64,000 nucleotides of DNA. Source: Deltaproteobacteria bacterium HGW-Deltaproteobacteria-15. GTDB taxonomy: Bacteria > Desulfobacterota > DSM-4660 > Desulfatiglandales > HGW-15. Below are positions 1-64,000 of this stretch, piece after piece. The DNA is taken from positions 248,001 through 312,000 of the forward strand of contig PHBH01000010.1 in NCBI GenBank assembly GCA_002840535.1, read 5' to 3'. A model generated the notes under the pieces. That model had not been told where the DNA came from. It saw nothing but the letters and a program-made list of their open reading frames with translations, and did not search any database. The position numbers and the translations under genes are program-made. Numbering within the stretch: the first letter of the stretch is position 1; each line of letters starts with the position of its first letter.

Positions 1-29
1 ATGGATTATTGTTTCATAGAGTGAAATTA

Positions 30-854
30 ATGACGGACAGGAACAACCCCGGTTTTTTTAACAGGTCACTTGAAAGGGCTCTGCAAATCCTCTGCACTTT
101 CAACATAGAGATGCAGACCTTTACCCTGGACCAGCTCTCCAAGGCGGTCGGTTTGCCAAAACCGACTGTCTTCAGATTGTGTTCGACTCTCACGACCTAC
201 AACTTCCTGAGGTATGATTCCGGAACCAAACAGTATTCTCTCGGAATGAGGCTCTTCGAACTGGGAGGGGTTGTCCTGAGCTCTTTCTCGCTGAGAAAGG
301 TCACTTCCCCTTATGCGGAGCAGTTGCAGGTCAGAGTGGGAAAAACAACTCTCCTCGGGATCCTCAGGGACGAGGAGCTCGTCTACATCGACAAGAAAGA
401 AGATCCTCGCAAGGATATCCGATTTGCCTCCCATATCGGACACCGGAGGCCTCCCTATTTCGGGATGCTCGGTCATGTGCTCATGGCCCATCTCCCTGAG
501 AGTGAGGTGGACCGACTGCTCAACAAACGTCCGTTGATTCCGCTCACCAGAAAGACCATCACGAACGTGAAGGAGTTCAAAAAGAGGCTCAAGGAGATCC
601 GTGAGCAGGGATATTACATCGATGAAGAAGAGGCCATCGAGGGGATCACAGGGATTGCTGCGCCCATCATGGACTTTACGGGGAGCGTCGTTGCGGCAAT
701 CGGAGTGGGATTCATCTCTTCCTCTGTCTCAAGAAAGGAAATAGGAACAATCAGGAACGAGGTGACGAAAACGGCACGGAACATCTCGGATGAACTGGGC
801 CATTATGAAAACAATCGCCCCGCCGGCCCGGCGGCTTTTCGAAAAGAGCGTTGA
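30..854 (+). CDS. IclR-family transcriptional regulator
   Basis: A DNA-binding regulator of catabolic genes. The N-terminal winged helix (about residues 10-70, with the recognition region GLPKPTVFRLCSTL) is followed by the IclR effector domain, which includes the typical GITGIAAPIMD and AAIGVGF segments near the C terminus. I chose the ATG at 30; a TTG at 9 is in frame and the frame stays open to the window edge, so a longer form is possible. It lies 46 bases upstream of a flavin oxidoreductase and an aryl-acid ligase on the same strand and is the obvious candidate regulator for them. The effector cannot be read from the sequence, but IclR proteins next to aromatic or acyl-CoA genes usually sense a pathway acid. 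Confidence 0.88.
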   Translation: MTDRNNPGFFNRSLERALQILCTFNIEMQTFTLDQLSKAVGLPKPTVFRLCSTLTTYNFLRYDSGTKQYSLGMRLFELGGVVLSSFSLRKVTSPYAEQLQVRVGKTTLLGILRDEELVYIDKKEDPRKDIRFASHIGHRRPPYFGMLGHVLMAHLPESEVDRLLNKRPLIPLTRKTITNVKEFKKRLKEIREQGYYIDEEEAIEGITGIAAPIMDFTGSVVAAIGVGFISSSVSRKEIGTIRNEVTKTARNISDELGHYENNRPAGPAAFRKER

Positions 855-900
855 CGTTGCTCCGGCAGAAGCAATGAACCGATCACACGGAGATGAGACT

Positions 901-2082
901 ATGAAATATGAAAAATTGTTCTCAAAGATCGCCATGAGGAACGTTACCTTTCCGAATCGGGTGATGCGGACATCCATGGTTTCCGGTCTCACGACCCAGG
1001 AAGGTGCGGTAACGGAGAATCTTATCCAGAGGTACCAGAGGGAAGCGAAGGGGGGAGTCGGCGCCATCGTTGTGGAGGCTGCGGTAATTATCCCTTCCAA
1101 GAGCCCGTTCAATCTTCGGATCAGCAGCGACGAATTTGTTCCCGGTCTCGCCGGCGTTGTGCAGGGGATTCAGGACGTCAACAAGGAGGTAGGGATAGGG
1201 ATTCAGATCATGCAGCATTTGAAGCTCGCCAAGTCCGGGTGGAGGCAGAAGGTGGAAGACTTCAAGAGAGAGGACCTGCCTCAGATCGTAGAAAACCATG
1301 TGGCGGCTGCAAAACGAGCGGTGGATGCGGGATTCCATTTTATAGAACTTCACATGGCCCATGCATACGTGCTGTCCTCCTTCCTTTCCCGTTCAAACAC
1401 GAGAGCGGATGAATATGGAGGCACGCTGAAAAACCGCATGAGACTGCCCATGGAGGTGTATCAGGCGGTGCGAGGACTTGTGGGTGAGAACTATCCTCTG
1501 GGGATTCGGATCAACGGCGAGGACTTCTGTGTGTCCGGGAACACTCTGGCCCAGAGCGCCGCCATCGCCCGGAAGTTTGCGGAGTCGGGGGTCGATTACA
1601 TCAGCGTTTCTGCGGGCAGCCGATTCGAAGATGCCCTCACGCCGGCGCCGGAAAACCCGCCGGATCCCATGTCCGGATACAGCGGCCACAGAATGAGCCC
1701 CTGGCACTGGTGGCCGGACGGAACTCACGTCTATCTTGCCGAAGGAATCAGGGATGCGGTGAGGGCGGCCGGTTTCAACACGCCGATCATCACCGCGGGA
1801 AAGATCAGAGAACCCTCGCATGCCGAACGCATCCTTCAGCAGGAAAAGGCGGACATGATCGGGCTTTGCCGCGCCCTTCTGTGCGATCCGGATTGGCCTG
1901 TGAAAGCAAAGGAAGGGAGAGAAAAGGAACTGGTCCGCTGCATGGCCTGCAACTGGTGCCTTGAGGCCGACTCAAGGTACGAAAAGGTGAACTGCAACCG
2001 CTGGCCCGAGGGAAACCTCAACGCACCGGACCCTTTTCTGCCGAGCGGCGCCCGTACGGTGAAGATCAAGAAGGAAGGCTGA
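901..2082 (+). CDS. Old-yellow-enzyme-type flavin oxidoreductase with a 4Fe-4S site and no NAD domain
   Basis: An FMN-binding TIM-barrel oxidoreductase of the 2,4-dienoyl-CoA reductase/enoate reductase branch. The HMAH active-site segment and the following DEYGG motif lie around residues 150-170. Cysteines 347, 350, 353 and 365 (CMACNWC followed by VNC) form the usual 4Fe-4S binding pattern of this branch. Full-length relatives have about 650 residues and carry FAD and NAD(P)H domains after the barrel; this one stops at 393, so it needs a separate electron donor. The ATG at 901 follows GGAG by about ten bases and matches the family N terminus; the same frame is open from 790. It probably reduces an unsaturated acyl-CoA or ring intermediate made with its ligase and dehydrogenase neighbours. 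Confidence 0.85.
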   Translation: MKYEKLFSKIAMRNVTFPNRVMRTSMVSGLTTQEGAVTENLIQRYQREAKGGVGAIVVEAAVIIPSKSPFNLRISSDEFVPGLAGVVQGIQDVNKEVGIGIQIMQHLKLAKSGWRQKVEDFKREDLPQIVENHVAAAKRAVDAGFHFIELHMAHAYVLSSFLSRSNTRADEYGGTLKNRMRLPMEVYQAVRGLVGENYPLGIRINGEDFCVSGNTLAQSAAIARKFAESGVDYISVSAGSRFEDALTPAPENPPDPMSGYSGHRMSPWHWWPDGTHVYLAEGIRDAVRAAGFNTPIITAGKIREPSHAERILQQEKADMIGLCRALLCDPDWPVKAKEGREKELVRCMACNWCLEADSRYEKVNCNRWPEGNLNAPDPFLPSGARTVKIKKEG

Positions 2083-2131
2083 TACGAAGCATGAGAAACC
2101 TGCACCAGGTGTCTGGAAACGGATTGCCGAT

Positions 2132-3790
2132 TTGGAGATTGCGGTGAGCGAGAGCGTGATTCCCGTACACAGAGAGGAGGATGTTCGGAGATACAGCAGG
2201 AACAGGTGGTGGCTTGGCCTAACCCTGGGAGACATATTGGACAGATTTGCCGATGTCTTTCCGGACAAGGAAGCCGTCGTGGACGGAAAGGTGAGGCTTA
2301 CCGGCCAAGAAGTCAGAGAAGGAGCAGATCGTTTTGCGGCGGGTCTTCTCCGATTGGGTATCGAGAAGGGAGAGTGTGTGCTTCTCCAACTCCCGAACTG
2401 GGCCGAGTATGTGATCGCCTACTTCGCCATGCAGAAAATCGGCGTGGTGCCCGTGATCCTGATCTCAGGGTACAAGCAGCTGGAGGTGAGCCACATCGCC
2501 CGCCTTACCGAGGCAAAGGCATGGGTCGTGCCGGACGTCTACCGGAAGATCGATTACCGATCTTTCATGGACGAGGTGAAAGAAAAGAACCCGCAGCTGA
2601 AACACCTGATCTCCGTTCGGGCGCAGGACCCCGGGCCGCCGTTCACTGCTTCCCTGGAAGATCTTCTCCATCACGAAGTGAACGAGAACGATCGGCGGCT
2701 GATCGATCGGAGGAGGCCCGAACCTTTCGCCGTGGCCCATGTGCTCCCTTCAGGAGGGACCACGGGGCTGCCGAAGGGGATTCCCAGGACTCACTGTGAT
2801 TACATCTGCAATGTAGAGTTCCAACATAAGGGCTGGGAAATGAATCCGGGGGATGTGGCGCTGATTGCCGTGCCCGTAGGCCACAACCTGGCATTGCTGA
2901 ATGTTGTCGGATCCATGCTTTTCGGCTTCAAGCTGGTTCTGGCTGACTCCACCAGACCTGCGGATATCTGCGGTTTGATTCAATCCGAGAAGGTCACCTA
3001 TATGCCCGCGGTGCCGAGCCTTGTCAAACGGATCATCGAAATGGAGGAGTTGCGAAGCTTTGATCTTCGTTCGCTCAAGAAGATCGCAGCGGGAGGTGAA
3101 CCGAGCACACCGGATTTGATCAGGAAAGTTCATGAAAGGCTGGATAGCGCCTACATCGTGGAATTTGGAATGAGCGAGGGTTTGCTCTGCCGGACACGCT
3201 TGAACGATGAAATTGAAACGATCTGCAGCAGTGTGGGAAATCCTTGTTGTCCTTATGAGGAAGTGAGAATCCTGGATGAGAAAGGGAATTCCCTGCCGAT
3301 CGACCGCGACGGAGAACTGGCAGTCAAAGGCCCGGGAATATTTGCAGGTTACCTCAAGAATCCCGAAGAAAACAGGAAGAGCTTCACTCATGACGGTTTC
3401 TTCAGAACCGGTGATCAGGCTCGAATCGACGAGCGCGGGTACTTGAAGATCACCGGAAGAATCAAGGACCTTATTATTCGAGGCGGGGAGAACATCAGCC
3501 CTGCACAGGTGGAGGATATCCTCTGTGCTCACCCCGGGGTCGCAGACGCTGCTGTCATAGGCATCCCGGACAAGGATTTGGGCGAGCGCGTTTGCGCGTT
3601 TGTGAGGCCGGCGGATGGAATCATGCTGAACCCCGAGGAGATCAAGTCGTTTATGGAGGCAAAGGGAGCCTCGAAGCTTCTGATACCCGAAATCTTCGAG
3701 TTTGTGGACACCTTGCCGATGACTGAAGCCGGAAAGCATGACAAGAAAGCTTTGAGAAACTTCATGAAAAACAGGGAAACAGCTGGCTGA
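2132..3790 (+). CDS. AMP-dependent aryl-acid ligase, DhbE-like
   Basis: Activates a carboxylic acid to an acyl-adenylate and then, presumably, to the CoA thioester. The ATP-binding signature SGGTTGLPKGIPRTH near residue 210 is the form typical of 2,3-dihydroxybenzoate-AMP ligases, and the HN pair (PVGHNLALLN) sits where DhbE contacts the 2-hydroxyl of its aromatic substrate. The adenylation motif GFFRTGDQA, the GRIKDLIIRGG hinge and the C-terminal catalytic lysine region (PMTEAGKHDKK) are all present. The start is uncertain: TTG at 2132 and GTG at 2144 and 2156 are in frame and no ATG fits. A hydroxylated aromatic acid as substrate is inferred from family resemblance. A second DhbE-like ligase is at 6121-7779. 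Confidence 0.88.
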   Translation: MEIAVSESVIPVHREEDVRRYSRNRWWLGLTLGDILDRFADVFPDKEAVVDGKVRLTGQEVREGADRFAAGLLRLGIEKGECVLLQLPNWAEYVIAYFAMQKIGVVPVILISGYKQLEVSHIARLTEAKAWVVPDVYRKIDYRSFMDEVKEKNPQLKHLISVRAQDPGPPFTASLEDLLHHEVNENDRRLIDRRRPEPFAVAHVLPSGGTTGLPKGIPRTHCDYICNVEFQHKGWEMNPGDVALIAVPVGHNLALLNVVGSMLFGFKLVLADSTRPADICGLIQSEKVTYMPAVPSLVKRIIEMEELRSFDLRSLKKIAAGGEPSTPDLIRKVHERLDSAYIVEFGMSEGLLCRTRLNDEIETICSSVGNPCCPYEEVRILDEKGNSLPIDRDGELAVKGPGIFAGYLKNPEENRKSFTHDGFFRTGDQARIDERGYLKITGRIKDLIIRGGENISPAQVEDILCAHPGVADAAVIGIPDKDLGERVCAFVRPADGIMLNPEEIKSFMEAKGASKLLIPEIFEFVDTLPMTEAGKHDKKALRNFMKNRETAG

Positions 3791-3855
3791 CAGCTGAAGT
3801 CTTACCGGGTCGTTTAACCGAAATTCTCTGAAGAAATCGTCGTTTCGAACGGAGT

Positions 3856-3964
3856 GAGAAATCCAATGCGAAGCATTGTCCCGAACACAGTGAGGGATCT
3901 TTCCCAGACGCGAAGAGATCCTTCACTTCGCTCAGGATGACTTGCTGTGCAAGGCAGATCTCTC
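3856..3964 (+). repeat. Dispersed repeat, copy 1 (about 109 bp)
   Basis: A non-coding element between the aryl-acid ligase and the dehydrogenase. It matches, in opposite orientation, the sequence at 34927-35033 at roughly 84 percent by eye, including the shared blocks GCGAAGCATTGTCC and GCTCAGGATGACTTGCT. Read in one frame on the minus strand it gives the phrase SHPERSEG, which appears as a false peptide in many environmental deltaproteobacterial assemblies. The gap 3791-4053 holds nothing else that I recognise. Confidence 0.75.
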
Positions 3965-4053
3965 CCGCAGTTTATCCCGTGCGAGACACGGGATCGCGAT
4001 GACAGCCTGATTACGTTACACGACACTGGGAGCGGACAAGAAAGGAGAGCGGC

Positions 4054-4905
4054 ATGGAACCCAAAAAACTTGGAATACTGGGACTTGGTCAGATGGGGGC
4101 GGGGATCGCCCAGGTCTTTGCCCAGTCCGGGTACGAGGTAATTGCGGTCGGTACGGCTCCGGAGAGGATCGAGAAGAGCCTCAAGGGGATTCGGAAGAGA
4201 CTCGCCGGCAGGGTCGAAAAGGGAAAGATGACCCAGGCTGAGATGGATGCGGTCATGGGCAGGATCAAGACCAGCACAAAGATCACGGATCTTGCGGATT
4301 GCGACATTGTGGAAGAGTCCGTGCCGGAGAATCTTGAAGTGAAGAAGAAGCTCTTCTCGGAGCTCGACAGGATCTGTAAGCCGGAGACCATTTTCGGAAC
4401 CAATACCTCCGGGCTGTCTGTAACGGACATGGCGGCTGCGACCAAACGAGGGGATAGACTGATCGGCATGCATTTCCACAATCCTGCGCCCGTCATGCAG
4501 CTCCTGGAGTTGGTCAGGACGATCATGACAAGCCCGGAGACCGTGGAGACGGCGAAGAAATGGGGCGCAACTCTGGGAAAGACGGTGGTCGTTGCGCCCG
4601 ACGTGGGAGGCTTCATCGTGACGCGCCTGTTTACCCCTTTCCTCCTGGGGGCGGTCAGGATGCTCGAGGCAGGAATCGCCACACGGGAGGAGATAGACAT
4701 TTCCATGAAAATGGCCGTGAACCATCCAATGGGACCACTGGAGGTCATCGACTTCATTGGGCTGGACACCGAGCTCTCCATTGCCGAATCTCTGTACGAA
4801 GAGACCCGGGAAGTCAAGTACGCGCCGCCGCTTCTGCTCAGGAAGATGGTGACCGCGGGGTGGCTCGGGAGGAAATCGGGGAGGGGCTTTTATGAGTACA
4901 AATAA
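4054..4905 (+). CDS. 3-hydroxyacyl-CoA dehydrogenase (single domain, Hbd type)
   Basis: Oxidises a 3-hydroxyacyl-CoA to the 3-ketoacyl-CoA with NAD(P), or runs in reverse. The Rossmann motif GLGQMGAG is at residues 10-17. Ser119 (NTS), His140 (GMHFHNP) and Glu152 match the catalytic residues of clostridial 3-hydroxybutyryl-CoA dehydrogenases. The conserved Asn that normally follows (Asn188 in the clostridial enzymes, in GFVVNR) is Thr190 here (GFIVTR), an unusual change in the active site. The C-terminal helical domain with NHPMGPLE is complete and the length is normal. The ATG follows GAAAGGAGAGCGGC. It probably serves beta-oxidation of a ring-cleavage or side-chain product together with the upstream ligase and flavin enzyme. 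Confidence 0.9.
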   Translation: MEPKKLGILGLGQMGAGIAQVFAQSGYEVIAVGTAPERIEKSLKGIRKRLAGRVEKGKMTQAEMDAVMGRIKTSTKITDLADCDIVEESVPENLEVKKKLFSELDRICKPETIFGTNTSGLSVTDMAAATKRGDRLIGMHFHNPAPVMQLLELVRTIMTSPETVETAKKWGATLGKTVVVAPDVGGFIVTRLFTPFLLGAVRMLEAGIATREEIDISMKMAVNHPMGPLEVIDFIGLDTELSIAESLYEETREVKYAPPLLLRKMVTAGWLGRKSGRGFYEYK

Positions 4906-4917
4906 GAGTGTTCCTGA

Positions 4918-5097
4918 GAAGCTCTTGAGACCGATATGATGACGGTGAGAGGCCCCATCAAGTTCAGACCGAACGGGACCGCCGTCATCGATTATGGTCT
5001 CAGGCAGTGGCAGAACGGGGTAAACACGCTGATATGGCCGCCCAATGCAACCAAGAACAAGGTAGTGCTTGCGGAGCCTTGGGATAAGAGGAAGTAG
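4918..5097 (+). pseudogene. Remnant: C-terminal 59 residues of a LivK-type substrate-binding protein
   Basis: An open frame that begins just after a stop and ends in TAG reads ETDMMTVRGPIKF, then YGLRQWQNG and AEPWDKRK. This is the characteristic C terminus of periplasmic branched-chain amino-acid-type binding proteins (TVRGPIKF, then RQWQ and PPWDKR). The first 300 or more residues are missing, so it is a decayed relic. It differs from the intact LivK at 53480-54760, so it is not a recent copy of that gene. It lies immediately after the dehydrogenase and suggests that the catabolic cluster once carried its own uptake system. Confidence 0.7.
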
Positions 5098-5469
5098 CTC
5101 GCGATCTTTGCAGTCAGCCTGATCAAAACCCGATGTAACTCCCCCCGCTCCCACTTAAATCCAAGAGGGTGAGAAGTCTATCAGGCTTAACAGAACGAAC
5201 GGAAGGAAGCAGGATTCTCGACCTCTTCTTAATCTGAGGTCGAGAATCTGTCCTGCACGGATCAAGCGAGGGCAAAATATCCAGACATGCGCGAGGCGTT
5301 CGCGGTCAACGAGGAGATCCCAAAGCACTCCTTTATAGGAGAGTGGGATCCACCCGATTTCTTTGTCCCACTGGGCAAATCTTGGTGACTCAGGTTGTGG
5401 AAAAACATCTTGCTTGTCTCAGGCGGGTTGGTTAAAGTATTACAATATCACGATCGATGGAGAAACAGT
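5098..5469. other. Intergenic scar with a 13-bp inverted repeat
   Basis: No gene is recognisable here. A perfect inverted repeat with arms at 5213-5225 and 5236-5248 (GATTCTCGACCTC and its complement, 10-base loop) could form a hairpin; it has no U-tract, so a terminator is doubtful. A short plus-strand frame from about 5236 to 5388 (ending FFVPLGKSW) has no start and no relative that I know, and may be another gene remnant. Together with the LivK relic it marks a deletion or insertion scar before the toxin-antitoxin pair. Confidence 0.4.
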
Positions 5470-5676
5470 ATGGAGGCGGTGAAAATATCACCTAAGTACC
5501 AAGTGGTCATACCCAAGAAGATCAGAGAATCCTTGGGCCTCGCTCCCGGACAGAAGGTGCAAATGGTTGCGTACGGAGACAGGATTGAAATGATCCCCGT
5601 AAAGAGAATTTCCGATATGAAGGGGTTTCTGAAAGGGATAGAAACGACAATAGAAAGAGAAGCCGATAGGGTATGA
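5470..5676 (+). CDS. AbrB/SpoVT-type antitoxin (VapB-like)
   Basis: A 68-residue protein with the swapped-hairpin AbrB fold: VKISPKYQVVIPKKIRESLG followed by PGQKVQMVAYGDRIEMIPV. The C-terminal 20 residues (MKGFLKGIE onward) would be the toxin-binding tail. It neutralises the PIN-domain toxin encoded next, whose start codon overlaps its stop codon in an ATGA arrangement, so the two are translated together. VapB-type antitoxins usually bind their own promoter with the toxin, so autoregulation is likely. The ATG at 5470 fits the domain boundary; the frame is open further upstream from 5395 but without family similarity. Confidence 0.85.
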   Translation: MEAVKISPKYQVVIPKKIRESLGLAPGQKVQMVAYGDRIEMIPVKRISDMKGFLKGIETTIEREADRV

Positions 5677-6050
5677 ACATAGTAGATTCATCCGGATGGC
5701 TTGAATATTTTGCCGATGGTCCGAATGCGCTTTTTTTCTTTCGGCCATTGAAGAACACATCTGAACTTCTTGTTCCCACTATTTCGATTTATGAAGTGTT
5801 CAAAAGCATTTTACGCCAGCGGGATGAGTCAGCGGCCATTCAGGCCGTCGCCCTCATGCAACAGGGTTTCGTAGTGAACCTTTCATCAAATCTGTCCATG
5901 ATGGCAGCAAAGATCAGCCTCGAATACAGCCTGCCCATGGCGGACAGCATCATTCTGGCCACGGGACGGCGCCACGGCGCGACTATCTGGACTCAAGACT
6001 CCGATTTCGAAGGTCTGGAGGGCGTGCAATACACTCCCAAAAAGAAGTGA
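5673..6050 (+). CDS. PIN-domain ribonuclease toxin (VapC-like)
   Basis: A 125-residue PIN-domain RNase, the toxin of a type II pair with the gene just upstream. The acidic residues that bind the catalytic metal are all present: Asp5 (VDSSGW), Glu41 (IYEVFK), Asp91 (MADSIILATG) and Asp109 (WTQDSDF). It overlaps the antitoxin gene by four bases. The length is typical and nothing suggests inactivation. VapC toxins cleave tRNA or rRNA; the target of this one cannot be read from the sequence. The pair lies between a gene-remnant scar and a catabolic gene cluster, a usual position for such modules. Confidence 0.87.
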   Translation: MNIVDSSGWLEYFADGPNALFFFRPLKNTSELLVPTISIYEVFKSILRQRDESAAIQAVALMQQGFVVNLSSNLSMMAAKISLEYSLPMADSIILATGRRHGATIWTQDSDFEGLEGVQYTPKKK

Positions 6051-6120
6051 ATTTGCCTGTCAACTCCCGAGGCGAGAGTACGGAGGCGAATGGAGCCGGA
6101 ACCATTATCCCTCAGGTGGA

Positions 6121-7779
6121 CTAAAGGGTTTTCAGTTTTTCAGCGATCATTCTTCTCAGTTCTTTCTTGTCTATTTTCCCGACCTTCGTCATTGGAAGCT
6201 CAGCGAGCAGTTCCACTCTCTCGGGCAGTTTGAAGACCGCAATATGCCTCTGTTTCCTGAGGAAGCCGGTCAGATCCTCCAGAGTCAACGGCTGGTTCCC
6301 CTTGGTGATAACGAAGGCGCACCCCTTCTCCCCCAGCACGGGATCGGGCATGGCAACGAAGGCGCAATTCTCCACCAGAGGGTGGGCGAGGATATGGTTT
6401 TCGACCTCCTCTGCGCTGATCTTCTCCGCACCCCTGTTGATGGTGTCCTTGATCCGACCTTCCACCGTCACGTAACGCCCCCTGTAGATCCTCGCTACAT
6501 CGCCGGTCCTGTAAAAACCATCTTTGGTGAACGCCCTTTTATTGTACTCGGGGGAGTTGTAATACCCTCGAATGGTGTAGGGGCCTCTGACCAGGAGTTC
6601 TCCCGGTTCTCCGGCCGGGACCTCTTTGTCGTTTTCATCGACAATCCTGATTTCGTCGTCCTCCTCGAACATGGGGGCGCCCTGGGTGTTCAAGAGCAGA
6701 TCCTCGGGATCTCCCTTCCTGGACCAGAAGAGCATGCCTTCACCCATGCCCAGGTTCTGGTGATAAGAACATCCAAGAACCGGCCCGACCTTCTTGGCCA
6801 CCTCGGGATTCAGTCGCGCACCGCCCGCGAGCACGGTTTCAAGGGAACTGATGTCGTACTTGTGTAATTCCCCCGACTCCATCCATCGGATCAGCAGTGC
6901 GGGAGGCGTGGGCATGATGGTGATCTTCTCTTCCTGTATCGCCTCCAGGACATCTTCCGTGCCGGTTGATGGGATGAGCACCACCTTGCCGCCGTTGTAC
7001 AGGGTGCCTGAAAGGCCGGGGCAGCACAGGGCGAAATTGTGACTGACCGGAATGGCGATCCCCATAACGGAGTTCATGGTCACATTCGTGATCTCAGCGG
7101 AGCGCTTAAAGTTCAGGGCATAATCGTTATGGGTCCGGGGGATAATCTTCGGAACCCCTGTTGTCCCCCCGGAGAGTTGAAAGACGGCAGGCTGGAGAGG
7201 GTCCGGCCGATATTGCTCGAGGGTTTCCAGGGAAACTCGTTCTTCAATCCTGTCGTGGAGAAGCTCGGTAATGGAGATGAAGTCCTTCTCCACAGGGTCG
7301 CCGGAGACAAAAGTGAATTCGAGATTCGGCTGCCTGCCCCGAATCCTCCTTGACAACTCCTGGTGTGAAAAACTCTTGTAGCCCGAGGGAACGGCATGAG
7401 CGCGTGCGTTGGTGAATTGAGCGAAGAAAGAGATCTCTGCATCCTGATGCGCAGGGAGGGAGGCTATCGGAATGATGCCCAGCTTCACGGCGGCAAAATA
7501 GCAGTAGACGAATTCCGGCTGATTGGGCAACTGCAGAATCATCCGGTCATAAGTCTTCAAACCGAGTCTTACAAAATGAAGGGCGAGGCGATTTACTCTC
7601 TCACCCAATTCACGGTAGGTGACCTGTTCCCCTCTGCATGACAGCGCCGTCCGGCCCCGGTACTTGCCGACGAACTCGTCGAATTCCTCACCAAGGGTTT
7701 TATCCACCCAATAACCCTTTTGCCGGTATTTCGTTACGAATGCTTCGGGGTAAGGGACAAAACCTTCCAGCATATCCAA
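6121..7779 (-). CDS. AMP-dependent aryl-acid ligase, DhbE-like (second copy type)
   Basis: A 552-residue adenylate-forming ligase, the same length as the enzyme at 2132-3790 but clearly diverged from it. The signature SGGTTGVPKIIPRTHNDY and the HN pair in IPVSHNFALCCPG again place it with the 2,3-dihydroxybenzoate/salicylate-type ligases. GFYRTGDVA, GRIKDTINRGAEKIS and the catalytic lysine region PMTKVGKIDKK are complete. The ATG at 7779 follows GAGG. It is the last of a minus-strand run that holds the molybdenum hydroxylase, the MoaD/MoeB pair and the UbiD decarboxylase, so it most likely activates the substrate or product of that pathway as a CoA ester. The exact acid is unknown. Confidence 0.88.
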   Translation of the reverse strand: MDMLEGFVPYPEAFVTKYRQKGYWVDKTLGEEFDEFVGKYRGRTALSCRGEQVTYRELGERVNRLALHFVRLGLKTYDRMILQLPNQPEFVYCYFAAVKLGIIPIASLPAHQDAEISFFAQFTNARAHAVPSGYKSFSHQELSRRIRGRQPNLEFTFVSGDPVEKDFISITELLHDRIEERVSLETLEQYRPDPLQPAVFQLSGGTTGVPKIIPRTHNDYALNFKRSAEITNVTMNSVMGIAIPVSHNFALCCPGLSGTLYNGGKVVLIPSTGTEDVLEAIQEEKITIMPTPPALLIRWMESGELHKYDISSLETVLAGGARLNPEVAKKVGPVLGCSYHQNLGMGEGMLFWSRKGDPEDLLLNTQGAPMFEEDDEIRIVDENDKEVPAGEPGELLVRGPYTIRGYYNSPEYNKRAFTKDGFYRTGDVARIYRGRYVTVEGRIKDTINRGAEKISAEEVENHILAHPLVENCAFVAMPDPVLGEKGCAFVITKGNQPLTLEDLTGFLRKQRHIAVFKLPERVELLAELPMTKVGKIDKKELRRMIAEKLKTL

Positions 7780-7796
7780 ACCTCGCTTTCTTCATC

Positions 7797-7918
7797 CATT
7801 CAGCATTCGACGTTGGACGTTCGATGTTCGACGCTCATTCGCTCTTCATCTTTTTCGTCCCTCGGCTCTTTCGCCGTTCTCTGACCTCTGATCTCTGACC
7901 TCTGACCTCTGGTCTTTT
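7797..7918. repeat. Cluster of short intergenic repeats (GTTGGACGTTC and GACCTCTGA families)
   Basis: Two repeat types abut here. At 7812-7839 is a GTTGGACGTTCGATGTTCG-type unit, also found near 18820-18854, 35721-35746 and 62036-62155. From about 7870 to 7918 is a tandem of CTCTGACCTCTGATCT units, seen again near 58740. The second type extends into the 3' end of the 2Fe-2S subunit gene and encodes its unusual tail. Confidence 0.65.
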
Positions 7919-8382
7919 CTTCCCTTGGGCACGGTCAGTATGGCGTTGATGATGTGCTGGTATCCCGTACACCGGCAGAGATTCCCTGAAATGGCCCGCC
8001 TGGCGTCTGAAAGCGTCGGCTCCGGGTTCTCGTCCAGCAGCCCCTTTGCCGACATCACCATGCCCGGGGTGCAGAATCCGCATTGGATCGCACCGCTTTT
8101 CAGGAATGCTTCCTGGATGGGGTGGAGGTTCTCCCCTTCGGAGATTCCTTCGATCGTCACAACTTCCTTGCCCTGCGCATCCACGGCCAGGACCAGGCAG
8201 GAGGCAACGGGTCTGCCGTCCAGGTGTACCGTGCAGGCGCCGCATTCGCCCTCGTTGCACGACTTCTTGGTGCCCACGAGACCGAGGTTCTCTCTCAGCA
8301 CCTCCACCAGCGTTCTCCATGGCGGGATCCGTACGGGGTAATTCCTTCCGTTGACGTTCAGAATAATTTCCACATCTTTCAT
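7846..8382 (-). CDS. Molybdenum hydroxylase, 2Fe-2S small subunit (XdhC/CoxS type)
   Basis: The electron-transfer subunit of a xanthine dehydrogenase-family enzyme. The plant-type 2Fe-2S cluster is bound by Cys42, 47, 50 and 62 (SCNEGECGAC) and the second cluster by Cys101, 104, 136 and 138 (CGFCTPGMV and CRCTGY). The family core ends near residue 155. The last 22 or so residues (RSEVRDQRSE and following) are encoded by an intergenic tandem repeat that runs into the gene and are probably not functional. It forms a three-subunit enzyme with the FAD and molybdopterin subunits upstream, although a gap of about 300 bases separates it from the FAD subunit gene. Confidence 0.93.
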   Translation of the reverse strand: MKDVEIILNVNGRNYPVRIPPWRTLVEVLRENLGLVGTKKSCNEGECGACTVHLDGRPVASCLVLAVDAQGKEVVTIEGISEGENLHPIQEAFLKSGAIQCGFCTPGMVMSAKGLLDENPEPTLSDARRAISGNLCRCTGYQHIINAILTVPKGRKDQRSEVRDQRSENGERAEGRKR

Positions 8383-8681
8383 GATTTCTCTCCTCTGGGT
8401 TGAAACTCCATGGACTTAGACAGGATTATTGAACCGAGCAAATAATTGGTTGCTTAGCAAGACAGCGTCTCTCGCGCGCTTCGCTAGAGAGCACAGAGAT
8501 CCAAAGGGAGCGAACTTGTCCTGTTTTTTGAAAAAAACAGGACAACCTTCAGCTTTCAGAGCACCAGTAAAAAGCTCTATGGCGGCTCTTCGTCGATTCC
8601 TCTCCAGCATCCTCTGCGAGCTCTGCGAGATGAAATGCAAACTATTTCCTGATCTCTTCAATAACAGGATCGACAGGATAT
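8383..8681. other. Gap within the molybdenum hydroxylase cluster, with a 28-bp palindrome
   Basis: About 300 bases separate the small and FAD subunit genes, where operon spacing would be a few bases. A near-perfect palindrome lies at 8517-8544 (arms TGTCCTGTTTTTT and its complement, two-base centre). Copies of the CTCTGCGAG-type repeat are near 8610. No coding frame is recognisable. The palindrome may fold into a strong hairpin in RNA of either strand; its role is unknown. Confidence 0.55.
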
Positions 8682-9566
8682 TCATCGGATCCGTTTGAAG
8701 GCTTCCAGGGTCGCCCTTTTCGTCAGGACGCCGACCATGGTTCTTCTGTACTCCGCTGTTGCGCGGACATCGGTGATAGGACGCGCCTCCCGCGAGGCGG
8801 TCTCGCCCGCGCTTTGCGCACACTCTTCGTTGACTTCCTTCCCGGCAAGGACGCGCTCCGCGCCGACCGCCCTGATGGGCGTAGGCGCCACGGCGCCAAG
8901 ACCGATTCTCGCCTCTTCGCACCGGCTCTTGTCCTTGTTCAACCGCAGAAAGACCGCAACTCCCACGAGCGCCAGGTCCATGGCATTTCTCCGCATCAAT
9001 TTAAAATAAGCGCCGGCGCTCTGTTCGGGCGGGTTGGGTATGAGCACTTCCATGAGGATCTCATCCGGCTCAAGAACGGACTCCCCCGGTCCCTTGAAGA
9101 GTTCTTCCACAGGCAGAAACCTTTCGCCCCGTGAGCCGAGAATCCGTACCGAAGCACCCATGGCAATCAAAGGCGGCGCCGTGTCGGCGGAGGGGATGGC
9201 GCTGCAGAGGTTTCCCCCAATGGTGCCGAGATTGCGGACCTGGGGAGCGGCCATCACGTCGGCCGCATCCCAGAGAGGCGTAAATTTCTCCCTGATGACC
9301 TGCGACCGCTCGATGTCGCCGATGGTCGCAAGACTTCCGACCCGCAACCCCTGCCGGGCATCGTAATCGATGGAGCGGAGCTCACCGATCCCCTTCAAAT
9401 TGACAACATGGGCAGGAGTCGTCGCCCTGTTCTTCATGGAAACCAGGAGATCCGTGCCTCCGGCCAGCACCTTGCACTGGACGCGGTTCTGAGACAGGAA
9501 TTGGAGAGCCTCCTGGATGGTGGCGGGTGCGTAGTATTCAAATTTCGGCAGTCTTCTGATGAACAT
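8682..9566 (-). CDS. Molybdenum hydroxylase, FAD-binding subunit (CoxM/XdhB type)
   Basis: The middle subunit, which passes electrons from the 2Fe-2S clusters to FAD and on to an acceptor. The FAD pyrophosphate motifs are clear: AGGTDLL near residue 36 and TIGGNLCSAIPSAD near residue 110. At 294 residues it lacks the cysteine-rich insertion that carries an extra 4Fe-4S cluster in 4-hydroxybenzoyl-CoA reductases, so the enzyme looks like a hydroxylase or generic dehydrogenase rather than that reductase. Its ATG overlaps the stop of the large subunit by one base and is preceded by AAGGAGG, showing translational coupling. Confidence 0.92.
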   Translation of the reverse strand: MFIRRLPKFEYYAPATIQEALQFLSQNRVQCKVLAGGTDLLVSMKNRATTPAHVVNLKGIGELRSIDYDARQGLRVGSLATIGDIERSQVIREKFTPLWDAADVMAAPQVRNLGTIGGNLCSAIPSADTAPPLIAMGASVRILGSRGERFLPVEELFKGPGESVLEPDEILMEVLIPNPPEQSAGAYFKLMRRNAMDLALVGVAVFLRLNKDKSRCEEARIGLGAVAPTPIRAVGAERVLAGKEVNEECAQSAGETASREARPITDVRATAEYRRTMVGVLTKRATLEAFKRIR

Positions 9567-11848
9567 TATTTTCCCTCCTTCCGCTTCAACTCCTGGAGAA
9601 TCTTCTCGGGGGTGATGGGGAGATCCTTGATCCTGATCCCCACAGCGTCATAGACCCCGTTGGCAATGGCCGCCAAGGTCGAGCAGGAGCTGGCTTCGCC
9701 GGCGCCCTTTGCACCAAAGGGGCCGAAGGGGTCATGCGTGTGGACATGCTCCACCACCGTCTCCAAAGGGACATCCATGCTCGTAGGCTGTTTGTAATCC
9801 CGCCAGGTATGGTTCAGCGGACGCCCTTTCTCATCGTAGAGGGACTCTTCCATAAGCCCGTGTCCCATCATGTGCGTGCTGCCCCCCAGGACCTGCCCGT
9901 CCAGCATCAGGGGGTTGATGGGCTGCCCTGCGTCGTCCCCGTGAGCGGATTTGAGCAGTGTCACCCTGCCGGTTTCTCTGTCCACATCCAGTTCGATCGC
10001 GGTCGCGATGAAGTCCAGGCCGTGTGCGAGATTCCCTTTGCCGGTCTTCCAATCCACCAGGTCGATATCGGTGGCCGCCCAGTAGCCCCTGCCGTAGAGG
10101 GGAGCACCCTGCTCGTAATAAGCCTTCCTGACGGCAAGAAGAAAGTCCATGGACTTGGAAGGGTCGTCCTTTGCAGAGATGCGTCTGTCCTTGAACTCCA
10201 GCGTTTCCGGGTCGGCCTGCAGGTCCTTGGCGGCAATCTCCGCAAGCTGCCTCTTGAGGTCCTTTGCCGCCAGGATGGCCGCATTTCCATCCCAGAAGGT
10301 GCACCGGTCCCCGAACATGCCGGAATCGAAAATAGTCGTATCGGAATCGCTCACCCCCTGCTCCACATCTTCGATGGGGAGCCCGAGCACCTCTGCCACC
10401 ATCTGGCAGAAAACCGTGTTACACCCCTGGCCGATTTCCGTGCCGCCATGGGTGACGATCACCTTCCCATCCTCCACCAGCTTCAACATCACCGAAGAGC
10501 CGAAGTGTCCCCCCAGCCTGGGGCCGGAGGGATGGGATGCGCAGCTGAAGCCGATGCCTCTTCCCGGGGGACGGCTCTTCCTGCTCTCCTTCCACTTGAT
10601 CTCGGTTGCGGACTTCTCAATGCACCGCGGCAGGCCGGAGACATCCACCACGATCCCGTTGGCCGTTCTCCAGTTGTCCGTGACTGCGTTGACGAGCCTC
10701 ATCTCTACCGGGTCGACTCCGAGATCTTCACCCGCCATATGAAGAAGGGAGTCCAGGGCGAACTGGGCCAGGACGATCTCCTGCCCCCTTACCGTGCCGC
10801 AGGGGGAGCGGTTGGAGTAGACGAGCTTGCCGTGGTACTTGATGGCCGGAATCTTGTAAGGGATATTCAGGAACGCGCCGAAGTAATAGATGTTGAAGGG
10901 ACCGATTCCGCAAATGGGCCCGCCTTCCAGGACACACTCTGCATCGAGAGCCGTGATGGCCCCGCTCTTCTTGACCCCCAGCTTAAGCCGCACATTCATT
11001 GCATTCCTTTGCCGGTAGGCGGCGAGCACCTCGTCGTAGTTGAGGACAATCCTGACAGGGCGCCCCGTCTTTTGCGCCAGCTTCGCTGCCGCAAAATCCA
11101 CGTCAAAGGGGTCATGCTTGCCGGAAAAGCCCCCGCCGACATACGGATTCACGATCCGGAGCTTGGTCAACGGGATGTCCAGCGCCCGGCACATGTGGCG
11201 CCATGTGATATAGGGGCTCTGTTTCGATCCCTGAAGAAGGATCCTCCCGCTGCGGTCCACCTCGGCAAGACAGGCATGGGGCTCCACGAACCCCACCGTG
11301 ACACGCTGCGAACTGAAGGTTTCCTCCTTGATGTAATCCGCATCCTTGAATCCACTTTCTATGTCCCCGAACAGGAAGTCCGAGGAATAGGCCAGATTGG
11401 TTTTCTTGAATTCATTGACCGCAGGCGCATCCGGTTTGAGGGCATCCTCCGCAGTCAGGACCACCGGCAGCTCTTCATACTCCACCTTGATCAGGTCGAG
11501 CGCCTCTTCGGCCGTGTCCTCATCCAGCGCCGCTACGGCCGCCACCCCTTCCCCGTAGTGATGGACCTTTGTCATCGGCATGGGCAGCTGGTCCCTGGTG
11601 TCGGGCCGGGTGCCGTAAGGCTTTCCCGGAAAGTCCTTCCCGGTGATCACCGCCATCACCCCCGGAAGAGCGTCGGCCTTGCTGGTGTCGATGTGAAGTA
11701 TCTTGGCATGGGCAACAGGGCTCCGCAGGATCTTGCCGTGAAGCATCCCGGGCGCCACCAGATCGCCCGCGTACCTTGCGCTGCCGGTGACCTTGACCCT
11801 TCCATCCTTTCGTTCAACAGATTTCCCTACGACCGAGAGTTCTCCCAT
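9566..11848 (-). CDS. Molybdenum hydroxylase, molybdopterin-binding large subunit
   Basis: The catalytic subunit (760 residues) of a xanthine dehydrogenase/aldehyde oxidase-family enzyme. Recognisable are the N-terminal ARYAGDL segment, GGTEIGQG in the molybdopterin region, the CGTVRGQE loop and the C-terminal GAKGAGEAS with the expected catalytic Glu. Substrates of this family are N-heterocycles, aldehydes or aryl-CoA esters; which applies here cannot be read directly. I chose the ATG at 11848, preceded by AAAGGAGC. An in-frame GTG at 11875 lies inside an intergenic repeat and would give a spurious extension. Upstream is a MoaD/MoeB-like pair that could supply sulfur for its cofactor. Confidence 0.93.
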   Translation of the reverse strand: MGELSVVGKSVERKDGRVKVTGSARYAGDLVAPGMLHGKILRSPVAHAKILHIDTSKADALPGVMAVITGKDFPGKPYGTRPDTRDQLPMPMTKVHHYGEGVAAVAALDEDTAEEALDLIKVEYEELPVVLTAEDALKPDAPAVNEFKKTNLAYSSDFLFGDIESGFKDADYIKEETFSSQRVTVGFVEPHACLAEVDRSGRILLQGSKQSPYITWRHMCRALDIPLTKLRIVNPYVGGGFSGKHDPFDVDFAAAKLAQKTGRPVRIVLNYDEVLAAYRQRNAMNVRLKLGVKKSGAITALDAECVLEGGPICGIGPFNIYYFGAFLNIPYKIPAIKYHGKLVYSNRSPCGTVRGQEIVLAQFALDSLLHMAGEDLGVDPVEMRLVNAVTDNWRTANGIVVDVSGLPRCIEKSATEIKWKESRKSRPPGRGIGFSCASHPSGPRLGGHFGSSVMLKLVEDGKVIVTHGGTEIGQGCNTVFCQMVAEVLGLPIEDVEQGVSDSDTTIFDSGMFGDRCTFWDGNAAILAAKDLKRQLAEIAAKDLQADPETLEFKDRRISAKDDPSKSMDFLLAVRKAYYEQGAPLYGRGYWAATDIDLVDWKTGKGNLAHGLDFIATAIELDVDRETGRVTLLKSAHGDDAGQPINPLMLDGQVLGGSTHMMGHGLMEESLYDEKGRPLNHTWRDYKQPTSMDVPLETVVEHVHTHDPFGPFGAKGAGEASSCSTLAAIANGVYDAVGIRIKDLPITPEKILQELKRKEGK

Positions 11849-11870
11849 ATTGTCGTGCTCCTTTGATTTT

Positions 11871-11926
11871 GCCACTAAGACACTAAGGCACTAAGTCCTT
11901 TCTTGGTGTCTTTGTGTCTTGGTGGC
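11871..11926. repeat. Inverted repeat of the CACTAAG/CTTGGTG type
   Basis: GCCACTAAGACACTAAG is followed after a short centre by CTTTGTGTCTTGGTGGC, so the two halves pair as an imperfect hairpin. Related sequence occurs near 38550-38580 and 53330-53360. It lies between the MoaD-like gene and the large hydroxylase subunit. Confidence 0.6.
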
Positions 11927-11948
11927 ATATGTTGTGTTAACATCATGC

Positions 11949-12236
11949 TTACCCGCCTCCCTGGGCAAGGATCCTGATGGTTACGGTGTCCCCGTCATGG
12001 AGAGGGGATTCCAGCCCGCGCGGGCAGTTCTGGTAGGGGGTGGTGTTGATGTCCACCTCCCAGTCATCCGGATCCAGAAGGGTTGCTCCGGGCTCTACGT
12101 ATTCCACTCGGTCAGGGGAGATCCTGGAGAGCGCTTCGAGAAATTCCCTCAGGGTCATCTCCTCCGCACCGAAATCGACACTCTCCTCGTTTTCCAGGCC
12201 CGGGACAAAGAAATTGGATTGGATGTGAATTCTCAT
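11949..12236 (-). CDS. MoaD/ThiS-like sulfur-carrier protein
   Basis: A 95-residue beta-grasp protein ending in Gly-Gly-Gly, the C terminus that is adenylated and thiocarboxylated in MoaD and ThiS. The fold is suggested by the N-terminal strand (MRIHIQSNFF), the segment EEMTLREFLEALS, and the terminal DGDTVTIRILAQGGG. It starts nine bases after the stop of the MoeB-like E1 gene, so the two work as a carrier-activator pair. Its position in a molybdenum hydroxylase cluster makes molybdopterin synthesis or sulfuration the best guess; thiamine or a dedicated sulfur-transfer role cannot be excluded. No MoaE partner is in the window. Confidence 0.82.
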   Translation of the reverse strand: MRIHIQSNFFVPGLENEESVDFGAEEMTLREFLEALSRISPDRVEYVEPGATLLDPDDWEVDINTTPYQNCPRGLESPLHDGDTVTIRILAQGGG

Positions 12237-12245
12237 AACGCCTCA

Positions 12246-12959
12246 CTATAAAGAACAAACAGGGCAATCCTTCCGTCTCTTGACGGCGAATTTCCTGAAC
12301 CTCATCTTGATTCCGTCCATCATGAGCAGCCTGCCTCCAAGCGACTCCCCTTCATGGAGGATGAGCTTCAACACCTCTATTGCCTGAATCGATGCAATTG
12401 CGCCGACCAGAGGTCCGGCGGCGGGAATAAGGGAGTCGGTTTCCTCTTTGTTGTTAAGAAGACATGCCAGGCACGGAGTTTTCCCTGGAATGACGGTCAT
12501 GACAGAGCCCCGGAAGCCGTAGATCCCCCCGTATACATATGGTATCCCCCTTTTGTGGCAAGCCGCATTCAGAAGAAACCTCGTTCTGAAATTGTCGGTC
12601 CCGTCCACCACGACTTGGACACCTTCCAGCAATTGAGAAACGTTTACCTCTTCGATTTGCGCATCAAAGGCGTTGAGTGTAACCTCGCCGTTCATTTCAG
12701 AGAGCCTGGTTTTGGCGAGCAAGGCCTTCTTCTCCCCTATGTCCTGTTCCCGGTAGAGGATCTGCCTGTTCAGGTCGGAAATCTCTACGCAATCTCCATC
12801 TACCACAGTCAGGGTTCCAATGCCTGCGCGGCAAAGGTAGGTGCTCGACAAGCCGCCCAGCCCCCCAACACCTGCCACCAGCACATGAGCCCGTCTCAGT
12901 TTCTCCTGGCCTGCCTCGCCGATCTCGGGAACGATCAGTTGCCGCGAATACCGATCCAC
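12246..12959 (-). CDS. MoeB/ThiF-type E1-like adenylyltransferase
   Basis: Adenylates the C-terminal glycine of the MoaD-like protein encoded just downstream. The nucleotide-binding motif GVGGLGG, DGDCVEISDLNRQ and the two zinc-binding pairs (CLAC and the C-terminal CPVC) are characteristic. I place the start at the GTG at 12959, which gives the standard N terminus VDRYSRQL and has AGAGGGG upstream; an in-frame ATG at 12992 and a longer frame to 13097 lack family similarity in the added residues. The product may also accept sulfur through a conserved cysteine (DSLIPAAGP region lacks one). It is co-directional with the decarboxylase and hydroxylase genes. Confidence 0.87.
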   Translation of the reverse strand: MDRYSRQLIVPEIGEAGQEKLRRAHVLVAGVGGLGGLSSTYLCRAGIGTLTVVDGDCVEISDLNRQILYREQDIGEKKALLAKTRLSEMNGEVTLNAFDAQIEEVNVSQLLEGVQVVVDGTDNFRTRFLLNAACHKRGIPYVYGGIYGFRGSVMTVIPGKTPCLACLLNNKEETDSLIPAAGPLVGAIASIQAIEVLKLILHEGESLGGRLLMMDGIKMRFRKFAVKRRKDCPVCSL

Positions 12960-13227
12960 AAGATTTCCCCTCTCGTTGCAGGACACGTGCATCCCTTGGA
13001 ATCCAACGTCCTGAAAAAACCGGCGACCAGGAGTGATATGGCGCGCCACTGGGATCCAGGATTGGCCGAAGGATGGAATTGAATTTTCCTGCAGCAAGCT
13101 GCAGGGAATCTAGGATCTCCTGAGGATTTCACCTGCCTTCGCTCGCGTGAATAATCTTATACACCCGGGGAAGGAATTCGGGAACTTGAAACGACTGCCG
13201 CTTCCGGTCAGGGAGCGTTTAAGGTCT

Positions 13228-14667
13228 TCAGGGGTTGTCGTCAAACCCGTACTCGGCCCATCTCTTTCTGACCCGCTCCAGCATTGCGTCGTCCATGCGG
13301 GTCAGGAGGGGTTTCCTGTCCCAGTGAAAGGGGATGGTGGCATCCAGGATGAGCTTTGAGCCGACGTCCCTGTCTTCGATGTGTACGGCCGGATCGAGCG
13401 GGCCTCCGCGGGTTCCATGCAGAACATGAACGGATCTTTTCGCTTCAAGCCTCGTGCTGATGGCCCACCATACCTTCTGGAGATCATCAGCGGGGATGTC
13501 ATCGTCCACGATGATGATATTCTTCAACCGGTAATGGCCGCTCGTAGACCCTGCGATGGCGTGGCCGACCTGGGTGGAGTGACCTGGATACCTCTGCTTC
13601 ACGGAGACGACAACCGTCAAGCGACCGCAGCCTTCCGGAAGAGAGTAGACGGACTGTATGCCGGGAATCCGCATGTCACGCAGATCCGACCAGATGGAGG
13701 CTGAAATCTGAAGGGCTCCGAACATGTGAATGTCGGTAATGGGCTGCCCTGTTGTGGTCACCCAGAAGATCGGGTTGTTCCGGTGGAGGATTCGCTTGAC
13801 GTGAAAGACCGGCTCCAGATATTCCTTGCCCGCCTTGGCCGAATAGTAGCCCGTGTATTCTCCAAAGGGGCCTTCCCTGCCGTAGGTGCTGCGATCCGGA
13901 TTGATTTCGCCCTCCAGTACAATTTCTGCAGCAGCGGGGATCAGAAGCCCCGTGAGGTCGCTCTTCAGGACTTCTATGGGCGCGCCACGAATGGCCCCTG
14001 CGAGATCGTACTCACAGACGCCCCAGGGGGCGGTGGTGCTCGACATGATAAAAAGAATGGGGGCCGTTCCGATGATGGCTGCTGCAGGCATGGGTTTGCC
14101 GAGTTCCCTGTAACGATCCAGCATGAGATCGGCATGCTTCCCGTGGTGAATCTGAATAGCGGAGTGGTTCCTGTCCGTGAGCTGCATCCGATAGGTGCCG
14201 ACGTTGGTCCATCCGGCATCCGGATCCTGGGTGACGATGCTCACAGCAGTTCCGATATAACGCCCGCCGTCCAGGGGCGCAAACCTCGGCACGGGAAGCG
14301 AGAACAGGTCAACCCGATCCCCCTCCAGGACATTTTCCATGACAGGGCCCTCGGAGACGATCACAGGCGGAATGTTCTCCTTGGAGGTCAGCTTCACCCA
14401 CTCCCTTGCCTGCTGACATAACCGGTAATTGTCCGGCACACCGAGGGATATGGCCAATCGCTTTTCGGTCGTCAAGGCAGAGCCCAGAACTGACACGCCC
14501 TTGGAGCCCTTGACGTTTTCGAAGAGAAGAGCCTGACCTCCTCCCCTCGCCTCATTCAATTTGCAGACATGGGAAAGCTCCAGATCCCAATCGACTTCCG
14601 CCCTGATCCTTTTCAGTTCGCCTTTTTTTTCGCTCTCGTTGATGAAATCCCTCAAGTCGTTGATCAT
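13228..14667 (-). CDS. UbiD-family prenylated-FMN decarboxylase
   Basis: A 479-residue reversible (de)carboxylase of the UbiD family, which uses prenylated FMN made by a UbiX-type enzyme. The catalytic region REGPFGEYTGYY, with the conserved Arg and Glu, is at about residue 268, and the N-terminal ILFRN-like strand appears as ALLFENVKG. Family members act on aromatic or alpha,beta-unsaturated acids: hydroxybenzoates, phenylphosphate, or polycyclic carboxylates. The ATG at 14667 has GGGAGG at good spacing. It heads the minus-strand cluster with the molybdenum hydroxylase and DhbE-like ligase, consistent with anaerobic (de)carboxylation of an aromatic compound. No ubiX is in the window. Confidence 0.92.
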   Translation of the reverse strand: MINDLRDFINESEKKGELKRIRAEVDWDLELSHVCKLNEARGGGQALLFENVKGSKGVSVLGSALTTEKRLAISLGVPDNYRLCQQAREWVKLTSKENIPPVIVSEGPVMENVLEGDRVDLFSLPVPRFAPLDGGRYIGTAVSIVTQDPDAGWTNVGTYRMQLTDRNHSAIQIHHGKHADLMLDRYRELGKPMPAAAIIGTAPILFIMSSTTAPWGVCEYDLAGAIRGAPIEVLKSDLTGLLIPAAAEIVLEGEINPDRSTYGREGPFGEYTGYYSAKAGKEYLEPVFHVKRILHRNNPIFWVTTTGQPITDIHMFGALQISASIWSDLRDMRIPGIQSVYSLPEGCGRLTVVVSVKQRYPGHSTQVGHAIAGSTSGHYRLKNIIIVDDDIPADDLQKVWWAISTRLEAKRSVHVLHGTRGGPLDPAVHIEDRDVGSKLILDATIPFHWDRKPLLTRMDDAMLERVRKRWAEYGFDDNP

Positions 14668-14719
14668 ATGCGACCTCCCAAGTACACTGGTTCATAAATA
14701 CACTAACGTATTTTCTCGT

Positions 14720-14882
14720 TTATGCCGCCAGCCGGTACGGATCGGCAGGCCTGTTGTTCACCTTGCACATTAGACGAACAAGGTTCTTACGGGTAAATTT
14801 CCATTCAAAAGGTTTCGCGATTTCCTCGTAGTACTCCAGGAAGCTAGGATATGTTCCTTGAGTGCTTCAAGTGAAGGGAAAT
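14720..14882 (-). pseudogene. Frameshifted 3' remnant of a transposase
   Basis: On the minus strand the sequence reads TPNDFPSLEALKEHIL and, after a one-base frameshift, FLEYYEEIAKPFEWKFTRKN followed by RLMCKVNNRPAD and a stop at 14720. The IAKPFEWKFTRK block is typical of the C terminus of IS630-like DDE transposases. Only about 55 codons remain and the frame is broken, so no activity is expected. No terminal inverted repeats could be identified. It fills most of the gap between the decarboxylase and the HD-domain gene. Confidence 0.6.
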
Positions 14883-15010
14883 CGTTAGGTGTAAGGGCTT
14901 TTCATTGAAGAATTGCGAATTGATTGCACCGGAAAACCTTGTCTTTTTTTGGAAGATTGAGCTAAATAGAACAATGATGCATGGTTCAAATGATCCCGGA
15001 AAGGCGGACA

Positions 15011-15649
15011 ATGAATTTCCAGTTTAAGGAATGCAGGGTTTCTAAAACGGACATGATCTGGCGAATGGCTGAACCGTATCTGGACACGCGATCGAATGAT
15101 GTCCATACCCGGATATCGGTGCGGCTGGTCAATGAGCTTCTGAGAAGGGAAGGGGGAGACGAGAGTATCGTCATCCCTGCCATGATTCTCCACGATGTGG
15201 GCTGGAAGAGAGTGCCCGAGCACCTTCATCTCAGTGCATTCGGCCCCAAGGCTAAGGCCTCTGAGGTGAACAGAATCCACGAACGGGAAGGAGCGAAGAT
15301 CGCAGAGGAAATCCTCAGAGAGATTGGCTATGACGAAGAGAAGACAAGAGAGATCGTGGCCATCGTGGAAGGCCACGATTCCAGGGAAATCCCGATCTCC
15401 TTTAACGACAAGCTGGTGAAGGATGCCGACAAGCTGTTCCGATACAGCAGGGAAGGATTCGGGATCGATATCGCAAGATTCGGGGAAACGGTCGAAGAAG
15501 GCTTGGAGAGGCTCCGCTTGAGCCTGGAGAGGTGGTTTTTCACCGATTCGGCAAAAGCGATCGCTGGGCAGGAACTGGCGGAGAGGGTGAAAGAGGCAAG
15601 CAGTCCCGCGAAACGGCACACGGGATCTCCGCTTCGCTCCGATAGGTAG
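15011..15649 (+). CDS. HD-domain metal-dependent phosphohydrolase
   Basis: A 212-residue protein of the HD superfamily. The metal-binding residues appear in order as a His near VHTRIS, the HD pair in MILHDVGW, a His in the EGHDS segment and the Asp in KDADKLFR. This is the arrangement of small HD hydrolases that act on nucleotides or other phosphates. The ATG at 15011 follows GGAAAGGCGG and gives a sensible N terminus; a start at 14981 is also in frame. The last dozen residues are basic and merge into intergenic repeat sequence, so the natural tail may be shorter. The gene is alone on the plus strand, convergent with uvrA. The substrate is unknown. Confidence 0.8.
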   Translation: MNFQFKECRVSKTDMIWRMAEPYLDTRSNDVHTRISVRLVNELLRREGGDESIVIPAMILHDVGWKRVPEHLHLSAFGPKAKASEVNRIHEREGAKIAEEILREIGYDEEKTREIVAIVEGHDSREIPISFNDKLVKDADKLFRYSREGFGIDIARFGETVEEGLERLRLSLERWFFTDSAKAIAGQELAERVKEASSPAKRHTGSPLRSDR

Positions 15650-15675
15650 TAAGCAGGAAGGACAGTGCTTACCGT

Positions 15676-18519
15676 TTACTGCACACTGCCTGCCGTCTTA
15701 TTCAATATCTTCCTCAAAAACTGCCCCGTATAAGATCCCTCCGCCTTTGCGACCTCTTCCGGCGTGCCGGCAGCCACGAGATAACCGCCCCTGTCCCCGC
15801 CTTCGGGTCCCAGATCGATAACATAATCCGCGGTCTTGATGACATCCAGGTTGTGCTCGATCACCAGTACCGTATTATTCAACTCCACCAGATGGTTCAG
15901 AACCTCGAGCAACTTCCGGATATCCGCGAAATGAAGACCGGTGGTGGGTTCGTCCAGGAGATAGAGCGTCTTCCCCGTATCCCTCTTGCTCAGTTCCCTG
16001 GAGAGCTTCACCCTCTGGGCTTCGCCTCCTGAGAGGGTAGTGGCCGGCTGCCCGAGCCTTACATAGCCGAGCCCCACATCGATCAAGGTTTTCAAACGGG
16101 TGCGTATGGCCGGGACGTGCTCAAAGAAAGCAAAGGCCTGGTTGACAGTCATATCGAGGATTGCGGCGATGTGATATCCCTTATACTTGATTTCAAGGGT
16201 GTCCCGATTGAATCGAAGACCCTTGCAGGACTCGCAGGTGACATAGACATCGGGCAAGAAGTGCATTTCTATGCGGATGATTCCGTCGCCGTTGCATGTT
16301 TCGCATCGGCCGCCCTTCACATTGAAGCTGAATCTTCCGGGCTTATATCCCCTCATTCTGGATTCGGGAAGCATGGCAAAGAGCTCTCGAATCGGATTGA
16401 AGAGACCTGTATATGTGGCGGGGTTTGAGCGCGGGGTCCTTCCGATCGGGCTCTGGTCGATATTGATTACCTTGTCCACATGCTGTATCCCGCGCACTTT
16501 CTCCACGCGTCCTGACTTCATCTTCGACCGATAGAGGTTCTGGGCGAGGGCCGGATAGAGGATTTCGTTCACGAGGCTGCTTTTCCCTGATCCGGATACG
16601 CCGGTCACACAGACGAGCGCGCCAAGAGGGACTTTCACAACGATGTTTTTTAAATTGTTCTGGGCCGCGCCTTCTATGAACAAGGACGCTCCGTTTCCCC
16701 TCCTGCGCGAAGGGGGAACGGGTATGGTGACCTTTTCCGAGAGATACTGTCCTGTGAGTGAGGCCGGGCTTGCAAGCAGCTTCTCCGGAACCCCTTCGAA
16801 CACGACTTCTCCTCCCAGCACGCCTGCGCCGGGGCCGATGTCGATCACATGATCGGCTGAAAGGATGGTCTCCGCATCATGCTCCACTACAAGGACCGTG
16901 TTTCCAAGGTCTCTCAATCTCCTCAGATTCTCGAGCAGTCGAAGATTGTCCCTCTGGTGCAGGCCGATGCTCGGTTCATCGAGCACATACAGGACCCCTG
17001 CAAGTCCTGAACTGATCTGTGTGGCGAGCCTGATTCTCTGGTCTTCGCCGCCGGAGAGGGTCGATGAAGGGCGATCGAGCGAAAGGTATTCAAGCCCCAC
17101 GCTCATGAGGAATCCGATCCGCTCGCGGATCTCCTTGAGGATTCTTCCTGCAATCTGCATCTCCTGGGTGCTCAGCCGGAGACTCTGAAAGAACTCGAGC
17201 ACCTGTTCAATGGACATGGCCGTGATCGCCACGATCGACCGGTCCTGGATCGTCACGCTCAGACTGATGGGCTTTAATCTCGCTCCATTGCAGGCAGGGC
17301 AGGGGCGAAAATCCATATACCCCTCGAGTTCCTCCCTGATCTGGTAAGAATCGGTCTCATGGTACCGCCGTTCCAGGTTGGGGATGATCCCCTCGAATGG
17401 TCTCTTGAAATAATGGCGTCGCTTGTCCTGCTCATATCGGAACTTGATCTCCTCCTCTCCGGACCCGTAGAGGAATACCTGCTGAATCTTCTCAGGAAGA
17501 TCCTTGAAGGGGGTATATCCATCGATCCCGTAGTGAGAGCAGATGGCATCCAACATCTGATGAAAATAGAGAGATTGGCGATTTGCCCACGGGGCAAGTG
17601 CGCCTTCCTTGGGAGAAAGGTTGGGGTCGGGAACGATCAGGGCAGGGTCGAAATACCGCTTGTTGCCGAGCCCGCCGCATTCGGGACACGCCCCCTGGGG
17701 GTTGTTGAAGGAGAACATCTGCGGGGTCAGCTCGGGAATGCTGATTCCACATTTCTTGCAGGCGGCCTTCCTGCTGAAATAGATCTCCCTGGAGCCCACT
17801 ACGTCCACCATGGCCTGACCTTCCGAAAGGCTCAGGGTGAGTTCCAGGGAATCGGTCAACCGCCGCTGTATTTCCTTATGAAGAACAAGGCGGTCGACCA
17901 CAACGCTGATGTCATGCTTCCTGTTCTTTTCAAGTGCTATATTTTCCTCGAGCAGCCGGATTTCGCCGTCGATCCTCGCCCTGGTGAAGCCATCCTTTCT
18001 GAGCCTCTGAAGGAGTTGTGCATGCTCTCCTTTCTTGCCTTCGATCAAAGGCGCCAGCATCTGGATCCTGGCGCCTTCAGGCAGACCGAGAATCCTGTCC
18101 ACCATCTGCTGCGTGGTCTGAGGGGAGATCTCCTGGCCGCATCCCGGGCAATGGGGGCGGCCGACCCGCGCAAAGAGAAGACGAAGGTAATCGTAAATCT
18201 CGGTGGCGGTGCCCACTGTGGAGCGGGGGTTTCGGGATGTGGATCTTTGCTCTATGGCGACTGCAGGAGAGAGCCCTTCTATGGAATCCACATCGGGTTT
18301 GTCCATCTGTTCCAAAAACTGTCGGGCATAGGCGGAAAGAGACTCCACATAGCGCCTCTGTCCCTCCGCATAGATGGTGTCAAAGGCCAGGGAGGATTTC
18401 CCGGAACCCGACAATCCGGTGATCACGACAAGCTTGTTGCGGGGAATATCGATGGAGATGTTTTTGAGGTTGTGCTGCCTTGCACCTCGAATTTTGATGA
18501 AGTTGGAGTTATTGCTCAT
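15676..18519 (-). CDS. uvrA: Excinuclease ABC subunit A
   Basis: The damage-recognition ATPase of nucleotide excision repair. At 947 residues it has normal length, with both ABC modules (Walker [10 protein letters not shown] near residue 35 and GVSGSGKSS near 640) and the zinc fingers CPECGGLG and CETCNGDG...CESCKG. The first ABC signature reads LSGGEDQRI where LSGGESQRI is usual; the second, LSGGEAQRV, is standard. The start codon lies directly in an intergenic repeat and has no clear ribosome-binding site. The 3' end (GSVQ and stop) is read from a GCAGTAA-type repeat. No uvrB or uvrC is nearby, as is common. Confidence 0.97.
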
Positions 18520-18963
18520 TGGTCATTGGTCACTTGTCATTTGTCATTGTCATTTGGCTATCGAATATATTGAGGCCGCTCGTGGCGGGTTGCAGGTCGC
18601 GGGTAGCCCGTGATATATCCAATGCTCCGGCCCTTGCCCGATGGGTTTCGCGTTGCTCTACCCATCCTACGGTGCTTTATCAAAGCCGCTCGCGGCCGGT
18701 TGACGGTTGCGGGTTGTCGGTTGAGTTATCCGTCGCTCAGCAGGATTTCATCCTGCTTTGAACCAAAATCCGATGGGTACTGTTTCCTGCTAGGCGTTGA
18801 ATGGTGGATTCTGATTTTTCATTCAACGTTGGACGTTCGATGTTCGACGTTCATCTGTCAAGCCAGTACTCGGTTCTGCCGGGGTCTACTCATCCTGCGG
18901 TCCTGTCGGCTCTCTGGTCTCCGGTTTTCCCCGCCTTGGATATTGGACATTGGACATTCTCCG
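18520..18963. repeat. Mosaic of short intergenic repeats
   Basis: No gene is present in these 444 bases. They are built from several dispersed families: CATTTGTCATTG-type units (18520-18555), a near-palindrome running from ATGGGTTTCGCG to CTACCCATCC (18641-18672, repeated at 61973-62004 with three differences in 32 bases), CGCTCG/GCGGGTTG units, a GTTGGACGTTCGATGTTCG unit (18820-18854) and an ATTGGACATTGGACATT unit (about 18945-18958). The last part overlaps the pdxA stop. Confidence 0.7.
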
Positions 18964-19980
18964 TTACTGCTTACTGCTTACTTCTTTTCTGTTCCTTGCC
19001 ATCAGCACCGCCATTCGAACAGCCTCCTTCAAGCTGGATGGATCGGCCACCCCTTTTCCGGCAATGTCATACGCCGTCCCGTGATCCACAGAGGTGCGGA
19101 TGATGGGGAGACCCAGGGTGATGTTGACTGCATCGGAGAAGTGGAGCAGCTTGAGAGGGATCAGTCCCTGATCATGGTACATGGCTACGACCGCATCGAA
19201 CTGACCCTGAACCGCTCTGTAAAAAAGGGTATCTGCAGGAAAAGGGCCTTTGACATTATAGCCGTCCCTGCTCGCCTTTTCCATCGATGGTTTGATGATC
19301 TCTTCCTCCTCCGGTCCGAACAAACCTTCCTCTCCGGCATGGGGATTCAGGGCAGCCACCGCGATTCGCGGGTCTTTGAGCCCGAAGTCCTGGAAGAGCG
19401 CCTTCCCTGTGACGGTGATAGTCCTGAATATCCTTTCGGTGGTCAGGAGGAAAGGGACATCTTTTAACGCGCAATGAATTGTGACGAGGGCCACACGAAG
19501 CCTTTTCCCGGCAAGCATCATGACGTAGTCCCTGGCGCCGGTGATGCCGGCAATGAATTGGGTGTGTCCCTCATAAGGATATCCGGCTTGTTGCATCAGG
19601 GCCTTGTTGATGGGGCAGGTCACCACGGCGGCAATTTCCTTGCGGACAGCCATCTCCACTGCCTTCGCAACGCAGTCCATCATGGCCCTTCCTCCCTGCA
19701 CACGGGGAAATCCAGGGACCAGGCACTCCTTTTCCAGCCTGCAAATCGGCATCAGATCGATTTTGCCTTCGATGCCTTCAGCCTGGGCCGGGCCGTCGAC
19801 CTCCCGGATCTTGAGCCTGCTCTTGTCCTGAATGGCAAGCTCCAGGGCGCCGGGATCGCCCAGAACAAGAGGGCTGCAGATGTCATACATGGCACCATCG
19901 CCGAGAGCCTTGACAATGATTTCCGGGCCGATCCCTGCAGGATCACCCATAGTAATGCCGATGATTGGACGAGCATCCAT
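18964..19980 (-). CDS. pdxA: 4-hydroxythreonine-4-phosphate dehydrogenase
   Basis: An NAD-dependent enzyme of pyridoxal phosphate synthesis that oxidises 4-phosphohydroxy-L-threonine. The N terminus IIGITMGDPAGIGPEI is diagnostic, and the zinc-binding histidines appear in YEGHTQF, in LNPHAGEEG and in MYHDQG. The length of 338 is normal. The final residues EVSSKQ and the stop codon come from an AAGTAAGCAGTAAGCAGTAA-type repeat, so the true ancestral C terminus is slightly altered. The gene stands alone between repeat-rich gaps. PdxA-like proteins also occur in terephthalate-type pathways, but nothing nearby argues for that. Confidence 0.93.
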   Translation of the reverse strand: MDARPIIGITMGDPAGIGPEIIVKALGDGAMYDICSPLVLGDPGALELAIQDKSRLKIREVDGPAQAEGIEGKIDLMPICRLEKECLVPGFPRVQGGRAMMDCVAKAVEMAVRKEIAAVVTCPINKALMQQAGYPYEGHTQFIAGITGARDYVMMLAGKRLRVALVTIHCALKDVPFLLTTERIFRTITVTGKALFQDFGLKDPRIAVAALNPHAGEEGLFGPEEEEIIKPSMEKASRDGYNVKGPFPADTLFYRAVQGQFDAVVAMYHDQGLIPLKLLHFSDAVNITLGLPIIRTSVDHGTAYDIAGKGVADPSSLKEAVRMAVLMARNRKEVSSKQ

Positions 19981-20257
19981 CTCTTTTCCCCAATGCTATT
20001 CTAGCCATTTTTATCAGCTTTTTGGTTTTGGCTGTCAAACGGAATCTCGCCTTTCGGTATCTCCCTTGAAGGCATCGATGAAATCTTTGAGTGACTTTGC
20101 GTCCCCGGCTCAGGTCCAGGCAGGCTCAATCTGCGTGAGACTTCTTCTTTTTCGGACTTTTCACGGTTGTTGAATGGCGGTCAAAAGTCGGTTACACTAA
20201 ACCCCGGGTGAAACGAACGGAACAAGGTGTCTTTCGGACAGGAAAAGGAGATGGCCT

Positions 20258-20479
20258 ATGACACGAGCGGGCAATGCTGCGGTCATGAGTCTCATATTGC
20301 CTGGAGTGGGACAGATCTACAACGGGCATTTTCTGAGGGGAATCTTCTGGTTGATCATTACTCCGGGGTTCTGGATCGGATCCGGCGGCCTGCTCGGGTG
20401 GGTGTGTCACGTCATAGCCGCCCTGACTGCGTATCGAAAGGCTCGTGAGCTGGAGAAGCCAATCCGCAGCACGGAATAA
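20258..20479 (+). CDS. Small TM2-like membrane protein
   Basis: A 73-residue protein with two predicted membrane helices (about residues 8-22 and 28-56) joined by a short loop. The segment PGVGQIYNGHFLRGIFW resembles TM2-domain proteins, whose motif is PGxGQxYxG. The ATG at 20258 is preceded by AAAGGAGATGGCCT, a good ribosome-binding site. The C-terminal tail is charged. Function is unknown. It stands between pdxA and a permease gene with repeat-filled gaps on the right side. Confidence 0.8.
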   Translation: MTRAGNAAVMSLILPGVGQIYNGHFLRGIFWLIITPGFWIGSGGLLGWVCHVIAALTAYRKARELEKPIRSTE

Positions 20480-20600
20480 TGGAATTCTGGAAGGATGGAA
20501 TAATGTGAAGATTCAAAGGGCAGGAAACCCATACAGGAGTTGTTTCGAGACCCATCATTCCAGTACTCCATCATTCCAACATTCCGGTTCTACTTTCTGT
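20480..20600. repeat. Inverted GGAATTCTGGAAGG / CATTCCAGTACTCC repeat pair
   Basis: After the TM2-like gene, GGAATTCTGGAAGGATGGAA is followed about 60 bases later by CATTCCAGTACTCCATCATT, so the two parts form imperfect inverted repeats built from an ATTCCA unit. They could fold into a hairpin in the transcript. No coding frame is seen. Confidence 0.55.
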
Positions 20601-20665
20601 TGCCCTATTATCTGAAAAGTGGTTGAATCGACGACACACTTGGAAGGCGGTCTTTTACGCGGATT

Positions 20666-21805
20666 ATGGATTTCAGATTTTTCAGCCGTGAGAACTTGTT
20701 TGCATTCGCCTTCCTGGTTATCCTTGTCACCCTCATTGTGCTCACCGCCACTATCCTGAGCCCTTTTCTAGGCGATTTTCTCTGGGCCATTATCCTTGCC
20801 TTCACTTTTTATCCTCTCTTCATGCGGTTGAAAAACCTGCTGAGAGGCAGGGCTAACCTGGCTTCCTTCTTGCTGACGGCCGCGCTGCTGATAGCACTTG
20901 TTCTTCCCGGTTTCTTTGTGCTTATGAATGTCGGGCAGGAAGCAAAGAGGGTTTACCAGGCATTCTCCGGCTCAGGCATGGACTGGATCGAAAAAAGTCT
21001 TTCCGTCACGGAAAGATTCCCTTCAAGGTTCAAAGGGGTACTCGAAAAATTCGGCACAGAGCCCGAGCAGGCCGAGGCAATCCTGCGCAATGCGATCGAC
21101 GGCACGCTTAAGGCCATTCCCAAGTTCGTTGGGGAACAGGTCTCCGTCGTATTCAAAAACCTCGCTCTCTTTACTCTCCACGCCCTCTTTGTGGCCGTAG
21201 CCCTCTTCTTTTTCTTCAGGGACGGCGCACGATACGCCGGACTTCTTGTGGAACTCCTGCCTCTCGAGGCGAAATACAGCCAGGTGGCTGTGACGACATT
21301 CTCGAAAACGGTCACGGCAGTTGTCCGCGGGATGTTCATTACCGCTTTTTTGCAGGGGGTTCTTGCAGGAACGGGGTTTGCCATAGCGGGAGTGCCGGTA
21401 CCTGTGCTCCTGGGGATTCTCACTGCCGTCACTTCCATGATCCCTTTTCTGGGAGCAACATCCGTATGGCTTCCAGCCTCGATCTGGCTCCTGGTAGACG
21501 GACAGACCTTTTGGGGGATCGGACTTGCCCTTTACGGCCTGCTGATCGTGAGCACGGTCGACAACGTGCTCAAACCGCTGATCATCGGAGAAACCACGAA
21601 GATCCCCGTCTTTTTGCTTTTCTTCACGATACTGGGAGGATTGAAGGTTTACGGCGTTCTGGGCATCTTTCTTGGGCCGATCATCCTTGCAATGGGAATG
21701 GCCTTTCTCACCATTTACAAGGAGGTGTATCTGAAGCCTGCCCAGGAAAAAGCAAAGCTGAGCAGCGAGGAGACGAAATCGCAGAAAGTGCAGGCGGGTT
21801 TGTGA
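20666..21805 (+). CDS. AI-2E family (PerM-type) membrane permease
   Basis: A 379-residue integral membrane protein with about seven to eight helices. Two helices at the N terminus (FAFAFLVILVTLIVLTATIL and neighbours), a long amphipathic middle domain (about residues 90-165) and a C-terminal membrane cluster with the family segments IPFLGATSVWLPA and DNVLKPLIIG mark it as AI-2E/UPF0118. Members export or transport small molecules or ions; the substrate of this one is unknown. The ATG at 20666 agrees with the family N terminus. Its short C-terminal tail is polar. It is convergent with the GAF-domain gene. Confidence 0.88.
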   Translation: MDFRFFSRENLFAFAFLVILVTLIVLTATILSPFLGDFLWAIILAFTFYPLFMRLKNLLRGRANLASFLLTAALLIALVLPGFFVLMNVGQEAKRVYQAFSGSGMDWIEKSLSVTERFPSRFKGVLEKFGTEPEQAEAILRNAIDGTLKAIPKFVGEQVSVVFKNLALFTLHALFVAVALFFFFRDGARYAGLLVELLPLEAKYSQVAVTTFSKTVTAVVRGMFITAFLQGVLAGTGFAIAGVPVPVLLGILTAVTSMIPFLGATSVWLPASIWLLVDGQTFWGIGLALYGLLIVSTVDNVLKPLIIGETTKIPVFLLFFTILGGLKVYGVLGIFLGPIILAMGMAFLTIYKEVYLKPAQEKAKLSSEETKSQKVQAGL

Positions 21806-21852
21806 GTTCCGTCCCCTCTCCTCCTGCAGTGTGATCTCACAGTACCGGCAGT

Positions 21853-22410
21853 TCAACAAGCCGGCTTAGGATCCATGGGGCACACTTTCCTGACCACCTC
21901 ATAGACGGACTGCACAGCGTTCCGGAGGCGGGCATAGCTCATGGCCACCCCAATCATTTCCGCCAGAATCTGAAGCGAGTCGATATCGCTCTCGGCAATG
22001 TCCCAGACCTGGTGGTGATACAGCCTCATCGCTCCAATGACCTCCTTGGAAAAAATAATCGGTATGGACGCAATAGCGGCTATTCCCTCCTTCCTGGCGT
22101 CTTCCGGGTATTGAAGAGCGGTGTGCTGGCTGACATCCTGCAGGATGATGGGTTCTCCTTTCAACGTTTCTCCAATGCTCTTGTCCGTCAGCAGAGGGCC
22201 TTTTGTGAGATACACATGGCTCAACCCGAAACTGGCAAGAAGCTCAAGTTCCTTTGCGTCCGGGTTGAAAAAAAAGATCGCACAGCCTTTCAGATCCAAG
22301 GACGAAACCAGTCTTTGAGCCAAATATGCCGCCATGCTGTCCAGACTGTCTGTTTCGGCAACGGACCTGGTCACCGCTTTCAGAATCTTCATCGTAATTT
22401 TCCCTTTCAT
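21853..22410 (-). CDS. GAF-domain protein
   Basis: A 185-residue protein that consists of one GAF sensory domain (about residues 20-165), with no kinase, cyclase or DNA-binding part. The features are SLDLKGCAIFFFNPDAKELELLAS-like strands, SIGETLKG and the ASIPIIFSKEVIGAMRLY core. It lies 20 bases downstream of the Usp-type gene and in the same direction, so the two are probably one transcript. GAF domains bind cyclic nucleotides, haem or other small ligands; no ligand signature is visible. The C-terminal helix ends in a Cys-rich turn (VRKVCPMDPKPAC), which might bind metal or form a disulfide. Confidence 0.8.
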   Translation of the reverse strand: MKGKITMKILKAVTRSVAETDSLDSMAAYLAQRLVSSLDLKGCAIFFFNPDAKELELLASFGLSHVYLTKGPLLTDKSIGETLKGEPIILQDVSQHTALQYPEDARKEGIAAIASIPIIFSKEVIGAMRLYHHQVWDIAESDIDSLQILAEMIGVAMSYARLRNAVQSVYEVVRKVCPMDPKPAC

Positions 22411-22430
22411 TTTTCATGTCCCCCTTTCTG

Positions 22431-22895
22431 CTAAGTGGCAACGCATACGACGATCTCTTTGACGGCATTCATCAATTGGTCATGAAGGCTGCGCGCAAAC
22501 AGCCTGGATACCTTGCCGGGTGTAATGCTCAGAACTACGATTTTATGGTGGCCCTCGAGTATGGCTGCTATTATCTCGTCAATGGTGCTGCGCTCCCTTT
22601 TCTTGAGGATAAAGGCCAGATGACTTCTGGGAAACCCGCTTCTTTCCAGATAATGAAGTGCGGCATTCAGGCCGGCCTCCTTTTTCCGGATCTCTTCGGT
22701 AAGGTAGAGAAGGCCGCTTTTCATTTTGCCGAGTTCGGGGCTACCGGTCATATCGATCTGCGGCACGGGAATGTAGGTGTGGAAGAGTGTGACCCTGACA
22801 TCCTCCAGATGTGAAAAGACATTGACGGTAAATTCAACCGCCTTTCCATCGTGGACTGTGAAGTTGTAAGGGATCAAGACGTTCATGGTAGCCAT
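22431..22895 (-). CDS. Universal stress protein-like protein
   Basis: A 154-residue protein of UspA type: N-terminal strand MNVLIPYNFT, the HTYIP segment after the second strand, and the C-terminal stretch KIVVLSITPGKVSRLFARSLHDQLMN where ATP-binding members have G-x2-G-x9-G-S/T. The glycine-rich ATP motif is not well kept, so it may not bind ATP. The ATG at 22895 is preceded by AAAGGAGG. It is the first gene of a short unit with the GAF-domain gene. The role is presumably stress-related signalling, but no partner is evident. Confidence 0.75.
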   Translation of the reverse strand: MATMNVLIPYNFTVHDGKAVEFTVNVFSHLEDVRVTLFHTYIPVPQIDMTGSPELGKMKSGLLYLTEEIRKKEAGLNAALHYLERSGFPRSHLAFILKKRERSTIDEIIAAILEGHHKIVVLSITPGKVSRLFARSLHDQLMNAVKEIVVCVAT

Positions 22896-22942
22896 GGCAC
22901 CCTCCTTTCGCCTTCAATGGTTGTTGGAGAAAGATGAACTCC

Positions 22943-23065
22943 TCATCCGATACTTCGTTTGAGACTCTCCAGCGCATTGACTCGTCTATAGGGAAGGGCC
23001 GGCGGCAATCGCCACGGCGCCTGCTGCTGCAGCGCCGCCTTCAAAGTCTCGGCCCAGGAAACCAT
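22943..23065 (-). CDS. Possible 40-residue small protein
   Basis: A minus-strand frame starting with ATG at 23065 reads MVSWAETLKAALQQQAPW, then RLPPALPYRRVNALESLKRSIG and stop. It has no ribosome-binding site beyond AAAGAG and no known relatives, but its composition is protein-like and it lies 47 bases upstream of the Usp-type gene in the same direction. It may equally be a leader or a chance frame. The remaining gap up to 23306 holds only a hairpin. Confidence 0.3.
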   Translation of the reverse strand: MVSWAETLKAALQQQAPWRLPPALPYRRVNALESLKRSIG

Positions 23066-23212
23066 TCAGGCTCTTTTGACAGGATGCAGGGATTCGCATG
23101 AACCTGGACCTCCTCAGGGGCATCCTCTTTCGGGTCTGGATCAGCATGCGGATTGAAGAGAGGTCGAAGTCGAGAAGAGGGAAGGGCTTAACCCGAAGGT
23201 GCTTTCACTCTA

Positions 23213-23246
23213 AAGCGAAGCTCTGGCAGTGTCAACGGCTTCGCTT
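23213..23246. other. Hairpin with 9-bp stem
   Basis: AAGCGAAGC at 23213-23221 pairs with GCTTCGCTT at 23238-23246 around a 16-base loop. It lies downstream of the small minus-strand gene at 23307-23522 and could mark its transcript end, but there is no U-tract. Confidence 0.4.
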
Positions 23247-23306
23247 CGCAGGAGGGTGCAACGTTAGGAAATACAAAAAGTTGGCGGAGAGATGAAGAGG
23301 TTTTGC

Positions 23307-23522
23307 TCAGCCGAGCTTGCGTATACAATCCTGGGGAAACCGGTGGGTCCCCCCAGTTCCTTCCAGCGTGACCTGGACCAGGGCGTCAGGGTCGTTGATG
23401 ACCATGTCCGGGTCTGTGACCACACCGGAATATCCCACATATTCGTTCATATATTCTTCCCATCTCTGATCGTCGGAACGCTGATGGATCTGAACTTTGT
23501 CTCCCTGGCGGAATGCTACCAT
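23307..23522 (-). CDS. Small hypothetical protein, possible SH3-like barrel
   Basis: A 71-residue acidic protein with the start MVAFRQGDKVQIHQRSDD, the turn GYSGVVTDPD and a C-terminal strand HRFPQDCIRKLG. The GDKVxI...YxGxVV pattern resembles KOW or small SH3-type barrels. The ATG at 23522 follows TGGAGGAAA at good spacing, which supports that it is translated. I do not recognise a named family. It stands alone upstream of the Usp-GAF pair. Confidence 0.6.
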   Translation of the reverse strand: MVAFRQGDKVQIHQRSDDQRWEEYMNEYVGYSGVVTDPDMVINDPDALVQVTLEGTGGTHRFPQDCIRKLG

Positions 23523-23578
23523 TGGGTTTCCTCCATTACTTGGGTCAGAAACAATTGCCTATCTTACAGCATGACGGC

Positions 23579-23745
23579 AGCAAATCCGAAGCACGAAATC
23601 CGAAATTCGAAACAATCCCTAATGACCAAAATTCAAATGATTTAAACAATCCATCGTATTTGGCAGGTTTGTTTCTGTCGTTTGGAACATTTGGCATTTG
23701 AATTTGTTTCGGATTTCGATATTCGGATTTCGAATCTGGGCAACG
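23579..23745. repeat. Inverted GAAATCCGAAATTCG repeat pair
   Basis: The stretch beginning CGAAATCCGAAATTCGAAAC near 23595 is complementary to TTTGTTTCGGATTTCG near 23705, with AATTCAAATG and CATTTGAATT between. Together they form nested inverted repeats over about 160 bases in the gap after the large flavoprotein gene. No coding sequence was found between 23523 and 23807. Confidence 0.65.
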
Positions 23746-23807
23746 GCAATTCAGTAAAACATACCTTCCGGGCTTAAGCCAAAGCCGGGTCTTCCGGGCC
23801 GGATTCT

Positions 23808-25967
23808 TTACTCCGGTATGGTGATTCCGGACTTGTAACTTGCAGTCTGTTGTCTGATGCATTTCTCGCAAAGAAGGCGCCCTGAAAAGGCTTCCTTAAT
23901 GTCGGCAGTCCGTTTCCTGACATAGTCCAGATACCTGGCGGGGCCGATTGCTTCGCCACATTGGCTGCAGATCTCGAGTTTTTCATGGCAAAGGATGGTG
24001 CCGCAAAGACTCAGGACCCGCTCCCCATCTCTGTCGAGCAGTTTCATAGCCCCTGTGGGGCAATTAGCCGCACAGGCCCCGCAAAGAATGCACTTCTCCG
24101 CTGTGACACGAAAATCGGTCAGACCCGGAGAGCCCTGGTTCACATGTCCGAACCGGAGGGCGTCGATCCCCATCTTGTCGCGGCAGACGTTCACGCATTT
24201 ACCGCATCGCTTGCAGATATCGCAGCGGAGGCAGCGGTTTGCCTCCTTCCTCGCTGTAGTCTCATCATAACCTAGTTCCACCTGTTGAAAGGTGATCCTT
24301 CGCCTTTCGGGTCCGAGGAGCGGCATTTCCGGGCGGCGGACCCCCATCTTGGTGGAAGCCGGCACCTCGGCCATATCCACTCTCATGCGCCGTGTGGGAA
24401 CGGGGGGCATTTTGGGTTGAGGCAGCCCCCTGACATACCGGTCTATCCCCTCGGCCGCTCTTTTCCCGGCGCCGATCGCCTCGACAACGGTTGCAGGCCC
24501 CAGAACAAGATCTCCACCCGAGAAAATACCTTCCGCCGAGGTGGAGGAGGTGATCGTATCCGCCATCAATGTGCCCCATCGTGTCCACTTGAGGGATTCG
24601 ATGGTTTCGAGCCCTTCGCGATCCACCCGCTCTCCTATCGCCGTGACGACGGAATCCACTTCCATTACATGTTCGCTTCCCTCCACGGGCACAGGTCTGC
24701 GCCTGCCTTTGGCATCCGGTTCCGCCAGAACGGCACGAAGGCATTTGAGCCCTGTTACCGTTGAGTCGTTGCCGAGAACCTCGATAGGAACAGTCAGGAA
24801 GACAAGCCTGACGCCCTCTTCTTCGGCCTGCCGGACCTCTTCCACATTGGCAGGCATCTCCGAGCGGGTTCTCCTGTATATCAGGGAGACCTCCTCGCAT
24901 CCGAGTCGGATAAGCGTTCGAGCTGCGTCGATGGCGACATTTCCGCCCCCGATCACTGCAGTCCTTCTCCCCGGGATGTGCCTTTCGCCTTGTGCGACAT
25001 TCTGCAGAAAGCCGACCGCATCCATCACCTGAGGAGAGTTCTTTTCGCCTTTGATTCCCAGATCCATTGACGCATGGGCGCCGATCGATAGGAAGAACGC
25101 CTCGAAGCCCTCCTCCCGCAGTTCGTCAAAAGTAATATCGTGGCCAAGCCTTGTGTTGAATCGAAATTCAACGCCCAGCTCCTCGATGAAGGCAACCTCC
25201 CTGTCAATGACCTCCCTCGGTAAGCGGTATCGCGGAATGCCGACCATCATCATGCCCCCGGCATAAGGCAGGGCCTCGATAATGGTGACGCGGTACCCCT
25301 TCAAGGCCAGGTAGTAAGCGGCTGTCATCCCTGCAGGTCCGGCGCCGATGATGCAGACCTTGTACCCGAGGTCGTCCGCTTTTGCCGGGTTCCTGTAGGC
25401 TCTCTCGGAAATCGCCCGCTCCGCGGCGAAACCCTTCAGGTCCTTGATGGAAATGGGGGTGTCGATCTTTCCCCTGACACAGACAAATTCACAGGGATGC
25501 GTGCAGACAAGTCCGCAGATCCAGGGGAAAGGATTGTCCTTCCGTATCACTTCTACGGCCTCGGAATACTTCCCCTGTCCGATCAAACCCACGTAGCTCG
25601 AGACGTCGATCCCGGCAGGGCAAGCCATCTGGCATGGCGCGGGCGTAAGAATGTCACAGTCGCCGGTCGGGCAATTGTGGGTCTCGATGTGGCTCGCAAA
25701 GACTTCCTTGTGAGAGTCCAAAACGTCTCCCAAAATTTTGACAAACGGCCTGGATGACTCTTCCGGTTCTTCAAGAACAATTCGAGCCACTGAGTGGAGC
25801 ATGGCCTCGAGATGCTGAGGCCCTCCTCTTCCCGTGGAAATATCTTTGACCAGGCTTAAAAGATCTTCGGCATTTTGCCGCAGCCTCGGGTGCTTCAACA
25901 CGCCCGAGGCAATGAGATCCGAAAGCCTGTTAAAGGTTTCAAAGACCTTGCAGGTCTGGTCCGTCAT
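23808..25967 (-). CDS. GltD-like NAD(P)H flavoprotein fused to ferredoxin domains
   Basis: A 719-residue electron-bifurcation-style or electron-input subunit. After about 100 residues of unknown type come an N-terminal Fe-S domain of GltD/NfnB type (CQMACPAGIDVSSY, then CGLVCTHPCEFVC), the FAD site GAGPAGMTAAYYLALKGY, the NAD(P)H site VIGGGNVAIDAARTL and the FAD segment GIFSGGDLVLGP. Then follows a ferredoxin-like region with CLRCDICKRCGKCVNVC, CILCGACAANCP and a final pair of CxxC motifs. Such proteins feed NAD(P)H electrons to an attached redox subunit. Here the partners are the ferredoxin and molybdopterin enzyme encoded 17 and more bases upstream in the same transcript. It is the last gene of the operon. 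Confidence 0.9.
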   Translation of the reverse strand: MTDQTCKVFETFNRLSDLIASGVLKHPRLRQNAEDLLSLVKDISTGRGGPQHLEAMLHSVARIVLEEPEESSRPFVKILGDVLDSHKEVFASHIETHNCPTGDCDILTPAPCQMACPAGIDVSSYVGLIGQGKYSEAVEVIRKDNPFPWICGLVCTHPCEFVCVRGKIDTPISIKDLKGFAAERAISERAYRNPAKADDLGYKVCIIGAGPAGMTAAYYLALKGYRVTIIEALPYAGGMMMVGIPRYRLPREVIDREVAFIEELGVEFRFNTRLGHDITFDELREEGFEAFFLSIGAHASMDLGIKGEKNSPQVMDAVGFLQNVAQGERHIPGRRTAVIGGGNVAIDAARTLIRLGCEEVSLIYRRTRSEMPANVEEVRQAEEEGVRLVFLTVPIEVLGNDSTVTGLKCLRAVLAEPDAKGRRRPVPVEGSEHVMEVDSVVTAIGERVDREGLETIESLKWTRWGTLMADTITSSTSAEGIFSGGDLVLGPATVVEAIGAGKRAAEGIDRYVRGLPQPKMPPVPTRRMRVDMAEVPASTKMGVRRPEMPLLGPERRRITFQQVELGYDETTARKEANRCLRCDICKRCGKCVNVCRDKMGIDALRFGHVNQGSPGLTDFRVTAEKCILCGACAANCPTGAMKLLDRDGERVLSLCGTILCHEKLEICSQCGEAIGPARYLDYVRKRTADIKEAFSGRLLCEKCIRQQTASYKSGITIPE

Positions 25968-25984
25968 CGTGTTCCACCCTCAAT

Positions 25985-26581
25985 TCATGCCTGTGCAGAC
26001 GGTTGTTGCGCCTTTTTTCTCTTCGGCTTCATGGGCTTGGCTTTGGGGCCGGCCACAGGCTGCCTCAAAGTCACTTCAGTACCCATTGCCGCCATGGCCT
26101 TGGCATGACGCTCTCTGCGGGCATCGACCATCTGGGAAGGTTTGCCGAAGTGCAAACACTTGGTCACGCATTTAGCCACACAAGCCGGCTCCAACCCCTG
26201 GTCGATTCGATCCATGCAGTAGTCGCATTTTACCGCTTTCCCCGTTTCGGGGTCCCATTGCGGGGCGCCCCACGGGCAAGCCCTCATGCAGGCCTTACAG
26301 CCTACGCAGAGATCATGGTCCACAAAGACAATCCCGTCCTTGGCCCTTTTCTGCATGGCCCCCGTAGGGCAGGCCGCAACGCACCACGGCCTGTCGCAGT
26401 GGTAGCAAGGCATGAAAACGAAATCAATTTTGGGGACACTTCCCACCCACTTGGGACCGATCGTCTCCATTCGGCAGAGCCGCGGTCCAGGCGGGAGCTT
26501 CTTGTTCTCTTTGCAGTGGACTTCGCAGGACAAACAACCGATGCATTTTGCGCTGTCATGGAAGAGGTAATACTCACTCAT
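25985..26581 (-). CDS. Four-cluster ferredoxin subunit (HybA/DmsB type)
   Basis: A 198-residue iron-sulfur protein with 16 cysteines in four groups: CIGCLSCEVHCKE, CYHCDRPWCVAACP, CVGCKACMRACPWG and CDYCMDR...CVAKCVTKC. It is the electron-transfer subunit of molybdopterin oxidoreductases. There is no Tat or Sec signal, so it stays in the cytoplasm unless carried by a partner. It is encoded 22 bases after the molybdopterin subunit and just before the flavoprotein, which fits a chain of flavin, four clusters and molybdopterin. The C-terminal 50 residues are Lys- and Pro-rich. Confidence 0.93.
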   Translation of the reverse strand: MSEYYLFHDSAKCIGCLSCEVHCKENKKLPPGPRLCRMETIGPKWVGSVPKIDFVFMPCYHCDRPWCVAACPTGAMQKRAKDGIVFVDHDLCVGCKACMRACPWGAPQWDPETGKAVKCDYCMDRIDQGLEPACVAKCVTKCLHFGKPSQMVDARRERHAKAMAAMGTEVTLRQPVAGPKAKPMKPKRKKAQQPSAQA

Positions 26582-26603
26582 TGCTTTCTCCTCGTTTCTT
26601 TCT

Positions 26604-28688
26604 TTATCTGGCCGGTCTCACCCTTACAAAGGTCTCATGGAGACCGGGGCTTCCGCCGATCATGTCGGATACATTCTCCTGAAGGGCCGTGTCGCTGGCG
26701 CCTTTCCCATTGCAGCGGGTGGTTGCCGGAACCTGTCGGCCGAAACCGTGAAGCATGAAGACCGCCTCCGGGTGAATAAAATCCGTCACAAAGGCTTTGA
26801 TCTTCCCGAAGCCGTGATCCGACGTGACCTCCACATACTGACCGTTGGCGATGCCCAGCTTCTGGGCTTCTTCCGTATTTAGCCAGAGGGTGTTTTCCGG
26901 AACAAGCTCGCTGAGATAAGGATTGTTCTGAGTGGAAACATGGGTATGAACCGCACTCCGTCCGACGGTCAGCCTGAACTCACCTTCCGCTGGAGGATTG
27001 AGCGGCTCGTATTTCTGAAAAGAGGGGAATCCGTTTTTCTCCATAAGGCTGGAGACGAGCTCGATTTTGCCCGACGGAGTCTTGAACTTGAGACCATCCT
27101 TCCGGTTCCATAGGATCGGGTTTTTCGCCAGGGCAACAAACCCCTTGGCATCGAAATCCTCTACCTTGACACCCAGGTCCTTCAACTGGAGACTCCAGAT
27201 GTCTTCGATGGTCTCGTAGGGGAAAAACTGTCCCACATCGAGCCTTTTCGCGAGATCCTTGGCGATCTCCCAGAAGGGTTTGGTGTCGTATCTCGGCGGC
27301 ACGCACTGCCGTCTCATGTAGAGGGTGGGCTTGGGGCCGTTTGCCATCTGAATGGAATCCGACCGCTCCAGGTACATGGATTCAGGCAGAACCACGTCCG
27401 AGTACCATGCCGTCTCGCTGAAGTTGATGTCGATCGTGAGAATGAAGTCCAGCTTCCCGAAGGCCTTCTTGTTCTGGTTGTAGTTCGGGATGGAAAGCAT
27501 GGGATCGAGGCGATGCGTGATCAGCGCCTTGATGGGATAGGGGTCCTCGTTCAGGATCGCCAGGGGAAGCATCGAGCCTACGCCGTGAGCCGGATCCGCA
27601 ATCGGGAGCTTGGCCCCGCCAACGCCATCGAAGCGCTCACCCTTGGGTTTGGGAAGATCCTTCTGGTCCACCAGTTTTCCAAATGTTCCGTAGCCCGCAT
27701 CCTTGGGCCCCTTCTTGATGATGAGCCCGCCTTTGCTTTCGATGCTCCCCATCAGCGCATTCAGGATGATGAGAGAGCGGCGGAAATAGATCTCGTTCGT
27801 GTGGTGCGCTCCGCGGTAGCCGTAATGAAATATCACCTGAGGCTTGTCCCTGCTCGCTTCCCGCGCAAGGTTGGTGATTTCGGCTGCGGGAATCCCGGTC
27901 TCCTCTTCAGCCCACTCCGGCGTGTACGGCTCGACAAAGGACCTCAATTCGGTCAGGCCGCTCACCCAACGGTGGACGTATTCTTCGTCGTAGAGATTCT
28001 CCTTCAGGATGACGTGGATCAGCGCGTAGTTGAGCGCAAGGTCCGTGCCCGGCCTGATCATCCAGAAGCGGTCTGCGTGTGAAGCCGTTACTGTCGAGCG
28101 GATGTCGATGTAGGTGACCCTGGTCCCTTTCTCCTTGGCATCCATGAGGGCCTGGATCGGTTTCAGCTCCAGGGACTCGAAAAGATTTCTGCCGTAGAGA
28201 ATCACGTGTTTGGTGTTGGCCCAGTCCACGGTCACATCAGCGTCCGTGTAGCCCGTGAGCGTGCGAAAGGCCGTGTTGACGGACCCCTTGCACATGGAAT
28301 CATGTGTGTAATGGTTCGGGGAACCGATGGCCCTCATGAAGGTCTTGCTGATGTGGGTGTTGAGGTTCTGCCTCTCGCCGAATGCTACGGTCTGGGGCCC
28401 GTACTTTGTCACGGCCGCCTTCAGCTTTTCCGCAGCGTAATCCAGGGCCTCATCCCAGCTCACCCTCTTCCACTTTCCTTCGCCCCGTTCTCCCTGCCGG
28501 ATCATGGGGTAGCGAAGCCTCTCCGTGTCGTTCAGCAGCGCGGTGCCCGCGCTGCCCTTTGCACAGAGCGCTCCCTTCAACTGATGCGGATTGCCTTCGA
28601 TCCATCTTACGGCGCCGTCTTCGACCGTCACCTTGATGGGGCACCTTACGGTGCACATAAAACACATGCTGTACACGTCCTTTTTCAT
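26604..28688 (-). CDS. Molybdopterin oxidoreductase of the PhsA/PsrA type, no Tat signal
   Basis: A 694-residue catalytic subunit of the DMSO-reductase superfamily. The N-terminal 4Fe-4S site is CMFMC-like (SMCFMCTVRCP with a fourth Cys in GALCAKG), and a Cys in HDSMCKGSVN is the likely molybdenum or tungsten ligand. The later segments RYDTKPFWEIAKDLAKRL and the C-terminal molybdopterin-binding domain (LNTEEAQKLGIANGQYVEVTS) are complete. It most resembles thiosulfate and polysulfide reductases, but unlike these it lacks a twin-arginine signal. It is therefore probably cytoplasmic and linked to NAD(P)H by the flavoprotein. Sulfur compounds are a fair guess for the substrate, not shown. Confidence 0.9.
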   Translation of the reverse strand: MKKDVYSMCFMCTVRCPIKVTVEDGAVRWIEGNPHQLKGALCAKGSAGTALLNDTERLRYPMIRQGERGEGKWKRVSWDEALDYAAEKLKAAVTKYGPQTVAFGERQNLNTHISKTFMRAIGSPNHYTHDSMCKGSVNTAFRTLTGYTDADVTVDWANTKHVILYGRNLFESLELKPIQALMDAKEKGTRVTYIDIRSTVTASHADRFWMIRPGTDLALNYALIHVILKENLYDEEYVHRWVSGLTELRSFVEPYTPEWAEEETGIPAAEITNLAREASRDKPQVIFHYGYRGAHHTNEIYFRRSLIILNALMGSIESKGGLIIKKGPKDAGYGTFGKLVDQKDLPKPKGERFDGVGGAKLPIADPAHGVGSMLPLAILNEDPYPIKALITHRLDPMLSIPNYNQNKKAFGKLDFILTIDINFSETAWYSDVVLPESMYLERSDSIQMANGPKPTLYMRRQCVPPRYDTKPFWEIAKDLAKRLDVGQFFPYETIEDIWSLQLKDLGVKVEDFDAKGFVALAKNPILWNRKDGLKFKTPSGKIELVSSLMEKNGFPSFQKYEPLNPPAEGEFRLTVGRSAVHTHVSTQNNPYLSELVPENTLWLNTEEAQKLGIANGQYVEVTSDHGFGKIKAFVTDFIHPEAVFMLHGFGRQVPATTRCNGKGASDTALQENVSDMIGGSPGLHETFVRVRPAR

Positions 28689-28783
28689 TTAGGGACCCTC
28701 CAGAAAAATAAGAGAACACAAATATTGGGAATCCACCCCATAAAGGGCGGGAACCTGTGAGCAGAGATTTCCTGAACACCCTG

Positions 28784-29326
28784 CTACTGCCGGCCTGTAT
28801 CCGTTTTCTCGTAGGAGAGAAGCGTCTGGTGCACGGTCCTGAAATAGGGGAGCCATCGCTTCAGGCGGCTGAATAGGATTCTCGCCGGTATGTAATTCAA
28901 GAGAAAGAAGAAGAAATAATTGATCTCCCAACCGAAAAGCGGCAGAGGCAGACCAATCTCACCAAAGCGCCCTTGCATCCATCCCAGCGCAATAAAAATC
29001 GGCCAGAGGGATGCAGCGGAAAGGCCGAACTTGTTGAAGAACAGGTGGCCGAAAGCGTCATTTCCTTCTTTGTTGATAGCAGTATAACTTGCCTTGTCGC
29101 CCAAGCGAAGAGCTTCTTCGGACAAGCGTTTCATTTTTTCGAAATTGACGTTCAGTTTGTCCAGGTGGCGCTTGTTTACCTTGAAGACAATGGAAATGGT
29201 GAACTCACCCACCAGGACTGCCAAAAAGGCGAGAAGAAATGTTCCCAGGTAATAGTCGGCAAGCGGGTAGCCCGTCACCCTGTAAAGGTGAATCAAGAAG
29301 GAATCACATGTCTCATAAAAACCCAT
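28784..29326 (-). CDS. Membrane protein with Oxa1/EMC3-like layout
   Basis: A 180-residue protein with a first membrane helix at about residues 25-48, a cytosolic charged stretch of about 40 residues likely to be helical (KRHLDKLNVNFEKMKRLSEE and following), and two further helices near residues 105-122 and 130-155. This order (helix, coiled-coil hairpin, two helices) is that of archaeal DUF106 and EMC3 proteins in the Oxa1 superfamily; I see no sequence motif that proves the link. It lies between the molybdopterin subunit and the TauE-like permease on one transcript. It could anchor the redox complex or help insert it. Function is unknown. Confidence 0.65.
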   Translation of the reverse strand: MGFYETCDSFLIHLYRVTGYPLADYYLGTFLLAFLAVLVGEFTISIVFKVNKRHLDKLNVNFEKMKRLSEEALRLGDKASYTAINKEGNDAFGHLFFNKFGLSAASLWPIFIALGWMQGRFGEIGLPLPLFGWEINYFFFFLLNYIPARILFSRLKRWLPYFRTVHQTLLSYEKTDTGRQ

Positions 29327-29352
29327 TGCGTCTGCCTTGTAATCTTGCTTTA

Positions 29353-29376
29353 GGCCCTCCCCGGTAGGGGAGGGCC
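29353..29376. other. Strong intercistronic hairpin
   Basis: GGCCCTCCCC (29353-29362) and GGGGAGGGCC (29367-29376) pair perfectly around a four-base loop between the TauE-like gene and the membrane protein gene. In the minus-strand transcript it lies just after the first gene's stop. There is no U-tract, so it more likely stabilises or attenuates the operon mRNA than ends it. Confidence 0.6.
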
Positions 29377-29389
29377 GGAGAGAAAAACA

Positions 29390-30628
29390 TCATGGCACCC
29401 AGGATTGTCCAAAGAATCCTGCGCTGAAATAACGGAGTCCCACATACGCGGCCAGAATGATGAAGATGATCTTCAGCCACTTATCCGGGATATACTTTTG
29501 AGTCCGCGGTCCGATCATGGAACCGATAAAAATTCCGACAAGCTCTATTCCGATCAGCCCCCAATCCATTCCTGCCTTGGCCACGGTGATGTAGCCGGTA
29601 ATGCTTGTAAGCATGCTGATAAACACGGCCATGGCCGAGGTTCCTGCCACCACATACATGGGCGCCCCAACGAGACTCGTCAGGTAGGGAACGTAAAGAA
29701 ATCCGCCGCCTACGCCGAGGAACGAAGAGATGGCGGCAATGACCAAACCACCCACGAAGGCCCAGATCGGGCTGAAATCGAAGTCCGCCCCAAAGAAGGT
29801 GAATGTGCTTTTTGTCAGAGTGAACTTCTTGAGAGTAATACCCTGGGTGGCCAGATCCTTTTTCTCTTTGACGCTCTTTTCAAAGGCCTGGGCCGCTGCC
29901 TTGGAAGACTTCTTCTTGGCTTGTCCTTTCGGAGTGAGTTCATAAACCATGAACGCCCCGACGAGAAACACAAACAGGCCGAACCATCCCTGGTACGCCC
30001 TGAGGCTGATCTTTCCCCCGGTCAGCATGGGAATGAAAACGGCGCCGGCAACGGAGCCGAGCGCCAGGGCGATACCTAGAGGCCACGCCAGACGTTTTGC
30101 CTTCAGGAAGTTGATCATGCTGATCAGGGCCGACAACCCTACCAGGAACTGATTGGATGTCCGGATGCTGTCGGTCAGGGTCTTATTCAGAGCAGGAGAC
30201 GTTGTCCTGAAGCTCTTGGCATAATCGCCCAGACCATAAACGGTCATATGACCGACTCCCGCCATGATTCCGCCGAACGCCCCAACGGTCGAAAAGATCC
30301 AGCCGACCCACACTGCCCAGATGATCGCGAGCAGATAATTGATGTCGGGCGCCCCGGGAATTCCGAACGCTCCCTTTGGTGCCGTCACGTCGATCTGTCC
30401 CTTTCCCTTTCCTGCCGGGGTTTTGGTTACTGCATCTCCCAGCTTGCCCGAAAGTCCCAGCCTGTCCCCTACAGGCTTGGCCTGCTCAGGCTTGGCCGCC
30501 TCAATCTTCGGCGGTGCGGCCTTCGGCTTTTCCTGGGCAACCGCAGTGAACATTGCGGTGGTCAGCAAAGCCAGCGACAGAATGAATAGAATGACAGCCC
30601 CTTTCCCCAACCACTTTACCTTCCCCAT
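29390..30628 (-). CDS. TauE/SafE-family membrane permease with signal sequence
   Basis: A 412-residue permease of the TauE/SafE group, which moves sulfite, sulfoacetate or related anions. The N terminus has a hydrophobic signal-like segment (VILFILSLALLTTAMFTAVAQ), then a Lys/Pro/Ala-rich linker of about 45 residues outside the membrane, then eight or so membrane helices. The family motif is in SSFLGVGGGFLYVP, and a charged cytosolic loop (AKKKSSKAAAQAFEKSV) separates the two halves. The ATG at 30628 follows GGGAGGTAGGTAAA; a TTG/ATG extension to 30661 is in frame. It is the first gene of the redox operon, which supports a sulfur-oxyanion theme. Confidence 0.87.
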   Translation of the reverse strand: MGKVKWLGKGAVILFILSLALLTTAMFTAVAQEKPKAAPPKIEAAKPEQAKPVGDRLGLSGKLGDAVTKTPAGKGKGQIDVTAPKGAFGIPGAPDINYLLAIIWAVWVGWIFSTVGAFGGIMAGVGHMTVYGLGDYAKSFRTTSPALNKTLTDSIRTSNQFLVGLSALISMINFLKAKRLAWPLGIALALGSVAGAVFIPMLTGGKISLRAYQGWFGLFVFLVGAFMVYELTPKGQAKKKSSKAAAQAFEKSVKEKKDLATQGITLKKFTLTKSTFTFFGADFDFSPIWAFVGGLVIAAISSFLGVGGGFLYVPYLTSLVGAPMYVVAGTSAMAVFISMLTSITGYITVAKAGMDWGLIGIELVGIFIGSMIGPRTQKYIPDKWLKIIFIILAAYVGLRYFSAGFFGQSWVP

Positions 30629-31239
30629 TTTACCTACCTCCCTTAGTGTGAATTGACACAACCGAAAACCGCATTTCCAATCTTCAGTTCGTTGGACTCT
30701 GAGACAGCCACAGGATGCAGAACCTGAACCATAGATGCGCGCACAACCGGGAATTAATTGAATGAAAGAAAGTGCTTCGGATAGGTTGCACTTCCCTTAA
30801 CACATGCAAAATGGATTTGCAAATTCAATCGTGCATTGCATTTACTGCGATTCTGCAATGCGCACCGGCACCCCGAAGGCGCAGTACCGGTGCGGATGTC
30901 TCACGAGATGGCCTTTCCATATGAGGGTTAAGCCGTCCTATTTTACCTTCAAGGCAAAGACTTAAGCAATTCGCATGCCTGCCTTCAGTTTCAGGCTGTA
31001 TTCGCTAAAACAAGGGCATTCTGATGATTTCCAGCCGGCGCCGAGTTTCGCTTGTCGAAGAGGTGCCAGAAAAGTCTTGCACTTACACAGCTCATGGTTT
31101 ATGTTTCATGCCGTATTTTTTGAATAAATCAGAAATCGCCGCACCAGACGAAGGTGCAATAATGAAATTGCATCGGAATCACAACCTGGAGGTTGCTCCT
31201 ACAAAGAGATGAAGAAATTCCCATTGATGGGTAGATAGA
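30629..31239. promoter_or_regulatory. Divergent control region with two inverted repeats
   Basis: This 611-base gap separates the redox operon (minus) from the sensor-regulator genes (plus) and must hold both promoters. GTGCATTGCA and TGCAATGCGC (30831-30863) form a nearly perfect inverted repeat with a 13-base centre; immediately beside it GCACCGG and CCGGTGC (30862-30893) form a second. Either could be an operator or an RNA structure. I searched by eye for a -24/-12 sigma-54 promoter and found no convincing one. A REP-like repeat lies at 31176-31206 and an ATGTCCAATG repeat at the right edge. Confidence 0.45.
31176..31206 (-). repeat. REP-like element, copy 1
   Basis: Read on the minus strand, CTTTGTAGGAGCAACCTCC followed by AGGTTGTGATTC matches the element at 56922-56952 with three differences in 31 bases. 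The form GTAGGAGCxACCT...GATTC resembles REP-type intergenic elements of Pseudomonas and others. Confidence 0.65.
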
Positions 31240-31752
31240 ATGTCCAATGTCCAATTTCCAATGTCCAAAGTCCAAGGCGAGGAAGGGGAAAAACTGCCGT
31301 CCGCATCCTTCGTCGCGGCTCTCCTGTGGGTCTTCCTCATGCTCCTGCTTCCGGCGCAAGGGTTCGCCTTGCAGGTGCACGCCGAACCGGAAGGGCTTTA
31401 CAGTCACCAGATGGGGCACGTTTTCTTCTTTTTCAGCATGGCGGTATTCGCATTCTGGCTGCAGAAGACGCGGCTTGCTGAAAAAAAGGGCTGGCGTTAC
31501 ATACAGTTCAGCTGCGTAGCCTTCATGCTCTGGAACCTGGATGCGCTCTGGGGGCATATGATCGAGTCCAGGCTCAGCGCAGATGCCTTTGCTCCCATCT
31601 CCTCCGGCCGGGCACTGGTCCTCGAGAAGGCCGTTGCTCCCTACCTATTCTATTTTCTCAAGATGGACCACCTGTTCGCGGTGCCTGCCATGATCTTTCT
31701 TTTGCTGGGCCTGAAGAGCCTGACAAAGGAATCTGATGAGAGACCATTATGA
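31240..31752 (+). CDS. Small membrane protein, likely partner of the sensor kinase
   Basis: A protein of up to 170 residues with a signal-like first helix (about 25-42) and further helices near 58-75, 85-105 and 135-160. Histidines in SHQMGH, WGHMIES and MDHLF lie near membrane edges and could bind haem or metal, which is speculation. Its stop overlaps the kinase start in an ATGA arrangement, so the two are co-translated and probably form one sensor. The N-terminal residues SNVQFPMSKVQG are encoded by an intergenic repeat of ATGTCC units, and no ribosome-binding site precedes ATG 31240 or 31261, so the start is uncertain. No family recognised. Confidence 0.65.
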   Translation: MSNVQFPMSKVQGEEGEKLPSASFVAALLWVFLMLLLPAQGFALQVHAEPEGLYSHQMGHVFFFFSMAVFAFWLQKTRLAEKKGWRYIQFSCVAFMLWNLDALWGHMIESRLSADAFAPISSGRALVLEKAVAPYLFYFLKMDHLFAVPAMIFLLLGLKSLTKESDERPL

Positions 31753-33296
31753 GAACCGGCATCCTTCCCATGCTGCCGGTGGATCTGATGGATATCTTCG
31801 GATCCCTGTCCATGATCGTGCTCTCCATCCTGTGTTTCCAATGCGCTTTGGCGCTCAATAGGAAGGAGTCTCATAACATCATATGGACCTTCCTGGTCTG
31901 GTTCTGCTCGGGACTGCTCCTTTTTTCCTTGTCACGCTCGATAGGACACATCCTCAAACATCTGCTCGTGTCCTCGGATCTGGCACACGTTTGGGAAGGT
32001 TTCCGGCCCGTTAGCGGGGCCATGAACACCGTTGCCTTTATCCTGGTGGGGTCCATCACGCTCTTTTTCAGCAGGGTCTATCGTACATACCGCCGGATGC
32101 TGGAGGACAAGAAATCCATTGAGCGCGCGAACCAGAAGATAGCAAAGTGGAATCTCGATCTGGAGAATATGATTCTGGAGAGGACGCGCGATCTATCAGC
32201 CTCGGAGGAGAAGTACAGGCGTGTTTTTGAAAATTCCAAGGACATGCTTTTCATCTGTGATGTCCGCGGCATTATCCGGGACATCAACCCTACCGGTGTC
32301 GATCTGCTGGGTCTTGAGACGAGAGAAGGGGCGGTCGGCAGGAATCTTTTCGAATGGCTGGATCCCGGTGAAGCAGACAGGGTTCGCCTCCATATCATCA
32401 AGGAGGGTTATGTAAAGGACGTGGAGCTGAACCTGAGAAGATCGGCTGGCGGGAACCTCACGGTGTTGTTGTCGGGAACGGCCGTGTATGGGGAGGGGGA
32501 AAAGCCTGCAGAGGTTGAAGGGACGGTGAAAGATATTACGGGCAGGAAACAGATGGAGCTGCAGCTTCTCCAGGCCGACAAGCTGGCCTCCCTCGGACAG
32601 CTTTCTGCCGGCATCGCCCATGAGATCAACAATCCCCTGGGGCTTGTGCTGGGATACACGAAACTCGTGCTGAAAGAGGCCGGCCCGGAAAAAGAGCTCA
32701 ATGAGGACCTCAAGATCATTGAAAAGCATGCCCTGAATTGCAAGAAGATCGTCGAGAATCTCCTCAAGTTCTCCCGCGCAACGAGCACCACCAAGAGCCT
32801 CGTGGATCTCCATGATTTGATACACGACGTCGTAGAGGTGGTGGCGAACAAGTTCAAGGTGGAAAGGGTCGGGCTCGAGACCCGCTTAGCCCCTGATCTG
32901 CCTAAAGTCCAGGCGGACCCTGACAAGATCAGGCAGGTGTTCATGAATATCCTGATGAACGGGCGCCAGGCCATCGAAGGAGCAGGGACGATCGCAATCG
33001 CCACCTCCTTTGACAGACAAAAAGGACTCATCTCCATCCGGTTCACGGATACGGGCAGCGGAATCCCTCAGGAGATCATTCACAAGATATTCGATCCCTT
33101 TTTCACCACAAAGCCCACCGGGATGGGCACCGGCCTGGGTCTGGCCGTAAGCTACGGAATCGTGAAGGACCATGACGGCGAGATCCGCGTGGAAAGCAAT
33201 CCCGGTCAGGGATCCGCGTTCATCGTGGAGCTCCCGGTAATCATGACCGACGGCCGGAAGATGGATCATGAGGTGATGCAAGATGAAAGAGGATAA
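31749..33296 (+). CDS. Membrane-bound PAS sensor histidine kinase
   Basis: A 515-residue kinase. Three membrane helices (about residues 15-35, 44-64 and 90-110) are followed by a coiled coil, a PAS domain (about 153-265, EEKYRRVFENSKD to VKDITGRKQ), a HisKA domain with His291 in GIAHEINNPLG, and an ATPase domain with the N box NILMNGRQA, DTGSGIP and GTGLGLAVSYGI. It phosphorylates the NtrC-type regulator encoded next, whose start overlaps its 3' end by 14 bases. The sensing part is probably the membrane domain together with the small protein encoded upstream. The divergent redox operon is its likely target system. Confidence 0.93.
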   Translation: MRTGILPMLPVDLMDIFGSLSMIVLSILCFQCALALNRKESHNIIWTFLVWFCSGLLLFSLSRSIGHILKHLLVSSDLAHVWEGFRPVSGAMNTVAFILVGSITLFFSRVYRTYRRMLEDKKSIERANQKIAKWNLDLENMILERTRDLSASEEKYRRVFENSKDMLFICDVRGIIRDINPTGVDLLGLETREGAVGRNLFEWLDPGEADRVRLHIIKEGYVKDVELNLRRSAGGNLTVLLSGTAVYGEGEKPAEVEGTVKDITGRKQMELQLLQADKLASLGQLSAGIAHEINNPLGLVLGYTKLVLKEAGPEKELNEDLKIIEKHALNCKKIVENLLKFSRATSTTKSLVDLHDLIHDVVEVVANKFKVERVGLETRLAPDLPKVQADPDKIRQVFMNILMNGRQAIEGAGTIAIATSFDRQKGLISIRFTDTGSGIPQEIIHKIFDPFFTTKPTGMGTGLGLAVSYGIVKDHDGEIRVESNPGQGSAFIVELPVIMTDGRKMDHEVMQDERG

Positions 33297-34698
33297 CAAA
33301 AGAACGCTTCTCATCGTGGACGACGAGCCGGACATGGTGTCCCTGCTCAGGAGATCGCTTTCCTCAGAGGTGGACTGGGAAATCCTAACATCCCTCTCTG
33401 CCCGGGAGGCCCTGCAGGTGCTGAGCAGCACGGCCGTCGATCTCCTGTTGGTGGATTTCAAGATGCCGGAGATGGACGGAATGGAGCTCCTGTCTCTTGT
33501 CAAACAAAACGGGAAAGGCCCTACAGTGGTGATGATGACAGCATACGGCGTAATCGAAGTCGCCGTTGATGCCATCAAGAGAGGGGCTTACGATTTCATC
33601 ACCAAGCCCCTCGACGATACGCGACTCCTCCTCACCCTTCAGAAGGCGATGGAATACCATGTCCTGGTTCACGAAAACCAGAATCTCCAAAAGCTTATCC
33701 GAGAGACGGGACTGTTCCAGGACATGGTCGGCTCTTCTCCGGCCATGGAGCGTGTCTTCGAAACCATTCGAATGGTTGCCAAGACCGATGCAACGGTTCT
33801 GATCACAGGGGAATCGGGTACAGGCAAGGAACTTGTTGCAAAGGCGATTCATCGCCGCTCGGCGAGATCGGATGCAAAGTTTGTCCCTGTGAACTGCCCG
33901 GCTCTGCCCGAGAACGTTTTGGAGTCCGAGCTTTTCGGCTACGTAAAAGGCGCCTTTACGGATGCCAGGCAGGATAAGAGCGGTCTTTTTCAGGAGGCGA
34001 ACGGCGGCACGCTCTTCCTGGATGAGATCGGGGATCTCCCGGTCAACCTGCAGACGAAGCTTCTCAGGGTGCTGCAGGAAAGGGAGGTCAAGCCACTCGG
34101 GAGCCCGAGGAATGTCAAGGTGGATGTGCGGGTCCTTGCCTCTACAAACAGGAATCTCAAAGAACTCATGGCACAGGGGACTTTTCGCGAAGACCTCTAT
34201 TATCGCCTTAATGTCATCACCATCCATTTGCCTCCTTTGCGCGAGAGGCAGGAGGATATCCCTTTACTTGCAGGCGGATTCCTTAAGAAGTATTCCGCCG
34301 AATATGGAAAGAACGGGATCAAGCTGGCGCCCGGTGTCATGGACGAGCTCCTCCGCGATAAGTGGCACGGAAATGTTCGTGAGCTGGAAAACACGATTCG
34401 CAGGGCCATCATCCTTTGCAGGGGGCAGGCCATCACCCTTTCGGAACTCGGACCGGAAGCCCGGAAGGAGTGCCTGGAAACGGAGATCCTGAAGGACCTT
34501 TCCTACAGAGATGCAAAGAGCAGGATCCTTGAGCGGTTCAACAGGGGGTATCTTTCGGTTCTCTTGAGCGAGCACCAGGGAAACGTGACCCACGCAGCCC
34601 GAAAATGCGGGCTCGAAAGACAAGCTTTCCAGCAGATCCTGAGAAGGTACGGCATTAAATCAGAGGATTTCAGATCCCGGAACAGCGTAGAAGATTGA
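33283..34698 (+). CDS. NtrC-type sigma-54-dependent response regulator
   Basis: A 471-residue activator with receiver domain (Asp13-Asp14, phosphorylation site Asp58 in LLLVDFKMP, Lys108), AAA+ domain with Walker A GESGTGKE at 176-183, Walker B LDEIGD, and a Fis-type helix-turn-helix at the C terminus (GNVTHAARKCGLERQAFQQ). The loop that contacts sigma-54 reads GAFTDA at 223-228 where GAFTGA is most common; this variant is known in active regulators. It is paired with the kinase just upstream and should act on -24/-12 promoters, perhaps that of the redox operon, though I could not locate such a site in the shared control region. Confidence 0.94.
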   Translation: MKEDNKRTLLIVDDEPDMVSLLRRSLSSEVDWEILTSLSAREALQVLSSTAVDLLLVDFKMPEMDGMELLSLVKQNGKGPTVVMMTAYGVIEVAVDAIKRGAYDFITKPLDDTRLLLTLQKAMEYHVLVHENQNLQKLIRETGLFQDMVGSSPAMERVFETIRMVAKTDATVLITGESGTGKELVAKAIHRRSARSDAKFVPVNCPALPENVLESELFGYVKGAFTDARQDKSGLFQEANGGTLFLDEIGDLPVNLQTKLLRVLQEREVKPLGSPRNVKVDVRVLASTNRNLKELMAQGTFREDLYYRLNVITIHLPPLRERQEDIPLLAGGFLKKYSAEYGKNGIKLAPGVMDELLRDKWHGNVRELENTIRRAIILCRGQAITLSELGPEARKECLETEILKDLSYRDAKSRILERFNRGYLSVLLSEHQGNVTHAARKCGLERQAFQQILRRYGIKSEDFRSRNSVED

Positions 34699-34704
34699 TT
34701 TGAA

Positions 34705-34728
34705 GAGTGCATTAATTTTATTGCACTC
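34705..34728. terminator. Possible transcript-end hairpin
   Basis: GAGTGCA and TGCACTC (34705-34711 and 34722-34728) form a hairpin with an A/T-rich loop seven bases after the regulator's stop codon. There is no U-tract after it, so an intrinsic terminator is only possible. The rest of the gap 34729-35179 is a dispersed repeat. Confidence 0.35.
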
Positions 34729-34926
34729 ACGAAGACTTCCAGTCTGAGCCCACTGTCCAAAATTCTCTTTCTGGCCTCTTCTCAAAGACTTGCTCGTTTT
34801 TTTGAATAAAGGCATGCCTCTTGCTTTATAGGGTTGAGCCGGGCTCGTGGTGAGGTATCGAACCGCAGGTCCGGCTTGTCCCAGGCCCTTGTCATTTCGA
34901 CTCTTCGGCAAGCCCCTTGACTCAGA

Positions 34927-35033
34927 GAGAGATCTGACTTGCAGAGCAAGTCATCCTGAGCAAAGTGAAGGACTCTTAACCCAGGAAGAGATCCCTCACC
35001 GCGTTGGGGACAATGCTTCGCGCTGGATTTCTC
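34927..35033 (-). repeat. Dispersed repeat, copy 2 (about 107 bp)
   Basis: The inverted counterpart of 3856-3964, matching at roughly 84 percent. It lies in a longer non-coding stretch (34729-35179) that happens to be open in one plus-strand frame and joins the frame of the next gene, so an automatic start at 34847 would be wrong. Confidence 0.75.
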
Positions 35034-35179
35034 TCCCGGGCTTCGCCGGGGTCGAAAATGACAACGTACAAGAATGCTTGCAGCTTGCTCAATACGCCGG
35101 ATGCAAGTTCGCAGATCCTGCGACCTTGCGGGAGATGGGGGTTCTTCAGCAACCTGCTAGAGATGTATTTGATTTTCTT

Positions 35180-35536
35180 ATGGCTCAGATCCTCGCGATT
35201 CATGAAGAGGAGGATTCGCTTGCATTGCTCCGGAGAGTCCTGCGCGGTCATGGGCACCATGTGGTTTCTTTCGCCCGTCCGAGAGATGCGGCACACTGGC
35301 TCGAAGACCACGTGCCGGACCTCGTTGTCGTCAGCGGGGGAAGACACGGTGAAAAGGCCAAAGGGGCGGTCAGAATCTTAAAGGATGCAGGCTTGAGCGG
35401 ATCCATAATCCTGCTTCTCACAAACACCGACAGCCGTTCAGTCGTAGCGGACGGTCTGGAGGAGCAGGTAAAAATCATGGAGACATCGGACTATGAGGAG
35501 TTGGTGAAGGCCGTGAACTCGGCCGTTGGAAAATAA
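35180..35536 (+). CDS. Degenerate receiver-domain protein
   Basis: A 118-residue protein with the layout of a response-regulator receiver: ILAIHEEEDSLALLRRVL at the start, then DAAHWLEDHVPDLVVVSGG, SIILLLTNTDS and a final helix VKAVNSAVGK. The phosphorylation Asp is replaced by Ser (VVVSGG) and the conserved Lys is absent (IMETSD), so it probably cannot be phosphorylated. It may act as a pseudo-receiver that binds a partner. I chose ATG 35180 because upstream sequence in the frame is repeat DNA; no clear ribosome-binding site is visible. Confidence 0.6.
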   Translation: MAQILAIHEEEDSLALLRRVLRGHGHHVVSFARPRDAAHWLEDHVPDLVVVSGGRHGEKAKGAVRILKDAGLSGSIILLLTNTDSRSVVADGLEEQVKIMETSDYEELVKAVNSAVGK

Positions 35537-35767
35537 GGCGCCTTCAGGATGTAATCCTCCGAAGCTGCGGGGCAACCGGTCATCCCCTCCCGGCTGGTAC
35601 AATGCGAGATGCTTTTTTCAGTTTCCCCGTTTCAACCCCCCCCCTTTATTTCCTGCCTCGCGGAGGGGATGCTGGTTGCCCGGCGGCTTCGGGAGCAGAG
35701 TTGAGCAAGAGAGAATGACCGTCGATGTTGGACGTTCGTCCTTTGAACTTTGATACGAGCATCTCCG

Positions 35768-36409
35768 CTAACCGAGTCCTAGAAGCTTTCTGATCTTCTT
35801 TACACCCTCTGCCGCGTTCTCTGCATAGGCGTCGGCGCCGCACTTTTCTTCAATAAACTTTTTCGTCACACCGGCCCCGCCGCAGATAATCTTCACCTTT
35901 CCCGCCAGTTCGCTGCCCTTGATCGTTTTCACGGTCTGTTCAACATGAGGATCCCCCGTGGTCAGGAGAGAAGACAGCCCGATTATGGCAGCATTGTGAG
36001 CCTTAGCCTCTTCGACGAATTTGGAGGCCGGCACATTTTCCCCGAGATCCACCACCGTGAAGCCGGAGCTTTCCATGAGGAGCTTCACCAGATTTTTCCC
36101 GATATCGTGAAGATCGCCGAATACGGTTCCGATCACCACCGTGCCCAGGCTGACTGTTGCCTCTTTCCTGATCAGCGGTTTGAGAAGGTCCATGCAGGCC
36201 TGCATGGACCTTGCTGCAATCATCATCTCGGGAACGAAGATCTCTTTTCTCTGGAACTTGTCACCCACTGCATTCATCGCAGGAATGAGGTACTGGTTGA
36301 ACAACCGCTCGGGATCGACGCCTTCCTGAACAGCGTGTTGAACGAGAGCCACTGCGTCCTTTTTGTTGCCGTCGATCACCGCCTGCTTCAATGCTTCGAG
36401 ATTCGCCAT
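35768..36409 (-). CDS. Corrinoid (B12-binding) methyltransferase-associated protein
   Basis: A 213-residue corrinoid protein of the MtaC/MttC/MtbC type. The N-terminal helical cap (about 1-85) precedes the Rossmann-like B12 domain with the base-off cobalamin motif DLHDIG near residue 105, GLSSLLT near 150 and the CGGAGV segment near 180. The methylated corrinoid passes its methyl group to a second acceptor. Its ATG lies 13 bases after the stop of the UroD-type methyltransferase gene, and the ribosome-binding site AAGGAAC fills that gap, so the two form one unit. The RACo-like protein at 38597 could reactivate its cobalt. Confidence 0.93.
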   Translation of the reverse strand: MANLEALKQAVIDGNKKDAVALVQHAVQEGVDPERLFNQYLIPAMNAVGDKFQRKEIFVPEMMIAARSMQACMDLLKPLIRKEATVSLGTVVIGTVFGDLHDIGKNLVKLLMESSGFTVVDLGENVPASKFVEEAKAHNAAIIGLSSLLTTGDPHVEQTVKTIKGSELAGKVKIICGGAGVTKKFIEEKCGADAYAENAAEGVKKIRKLLGLG

Positions 36410-36421
36410 TCTTCGTTCCTT

Positions 36422-37468
36422 TCAGATGGTTCCGTATTCTGCAGCAGTCCTTCGCGCAATCTTCACGTTCTCATCGGGTGTTCCTGCTGTGAGTCCCACG
36501 GTGTCTATGGAGAAGTTGTCCAACGGTCCGCCCTCTTCGATAAGCCTGCGCACCTCCGCGGCCACTTCTTCCGGTGTGCCGTTTTTCATCAGAACGGGGC
36601 TGATCCTCGCATTCACGGCCACTTGGGGTCCCAGCACCTCGCGGCATCTTTTTACATCCGAGCCGAATCCTATCTCGATAAACTTGAGATGACGGACTTT
36701 GGCATAGCCTTTCAGGACCTCGTCCACGGATCCGCAGTGATGAATGGCAAAACCGGCCGAGTGGAAACCGTCCGCCACTTCGTTGTCATATGCCAGAAGA
36801 AATTCTTCGTAAATCTTGTTTGAAATCTGCGCTTCCGTGCAGTTGGGAATACAGGCCAGCCTTGGATCGCACATGGGGGTTACATCCATCGCACCCGTCC
36901 CGGTTGCCTTGTAGTTGAATTCGAAGAGCTGTTTCACACACTCCGTACAGATCCTGAGCAGACGGTGGCAGAGTTCCGGGTTCTCGTAATAATCCACATA
37001 AAGCTGGTCGCCCCGGATCTTCAGTGCCAGATTTTGAATACCCGTTGTGTTGATGTCTCCGGTGACCTTTCCGTATTTTCCCTTGAGATAGTCGATCTGC
37101 CTGATCCACTCGGTCATCGGCCAGGAGTTTAGAATATCCGGAACCTGCAGCTGCATGACCTTTTCTTCCGAAAGGTTCATAGGCATGGCCCATGGAAGTG
37201 CCTCTTCCCCAAAAACGATCTCGCAACCGAATATTGCCGGGAGGGTAACCATTCCTCCGGTGATCATGGGTTTCGGCTCGGGGTTAGGAGCACCGAGACC
37301 GACATCCCCGAATCTCTCATAGAGGGCTCTCTCCATGGCCATTCTCGTCTCGATCCTCGTCTCGGGATCCATGTAGTACTTCCTGTCGAAAGAGATGCCA
37401 TACTGCTTGTGAAACCAATCGGGGTAGAACCCCGTCTGCAACCGTATGTGCTGTTGACCTTCCTTCAT
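36422..37468 (-). CDS. UroD-family methyltransferase (MtaA/CmuA-like)
   Basis: A 348-residue protein of the uroporphyrinogen decarboxylase superfamily, in which many members are corrinoid-dependent methyltransferases. The segment AIHHCGSVDEVL (His and Cys as likely zinc ligands) near residue 240 is typical. The gene partner is a corrinoid protein, so methyl transfer rather than haem synthesis is the likely role; either demethylation of a methoxylated or methylated substrate, or passing the methyl group to an acceptor. I chose the ATG at 37468 (MKEGQQHIRL) after GGAG; the frame extends to 37501. The methyl donor is unknown. Confidence 0.87.
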   Translation of the reverse strand: MKEGQQHIRLQTGFYPDWFHKQYGISFDRKYYMDPETRIETRMAMERALYERFGDVGLGAPNPEPKPMITGGMVTLPAIFGCEIVFGEEALPWAMPMNLSEEKVMQLQVPDILNSWPMTEWIRQIDYLKGKYGKVTGDINTTGIQNLALKIRGDQLYVDYYENPELCHRLLRICTECVKQLFEFNYKATGTGAMDVTPMCDPRLACIPNCTEAQISNKIYEEFLLAYDNEVADGFHSAGFAIHHCGSVDEVLKGYAKVRHLKFIEIGFGSDVKRCREVLGPQVAVNARISPVLMKNGTPEEVAAEVRRLIEEGGPLDNFSIDTVGLTAGTPDENVKIARRTAAEYGTI

Positions 37469-37560
37469 GACTCTAACTCCGGTTTGGTTTGAAGCTGTCA
37501 CTGGGAGCGAGCTCCAGGGGAATGGCTCCCCTAGGCTCGGCCCGTCAAATCCCCTTCGAT

Positions 37561-37625
37561 CCCCCTTTACAAAGGGGGAGGGAATTCATCGCCCCGTTCT
37601 TATTTCCCCCCTTTGGAAAGGGGGG
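37561..37625. repeat. Two CCCCCTTT/AAAGGGGG hairpins
   Basis: CCCCCTTT-AC-AAAGGGGG at 37561-37578 and CCCCCCTTT-GG-AAAGGGGGG at 37606-37625 lie back to back between the divergent methyltransferase and crotonase genes. This is a widespread environmental repeat (false peptides like SPLWKGG). Confidence 0.7.
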
Positions 37626-37735
37626 AAGGGGAAATTTCACGGGCATTATTCGTTACCCGAGGCTTCCCGCTTGACACGGCATGCGACCATGGGACAGGAT
37701 TTGAATCAGATTGTCAGATACTACAGGAGGCATTC

Positions 37736-38530
37736 ATGGCATACAAATACATTCTTTACGAGGAAAACAAGGCGGATTACATCGGAATCCTGACCTTGAA
37801 CCAGCCGGAGAAGCGAAATGCTCTCGGTCGCGCCGCTGAAGAAGAGATCACCGCCTGCCTGCACGATGCTGCACAACGGGAATCGCTGAAGGTCCTCATC
37901 CTTCGTGCTGCCGGGGATGTCTTCTGCGCAGGTCATGACAGGGCTGAGATCCTGAATCGGCCGGCGAGCGATATCCGGCGTCTTTTCCATACATCCTTCA
38001 ACATGATGACCGCTTTGCGATCGGCGCCCTTCTGCGTTATTGCCGAGGTGCAGGGCGTCTGCATGGCCGGAGGACTCCATCTGGCATCCGGATGCGACCT
38101 GATTACGGCCGGAAAAGAGAAGTCAAAATTCGGCATGACCGGGCTCGTCTATTCATACAACTGCTCAACCCCGACAATTGCCGTCAGCAGGGCTATTCCC
38201 CAGAAGAAATGCTTCGAGATGCTGATGACAGCAAACCTTTACACGGCAGAGGAGGCGCTCGGGTTCAATCTCATCAATAAAATCTTCCCCGATGAGAAAC
38301 TCCATGAGATGACCTATGCTTGGGCCAAGGAGATCGCCAAAACCAGCAAGTACGCGATCTACACTGCAAAGAAAGTGTTCTATGCCCAGGTGGAGATGAC
38401 CGAGTGGCAGGCTTACCAATATGCGATAGAGATGATGGCTCTCGAAGGGGTCAGCGTAAATGCTATTGAAGGCTTCACAGCCTTCCTCGGAAAAAGAAAA
38501 CCCGAATGGGATGAGAGCAGCATCTTCTGA
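37736..38530 (+). CDS. Crotonase-fold protein, ECHDC3-like, catalytic Glu residues missing
   Basis: A 264-residue enoyl-CoA hydratase/isomerase superfamily member. The first oxyanion-hole segment is FCAGHDRAEI and the second VCMAGGLHLASGCDL. In true hydratases two glutamates act: one at the position of His in AGGLHL, another at the Gly in FGMTGL. Neither is present here. The FGMTGLVYSYNCSTP region is close to the ECHDC3 group, whose reaction is not established. The ATG at 37736 follows ACAGGAGG. It lies between the methyltransferase unit and the RACo-like gene, and may serve the same substrate. Confidence 0.87.
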   Translation: MAYKYILYEENKADYIGILTLNQPEKRNALGRAAEEEITACLHDAAQRESLKVLILRAAGDVFCAGHDRAEILNRPASDIRRLFHTSFNMMTALRSAPFCVIAEVQGVCMAGGLHLASGCDLITAGKEKSKFGMTGLVYSYNCSTPTIAVSRAIPQKKCFEMLMTANLYTAEEALGFNLINKIFPDEKLHEMTYAWAKEIAKTSKYAIYTAKKVFYAQVEMTEWQAYQYAIEMMALEGVSVNAIEGFTAFLGKRKPEWDESSIF

Positions 38531-38596
38531 TGCGAGGTGGAATTTCTTTTCTTCGTGCCTTTGTGTCTTCGTGGCAGAGGTAACGTTCAGGCAACA

Positions 38597-40171
38597 ATGA
38601 ACCGGAATGAAAAAGTAAAAGTGGATGCCGGCGGCGACCGATGGATCCGTCGATTAGAAATCGCCCTGGATCCACCCCGCCTCGGGGAGAACACTGCGGA
38701 CATGGACCGGCTCTTTCGAGGAATCAGGAAAGCGCTGGGGGTTCGGGATCTCTCGGCCGGGCTTTCTCTCATCCGGAGGATACCCCGTATTCTCAGAGAG
38801 ACGAAATACCGGGTGGAAGTGCTGCTTTGTGAGGAGGAGACGGGATCATGGCGCCTCATGGATGTAGGTCCCTCAGGGCGCAAAAAAACCCTTTATGGAC
38901 TGGCAGTGGATCTGGGGACCTCGACCGTGGTGGTCAGGCTGGTTGATCTGGAATCAGGGGAAGCGAGGGATGAGGTCTCATTCCTCAACCCCCAGACGGA
39001 AATCGGTCTGGACATTCTCACCCGCATCCACTACGCCGGCCGGGTAGGAGGGTTGAACAGGCTTCAGGATCTCGTCGTCACAACCTTGAACAAGGAGATC
39101 AGCCTCCTGGCTCGAAAACATACCTTTGCCAGGGAAGAGATCGCATGCATTGTAGTGGCCGGAAACACCACCATGAGCCACCTTCTTCTGGGTCTGGATC
39201 CATACTGGATCTGTCGAGAGCCTTATATCCCCGCAGTGAATTCCCCGCCCATGCTGAGGGCTGCGGATGTGGGGATCAGGCTTCATCCAGAGGCGCGGAT
39301 TCTCGTCTTTCCGAACGTGGGGAGTTATTTTGGAGGCGATCTCATTGCGGGGATCCTCGCATCCGGAATGACCGAGAACGAAGAACTGTCAATCCTGGTG
39401 GACGTGGGAACCAACGCGGAGATCGCAATCGGAACCAAGGATTGGATAGTGGCCTGTGCGGGGGCTGCAGGCCCTGCCCTGGAGGGAGGAGTGGCCGACA
39501 TGGGCATGATGGCCGGGCCCGGGGCGATCGACAGTGTGAGAATCCATGCTTCGGGCGAGATCGCGGTCAGAACCATACAGAACAAGCCCCCGGTCGGCAT
39601 CTGCGGCTCAGGCCTGATCGACCTTATAGCCCAGCTTTACCTCACCGGGATGATCGACGTGAGAGGCAGATTCGTGCCTGAGAAATGCGGGGCGAGGCTC
39701 AGGGAAACGGACGACGGGATGCAGAGTCTCCTGATCGTTCCTTCGAATGCATCGGGCTCCGGGCAAGATCTCGTTCTCTCGCAGACCGACATTGACGGGC
39801 TGCTTCGATCGAAGGCGGCCATGTACACGATTTTGACTACCGTGACCCGATTGATCAACGTCTCCATGGAGGATTTCAGGAGTTTTTATATCTCGGGGAC
39901 CTTTGGATCCTATATCGATCCTCGATCAGCCATAGCGATCGGTATGGTGCCGGATCTTCCGCTGGAAAGGTACAAACCGCTCGGGAATACTTCATTGGCA
40001 GGCGCCATGGAAGTGCTGCTGTCACGGAACGCGCGCGAGGAAATCCAGACGATCAGGAGCACGATCACCTATATCGAACTGAACGTGAACCAGGAGTTCA
40101 TGAATCTTTTCAGCGCAGCGAGATTCATCCCCCACACGGACCGGTCTCTCTTTCCTTCCGTCAAGGGCTAG
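38597..40171 (+). CDS. RACo-like ASKHA ATPase (corrinoid reactivator), without 2Fe-2S domain
   Basis: A 524-residue protein of the DUF4445 family, which reduces and reactivates cobalamin proteins using ATP. The ASKHA phosphate loop appears as YGLAVDLGTSTVVVRLV near residue 110, with further motifs VAGNTTMSHLL and VDVGTNAEIAIG, and the C-terminal SGTFGSYIDPRSAIAIG. Typical members have about 620 residues and begin with a plant-type 2Fe-2S ferredoxin domain; here that domain is absent although the linker (PPRLGENTADMDRL) is kept. An outside ferredoxin would then supply electrons. ATG 38597 is used because 38537-38590 is a CTTCGTGGC-type repeat. Confidence 0.88.
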   Translation: MNRNEKVKVDAGGDRWIRRLEIALDPPRLGENTADMDRLFRGIRKALGVRDLSAGLSLIRRIPRILRETKYRVEVLLCEEETGSWRLMDVGPSGRKKTLYGLAVDLGTSTVVVRLVDLESGEARDEVSFLNPQTEIGLDILTRIHYAGRVGGLNRLQDLVVTTLNKEISLLARKHTFAREEIACIVVAGNTTMSHLLLGLDPYWICREPYIPAVNSPPMLRAADVGIRLHPEARILVFPNVGSYFGGDLIAGILASGMTENEELSILVDVGTNAEIAIGTKDWIVACAGAAGPALEGGVADMGMMAGPGAIDSVRIHASGEIAVRTIQNKPPVGICGSGLIDLIAQLYLTGMIDVRGRFVPEKCGARLRETDDGMQSLLIVPSNASGSGQDLVLSQTDIDGLLRSKAAMYTILTTVTRLINVSMEDFRSFYISGTFGSYIDPRSAIAIGMVPDLPLERYKPLGNTSLAGAMEVLLSRNAREEIQTIRSTITYIELNVNQEFMNLFSAARFIPHTDRSLFPSVKG

Positions 40172-40284
40172 CATTTATCATTTGGCATTTATCATTTAGC
40201 ATCGGCTGGCAGACGGCAAGAAATGGTCTATAAGCGCTGGATTAAATGACGAATGATCAAAGACAAATGATCAATGACAAACGG
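40172..40284. repeat. ATTTATCATTT / AATGATCAAAGAC repeats at a convergent junction
   Basis: CATTTATCATTTGGCATTT at the left and AATGACGAATGATC and AATGATCAATGACAAACG at the right are inverted versions of one TCATTTG-like unit. The genes on both sides end here, so the repeat could act as a two-way transcript end. Confidence 0.6.
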
Positions 40285-40992
40285 TTACTTCTCCTCTTTC
40301 TCCTCCGGCGGCCCTTCCACTTCGGTCTCCTCCATGTCCACCATGGGCAGACTTCCGATGTGGTATTCGATGAGCATATTCTCATCTTCTTCCCCGGGTC
40401 CTCCACCTTCCCAGTCCATTTCTTTCCGGGAACCAAACGTGGATGAACCCCGAACAGCCATGGATCTCTTCTGGTCCAGTTTCTCGAACTCCCGCTGGCA
40501 GGGTACGCACAATCCCGCCTCAGGCATGATCAGGAGCCGCTCGGGAGGTATCTGGTTCCCGCATTCCTCGCACAAGCCGTACTCCTCGTCCTTGTTGACT
40601 CTCTGGATCAACTGCTCCACCTTCCGCAATTCCCTGGCCTTACGCTCGATGAGGCTGTACTGGCTATATGCGGAGATCTCGCGCTGGGCGTCGTCCACCT
40701 CGTCGATGAAGTCGCCCGCAGTATGTTGAGCGCCGTATTCCATCCGGCTGTTCTTCAGCCGGTCCAGGGTCTCTTTGATCTCCTGTCTTCTTTTCTGCAG
40801 GCTTTCCAGGAAGACAGTCCGGAGCGATGCCTTGGATTTCGGCTGAGATTTCGCCTTGGGTGCAGGCTTGGCAGGCTGCTTTTGTGCCTGGACCTTCTTG
40901 GCAGGCTTTGTGCGTGTTGGTTTTGTCATTGGCTTCTTTTTAACGGTACTGACCTTTTTAATGGTACTGACCTTTTTGGTGTTCCCTCGCAT
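40285..40992 (-). CDS. DksA/TraR-type zinc-finger protein with basic N-terminal tail
   Basis: A 235-residue protein of the DksA family, which binds the secondary channel of RNA polymerase. The zinc site is CEECGNQIP...CVPC (four cysteines) preceded by the coiled coil from about residue 60 to 130. The N terminus (about 1-58) is a Lys/Pro/Ala-rich tail (KPAKKVQAQKQPAKPAPK), and the C terminus after the zinc finger is a 60-residue acidic tail (EEDENMLIEYHIG to PPEEKEEK). Such opposite-charged extensions are uncommon in DksA and may allow autoinhibition. The gene is alone, convergent with the RACo-like gene. Confidence 0.87.
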   Translation of the reverse strand: MRGNTKKVSTIKKVSTVKKKPMTKPTRTKPAKKVQAQKQPAKPAPKAKSQPKSKASLRTVFLESLQKRRQEIKETLDRLKNSRMEYGAQHTAGDFIDEVDDAQREISAYSQYSLIERKARELRKVEQLIQRVNKDEEYGLCEECGNQIPPERLLIMPEAGLCVPCQREFEKLDQKRSMAVRGSSTFGSRKEMDWEGGGPGEEDENMLIEYHIGSLPMVDMEETEVEGPPEEKEEK

Positions 40993-41210
40993 TGTCCGAC
41001 TCCTCTGCCGGCATAGGGGTGCAGGTGCAACATGATCCGTCGAATGTCAGGTGAGATTCCGGTACCGGTTAAAACGTCTGGCTAGAAATATTCATTTTTA
41101 AGTTTTTGTCAACAAATAACCACAAGGAAAGTTTCATTTTATTTTGCCGGATTTCTTGATAAATCCCAGTGCATTCTTTATACTTCCTTCCGCTCTGGGG
41201 GGAGGACCGT

Positions 41211-41906
41211 ATGGCCGGGAAAAGGAAAGGGATATTCATCACCTTCGAGGGTATCGAAGGGTGCGGGAAAACCACACAGGTCAAGCTGCTTTCCGGACGG
41301 CTGAGGAACCATGGAATCCCCGTATTGGCAACCAGGGAGCCCGGAGGAACTTTAATCGGAAAAACCATCCGCAGGATACTGCTCGATTCCCGAAACACGG
41401 CCATTGCACCGAAAACGGAATGGCTGCTTTATGCCGCGGATCGGGCGCAACATGTCCAGGAAATCATTTTACCCGCCCTGCGGGAGGGAAAGTGGGTCTT
41501 GTGCGACAGGTTCATGGATGCCACGGAAGCCTACCAGGGACGGGCAAGAGGGCAGGATACACAGCTCATTCGAGTGATCAACGATCTCGTCGTACAAGGG
41601 GTGAAGCCGGACCTCACGATTCTCCTTGATCTCCCGGTGGAGATCGGTCTCGGGAGGGCGCTTCGAAGAAACAGCGTCTCGAATGCCGGAACCCAAGACC
41701 GTTTTGAAAGGGAGCATCTCTCCTTCCACCGCAAGGTGAGAAAGGCATACCTCGATCTCGCACAAAGGGAGAAGGACAGGTTCGTGGTCGTTAATGCAGA
41801 TACAAGCGAACAAGAGGTGGAGGAGGCGATCTTTCATTACGTAGAACCGCTGGTACAAAAGTGTTCAGGGGTTCAGCGTTCAGGGTTCAGGAAAGAAAAG
41901 CAGTAA
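41211..41906 (+). CDS. tmk: Thymidylate kinase
   Basis: Phosphorylates dTMP to dTDP. The P-loop FEGIEGCGKTTQ is at about residues 12-23, the DR(F) motif in CDRFMDATEAYQGRARG follows near 100, and the lid region LRRNSVSNAGTQDRFE is present. ATG 41211 follows GGGGGGAGGACCGT; residues added by the longer frame from 41169 do not fit the family. The C-terminal tail after PLVQK (SGVQRSGFRKEKQ) is encoded by TTCAGGGTTC-type repeat DNA and ends in an AAGCAGTAAG stop, so about 14 residues are not ancestral. It heads the cluster tmk-holB-ricT-metG, which is conserved in many bacteria. Confidence 0.95.
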   Translation: MAGKRKGIFITFEGIEGCGKTTQVKLLSGRLRNHGIPVLATREPGGTLIGKTIRRILLDSRNTAIAPKTEWLLYAADRAQHVQEIILPALREGKWVLCDRFMDATEAYQGRARGQDTQLIRVINDLVVQGVKPDLTILLDLPVEIGLGRALRRNSVSNAGTQDRFEREHLSFHRKVRKAYLDLAQREKDRFVVVNADTSEQEVEEAIFHYVEPLVQKCSGVQRSGFRKEKQ

Positions 41907-41950
41907 GATTGCCGTGCTTTCTTGCTGAACACTGAACACTGAAAACTCGA
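41862..41950. repeat. Inverted GTTCAGCGTTCAGG / TGAACACTGAACAC repeat
   Basis: TTCAGGGGTTCAGCGTTCAG is read in the tail of tmk, and after about 45 bases TGCTGAACACTGAACACTGA returns in inverse form, giving an imperfect hairpin. It continues to AATGACAAATGATAAAT, which overlaps the holB start. Confidence 0.6.
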
Positions 41951-41996
41951 TGGAGCGATAATAAATCATTACAATGGCAAACTCCAAGAATGACAA

Positions 41997-43037
41997 ATGA
42001 TAAATAATTCCGTCTCATTCTCCCGGATCCTTGGGCAGGAAAAGGCCGTTCGGTTTCTGAAAGGCGTCCTCTCCAGGCAGAGGATCCCCCATGGTTACCT
42101 GTTTCTCGGCATGCCCGGGGTAGGGAAAACCAGCACCGCTATAGCTATGGCGCAGGCCCTCAACTGTGTGGAGCCGCGCGAGGGCGAGGCATGCGGCCGG
42201 TGCAAGCCCTGCCGGGGAATAGAGGACAGGAGTTTCCACGATCTGGTTTTCCTGGAACCGGAAAACCAGGTGATCAAGATTGAGAAGATCAGGGAGCTCG
42301 AGCGCATTCTCGCCTTCAAGCCCCAGTTCGGGAAATACCGGGTCACCGTTGTTCGTGAAGCCGATAAGATGACCCTTGAGGCGGCGAATGCCTTTCTGAA
42401 GACCCTGGAGGAGCCTCCTCCCGGGAATGTTCTTGTCCTTCAGGCATCGGATTTGTCCCAACTCATGCCTACCATCGTCTCCAGGTGCCAGAAGGTACGC
42501 TTTCAGCCTATTCCTGTCCCCCTGATTGCGTCATGGCTGGCGGAGAAAAAGGGTGTCGATCCGCAGAAGGGGTTACTGCTTGCGAAGCTCTCGGAAGGGA
42601 GTATCGCAAGGGCCGTTCAGATGCTCGAGGAAGAGTATGAAAGCAAAAGGGGCGAGTGCTTCTCCCGGCTGATGGAACTTTCGAAATTATCGGAAGGGGA
42701 GGTGTTGGATCTGGCCCTGGAGCTGAAAGGAAAGGGAAGGGCGGAACAGGCGCCGATCGAGCTGCTCTTCAGCCTGTGGAAGACCTGGCTGAGGGACCTG
42801 CTTCTGCTGAAGACGGGCGGGCCGGAACGGCTGCTCATTCATGGGGATCGTCTGGCTCAGTTGAAAAGCGGCTGGAATGCCTATACAATAGATTCGCTCA
42901 TGGAAGCACTCAGATTGTTGGACCAGGCTGAAAAGGACATGACCGGATTTAGAAATATGGACCTCATGCTGGAAAATCTTCTTCTTGCCCTGAAGAGGCT
43001 CGGAACGGCCGATCGTGCCCAGGCGGTCGGCGCATGA
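41997..43037 (+). CDS. holB: DNA polymerase III delta-prime subunit
   Basis: The clamp-loader subunit of replication. Recognisable are the AAA+ start FSRILGQEKAVRFLKGVLS, the P-loop GMPGVGKTSTA near residue 40, the zinc-binding group CGRCKPCRGIED, and the segment EEPPPGNVLVLQASDLSQLMPTIVSRCQ. The length of 346 is normal. The N terminus sits directly on an AATGACAAATGATAAAT repeat and lacks a clear ribosome-binding site, so the first few residues (MINNS) may be repeat-derived. It overlaps ricT by four bases. Confidence 0.93.
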   Translation: MINNSVSFSRILGQEKAVRFLKGVLSRQRIPHGYLFLGMPGVGKTSTAIAMAQALNCVEPREGEACGRCKPCRGIEDRSFHDLVFLEPENQVIKIEKIRELERILAFKPQFGKYRVTVVREADKMTLEAANAFLKTLEEPPPGNVLVLQASDLSQLMPTIVSRCQKVRFQPIPVPLIASWLAEKKGVDPQKGLLLAKLSEGSIARAVQMLEEEYESKRGECFSRLMELSKLSEGEVLDLALELKGKGRAEQAPIELLFSLWKTWLRDLLLLKTGGPERLLIHGDRLAQLKSGWNAYTIDSLMEALRLLDQAEKDMTGFRNMDLMLENLLLALKRLGTADRAQAVGA

Positions 43038-43927
43038 GCAAGCTTGTGGACATCCAGTTTCCCAAATACGGAAAGGTGGGCGTCTTCGATGCGGGGGATC
43101 TCACCATTTCAAAGGGAGACAAGGTGCTCGTGGAAACGGAGCTTGGACCGTCTTTGGGAACTGTCTGTTCAGAGCCAAGGGAGAGGGGCGAGGAGTGGTC
43201 CGAGAAACCCCTTCCAAAGGTGCAGCGTCCGGCAGACGAGAATGATTTGCGCAATTACGAACAGAATCGAAGAATGGAAAAGGAAATCTATGAGTTCTGC
43301 TATGGGAAGATCCAGGAAAGAGGGCTTCCCATGAATCTCGTCTCCGTGGACAGGCTCTTTGAAGGCGGCAAGGTGATGGTCTATTTCACGGCCGAAGGCA
43401 GGATCGATTTCCGGGAGCTGGTGAAGGATCTTGTCCAGAGATTCCGGACGAGAATCGAGATGAGGCAAATCGGTGTCCGGCACCAGGCTAAAATGGTCGG
43501 CGGACTTGGGGGCTGCGGCCGCCAGCTCTGCTGCACGACCTTTTTGAGCAACTTCGATCCGGTTTCCATCAAAATGGCAAAGGAACAGAACCTGTCCCTC
43601 AATCCCTCCAAAATCTCGGGTATGTGCGGGAGGCTCATGTGCTGCCTCAGCTATGAATACCAGTACTACGAAAGCGCAAGGAAGGGCATACCCAAGGTGG
43701 GCAAGAGGGTGAAGACCACCCAGGGAGATGGCAAGGTGGTCCGGCAGAACGTGTTGAAACGGGTGCTGACGGTCCTGCTGGATTCCGGTGAGGAGCAGGA
43801 GGTTTCCTATGATGATGTCATCAGGAACCCTTCCGCCGGGCAGCCTGCTCCCGGCAAGGCGAACGATCAACCGAAGAAATGCAATGGGGAGTGCGTGAAT
43901 TCCTGCAAAGAGAAAGAGAAGGAGTAG
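43034..43927 (+). CDS. ricT: PSP1-domain protein (RicT/YaaT family)
   Basis: A 297-residue protein of the PSP1 family, which in Bacillus forms the RicAFT complex that affects mRNA processing and biofilm and sporulation control. The cysteine-rich motifs GGCGRQLCCTTFL and SGMCGRLMCCLSYEYQYYE are diagnostic and bind Fe-S clusters in the Bacillus complex. Its ATG overlaps the stop of holB (ATGA) and its 3' end is beside or within the metG start, the common order in many bacteria. The C-terminal 30 residues (from AGQPAPGKAND) are a variable Cys-containing tail. The role in this lineage is not known. Confidence 0.9.
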   Translation: MSKLVDIQFPKYGKVGVFDAGDLTISKGDKVLVETELGPSLGTVCSEPRERGEEWSEKPLPKVQRPADENDLRNYEQNRRMEKEIYEFCYGKIQERGLPMNLVSVDRLFEGGKVMVYFTAEGRIDFRELVKDLVQRFRTRIEMRQIGVRHQAKMVGGLGGCGRQLCCTTFLSNFDPVSIKMAKEQNLSLNPSKISGMCGRLMCCLSYEYQYYESARKGIPKVGKRVKTTQGDGKVVRQNVLKRVLTVLLDSGEEQEVSYDDVIRNPSAGQPAPGKANDQPKKCNGECVNSCKEKEKE

Positions 43928-43938
43928 CCAGTAGACCA

Positions 43939-45852
43939 TTGAGCGGAACATTCTATGTGACCACGCCGATCTATTATGTGAATGCCGAACCCCATCTGGG
44001 GCATGCCTACACAACCATTGCTGCGGATGTCATGGCCAGATATCACCGGCTTTGTTCCCGGCGCACCTATTTTCTGACCGGAACGGACGAGCACGGGGAT
44101 AAGATGGTGAAGTGTGCCGAGGCCGCGGGAAGACCCGTGCAGGAGCTCGTTGATCAGAACAGCTCGCTTTTCAGGGAGCTGTGGCCCAGGCTGAATATCT
44201 CCAACGACGATTTCATCCGGACCACCGAGACGCGCCACCGCAGCGTGGTCAAGCTTGTCCTCAGCATGGTCAAGAACTCAGGCGATATCTATTTCAGCGA
44301 GTACGAAGGTCTTTACTGCTACGGGTGCGAGCGTTTCTACACGGAACGGGAGCTGGTCGAAGGTCTTTGCCCGGATCACCGGAAAAAACCCGAGGTCATC
44401 CGGGAGTCCAATTACTTCTTCCGCATGAGCAAGTATCAGGATTGGCTCATCGATCATATTCACAAGCACCCGGATTTCATCCGGCCGGAGAGATATAGAA
44501 ACGAGGTCCTCTCGTTTCTGAAGGAACCCCTCGAGGATCTCTGCATCTCCCGCCCCAAAACCAGGCTGACCTGGGGGATCACGCTTCCCTTCGATGAAAA
44601 CTATGTCACCTATGTGTGGTTCGATGCGTTGATCAACTACATCTCGGCTCTCGGTTTCCCTGACGGTCCGCTCTACAGGGAACTGTGGCCTGCGGTCCAG
44701 CATGTCATTGCCAAGGACATCCTCAAGCCTCATGGAATCTACTGGCCCTGCATGCTGAAATCCGCGGGCATCGAGCCCTATCAGCATCTGAATGTGCACG
44801 GGTACTGGGGCGGCAGCGAAGGAAAGATGTCCAAGAGCCTGGGCAATGTGGTGAAGCCTCTGGATCTCGTCGAAATCTACGGCCTGGACGCATTCAGGTA
44901 TTTTCTCATGCGCGAGATGGTATTCGGTCTCGATTCGGAATTCAGCGAGGAAGCGCTGGTTTCCAGGATCAACTCGGATCTGGCCAATGACCTGGGGAAC
45001 CTGCTGGCAAGAAGCCTTGCCATGGTGCAGAAGTACTTCCAGGGGGAGCTTCCGAACCCCGGGATTGAAAAGGAGCCTGATATCGAGCTCAGGAAGGAGG
45101 TCATGGCTCTTCTGGACAAGTACACAGGGTTCATGGAGGAACTGGGCTTTCACAAGAGCCTCATGGCAATCTGGGAAGTGATGGGGATGATGAACCGGTA
45201 TATCGTCACCCAGGAGCCGTGGGTCCTCGCAAAGACGGACAAGGATCGTCTCTCCACCGTACTGAATTATGTGATGGAGTCCCTCAAGGTGATCTCCGTG
45301 CTTCTTTGGCCCTTCATGCCCGAGACTTCCCGGAAGATCCAGACGTATCTCGGTCTCGGAAAGACCGGAGAAGAGCTCAAGCTGGAAGACGTCCGGCAAT
45401 GGGGAGCGGAGCGGCCGGTCAGAACGGCTGGACAGGCCCCGCACCTTTTTCCCCGCATCGAAAAGGAACCGCCGGAGAAACCGGCCGAGAAGAAGGGTCC
45501 GAAGCCGGCGGCCTCCGCGCCAAGCGGCAAGCCGGCCGTCTCCATCGAGGATTTCAGGAAGCTGGACATCCGCATCGGAACGATCACAGGGGCGGAACCC
45601 ATCAAAGGGGCAAAGAAACTCCTGAAGCTCTCCGTGGACATCGGAGAAGAGCGAACGGTCGTTGCCGGAGTCGCTCAGTCGTATCCGCCGGAGAGTCTGA
45701 TCGGAAAACAGGTGGTGATCCTTGCCAACCTCCAACCCGCCACGTTGATGGGAGTGGAGTCGCAGGGCATGATCCTCGCAGCGGAAGACAAGAACGGCTC
45801 CCGCCTCCTGATACCCGATTCACCGGTAAAACCGGGAAACAAGGTGAAGTGA
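43939..45852 (+). CDS. metG: Methionyl-tRNA synthetase
   Basis: Charges tRNA-Met. The class I motifs are PHLGHAYTT (HIGH) near the start and GKMSKSLGN near residue 310. The zinc knuckle is of the single type CYGCERFY...GLCPDH. After the anticodon-binding domain comes an Ala/Pro/Lys-rich linker and a C-terminal tRNA-binding (Trbp111-like) domain, KLDIRIGTITGAEP to the end, for dimer formation. The start is uncertain: I use TTG 43939, which gives the family N terminus LSGTFYVTTPIYYVN; an in-frame ATG at 43879 would overlap ricT by 49 bases. GAAGGAG lies upstream of the TTG. Confidence 0.96.
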   Translation: MSGTFYVTTPIYYVNAEPHLGHAYTTIAADVMARYHRLCSRRTYFLTGTDEHGDKMVKCAEAAGRPVQELVDQNSSLFRELWPRLNISNDDFIRTTETRHRSVVKLVLSMVKNSGDIYFSEYEGLYCYGCERFYTERELVEGLCPDHRKKPEVIRESNYFFRMSKYQDWLIDHIHKHPDFIRPERYRNEVLSFLKEPLEDLCISRPKTRLTWGITLPFDENYVTYVWFDALINYISALGFPDGPLYRELWPAVQHVIAKDILKPHGIYWPCMLKSAGIEPYQHLNVHGYWGGSEGKMSKSLGNVVKPLDLVEIYGLDAFRYFLMREMVFGLDSEFSEEALVSRINSDLANDLGNLLARSLAMVQKYFQGELPNPGIEKEPDIELRKEVMALLDKYTGFMEELGFHKSLMAIWEVMGMMNRYIVTQEPWVLAKTDKDRLSTVLNYVMESLKVISVLLWPFMPETSRKIQTYLGLGKTGEELKLEDVRQWGAERPVRTAGQAPHLFPRIEKEPPEKPAEKKGPKPAASAPSGKPAVSIEDFRKLDIRIGTITGAEPIKGAKKLLKLSVDIGEERTVVAGVAQSYPPESLIGKQVVILANLQPATLMGVESQGMILAAEDKNGSRLLIPDSPVKPGNKVK

Positions 45853-45887
45853 AAGGCCCCCCGCGATCGCACAGGCTGAATCTCCCT

Positions 45888-46016
45888 TTATTTCATATAG
45901 TTGATATGTTTTTCCCGATAGAAGCGGTACGCCTTTTCGCTAAATGCATCCAAATATCTTTGAAAAGCCCGCTTCAAAGCAACCTTGAGACTCCCCGCGA
46001 GTATTGCATTTTTCAT
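45888..46016 (-). CDS. 42-residue small protein with an ideal ribosome-binding site
   Basis: A minus-strand frame from ATG 46016 reads MKNAILAGSLKVALKRAFQR, then YLDAFSEKAYRFYREKHINYMK, stop at 45888. TTAAGGAGGCGCCAT precedes the ATG, so AAGGAGG lies six bases before it, the best-spaced site in the area. The peptide is strongly basic and would form one long amphipathic helix with many Tyr/Phe. I know no family. It is convergent with metG, leaving 35 bases between their stops. The gene is easy to miss because it is short; it may be a membrane-surface or nucleic-acid-binding peptide. Confidence 0.6.
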   Translation of the reverse strand: MKNAILAGSLKVALKRAFQRYLDAFSEKAYRFYREKHINYMK

Positions 46017-46196
46017 ATGGCGCCTCCTTAACTCTCATGTTAAGGAAACTTATCGGCCCCAACAGCGAGAAAGATAAGTACATTCTACTCAACAAAACGT
46101 CATGTGATAAATTCTTAGCTGAAACGAGCACTTACGTATCTAAACGCAATGTGCATCATTCATGAAGCAGGCACGTTTCAGCGCCGTTACCAAGCC

Positions 46197-46517
46197 TCAG
46201 GCATGCTGCCAGGGGAATCCCACTTTTTTCCAGGCTTCGACGCCGCCTCCCAGTACCATGACGTTTTGGTATCCCAGGTCGGTGAGTTTTTCTGCCTGAC
46301 CGGCAGAAGTGGCTTCCTGGGGTCATGCGCAGTAGAAGATGATCTCCTGGTTTTTGGAAAGAGTAGGAAGCTTCTGTTTGAAATCCCCCATTTTGATCGC
46401 GCCTTCCAGGTTATTGGACTTACACCGGGCTTCATCCTCGTACGCGCAGACAAAGAGCGCACTGCCGGATTTAACCCTTTGAAAAGCGTCTTTAGGTGCA
46501 ATGCGTTTGGGTCCCAT
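46197..46517 (-). CDS. Rhodanese-like selenoprotein (in-frame UGA as selenocysteine)
   Basis: A 106-residue rhodanese-like domain read through a UGA at 46325-46323. The frame before it, from ATG 46517 (AAAGGAGG upstream), is MGPKRIAPKDAFQRV to EIIFYCA; the frame after it continues PQEATSAGQAEKL, VMVLGGGVEAWKKVGFP and stops at 46197. Cys63 is the normal rhodanese catalytic position and residue 65 would be Sec, giving C-A-U. Both halves fit one rhodanese fold, and FYCAUP followed by EATSA is a pattern known from deltaproteobacterial Sec-rhodanese families. A SECIS-type hairpin follows the UGA at the right distance. The alternative, a nonsense mutation, is less likely because the second half is undamaged. 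Confidence 0.85.
46290..46308 (-). promoter_or_regulatory. Bacterial SECIS-type hairpin
   Basis: On the transcribed strand TTCTGCC-GGTCA-GGCAGAA forms a perfect 7-bp stem with a five-base loop. The loop carries GGUC, like the AGGUCU loop of E. coli fdhF. The loop begins 21 bases after the UGA, within the usual 16-37 base distance. It lies inside the coding sequence, as bacterial SECIS elements do, and would recruit SelB. Confidence 0.8.
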
Positions 46518-46748
46518 CTTCTTCCTCCTTTGGCAGATACTCTTACCCGCTTCTAAACCACCTGGATATGAATAGGCAATAAGGTATTTCCCGTATAACT
46601 CCGTAATGGAGAACCTTAGTAAAGACGCAGCAACCTGAAACCGGTCAGGAGAGTTCTGCCTTGCTCGAAAGAGAGAGTGAGCAATATAATGCCGGGCAGG
46701 TGCTTGGCGTGACCAGGAATATCTTTTGAAGAAGAAAGAGGGACATTG

Positions 46749-47537
46749 ATGAGCGAACCGCACGTTCTGTATGAGATCAAAGACAATGTGGCTGTAATTA
46801 CCCTGAACAGGCCTGAGGTGAGGAATGTTTTCTCAAAGGAAATGATCGGGCTCTGGAACGGATTTCTCGAGAAGGCCCGGGACGACAAGGAGGTGCGTGT
46901 CATTGTCCTGACTGGAAATGGGGACACCTTTTGCTCGGGAGGGGACATCCGGGAAATGGCCGAGGGAAAGCTCCGCTCCTGGGAGATAAAAAACTTTCTC
47001 TGGGAAGGCGTCCACCGCATTGCCTTGAATCTGGAGAATCTGGACAAACCGGTCATCGCCGCCATCAACGGGGCCGCCATGGGCGCCGGCATGGATATGG
47101 CCCTCATGTGCGACATAAGGATGTGTTCCGACCGGGCCGTGATGGCCGAATCCTACATTCACCTGGGCCTTGTTCCTGGAGATGGGGGAGCCTATTTTCT
47201 GCCGCGGCTGGTGGGACCGTCAAAGGCAATCGAGCTTCTTTTGACGGGCGATCCCATTCATCCCGAAGAGGCCCTGAGGCTGGGGATCGTTAATCATGTG
47301 GTCGAACATGGGCGACTCATGGAAGAGACACTCCGGTTAGCCGAAAAGATCGCCCGGAAACCGCCCCTGGCCGTTCGTATGATGAAGCGCGCTGTCAGAC
47401 GGGCAAGGACCGGCGACTTGCGCTTACACCTGGATTACATTTCCTCACAACTGGCCCTTCTGACGGAAACCGAGGATCACCTGGAGGCGGCAAAGGCCTT
47501 TCTTGAAAAGAGAGAACCTGTTTTTTCCGGAAAATGA
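46749..47537 (+). CDS. Enoyl-CoA hydratase/isomerase family protein
   Basis: A 262-residue crotonase. The oxyanion hole is formed by CSGGDIREM and the AAMGAGMDMALMCDI segment. The first catalytic Glu of hydratases is Asp here (GAGMDM), and the second position is Tyr (AESYIHLGL), with an Asp further on in VPGDGGAYFLPRLVG. The pattern differs from classical hydratase and suggests isomerase, hydrolase or another crotonase reaction. Start: ATG 46749 (a TTG one codon earlier is also in frame). It lies near an acyl-CoA ligase (convergent) and may work in acyl or ring-acid degradation. Confidence 0.88.
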   Translation: MSEPHVLYEIKDNVAVITLNRPEVRNVFSKEMIGLWNGFLEKARDDKEVRVIVLTGNGDTFCSGGDIREMAEGKLRSWEIKNFLWEGVHRIALNLENLDKPVIAAINGAAMGAGMDMALMCDIRMCSDRAVMAESYIHLGLVPGDGGAYFLPRLVGPSKAIELLLTGDPIHPEEALRLGIVNHVVEHGRLMEETLRLAEKIARKPPLAVRMMKRAVRRARTGDLRLHLDYISSQLALLTETEDHLEAAKAFLEKREPVFSGK

Positions 47538-47555
47538 ATTAAGAGAAAAGAAGTT

Positions 47556-47830
47556 TGTCTGGTTTGTTTGGTTTGTTTGGTTGGGAAACGAAGAAACTCA
47601 AGGAACCAGAGGAACCGCTTCTATCCACAGATTACACAGATTACACAGAGAAACCGTTTCTCTGGTTTGCTTGGTTGCGAACCAGATGAATCAAGAGTGC
47701 TTTTCTTGATTGTTTTATATCTGTGAAAATCTGCGTAATCTGTGGATGGAACTTTTTTGGATTTGCTTTTGAACCAGATAAACTAAACAAACCAAACAAA
47801 CCAAACAAACCAAATAAACCAAATAAACCG
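47556..47830. repeat. Nested inverted repeats at a convergent junction
   Basis: The outer arms are tandem TTTGTTTGG units at 47560-47582 and CCAAACAAA units at 47783-47830. An inner pair is ATCCACAGATTACACAG (47621 on) and GTAATCTGTGGAT (47735-47747). Together they could fold about 270 bases into one large hairpin. The crotonase and acyl-CoA ligase genes both end at its edges, so it fits a two-way transcript end. No gene is present. Confidence 0.7.
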
Positions 47831-47832
47831 CT

Positions 47833-49485
47833 TCAAACCCTTATGGGCTTCTTCTCCTTACCTATTCTTCTCCGTTCCTCATCCCTGATTTCGCGCCTGA
47901 GGAGTTTCCCCACTTTCGATTTCGGAAGCATGTCCCTGAACTCGATGTACTGCGGGATCTTGTACTCGGCCAGCCTCTCCTTGCAAAACCGGGTGAGCTC
48001 CGATCCGCTGACCCCGCGGACGTCCTCCTTCAGCACCACGATGGCTTTGATGCGCTCTCCTACCTTGGGGTCCGGAACACCGATCACGCATGCCCCGACC
48101 ACCGCAGGGTGGTCCTGGAGGACCGCTTCTATCTCAGAGCAGGAGACCCGGTATCCTTTGCACTTGATGACGTCGGCGCTGCGGTCCAGGTAGAAAAGCT
48201 CGCCGTTCTCCATCCGAACGAAGTCGTTCATCCGGTACCAGATCTTGCCGTCAATCTCCACGTAGGAGGCGGCTGTTTCTTCCGGCCGGTTCCAGTAGCC
48301 CTTGGATATGAAATCGGAGGTCACCAGGAGCTCCCCGGCGGCGCCAGGAGGAACCTCTTTCAGGGTTTCCGGGTCGACGATGCGGGTCTCACGAGAGGGC
48401 AAAGGGGCGCCAACGCTCCCCGGCATGGGTGGTCGATCCAGTGGGCTCATGGCCGCAAATCCCACCTCGGTCGCGCCGTAAGCCTGGTAAATGGGGACAT
48501 GGAAGCGGCTCTTCCAGCGATTGAAGACCTCGAGAGGCAGCACATCCCCGCCGCTCCAGCAGTACTTCAGGGAGCCGAGATCGTAGGAGGCGAGCCGGTC
48601 GTTCTCGAGGATCATGCGGTAGAGGGTGGGAGCGCCGAGAAACAGAGTCCCTTTGTGACGTTCGATCGCATGCAGGACAGAGTCGACCTGCGGAATGGGC
48701 ATGAGAACCGCCGTGTTGCCCTTGGTGAGGACCATCCCCAGGATGATTCCCTGCGCGAGCTGGTGGAAGAGGGGATTGACCATCAGAAACACCTCATTCC
48801 CCTCTCCGATGTGTCCCTCACCGAGCGCACGGATCTCGTTCACAAAGGAGACCATGCCCGCATGGGTGGCGATACAGCCCTTGGGAAACCCGGTGGTGCC
48901 GCCTGTGTAGAGGATATAGCTGAGGTGTTTGTAAGGGTCGATCTCCAGTCGTGGAGGAGAGGGCGGGTACTTCCGGAGAAGCCTCCTGAAAGGGTAAATG
49001 TTCGGTCCTTTCTCGAAAAGCCCGCTGGGGACCTTGTCGAAGAGAAATCCGAAGAGCCGCTTATAGGCAGGGAGCATGTCGACGTAGGTCGTGATCACCG
49101 CCCTTTTCAGGCAGGTGTCGGAAAAGACCTCCCTGATGTAACGGAAATTGGTGTCGAGGCAGAGGACCGTTTCGGCGCCGCTGTCGTTGATGAGGTAGCG
49201 GATCTCATGCGGTGTGTAGATCGGGGAGACAGGCACGGGAACGGCCCCCGCCTGTTGAGCGCCGAAATACCCGATGAGAAACTGGGGACAGTTGGGGAGA
49301 TAGAGCATGACCTTGTCCCCGCTCTTCACCCCAAGATCATGAAGGGCCGTGGCAAAGATGTCGACCAGGGTCCGGATCTTCTTGTAGGAGAACTTCTCCC
49401 CCAGATAGATGAGAGCCGTCTTTTCGGGATGCTTTTCGCATGCCCTGTGAAAGCCGGCAATGACGAGCTCTCCGGCACTATGCAT
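47833..49485 (-). CDS. Acyl-CoA ligase (AMP-dependent)
   Basis: A 550-residue adenylate-forming enzyme that makes acyl-CoA from a carboxylic acid, ATP and CoA. The P-loop is YTGGTTGFPKGCIATH near residue 200; the adenylation core YGATEVGFAAMSP, the hinge YLDRSADVIKCKGYRVS and the catalytic lysine region PKSKVGKLLRRE are complete. Unlike the two DhbE-like ligases, this one is of the general fatty/aromatic-acid type. It lies downstream of the livKHMGF genes on the same strand (gap about 380 bases), suggesting that it activates what the transporter imports. The substrate cannot be read. Confidence 0.9.
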   Translation of the reverse strand: MHSAGELVIAGFHRACEKHPEKTALIYLGEKFSYKKIRTLVDIFATALHDLGVKSGDKVMLYLPNCPQFLIGYFGAQQAGAVPVPVSPIYTPHEIRYLINDSGAETVLCLDTNFRYIREVFSDTCLKRAVITTYVDMLPAYKRLFGFLFDKVPSGLFEKGPNIYPFRRLLRKYPPSPPRLEIDPYKHLSYILYTGGTTGFPKGCIATHAGMVSFVNEIRALGEGHIGEGNEVFLMVNPLFHQLAQGIILGMVLTKGNTAVLMPIPQVDSVLHAIERHKGTLFLGAPTLYRMILENDRLASYDLGSLKYCWSGGDVLPLEVFNRWKSRFHVPIYQAYGATEVGFAAMSPLDRPPMPGSVGAPLPSRETRIVDPETLKEVPPGAAGELLVTSDFISKGYWNRPEETAASYVEIDGKIWYRMNDFVRMENGELFYLDRSADVIKCKGYRVSCSEIEAVLQDHPAVVGACVIGVPDPKVGERIKAIVVLKEDVRGVSGSELTRFCKERLAEYKIPQYIEFRDMLPKSKVGKLLRREIRDEERRRIGKEKKPIRV

Positions 49486-49866
49486 TCCTGATGTTCCTCG
49501 TCTTTCGTTTATCGCTCATGAAAAGAAAGAGATTTTCACCGCAGAGGCGCAGAGATCGCAGAGTGAACTCTCTTTTTTGTCTGCCGGGAGACGACGGCAG
49601 ACAAAAAGGAATTCCTCGCGATTTTGCGGCCTGGACACTTGTTAAATTAGACCCTTTCTGCGCCATCATCTGTCCCAGTGCTTAGTGGCGAAGAATAGAC
49701 AGAAAAAGTTGTTTCTCCAACATACGCGATTGAAGGATCCCGATGGGAGTCTTGCCTTTCTTCTGCGTCGCGGGAGTAATTTTCGATGCCGGTATCTCCC
49801 GGCATTGAAAAAATTGGATACTCTCTGCGTCCTCTGCGCCTCTGCGGTGAAAAAGCTCTTTAGTAC
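49486..49866. repeat. Inverted CACCGCAGAGGCGCAGAG repeats flanking a hairpin
   Basis: TTTTCACCGCAGAGGCGCAG near 49532 and its inverted form near 49835-49858 (CTCTGCGCCTCTGCGGTG) enclose about 280 bases. Inside is a perfect 13-bp hairpin with arms at 49574-49586 (TTTTTGTCTGCCG) and 49595-49607. No gene is recognisable in this gap between the ligase and livF. Confidence 0.6.
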
Positions 49867-50619
49867 TTACAACCCGAAGTAGGCCGATTTGACGTCGGGG
49901 TTGTCCATAAGTTCCTCGGAGTTCCCTTCCAGCACTGCCCCCCCGTTTTCAAGCACATACCCGTAGTCGACGATCGGGAGGATCGGCCTTGCATACTGCT
50001 CGGAAATCAGGATGGTGACTCCGGTCTCCCGGTTGATTTCCCGGACGGCCTTGACAAGCATCTCCTCCATCAGAGGGCTCAGGCCGAGGAGCGGTTCGTC
50101 AAGGAGAAGAATCCTGGGCTGGGCCATGAGCGCCCTTCCTATCGCCAGCATCTGTTGTTCACCGCCGCTCAGGAACCCCCCTTCCTTGTTCTTGAGTCTC
50201 TTGAGTTGGGGGAAGAGAGCGTAGACGTATTCGAGGGTTTTCCTGGCCTGGCTCCTTGTGGCCAGAATGGCGCCGATCCGGAGATTTTCGAGCACCGAGC
50301 TCTCCTGGAAGATCCGCCGCCTCTCAGGACAGAGGATGATCCCCTTTCTGGCCCTTTGACTGGCCTCCCAGCCTATGATCTCCGTCCCTTCGTAAAGGAT
50401 GGACCCGAAGACACTGACCCGCTCCCCGCCTTTCATCTTTTCCTTTTTCTGGATATCCAGGATGATGCCGGAGATGGTGTACATGAGGGTGGATTTCCCT
50501 GCGCTGTTGGCCCCGAAAACCCCGGTGATCACCCCTCTCGCGCACTGGAGGCCCACATTGTTCAAGGCGATGGCATTCTCGTAGAAGACCATGAGGTCTT
50601 TGATTTCGAGCGCGGTCAT
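49867..50619 (-). CDS. livF: Branched-chain amino-acid-type ABC transporter ATPase LivF
   Basis: The second ATPase of a HAAT-family importer. Walker A is GANSAGKST near residue 42, the ABC signature LSGGEQQMLAIGRALM, and Walker B ILLLDEPLLGLSP. The ATG at 50619 overlaps the stop of livG in an ATGA arrangement. Its C terminus ends with a usual NPDVKSAYFGL. It is the last gene of livKHMGF. The normal Walker A has GxNGAGKST; here it is GANSAGKST, a Ser for Gly change inside the loop. Substrates of this family include amino acids, amides and aromatic acids. Confidence 0.94.
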   Translation of the reverse strand: MTALEIKDLMVFYENAIALNNVGLQCARGVITGVFGANSAGKSTLMYTISGIILDIQKKEKMKGGERVSVFGSILYEGTEIIGWEASQRARKGIILCPERRRIFQESSVLENLRIGAILATRSQARKTLEYVYALFPQLKRLKNKEGGFLSGGEQQMLAIGRALMAQPRILLLDEPLLGLSPLMEEMLVKAVREINRETGVTILISEQYARPILPIVDYGYVLENGGAVLEGNSEELMDNPDVKSAYFGL

Positions 50620-51377
50620 GAAGTTTTCTTCTCCGTACCCCAATAGGCCTTCTTCACCATCTCGTTTTCCATGACCTCGTGGGGGATGCCCTCCGCGATC
50701 TTCTCCCCGAAGTTCATCACGATCACCTTGTCGGCCAATCGGAAGAGTTCCCTCAAACGGTGTTCGATCATGATCATGGTGATACCGTCCATCCGCAATC
50801 TCTCGAGGAGCGGGATCATGGAGGTGATTTCCGACATGCTGAGCCCGGAGAAGACCTCATCGCAGATGATCACCTCCGGCTTCAAGGCGATACACCGGGC
50901 CAGTTCCAGCCGTTTGAGGTAGCCCAGAGGAAGGGAGCCTGCTGTCTTGAAGGGGACCCGGGCGTCGCGTTCGAACCCCACCTCGTCGAGGATGTCGATC
51001 GCCACGGCATCCCTGTCCCCCAGCTTGCCTCCCCGGGACTGTCTCACCCGTGGGGAGTTCAGGGGGACGATGAGGTTCTTGAACGCGGAAAGGGTGTGAT
51101 AAGGGCGCATGACCTGGAAGGTCCTCGTGAGCCCGAGATTTGCGATCTTGTGGGGAGGAAGCCCGGTGATCTCTTTTCCTTTGAAAAAAACCTGGCCTGT
51201 GTCGGGCCGCACGAAACCGCTGATCAGGTTGACCAGGGTCGTTTTGCCCGACCCGTTGGGGCCGATCACGCCCAGGATCTCCCCCTCCATGAGCGAAAAA
51301 TGGACGCTCCGGATGGCCTGGACCCCGCCAAAGGCCTTGGAGAGCTTTCGCACTTCGAGAATGCACTCCCCTGACAT
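50616..51377 (-). CDS. livG: Branched-chain amino-acid-type ABC transporter ATPase LivG
   Basis: The first ATPase of the importer (253 residues): Walker A GPNGSGKTTLVNLISGF near residue 38, the family segment LGLTRTFQVMRPYHTLSAFKNL, and Walker B PEVIICDEVFSGLS. The signature loop is altered: LSGGQ is replaced by the PLGYLKRLELARCIAL stretch, so the usual LSGGQ is lost, which is seen in some LivG-like proteins as LPYGxQRRLEIARAL. It lies between livM and livF with overlapping or nearly touching ends, so the four downstream genes are one transcript. Confidence 0.93.
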   Translation of the reverse strand: MSGECILEVRKLSKAFGGVQAIRSVHFSLMEGEILGVIGPNGSGKTTLVNLISGFVRPDTGQVFFKGKEITGLPPHKIANLGLTRTFQVMRPYHTLSAFKNLIVPLNSPRVRQSRGGKLGDRDAVAIDILDEVGFERDARVPFKTAGSLPLGYLKRLELARCIALKPEVIICDEVFSGLSMSEITSMIPLLERLRMDGITMIMIEHRLRELFRLADKVIVMNFGEKIAEGIPHEVMENEMVKKAYWGTEKKTS

Positions 51378-51379
51378 GG

Positions 51380-52390
51380 CTATACCTCTTCCCAGTGCTC
51401 GTACTGTTCGTACTTTCTCTGGAGATAATTCATCAATCCCTCGGGTTTGTAGAGCATGAAACCGATGAGGATCAGGCAGTAGAGGACCACCCGGAGCTGT
51501 CCGAAACCCCTGAGCGCCTCGGACATCGGCGTGAGAATGAAGGCCCCGAGCACCGGTCCGACCAGGGATCCCATTCCCCCCATGACAGTAGCGGCTATGG
51601 GCAGGATTGAAAAATCCATGGCAAAGAGGGAGAGTCCCAGCCAGCCGTAGAGGTGGCTCAGGTAAGCCCCGCTGAAGCAGCCGATCAGCGCGGCGATGAA
51701 GACCGCGCGCGTTTTGTAGGCAGTGACATTGATCCCGGAGGCGCGAACAGCCTGGTCATTGTCCTTGATCCCCCGGAGGATCACCCCGATGTCCTCGCTC
51801 ACCAGCCTCCGCATGGCAAAGAGTGCGACGAGCACCACCCCGATAATCAGGTAGACCTCCACCCAGATGTTCGGGAAGGAGTCGAGCCCGGTGATTCCTT
51901 CCGTGCTCCCGAAAATGCCGAGTGCGATGATGATGAAGACCGCAAAGAGAGGGAACATGAAGCTGACGATTGCGAAATAGATCCCCCGCAGCCTGAGACA
52001 CGGCAGAAGGATCAGTGTGCAGATGGCGGCCCCAAAGACGGTTGCCAGGGGGATCGTCACCAGGGCGGGCCAGCCAAAGTGGGAGTTGAGAAGGCCGGAT
52101 ATATACCCGCCGGTGCCTATAAAGAGCGCCCCTCCGAGACAGACGAGCCCCGCGTATTCGGCGAGAAAATCGAATCCGAGCGCAAGAAGGGCGAAAATCC
52201 CGGCCGAGCAAAGCACCCTCTGCCAATACATATCCAGCACCAGGGGAAGGGCCGCGAGGATCAGAATCAGCCCGAGTCTCGGGGCGATGAGATACCCCAT
52301 CTCGCTCCAGGAAGAGAGGGCGTAGAGCCCGCCGGTCCGGACCTTGATGCTCCTGTCGAGCCTTTTTCTTCTTCTTTCCTTCACAGCCAA
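51380..52390 (-). CDS. livM: ABC transporter inner-membrane permease LivM
   Basis: One of two membrane-spanning subunits (336 residues, about ten helices). The typical LivM features are AGLVCLGGALFIGTGGYISGLL near residue 80 and the EAA-like loop ALRGFGQLRVV near the C terminus; the central cytosolic loop ILRGIKDNDQAVRASGINVTAYK is the contact with the ATPase. The N terminus has 25 extra residues, mostly basic (KERRRKRLDRSIKV). Its start is five bases from the stop of livH. Confidence 0.93.
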   Translation of the reverse strand: MAVKERRRKRLDRSIKVRTGGLYALSSWSEMGYLIAPRLGLILILAALPLVLDMYWQRVLCSAGIFALLALGFDFLAEYAGLVCLGGALFIGTGGYISGLLNSHFGWPALVTIPLATVFGAAICTLILLPCLRLRGIYFAIVSFMFPLFAVFIIIALGIFGSTEGITGLDSFPNIWVEVYLIIGVVLVALFAMRRLVSEDIGVILRGIKDNDQAVRASGINVTAYKTRAVFIAALIGCFSGAYLSHLYGWLGLSLFAMDFSILPIAATVMGGMGSLVGPVLGAFILTPMSEALRGFGQLRVVLYCLILIGFMLYKPEGLMNYLQRKYEQYEHWEEV

Positions 52391-52394
52391 GCCG

Positions 52395-53279
52395 TTACAC
52401 CCTTTCTTCGATCTCCTTCTGCTTACCGAGCAGGCCGGACGGCCTGAGCAGGAGTATCAGAATGATCGTCCCAACCAGCACGACCGATTCCCACAATGCC
52501 CCGAAGAGCGCGGTACTGATCTTCATGGCAAAGCCGATGACGAAAGATGCCAGGATCGCCCCTCCCCAACTCCCCAGCCCGCCGATGATGCAGACCGCCA
52601 GGGCATAGATGAGAACCCTGTATCCCGCTTCGGCCGCGATATTGCCAAGGGGGAGGATGGTGACCGCCGCCAATCCCGCGAGGGCGGAACCGATGGCGAG
52701 CGAGATCATGGCCGTGCGGTCGGAGTGAACGCCGAGCATCATGGCGGCCCGCTCATCCTGCGCAATGGCCCTGAGGGAGAGCCCGGTCTTTGTGTAATGG
52801 GTGAAGAGCCAGAGGAGCAGGACAACGGAAACCCCGGTCCCGACGATGATCAGGCGTTGGTAATCCACAAAAACATCGCCAATCTGGATCTTCCCTTCCA
52901 CGAAGGGGGGCAGAGCGTAGAACGGACCGATGAACCCTTTGAATCCGGCGATGCCCTGCATGCGGAGTCCTTCCAGGATGATCAGGCTCACGGCAAAAGA
53001 GGCGATGATCTCGGAAGTGGCCATACCCCTTAGCCGGATCAGCACCACCCGGTAGATCAGGAGGCCGACGACCGCCGATATGGCAATGGAGATGAATATC
53101 GCGAGTGCGTAGTTCAACTTCAGATCGTTCACGAGAGACCACGTGAAAAATCCGACCAGCACATAGATGGATCCGTGGGCGAAGTTGGGGACACGGCTTA
53201 CACCGTAAACCAGGGTGAAGCCCACGGCGATGAGCGCGAAAACAATGCTGTTCACGGTTCCGTAGATCAGGATTTCCAT
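52395..53279 (-). CDS. livH: ABC transporter inner-membrane permease LivH
   Basis: The second membrane subunit (294 residues, about eight helices). The N terminus MEILIYGTVNSIVFALIAVG and FTLVYGVSRVPNFAHGSIYVL is diagnostic for LivH, and the ATPase contact AIAQDERAAMMLGVHSDRT is at about residue 170. The length is normal. It lies 200 bases downstream of livK; the gap contains repeats of CACGAAG and GTTTACTGC types, but both genes point the same way. Confidence 0.94.
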   Translation of the reverse strand: MEILIYGTVNSIVFALIAVGFTLVYGVSRVPNFAHGSIYVLVGFFTWSLVNDLKLNYALAIFISIAISAVVGLLIYRVVLIRLRGMATSEIIASFAVSLIILEGLRMQGIAGFKGFIGPFYALPPFVEGKIQIGDVFVDYQRLIIVGTGVSVVLLLWLFTHYTKTGLSLRAIAQDERAAMMLGVHSDRTAMISLAIGSALAGLAAVTILPLGNIAAEAGYRVLIYALAVCIIGGLGSWGGAILASFVIGFAMKISTALFGALWESVVLVGTIILILLLRPSGLLGKQKEIEERV

Positions 53280-53319
53280 GTGCCCAGGCCCCCGGTTATT
53301 TCATGTCCCTCGTGGTGAA

Positions 53320-53479
53320 GACAAAACAGGAGATCTCACCACGAAGGGCACGAAGATGACGGAGTTGGAAAGATGTCAACAGGACTGATCCGCACCGGCC
53401 GTTGCCGGCGCTGCGGGGCGCGTTCGCGGATCAGTGACTGTGGTCCGGCTGCTTACTGTTTACTGCTTACTGCGTACTT
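53320..53479. repeat. CACCACGAAGGGCACGAAG and TTTACTGCTTACTG repeats
   Basis: The gap between livH and livK has a CACGAAG-type unit near 53338-53360 and the tandem TTACTGTTTACTGCTTACTGCG at 53450-53475. The minus-strand form AGCAGTAAACAGTAA of the second unit also occurs at the ends of uvrA and pdxA. It follows the livK stop codon directly. Confidence 0.6.
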
Positions 53480-54760
53480 TTACTTCTTGAGCCATGGCGG
53501 CATCTTGATTTTACCGGTGGCGGCAACCTCTGGGAACACTTGCACCCGTTCGCCGTCCTGCCACTGGACCCAGCATCCGAGGACGCTCTCCTTGGGATCG
53601 TATCCGTAGACCACCTGGTGGTTCTTGTCGAAACGCAGGGTCCCCCGAACCACGGGGAGATTGGTCTTCTCGATGGCGGCGATCAAAGCGTCTTTGTCAA
53701 GCGACCCTGCCCGCTCTATCGCATCTTTCAATACGAACAGTGCTTCATAGGCGCTCACACAGCCGGTGCTCCGGGGCGGGACTCCCCAGCGTTTCTTGAA
53801 GTTCTCGTAGAAGACATTGGCCAATGGGGTTGCCTTGGTGGGTACGTTCCCTGTCTCGGAGAGGGTGACCACCGTGTAGGCCCCTTTGCCGTTCGTGGCC
53901 TTCCAGAAGCCGGGGTCTTCGGCCGCGCCGATGAAGCCGATGGGGAGGGCAGGGACCTCCATGTCGGCCCACTGTTTCATGAGGATGGAGGTCTCCGGCG
54001 CATAGGCCCAGATGAAGAGGACCTGGGCCCCGGATTTCTTGCAATCCGAAAGGGCTGCCGAGTAGTCGGTGGCGCCGATGGGATGCTTATCCTGTCCCAC
54101 GATCTTCCACCCGTCTTTGACGGCGAGCTCTTCTACGATCTTCGCCGCACCCCGACACATGGCGCTGTCGTCGATCGAGATGAACATCTTGTCAAAGCCG
54201 TGCTCCGCCTTGATTTTGTGGAGGAGGTCTATGGCCTCTTTGATGTACCATTTCACGCTCCCGCTTTCCCGAAAGGAGTAGCGATACTTTTCGATGTTGT
54301 CCCCTACTTTTTTATCCCACCCGGGCGTGTAGCAGCCGATGGAGACCATGTCTATCGCCTTGTACTTGGCATAGAGGTCGATGGCTGCCATGCCGCATTC
54401 CGACATGCACGGCCCCCCGGCAACGAGATCGACCTTCTTCTGGAGGATCAGTTTTTCTATGGCGAGGAGCACCTCGCTGGTCGGCACGCCCGGTTCTTCG
54501 TCACGGGTGTCGATGATTTCGAGTTGCAGGGGGTGCATCTTCCCGCCCATTTTGATCCCGCCGGCGGCGTTGATCTCCTCCGCGGCAAGGATCATGCCCC
54601 GCTCCCCGTTCTGGCCGTAGGCGCTTGCCCTCGGGACAGGGGCCCCGATAACGATGGGTTTCCCCTTCTCGGCGCAAAACGCCTGAGACGGAGTGAAACC
54701 GACTGACATGAAGATGATTGCACTGAACACCCAAACGACCGGAGACAACTTGCTTTTCAC
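53480..54760 (-). CDS. livK: ABC transporter substrate-binding protein LivK-type
   Basis: The periplasmic ligand-binding protein (426 residues) of the importer. The signal peptide is MKSKLSPVVWVFSAIIFMSVG followed by a cleavage site near QAFCA, and a Cys just beyond could be a lipoprotein or export residue. The domain begins PIVIGAPVPRASAYGQNGE. The gene uses GTG at 54760, preceded by AAAGGAGGATGCC. It is the first gene of livKHMGF. Ligands of the family are branched-chain amino acids, amides, urea and aromatic acids; with a ligase nearby an organic acid is possible. Confidence 0.92.
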   Translation of the reverse strand: MKSKLSPVVWVFSAIIFMSVGFTPSQAFCAEKGKPIVIGAPVPRASAYGQNGERGMILAAEEINAAGGIKMGGKMHPLQLEIIDTRDEEPGVPTSEVLLAIEKLILQKKVDLVAGGPCMSECGMAAIDLYAKYKAIDMVSIGCYTPGWDKKVGDNIEKYRYSFRESGSVKWYIKEAIDLLHKIKAEHGFDKMFISIDDSAMCRGAAKIVEELAVKDGWKIVGQDKHPIGATDYSAALSDCKKSGAQVLFIWAYAPETSILMKQWADMEVPALPIGFIGAAEDPGFWKATNGKGAYTVVTLSETGNVPTKATPLANVFYENFKKRWGVPPRSTGCVSAYEALFVLKDAIERAGSLDKDALIAAIEKTNLPVVRGTLRFDKNHQVVYGYDPKESVLGCWVQWQDGERVQVFPEVAATGKIKMPPWLKK

Positions 54761-55055
54761 GGCATCCTCCTTTGGTATGCGGTTGTAAGAAAAGAACCTG
54801 ACTACGCCCGAGCCCCATGAAACAGTAATCAGGGGGCGTCAATAGTTTTGTCTTCTCCGCATGTGCGGAAACATACCAGATGCAATGGGTTCGTGAACAA
54901 TCTCTGAGACAGGATTCGGGTGGAGAGAGCCTCTGCTTTCGAACGGTTCCACTGGAAAAAAAAACATGTCGCTCTTTTAGTAGATCGGGTTAGGGGGGAA
55001 ATTACCGGCCAACGACTTATTCCGAGGGCAATCTACAATGAGAGGGAAGAGGGTG
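54761..55055. other. Gap upstream of livK
   Basis: About 295 bases between livK and the end of the alkA-like gene. It should hold the livK promoter, but I see no clear elements, repeats or coding sequence. Confidence 0.3.
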
Positions 55056-55739
55056 TCAAGAAAAGGCTGCAGGGGAGGGGGCATCGTACCGGCCGCGGGC
55101 GGCCAGATAGTGTGCCCACAAAATCCGCGCCGCGACCGAGCGCCAGGGGGCCCAGCCGCTCGTCAAGTCTTGCTGCTCCTCTCTTGTCGGAAGAGCACGC
55201 AACCGTTTCACTTCGAAAAGCGCAGCCGCCAGCGCCAGGTCGCCCTGTGGCCAAACGTCCGGACGCCGCAGCGCCGTGATGTAGTAGATGTCAACGCTCC
55301 AGGGTCCAAGCCCCGGGACGGCCAGAAGGGCCAGGCGGCCGGCATCATCAGGGCCGCGGGCGGCTGCGGCGAGGTCGAGGTCTCCTTTCAGGATCAAAGC
55401 GGCCAGCCCATGGCAGTAGGCGGCCTTCTGCCTGGTCAGTCCGAGTTTCCTCAGCCCGTCCACCTTCAGTTCATGAATACCCCTTGCCGTCATGCCGCCG
55501 ATATGGGCGTGGATCCTTCTATACATTGTACGCGCAGCGGCCAGCGACACCTGCTGTTCCAGGATGATCTGCACGAGGGCGGGAAAGCCGGGTCGTCGTC
55601 CCCAAAGGGGAGGCTCGCCCAGCCGATTGAGAATGCGGGCGAGATCGGCATCAATTTCCGCCAACGCCTGCGCGCCACGACTGAGAGATGCGCGGGTGAG
55701 GGCGCGGGAGGTCGAACACTGTGTGCCTGGTGGAGACAT
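55056..55739 (-). CDS. alkA: DNA-3-methyladenine glycosylase II-type (HhH-GPD)
   Basis: A 227-residue base-excision glycosylase for alkylated purines. The helix-hairpin-helix is LLAVPGLGPWSVDIYY at residues 138-153, the catalytic Asp167 follows in WPQGDLALAAAL, and the entry segment is VQIILEQQVS. Its composition is markedly more GC- and Ala/Arg-rich than its neighbours, which suggests recent transfer. The start is uncertain as the ATG at 55739 lacks a strong ribosome-binding site. No other repair genes are adjacent. Confidence 0.87.
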   Translation of the reverse strand: MSPPGTQCSTSRALTRASLSRGAQALAEIDADLARILNRLGEPPLWGRRPGFPALVQIILEQQVSLAAARTMYRRIHAHIGGMTARGIHELKVDGLRKLGLTRQKAAYCHGLAALILKGDLDLAAAARGPDDAGRLALLAVPGLGPWSVDIYYITALRRPDVWPQGDLALAAALFEVKRLRALPTREEQQDLTSGWAPWRSVAARILWAHYLAARGRYDAPSPAAFS

Positions 55740-55911
55740 CGCATTAATTCCTGAATACAGTTTAGCTCGACAACCCCTGCAAGCTCAAGTCTGGAGTTCA
55801 TGGTGTGGATTCAGTTTGAAAGTGGAGCCAAGACCCTCGAAGGCTTTTCCCTTGAGGCAGGACGCTTCCTTATCCTATATTTAAAAGATCAACCCCCGAG
55901 GAGGTCCGGCA

Positions 55912-56658
55912 ATGACTCAATACAAAATCCATCCAATGGCAATGGGATCCAAGGTCTTCGACAAAGGCATGATGACCTATCAATTCGGTTACGGGACTCC
56001 TTATACGATTCCTATCTATTGCTGGTACCTGGAAGGGGGAGACCGGAGGATTCTGGTGGATACCGGAGAGATGGGGCCCATCCGCTCGGAGGATAGGGAG
56101 CGCTCCATCGGCGGCCGCATTTACACCTTTGAAGAAGGGCTCGCCAAATGGGGAATGAAACCGGAGGATATCGACGTGGTCATCCATACGCATCTCCACA
56201 ATGACCACTGCGAGAACGATTCCAAGTGCGCCAATGCCAGGTTCTATGTCCACGAAAAGGAGCTCAAACGGATCCATGACCCGCATCCGCTCGACATCCG
56301 CTACAACGAGGAATTTGTTCTGGATGTGGAGGAGAACGGACAGATCGCGCGCGTCACGGAAGATATGGAGATCCTGCCGGGAATTCGTGTGGTGCATACT
56401 CCCGCCCATACCGAAGGAGGGATGACGGTCCTGATAGACACGCCCTCGGGCAACGCGGCCATCACGGGCTTTTGCGTCATCATGGAGAATTTCAATCCTC
56501 CAAAGCAAATAAGGGCCATGGAGATGGAGGTCATCCCTCCCGGTACTCCTGTGAATGTTTACGAGTCCTATGATATCATGATGAGGGTAAAAGGCATGGC
56601 CGATATTCTCCTGCCTCTACACGAGCCGGCATTCGCTTCGATGGAGACGATTCCGTGA
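55912..56658 (+). CDS. Metallo-beta-lactamase-fold hydrolase (lactonase-like)
   Basis: A 248-residue protein. The metal motif HTHLHNDH is near residue 97, and the third His is in VVHTPAHTEGG near 165. The bridging Asp that normally follows (in a GD pair) is absent here: NAAITGFCVIMENF, with Phe-Cys in its place. The C-terminal His is in LLPLHEP. The overall layout is that of the AHL-lactonase branch. Loss of the bridging Asp could mean one-metal use or another reaction. It is followed by a small Cys-rich protein gene on the same strand. Confidence 0.86.
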   Translation: MTQYKIHPMAMGSKVFDKGMMTYQFGYGTPYTIPIYCWYLEGGDRRILVDTGEMGPIRSEDRERSIGGRIYTFEEGLAKWGMKPEDIDVVIHTHLHNDHCENDSKCANARFYVHEKELKRIHDPHPLDIRYNEEFVLDVEENGQIARVTEDMEILPGIRVVHTPAHTEGGMTVLIDTPSGNAAITGFCVIMENFNPPKQIRAMEMEVIPPGTPVNVYESYDIMMRVKGMADILLPLHEPAFASMETIP

Positions 56659-56686
56659 TCGCAAAAGATGAACGGGAGGTATATCT

Positions 56687-56854
56687 ATGAACCGCTGTGA
56701 AAAGTGCAGCTTCAGGGCAAAGTATGACAGGAATCCCCGCTCCATTCTGGGTCGAATATGGAAATGGCACACCCGATGGTGTCCGGGTTGGAAAGCCTAC
56801 ATCGGTTCTTTGGCAGCGGAAGAGCGGGAGAAGGTGTTGAAGCGTTATCGGTAA
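56687..56854 (+). CDS. 55-residue Cys/Trp-rich small protein
   Basis: A short gene starting ATG 56687 after GGGAGG: MNRCEKCSFRAKYDRNPRS, then GRIWKWHTRWCPGW and EEREKVLKRYR. One CxxC pair near the N terminus and a later Cys with a conserved-looking His (WHTRWCPGW) suggest a small zinc or iron site. It starts 28 bases after the MBL gene and should be co-transcribed. I recall similar short proteins in anaerobic deltaproteobacteria but cannot name the family. The stop codon falls in a tandem 18-base duplication. Confidence 0.65.
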   Translation: MNRCEKCSFRAKYDRNPRSILGRIWKWHTRWCPGWKAYIGSLAAEEREKVLKRYR

Positions 56855-56883
56855 GATTATACCAATCGGTAAGATTATACCAA
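56848..56883. repeat. Tandem duplication of 18 bases
   Basis: TCGGTAAGATTATACCAA occurs twice in a row (56848-56865 and 56866-56883). It covers the stop codon of the small Cys-rich gene. A unit like GGTAAGATTATACC is itself palindromic-looking. Confidence 0.75.
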
Positions 56884-56921
56884 GTTGTGCCGATAGGAGT
56901 CTTTACCGCCGCCCCCCCAAC

Positions 56922-56952
56922 CTTTGTAGGAGCAACCTCCCGGCTGCGATTC
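56922..56952 (+). repeat. REP-like element, copy 2
   Basis: CTTTGTAGGAGCAACCTCC followed by CGGCTGCGATTC, matching the inverse of 31176-31206 with three differences. Immediately right, GGAATCGCGAGCAGGAGC (56966 on) is a partial inverted continuation, so the whole could fold as a REP-type hairpin. Confidence 0.65.
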
Positions 56953-57074
56953 CTCTTCTTCCGGGCGGAATCGCGAGCAGGAGCTCACTCCTGACCGCTT
57001 CTCGGAGGCGAGGTCCCGGGTGCTGCCCAGTTCCAGCCCGTCGATGCCAAGTATTTCCTGTTCCCCTACGGTTC

Positions 57075-58073
57075 CTATGGCTTTATTCCTGCAACAATGC
57101 CGGTACCGACAGAAGGGTGGGAAGGAAGGCGTCTGAGCTCCTCTGCTCCTGCCTCCCTCATCATGTCCATGATCTGCTGCTCCGAGTAGGAACGGCCTGC
57201 CTCTGTCCCTGTCAGCATATTCAAGGAAAACAGCGCGGCCTGAAGCGGCCCGGCCATGTCGTTGTCGAGTATGAAATCATGGACAAGGATGAGACCGCCG
57301 GTAACAAGTGCGCCGACTGCTTTCCGGATCATCTCACGGCAGGTATCGGGGCCCTCGCCATGAAGAATCTGGGACAGCCATACGACATCATAGCCCTCCT
57401 CGACCTCCTCTTTTAAATAATCCCCTTCATAAAAGATGATGCGGTCATTCAGGCCAAATCGCGCAATCGTCCTTTCAGCAAAAGGCTTTGTGTCCGGCAA
57501 GTCGAAGACAGTAGCCCGCAGATCGGGATTCGCGAGACAGAAGTGGATGGCCCAAGTTCCCGGCCCTCCTCCCATGTCCAACAGGAACTTGCGGCCGGTG
57601 AGATCGATCTCTTTCACCGCCTGTGGCGCAAGACCCATAGCGACATTGAACATGCCCATGAGAAAGGCCTCTCTTTCCTGCTCTCCGCGAATAGAGGCCC
57701 TCGGCCGGGTGGGTTTGCCGGTGATAACCGCTTCATCCAGCCGGCGCCAGGAATCCACAAGATGGTGCATGTGCATGATGATGTGCGCCAGATGAGAAGG
57801 GGATTTTCTGGACAGAAAAGAATTGCTCAACTCGGTGCCGAAGAATGCGCCTTTTGTTTTCTCAAGAAGGTTCATGGCGGTAAGCGCATTGAGAAGAGTA
57901 GCGGTTGCCCGGACATCTCCGCCGATTCTGGCGGCAATTTCCGCGGCTCCAAGCCGCTCCTCTCCAAGAATCGTAAAAAGGTCGAGCTTGACCGCTGCGT
58001 GCAATGCGAAGGACTGCCAGTAGGCCCCGGCGATCTGCATAATCTTGCCGGGATTCATCTCGTTGTCTTTCAT
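57075..58073 (-). CDS. SAM-dependent O-methyltransferase
   Basis: A 332-residue class I methyltransferase of the plant/hydroxyneurosporene O-methyltransferase type. The N-terminal winged-helix dimerisation part (about 10-90: QSFALHAAVKLDLFTIL, and AAEIAARIGGDVRATATLLNAL) is followed by the SAM site LLDMGGGPGTWAIHF near residue 165 and FDLPDTKPFAE. The likely catalytic His is in LSQILHGEGPDTCREM. It methylates a hydroxyl on a small molecule, but the substrate is unknown. Start ATG 58073. Downstream of the gene is a repeat-rich gap. Confidence 0.87.
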   Translation of the reverse strand: MKDNEMNPGKIMQIAGAYWQSFALHAAVKLDLFTILGEERLGAAEIAARIGGDVRATATLLNALTAMNLLEKTKGAFFGTELSNSFLSRKSPSHLAHIIMHMHHLVDSWRRLDEAVITGKPTRPRASIRGEQEREAFLMGMFNVAMGLAPQAVKEIDLTGRKFLLDMGGGPGTWAIHFCLANPDLRATVFDLPDTKPFAERTIARFGLNDRIIFYEGDYLKEEVEEGYDVVWLSQILHGEGPDTCREMIRKAVGALVTGGLILVHDFILDNDMAGPLQAALFSLNMLTGTEAGRSYSEQQIMDMMREAGAEELRRLPSHPSVGTGIVAGIKP

Positions 58074-58129
58074 AGATTCGGTCCTTTCCCGTGATTAGCA
58101 TAGCGCATAGAGCAAAAGAATACCGCACC

Positions 58130-58190
58130 TTACACTCTTCCGCTATGCGCTAAGCTCTATGCGCTAAGCTCTATGCGCTTTGCGGTTGGC
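58130..58190. repeat. Tandem CTATGCGCTAAG repeats
   Basis: TATGCGCTAAGCTC is repeated three times from about 58142 to 58180, ending CTATGCGCTTTGCGG. A related sequence (GGCATAGCGCAAAGAGCATGG) occurs near 61903. It fills the short gap between the methyltransferase and the release factor gene. Confidence 0.6.
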
Positions 58191-58197
58191 GCTTTAC

Positions 58198-58614
58198 TCA
58201 CTCCTCTGTCATCCTCCGCATCCGCTTTACCTTGCCTCTTTGCTTCTTCTCCTCGATCCGGCGCTGCCTGGACGCGGCGGTCGGCCGGGTCGCTTTTCGC
58301 GGTTTGGGTTTTCGTGCGGCTTTTCGGACAATCTCAACAAGCCGATCCCTGGCGTCCTGGCGGTTTCGGTCCTGGGTCCTAAAACGTCTGGCATCGATCA
58401 CCAGCACCCCATCGTCCGTGACCCGCTTTCCTCCGATGCGGATAAGTCTTTGCCTCGCATCTTCCGGCAGGGAAGGGGAGCGGAGCACGTCGAACCGGAG
58501 TTGAACGGCTGTGGAAACCTTGTTCACGTTCTGGCCGCCGGGGCCTGAGGCACGGACAAAGCTCTCTTTGATCTCTTTTTCATCGATGCTGATGGCAGGG
58601 GTGATACGCAGCAT
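58198..58614 (-). CDS. arfB: Peptidyl-tRNA hydrolase / ribosome rescue factor ArfB
   Basis: A 138-residue release-factor-like rescue protein that frees stalled ribosomes. The GGQ motif is at residues 26-28 in ASGPGGQNVNKVST, and the C-terminal tail (KPKPRKATRPTAASRQRRIEEKKQRG) is the basic helix that enters the mRNA channel. Length and layout match ArfB/YaeJ. It stands alone, with repeats on both sides, and is downstream of the diguanylate cyclase gene. Confidence 0.92.
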   Translation of the reverse strand: MLRITPAISIDEKEIKESFVRASGPGGQNVNKVSTAVQLRFDVLRSPSLPEDARQRLIRIGGKRVTDDGVLVIDARRFRTQDRNRQDARDRLVEIVRKAARKPKPRKATRPTAASRQRRIEEKKQRGKVKRMRRMTEE

Positions 58615-58776
58615 AGGCAGACCGAAGGGATCTATCCACAGATGACACAGATTTCACAGATCAGGACATTTTTCGCCACGCCATTATCTCAAACTGCTAA
58701 ACGCATGCCTCGTGAACTTTGCGTTTCTCCTTTTACCGACTTCTGACCTCGACCTCTGACCTTTGATTTCCTTGCG

Positions 58777-59793
58777 CTATGCGGATTTTATGCCGTCTTT
58801 CCCCTCCGCCTTGACGTGGAACATGGCGCGATCCGCGACGCCGAGGAGTTTGATAACGTCCGCGCCGTCGTCCGGATAGGTGGCAAGTCCAAAACTGGCT
58901 GTGAGCCTTACCTGGTGGCCGTATTCTGAAAGGTAGACGGTTTTGTGCAAGGCGGACCGGATCTCCTCGGTCTTTTTTTGTGCAGCTTCCTTTCCGAAAT
59001 TCTTCAATACAACCACGAATTCGTCGCCGCCGTACGCCACACCAAACGCCCCTTCAGGCAAGGCTCCCCGGATGGTCTCTGCAACTTCCTGCAGGGTCTG
59101 GCTTCCCTTGAGGTGGCCATAGGTATCCACCACCTGCTTGAAGTTGTCTATGTCGAGGAAGATGAGGGAGAACGGTTCTCCGCCGGATTCGCTCTTCTGG
59201 AGGAACTCGGATAATGCCCGGTAGAGATAGCGGGTATTGTACAGACCGGTCAGATCGTCATGCACGGCAAGATTCTGAATTTCCCGATAGCGCCGCATGT
59301 TTTCCACGGCAATGGCAGCATAATCCGCGATTATCGAAAGAAGAGGCAGAGGATCGCCCTCTGAATATCTCGGATTCACCACCTCGATAACACCCAATGT
59401 TTTTCCCCCGAAAACGAGAGGCGAGCAGGCGATGGACCTGGTAACGCAACCGGTGCGCTTGTCCACCTCATCGTAAAAGTAATCGCAATTGTTCACATCG
59501 TGCACTACCATGGGTCTTTGCTCGACCGCCGCCATACCGGCAATCCCCTGTCCCGGCTTTAAACGCAAGTCCCGGACCAGAGAGAGATCCAGGTTCACGC
59601 TCAATTCGAATCGGAGTTCGCCTGTGTTTTCGTCCTGCAGGAGCAAAGACCAATTCTCTGCAGGAAGAAGCTCGGATACCTTCTGAAGAATCCGTGAAAA
59701 AAGACGATCGGGCTGGAGTTCGGAAGTCAGGGCCTTGCCAAGCTCCATACACGACAGCAGGCAACCCGTTGTGAGCATAGTTTCTCTGTCCAT
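58777..59793 (-). CDS. GAF-GGDEF diguanylate cyclase
   Basis: A 338-residue protein with a GAF domain (about 25-165) and a C-terminal GGDEF domain (from DDLTGLYNTRYLYRAL). The active site is YGGDEF, so it should be an active cyclase making c-di-GMP. The product-inhibition RxxD site that often lies five residues before GGDEF is absent (EGAFGVAYGGDEF), so it may lack that feedback. There is no membrane part. The ligand of the GAF domain is unknown. Confidence 0.92.
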   Translation of the reverse strand: MDRETMLTTGCLLSCMELGKALTSELQPDRLFSRILQKVSELLPAENWSLLLQDENTGELRFELSVNLDLSLVRDLRLKPGQGIAGMAAVEQRPMVVHDVNNCDYFYDEVDKRTGCVTRSIACSPLVFGGKTLGVIEVVNPRYSEGDPLPLLSIIADYAAIAVENMRRYREIQNLAVHDDLTGLYNTRYLYRALSEFLQKSESGGEPFSLIFLDIDNFKQVVDTYGHLKGSQTLQEVAETIRGALPEGAFGVAYGGDEFVVVLKNFGKEAAQKKTEEIRSALHKTVYLSEYGHQVRLTASFGLATYPDDGADVIKLLGVADRAMFHVKAEGKDGIKSA

Positions 59794-60049
59794 GAAACCC
59801 CCGCAGAAACATTCTCAGGCAACCGGCCCATAACGCTGAGGCGGGTCCTGATTGCCGATTAGATAAGCCTGTTATGAATGGGCTTCATTAAAGAGTAGGC
59901 CGACATGTCCGTCCTGTCAAGGAAATGAGCCGTTCTGATGGGAACCGCCTGATCTTCATTAATTGCTGCCGCTATGGAAAGCCGTGGTTTCGTGGTATGA
60001 ATGAGTAGGGATCGAGCCGGCTTTCAGTGTCGAAAGGAGGGCGTGCGTC

Positions 60050-61900
60050 ATGGATGAAGGATTGGAAAAGGAGTGGCGGAAGAAGCTTGCGCCGCCTGAG
60101 AAGGTCATGAAGAGGATAGAGCCGGGTATGAATATCTTTCTGAGCACCGGCGTCGCCGAGCCGCGAACCCTGGTCAGGAGACTCATGAGCGAAGAACCCA
60201 ATCTGCAGGATCTATCCTTGATCCAGTTGTTCAGCTTCGGTGACGCGGTATCGCCCAAGGGCGCCAGGGAGCAAAATTACAGACTGAAAACCTTTTTTTC
60301 AGGCTGGGTCGCAGGCGAGGCGATTACCGAAGGCCGGGTCGATCTCATTCCCAGCCGATTCTCGCGAATACCCGAGCTCATCGACTCTGGACTGGTCCCT
60401 ATCGATGCGGCCTTCGTCCAGGTGACACCCCCGAACCCTTCCGGGTACTGCAGTCTGGGCGTGGCTGTGGATGCGGCAAGGCGGGCCATGGCCAAGGCCA
60501 GCCTCGTTGTTGGAGAGATAAATCCTAACGTGCCGATCACCTATGGGGATACGTTCATTCACTTCTCCGATTTTGACTTCCTGGTAGAATCCACTGAGCC
60601 CCCAATCTACTTCAAAAGGTGGCCGGTGGACAGCGTCTATGAAAAAGTTGCGGCGAATGTAGCCTCAGTGATCGAGGACAAAAGCTGTATTGGGTTTTCC
60701 GTGGGGCCCCTCTACGAGGCCCTGGGCAAATGCCTCGCCGGAAAACGGAATCTCGGGATCCACTCCGGCATAGTTACGGACTCCATGATGGACCTCATCA
60801 AGAGCGGCGCCGTGACTAACCGGTACAAGTCCAACTGGAGAGGAAAATCGGTCGTCTCCTACGCGATCGGGACCCCGGAACTCCTGGCGTGGCTGGACCG
60901 CAATCCCCTGGTGGAGTTTGAAAGCGTGGACAAGGTCTTCGATCCTGCGGAGATCGGCCGCAATTCACGTTATGTGGCGGTCATGCCCGCGAGGAAGGTG
61001 GACCTGTCCGGAAGAATCGCCCTGCATATGGGCAAGGGAAACGTATCTGCCGAGCCCGGGGAGATCATGGATTTCTTCAACGGCGCCGAGCTCTCGGACG
61101 GGGGGATCCGGATTTTTGCCCTTCCAAGCCGCAACAGGCAAGGGGCGGGGAACATCCGTGCTTCGATAGAAGAATTCCCAAACCAGTTCGGGCTCAGCCA
61201 ATCCGCGGATATGATCGTCACCGAATATGGGGTGGCCAATCTCAAAGGCCGAACCGTGCGAGAAAGGGCCCTCGCGCTCATCGACGTATCCCATCCGGAG
61301 GACAGGCCCGGACTGATCGAAGAGGCCAAGGAGAAAAGGATTCTTTTCAGCGACCAGATTTACCTGGCCGAGTGCGCCTTTTCCTATCCTTCGGAAATCA
61401 GCGCCAGGGAGACCTTTAAGGGAAACCTGGAGGTGCGGTTCAGGGCAATCAAACCCTCGGACGAAGAGGGAATGCGGAGGCTCTTCTACCGTTTCTCAGA
61501 TGAATCCGTGTACTCCCGGTACTTCAGCTCGGTCAGGACCATGCCGCATGCAAAGATGCAGGAGTATGTAAATGTCGACTGCAACAAAATCGTGTCGATC
61601 GTGGGTCTGGTTGGAGAGCCCCCGGAAGAACACATCATTGCGGAAGCACGGTATGCAAAGCATATGGATCGGCCTTTTGCCGACGTTGCCTTTGTAGTGG
61701 ATGAAAAGTATCAGGGATACGGAATCGCCACCTTCCTCTATAAGATGCTTGTCCGGCTGGGCAGAGAAGCGGGTTTGAAGGGGTTAACCGCAGATGTCCT
61801 GGCTTCAAACAGAACAATGATGAAGGTATTCGAAAAGGGAGGGCTCCCGTTCGAGGCGAAAATGGAAGCCGGGGTTTTCAGCCTTACCATCCCGTTCTAA
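60050..61900 (+). CDS. Acetyl-CoA hydrolase/CoA-transferase fused to a GNAT domain
   Basis: A 616-residue fusion. The first 430 residues are a CoA-transferase of the acetyl-CoA hydrolase/4-hydroxybutyrate CoA-transferase group (GDAVSP, NPSGYCSLGVAVDAAR, DGGIRIFALPS and the conserved Glu in VTEYGVA). The last 150 residues (from EVRFRAIKPSDEEGMRRLFY) are a GNAT acetyltransferase domain with the CoA-binding segment VVDEKYQGYGIATFLYKML. Such fusions occur in Geobacter and other deltaproteobacteria; the GNAT part may self-acetylate or sense acetyl-CoA. GAAAGGAGGG precedes the ATG. Confidence 0.9.
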   Translation: MDEGLEKEWRKKLAPPEKVMKRIEPGMNIFLSTGVAEPRTLVRRLMSEEPNLQDLSLIQLFSFGDAVSPKGAREQNYRLKTFFSGWVAGEAITEGRVDLIPSRFSRIPELIDSGLVPIDAAFVQVTPPNPSGYCSLGVAVDAARRAMAKASLVVGEINPNVPITYGDTFIHFSDFDFLVESTEPPIYFKRWPVDSVYEKVAANVASVIEDKSCIGFSVGPLYEALGKCLAGKRNLGIHSGIVTDSMMDLIKSGAVTNRYKSNWRGKSVVSYAIGTPELLAWLDRNPLVEFESVDKVFDPAEIGRNSRYVAVMPARKVDLSGRIALHMGKGNVSAEPGEIMDFFNGAELSDGGIRIFALPSRNRQGAGNIRASIEEFPNQFGLSQSADMIVTEYGVANLKGRTVRERALALIDVSHPEDRPGLIEEAKEKRILFSDQIYLAECAFSYPSEISARETFKGNLEVRFRAIKPSDEEGMRRLFYRFSDESVYSRYFSSVRTMPHAKMQEYVNVDCNKIVSIVGLVGEPPEEHIIAEARYAKHMDRPFADVAFVVDEKYQGYGIATFLYKMLVRLGREAGLKGLTADVLASNRTMMKVFEKGGLPFEAKMEAGVFSLTIPF

Positions 61901-62196
61901 AGAGGCATAGCGCAAAGAGCATGGCGCGTAGCGAAAGCAGAGAGACTTCTCTCTTCATGGAATTGGCGATTGATGGGTTTCGCTGCGCTCTACCCATCCT
62001 ACGGGCTGACTTCTGTCTTCTGTTTTCTGGGTTTTCATTCGATGTTCGACGTTCGATGTTCGATGTTGGACGTTCAAAAAGTTCTTTCTGTCTTCTGTCT
62101 TCTGACTTCTGTCTTCTTGGTTTTCATTCGATGTTCGACGTTCAAAGAGTTCTTTCTGTCTTCTGTCTTCTGTCTTCTGCCTTCTGTTTCTGACTT
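61901..62196. repeat. Repeat mosaic at a convergent junction
   Basis: About 295 bases made of a near-palindrome running from ATGGGTTTCGCTG to CTACCCATCC (61973-62004), GATGTTCGACGTTCGATG units (62036-62076 and again 62128-62147) and TTCTGTCTTCTG tandems. Both flanking genes end here. The units are the same families as those near 7812, 18641 and 18820. Confidence 0.7.
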
Positions 62197-62877
62197 TCAC
62201 TCCAAGGGGGGCACTTCGAGCAAATGCTGTCTTACAGTCTCCAGGTGTTCGCGCATCAGTTTCTCCGCCATCGGACCATTGCGGTCCTTTAACGCTTTGA
62301 CCAGGTTTCGATGCTGCTCGAGGTATATCTTCCTGTGCTCATTGTTGAGGGTGGCCTTTTTCAGACTGCCCCAGATATCGCTCTGGCGGACTTTGTGGAT
62401 GACGACGAAAAGGGAGATGAGCAGGGAGTTGTCAGTGGCCTTCGCAATGGTCTGGTGGAGGAGACCGTCCCAGTGTTCGAAGGCGGCCGTATTGACGGCT
62501 TCTCTCGATTTCATTTCAATCGTTTCGAGATGCGCCAGCTCGCTCATTGTTGCTCTCACCGCTGCCATGGAAGCGAGTTTCGGCTCCAGGACCAGACGGG
62601 CTTCCATTATCTCTCCGGGATTCGTCACAGAGGATACGGAGGAGAACTCTTCCTGGCCGATCTGCGGTTTCGTGCCTGCAAACGTTCCGCGACCGACGTG
62701 GCGCCATATCCTTCCTTCGTCCTCGAGTGTGCTCAGGGCCTTTCTCAGGACAGAGCGGGAGATGCCCAGCTTTCCTGCAAGGGTCCTTTCCGGGGGCAAA
62801 CGGCCTCCAGTGGAAAATCGATCGTTCTCCAGCAGTTCCCTCAGGCTATCTAAAGCACGTTGAATCGAACCACCCAT
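62197..62877 (-). CDS. FadR/GntR-type regulator (FCD domain)
   Basis: A 226-residue regulator: N-terminal winged helix (GRLPPERTLAGKLGISRSVLRKALSTLEDEG, residues 25-55) and a C-terminal FCD domain with metal-binding histidines in HWDGLLHQTIAKATDN and HRKIYLEQHRNLVKAL, then MREHLETVRQHL. It is divergent from the iron alcohol dehydrogenase, and the shared gap of 263 bases contains several ATTGGT/ACCAAT inverted half-sites, so it probably controls both itself and that gene. Ligands are usually organic acids or metals. Confidence 0.92.
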   Translation of the reverse strand: MGGSIQRALDSLRELLENDRFSTGGRLPPERTLAGKLGISRSVLRKALSTLEDEGRIWRHVGRGTFAGTKPQIGQEEFSSVSSVTNPGEIMEARLVLEPKLASMAAVRATMSELAHLETIEMKSREAVNTAAFEHWDGLLHQTIAKATDNSLLISLFVVIHKVRQSDIWGSLKKATLNNEHRKIYLEQHRNLVKALKDRNGPMAEKLMREHLETVRQHLLEVPPLE

Positions 62878-62950
62878 GAGGCAGCACTCCCGGTCTTCAA
62901 TTTTTGCGAAAGAGAGAAAACAATATTAACACAGTGTCTTGCATTTTGAA

Positions 62951-62982
62951 ACCAATATCAGAATTGGTCTTTTTTGTCCAAT
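62951..62982. promoter_or_regulatory. Probable operator of the FadR-like regulator, site 1
   Basis: ACCAATATCAGAATTGGT (62951-62968) is a six-base inverted repeat with a six-base centre, followed directly by a CCAAT at 62978-62982 that pairs with the same ATTGG. The half-site recurs near the other gene. It is in the gap between divergent genes, where FCD-type regulators bind. Confidence 0.55.
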
Positions 62983-63028
62983 AATCAATAACGGCGATTG
63001 TGTCCACAATTTGGAAGCCAAAAAATAA

Positions 63029-63057
63029 TTGACAATGAACATACCAACAGGGATATT
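63029..63057 (+). promoter_or_regulatory. Likely -35/-10 promoter of the alcohol dehydrogenase
   Basis: TTGACA (63029-63034) is followed after 17 bases by GATATT (63052-63057), a good sigma-70 arrangement. It is 84 bases upstream of the start codon. The -10 overlaps the operator half-site that follows. Confidence 0.55.
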
Positions 63058-63082
63058 GGTTCCATATTATTTCTGAACCAAT
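63055..63082. promoter_or_regulatory. Probable operator of the FadR-like regulator, site 2
   Basis: ATTGGTTC (63055-63062) and GAACCAAT (63075-63082) form an eight-base inverted repeat with a 12-base centre. It overlaps the -10 of the dehydrogenase promoter, so binding there should repress transcription. Confidence 0.6.
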
Positions 63083-63140
63083 CCGGTGTGGACCGATCCC
63101 ATCGGATGGAGTTGCAGCTCGATGAAAGGAGGAAAAAATC

Positions 63141-64000
63141 ATGTTTCAGAGCTTTCCTTTTAACACGCCGCTCATACAATTCGGCTTTGACACGATCAAA
63201 CAGCTTGGCCCGGAGGTGGAAAAACTCGGTTCGAAACGCGCCCTCGTGATCACCGGGCCGACCATAGCGAAATCGGATATTCTGGAAAAGGCCACAGCAT
63301 CGCTCAAGTCCCGTTCCATTGACTTTGACGTCAATATTCAGGGGCGTGACACGCCTGAACCCGGGACGCACATAGCGGAAGAATCTTCAAGAATCGCGAA
63401 AGAGGGTAACTTCGAGGTGATCATAGGCCTGGGCGGAGGCAGTATTCTCGATGTTGCCAAAATGGCCTCCGCATTGCTCACCAACCCCGGCAAGACGAGA
63501 GATTATTTCGGTAAAGAGAAAGTCACGAAAAGAGGAAGACCCACGGTGATGATCCCCACCACTTCGGGAACCGGCGCGGAGGTGACGAAACACGCCATAT
63601 TCCTGGACACGGAGACTCACGTGAAGAAGGCCGTTGCCTCCAATGCCCTTCTGCCCAACGTGGCGATCGTCGACCCTTCCCTGAGCGTCGGGTGCCCGCC
63701 CGCAGTGACTGCAAGCTCCGGAATAGATGCCTGGATTCACGCTGCGGAGCCTTACATGTCGAAAAACGCCAACCCGGTGACCGATGCTATCGGACTGGAG
63801 GCGATCCGCATCATTACCCGCTGGCTGGGACCCGCCTTTGCTGACGGTGAAGACCTCGAAGCACGTTACTACATGTCCCTGGGAAGCATGATGTCCGGGC
63901 TGGTTCTCAACAATTCCGGCACGAGCCTGGTTCATGCCATGGCCTACCCCATCGGGGGTGAATATCACGTTCCCCACGGCGTATCCCTTTGTGGTATCCT
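63141..64000 (+). CDS. Iron-containing alcohol dehydrogenase (partial, cut by window end)
   Basis: The first 286 codons of a group III alcohol dehydrogenase; the rest lies beyond the window. The NAD(P) site GLGGGSILDVAK is near residue 96, PTTSGTGAEVT near 140, and the metal-binding region SSGIDAWIHAAEPY and LVHAMAYPIGG is seen before the end. ATG 63141 follows AAAGGAGG. It is divergent from the FadR-like regulator and has a probable repressed promoter. Alcohol or lactaldehyde-type substrates are possible; the reaction cannot be defined. Confidence 0.92.
   Translation, partial: MFQSFPFNTPLIQFGFDTIKQLGPEVEKLGSKRALVITGPTIAKSDILEKATASLKSRSIDFDVNIQGRDTPEPGTHIAEESSRIAKEGNFEVIIGLGGGSILDVAKMASALLTNPGKTRDYFGKEKVTKRGRPTVMIPTTSGTGAEVTKHAIFLDTETHVKKAVASNALLPNVAIVDPSLSVGCPPAVTASSGIDAWIHAAEPYMSKNANPVTDAIGLEAIRIITRWLGPAFADGEDLEARYYMSLGSMMSGLVLNNSGTSLVHAMAYPIGGEYHVPHGVSLCGI

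Follow-up and report, generated by a model that had tools for sequence, protein, structure and literature searches.

The window is the 64,000-nucleotide stretch of contig PHBH01000010.1 from Deltaproteobacteria bacterium HGW-Deltaproteobacteria-15 that we analysed. On its minus strand, the frame from 46517 to 46197 contains only two stop codons, both TGA, one internal (46325-46323, residue 65) and one terminal, and reads MGPKRIAPKDAFQRVKSGSALFVCAYEDEARCKSNNLEGAIKMGDFKQKLPTLSKNQEIIFYCA-U-PQEATSAGQAEKLTDLGYQNVMVLGGGVEAWKKVGFPWQHA when it is translated across the internal one, with the residues EIIFYCA-U-PQEATSAGQAEKL around the UGA. The features of the locus are as follows.

46197 to 46517, minus strand: predicted selenoprotein gene (106 aa), from ATG 46517 through the in-frame UGA (Sec65) to the terminal TGA at 46199-46197, an end point that relatives share.
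46524 to 46530, minus strand: Shine-Dalgarno-like AAGGAGG, seen in the sequence 6 nt upstream of ATG 46517.
46446 to 46448, minus strand: Cys24 (VCAY), at the Asp position of the rhodanese Asp-Val-Arg motif, clade-invariant in the alignments.
46329 to 46331, minus strand: Cys63, which aligns with the catalytic Cys of classical rhodaneses; four relatives have TGA (Sec) here.
46323 to 46325, minus strand: UGA codon, putatively Sec65, with TGA in every clade relative.
46290 to 46308, minus strand: putative bSECIS hairpin UUCUGCC/GGCAGAA with the loop GGUCA at 46301-46297, assigned by its position and its conservation across the clade.

As the initial annotation had expected of standard gene callers, the ORF listing stops at the internal TGA (46325-46323), where it ends an ORF of 146 aa. 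Inside this mechanical ORF we placed the start at ATG 46517 because AAGGAGG lies 6 nt before it; the GTG at 46763, which gives the 146 aa, was rejected in favour of this ATG, whose Shine-Dalgarno sequence is good and which agrees with where the family starts. The terminal TGA was also considered as a second Sec codon and rejected, since the next 50 nt are no more stably folded than shuffled sequence (z = -0.87) and relatives stop there. The claim that a single rhodanese-like domain is interrupted by the UGA held together with its coordinates: Pfam Rhodanese (PF00581) matches one domain at residues 42-98, which spans the UGA and both halves (E = 2.4e-9; 38 bits against a cut-off of 22.2). The gene probably encodes a small, single-domain, rhodanese-fold selenoprotein with a cytosolic location. 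Just downstream of it, a small ORF MKNAILAGSLKVALKRAFQRYLDAFSEKAYRFYREKHINYMK (window 45888-46016, minus strand) has a Shine-Dalgarno-like AAGGAGG of its own.

For homologues, we scanned genome contigs using peptide patterns that do not include the UGA, and eight loci matched. Seven of them are true relatives from other MAGs (45-62% identical), including MAGs titled Poribacteria and Abyssobacteria; each has its TGA at the very same codon, within (K)NQEIIFYC-x-U. The remaining locus is only distantly related, a rhodanese with 29% identity that lacks this motif. A phylum sample of 395 genomes gave 26 matches above 110 bits in 25 genomes, each with an in-frame TGA, followed by one broken copy at 88 bits and then, at about 75 bits, by other rhodaneses. 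About 30 relatives from the same phylum have TGA at exactly the Sec65 codon, and with further members added from class searches, about 40 sequences from many genera share it. Aligned across the UGA, a check proposed with the initial annotation, the homologues all extend past it with TGA at the same codon, and a Cys form of this clade (the VCAY clade) was seen neither among the relatives from other MAGs nor in the phylum sample or the class searches. Among close pairs, dN/dS after the UGA is about 0.03-0.24 in five of six, which indicates purifying selection, about equal to or stronger than that before the UGA; in the one weak pair (L080/L083), selection is weaker on both sides. In one locus (L084 / L007, G161:C18:21649), a deletion immediately past the UGA shifts the frame and takes the hairpin with it. 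The ORF listings around six relatives, compared by inspection only, share no conserved gene neighbourhood that might point to a partner or substrate.

The bSECIS model describes a stem of 4-16 bp and a loop of 3-9 nt at 16-37 nt from the UGA, with G among the first two loop positions and an MFE of at most -7.5 (PMC13188914). A 7-bp hairpin with GGUC in its loop had been claimed at the right distance from the UGA, and it was found exactly there: UUCUGCC-GGUCA-GGCAGAA (46308-46290) starts 14 nt after the UGA, and its 5-nt loop GGUCA lies 21 nt after it. With 7 bp and -11.3 kcal/mol, this hairpin fits the model throughout and is at variance with bacterial SECIS elements in nothing (PMC13188914). 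Taken as a single sequence it is unremarkable (41-nt z-score of -1.36, with 20 of 200 shuffles equally stable), and synonymous recoding gives p of about 0.04 for 7 bp. Over 32 related sequences it far exceeds chance: the summed stem amounts to 169 paired positions, while 2000 synonymous recodings at matched GC3 average 51 and never go above 90. Compensatory double-sided changes occur in 23 cells versus 12.4 +/- 2.6 after shuffling, a count that none of 500 shuffles reached. Both tests are somewhat inflated by kinship among the sequences. The number of hairpin pairs with double changes shows no excess over shuffles, three of the seven pairs are invariant across the clade, and hairpin conservation overlaps in part with coding constraint. 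In nearly all clade members the loop starts 20-22 nt past the UGA, and its sequence is mostly GGUC, otherwise CGUG, CGGG or AGU. Rfam gave no match around the gene.

The genes selA, selB, selC and selD were sought in the host genome as the initial annotation had suggested, and all four are present: selA (619 bits), selB (391 bits), selD (378 bits) and a tRNA-Sec (selC) whose anticodon is UCA by ARAGORN. Generally, carriers of the clade also carry selB, which scored above the cut-off in 28 of 29 genomes. The sole carrier in which it was not found, G161, is 85% complete and holds a broken copy of the gene; the broken copy is consistent with decay after the loss of Sec use, and the missing selB could reflect genome incompleteness.

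From these comparisons, Sec is almost certainly inserted at UGA 46325-46323, giving Sec65. SelB with GTP and Sec-tRNA would bind the GGUC-loop hairpin just past the UGA and deliver Sec, and one 106-aa protein would be made in place of a 64-aa stub. If the UGA were an ordinary stop, the gene would be such a truncated stub, or a rhodanese pseudogene with a decayed 3' half. Mechanical gene calling does end at this codon, and the relative L007/L084 is truly broken right after it, but the same TGA recurs in all those sequences (about 40, many genera) and the 3' half is conserved under purifying selection, so that this alternative appears refuted by conservation and is highly improbable. Reading of the UGA as Trp, or general stop readthrough without Sec, is even harder to credit: the final codon and many clade gene ends are TGA stops, the SECIS hairpin and the full Sec machinery are present, and a CxC version occurs in the cousin L087. 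The selenocysteine rhodanese with SECIS proposed in the initial annotation is therefore supported by the conserved TGA, the hairpin and the sel genes, and the best explanation overall (probability of about 0.93) is a Sec-decoded, 106-aa, rhodanese-fold protein with a Cys63-Ala-Sec65 active-site loop.

An AlphaFold2 model from seven sequences, in which Sec was modelled as Cys, has a mean pLDDT of 89, and its best Foldseek matches in the PDB are rhodaneses. The single-domain thiosulfate sulfurtransferases GlpE/PspE likewise consist of one rhodanese domain of about 105 aa, and the predicted fold matches GlpE 1gmx with a TMq of 0.76, whereas the window protein is without their classical active loop and Asp-Val-Arg motif and has an extra Sec two residues past the Cys. 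Asp-Val-Arg is replaced by Cys-Ala-Tyr, with Cys24 for Asp and Tyr for Arg. The active loop, CAUPQEATS, is two residues longer than the classical CxxGxR type and lacks its Arg, and the protein thus falls outside that type. The C-A-U motif named earlier as the active site is present, with the refinement that Sec65 does not sit at the classical catalytic position, occupied by Cys63, but two residues after it, within the active loop. This Cys-x-Sec pair is kept throughout the clade, with Sec-x-Sec in four relatives. By eye, lipoprotein-type N-termini are apparent in L001, L003 and L039 and absent from the window protein; because relatives differ from it in this way, the subfamily may, judging from sequence, be active in more than one compartment.

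Among curated families, NF041203 comes closest; NCBIfam describes it as a rhodanese-related (seleno)protein. It corresponds to form 3 of the rhodanese-like selenoproteins, with a CxU motif (rhodanese_LYCAU; PMC13188914). All seven aligned members match this model, and the two clade scores known (65.8 bits for the window protein, 64.3 for L065) are both below the cut-off of 115. The window protein has the C-x-U in the active loop that marks the family and, like NF041203, combines a rhodanese domain and YC-x-U-P with a bSECIS at the same spacing. The window clade differs in having Cys-Ala-Tyr for Asp-Val-Arg and a shorter segment ahead of the active loop, in forming a separate clade, in showing no Cys form and in including some UxU members. 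In a maximum-likelihood tree, 32 VCAY sequences form one group (support 100/98) apart from the Asp-Val-Arg CxU rhodaneses. The host genome contains one gene of each sort, the VCAY-clade gene and a true NF041203 CxU selenoprotein (L025; G000:C54:92796-93161, minus strand; 171 bits, 1 TGA). On this evidence the window protein is placed in a sister clade to the CxU rhodanese family, not as a plain member of it. The CxU kind is known, while the VCAY clade is apparently undescribed: our literature searches, which covered open-licence papers only and do not show absence, found no paper on it, and selenoprotein surveys may have lumped its members into the CxU form. TsoB (NF045694), a rhodanese/DsbD fusion selenoprotein with UxxxxU, shares a Sec rhodanese domain, but its 572-position fusion model is matched at only 25 bits and the motif spacing is different.

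We are least sure of the enzymatic role, whether in thiol/selenol redox or in persulfide chemistry, and a redox or persulfide-reducing function of the Cys63-Sec65 centre is proposed tentatively, at slightly under even odds. In such a cycle, Cys63, at the classical nucleophile position, would take sulfane sulfur or become oxidised; Sec65 would then attack Cys63 with release of the sulfur or oxidant. Cys63 and Sec65 would now be joined as a selenenylsulfide, which Cys24 or a thiol of the cell would reduce again. We favour this centre because Cys-x-Sec is invariant and can become Sec-x-Sec. The protein, equally Sec-recoded, might instead be a sulfur- or selenium-carrying transferase, donating persulfide or selenopersulfide (for instance, Se to SelD). 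The rhodanese fold and the selenium use of the carriers suit this idea, which we consider plausible but somewhat less likely than the redox role, as the normal C-x-x-G-x-R loop is replaced by the longer C-A-U-P-x-E-x-T-S without Arg. Besides, the clade occurs in only a minority of the sampled phylum genomes (selB was counted in carriers only), so a general Se-delivery factor seems unlikely.

Returning to the selenenylsulfide centre, TGA also stands at the catalytic Cys codon in four relatives from four genera: L065 (YUSU), L078 (YUAU), L093 (NUGU; centre copy), which is the tandem copy in G477, and L040 (YUSU). L040 is frameshifted downstream, and the other three are otherwise intact. In these genes two TGAs, 6 nt apart from start to start, precede a single hairpin at 21 nt and 27 nt from them, both within the bSECIS model range. 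A UxU rhodanese was mentioned neither in the review searched nor in a text search of open-licence papers. Each case could be a TGC-to-TGA mutation or an assembly error in a single MAG, but its recurrence in four relatives at the one codon speaks for function. That the VCAY clade is an obligately Sec-dependent subfamily, in which Cys24 and Cys-x-Sec would make a three-chalcogen site and some members would have Sec-x-Sec diselenide-type centres served by one SECIS, seems to us an evenly balanced proposition.

The finding is confirmed: the selenoprotein call is a good one, its kind is known, and the novelty, which is modest, lies in the clade definition and the Sec-x-Sec variants. A gene cut short by standard annotation in many genomes is thereby recovered, and a clade is defined that scores under the threshold of the nearest curated model. 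The Sec-x-Sec members would provide a simple test, set up by nature, of whether a single bacterial SECIS can direct two nearby Sec insertions, and also of what selenium contributes to rhodanese chemistry.

Elsewhere in the host genome, selD (L034, G000:C54:12650-13570) has one in-frame TGA and is apparently itself a selenoprotein gene. Two adjoining rhodanese domains (L028 and L030; G000:C3:29705-30274, minus strand) each have an in-frame TGA in YCEGxTUxxS and probably represent the known UxxS form of rhodanese selenoprotein.
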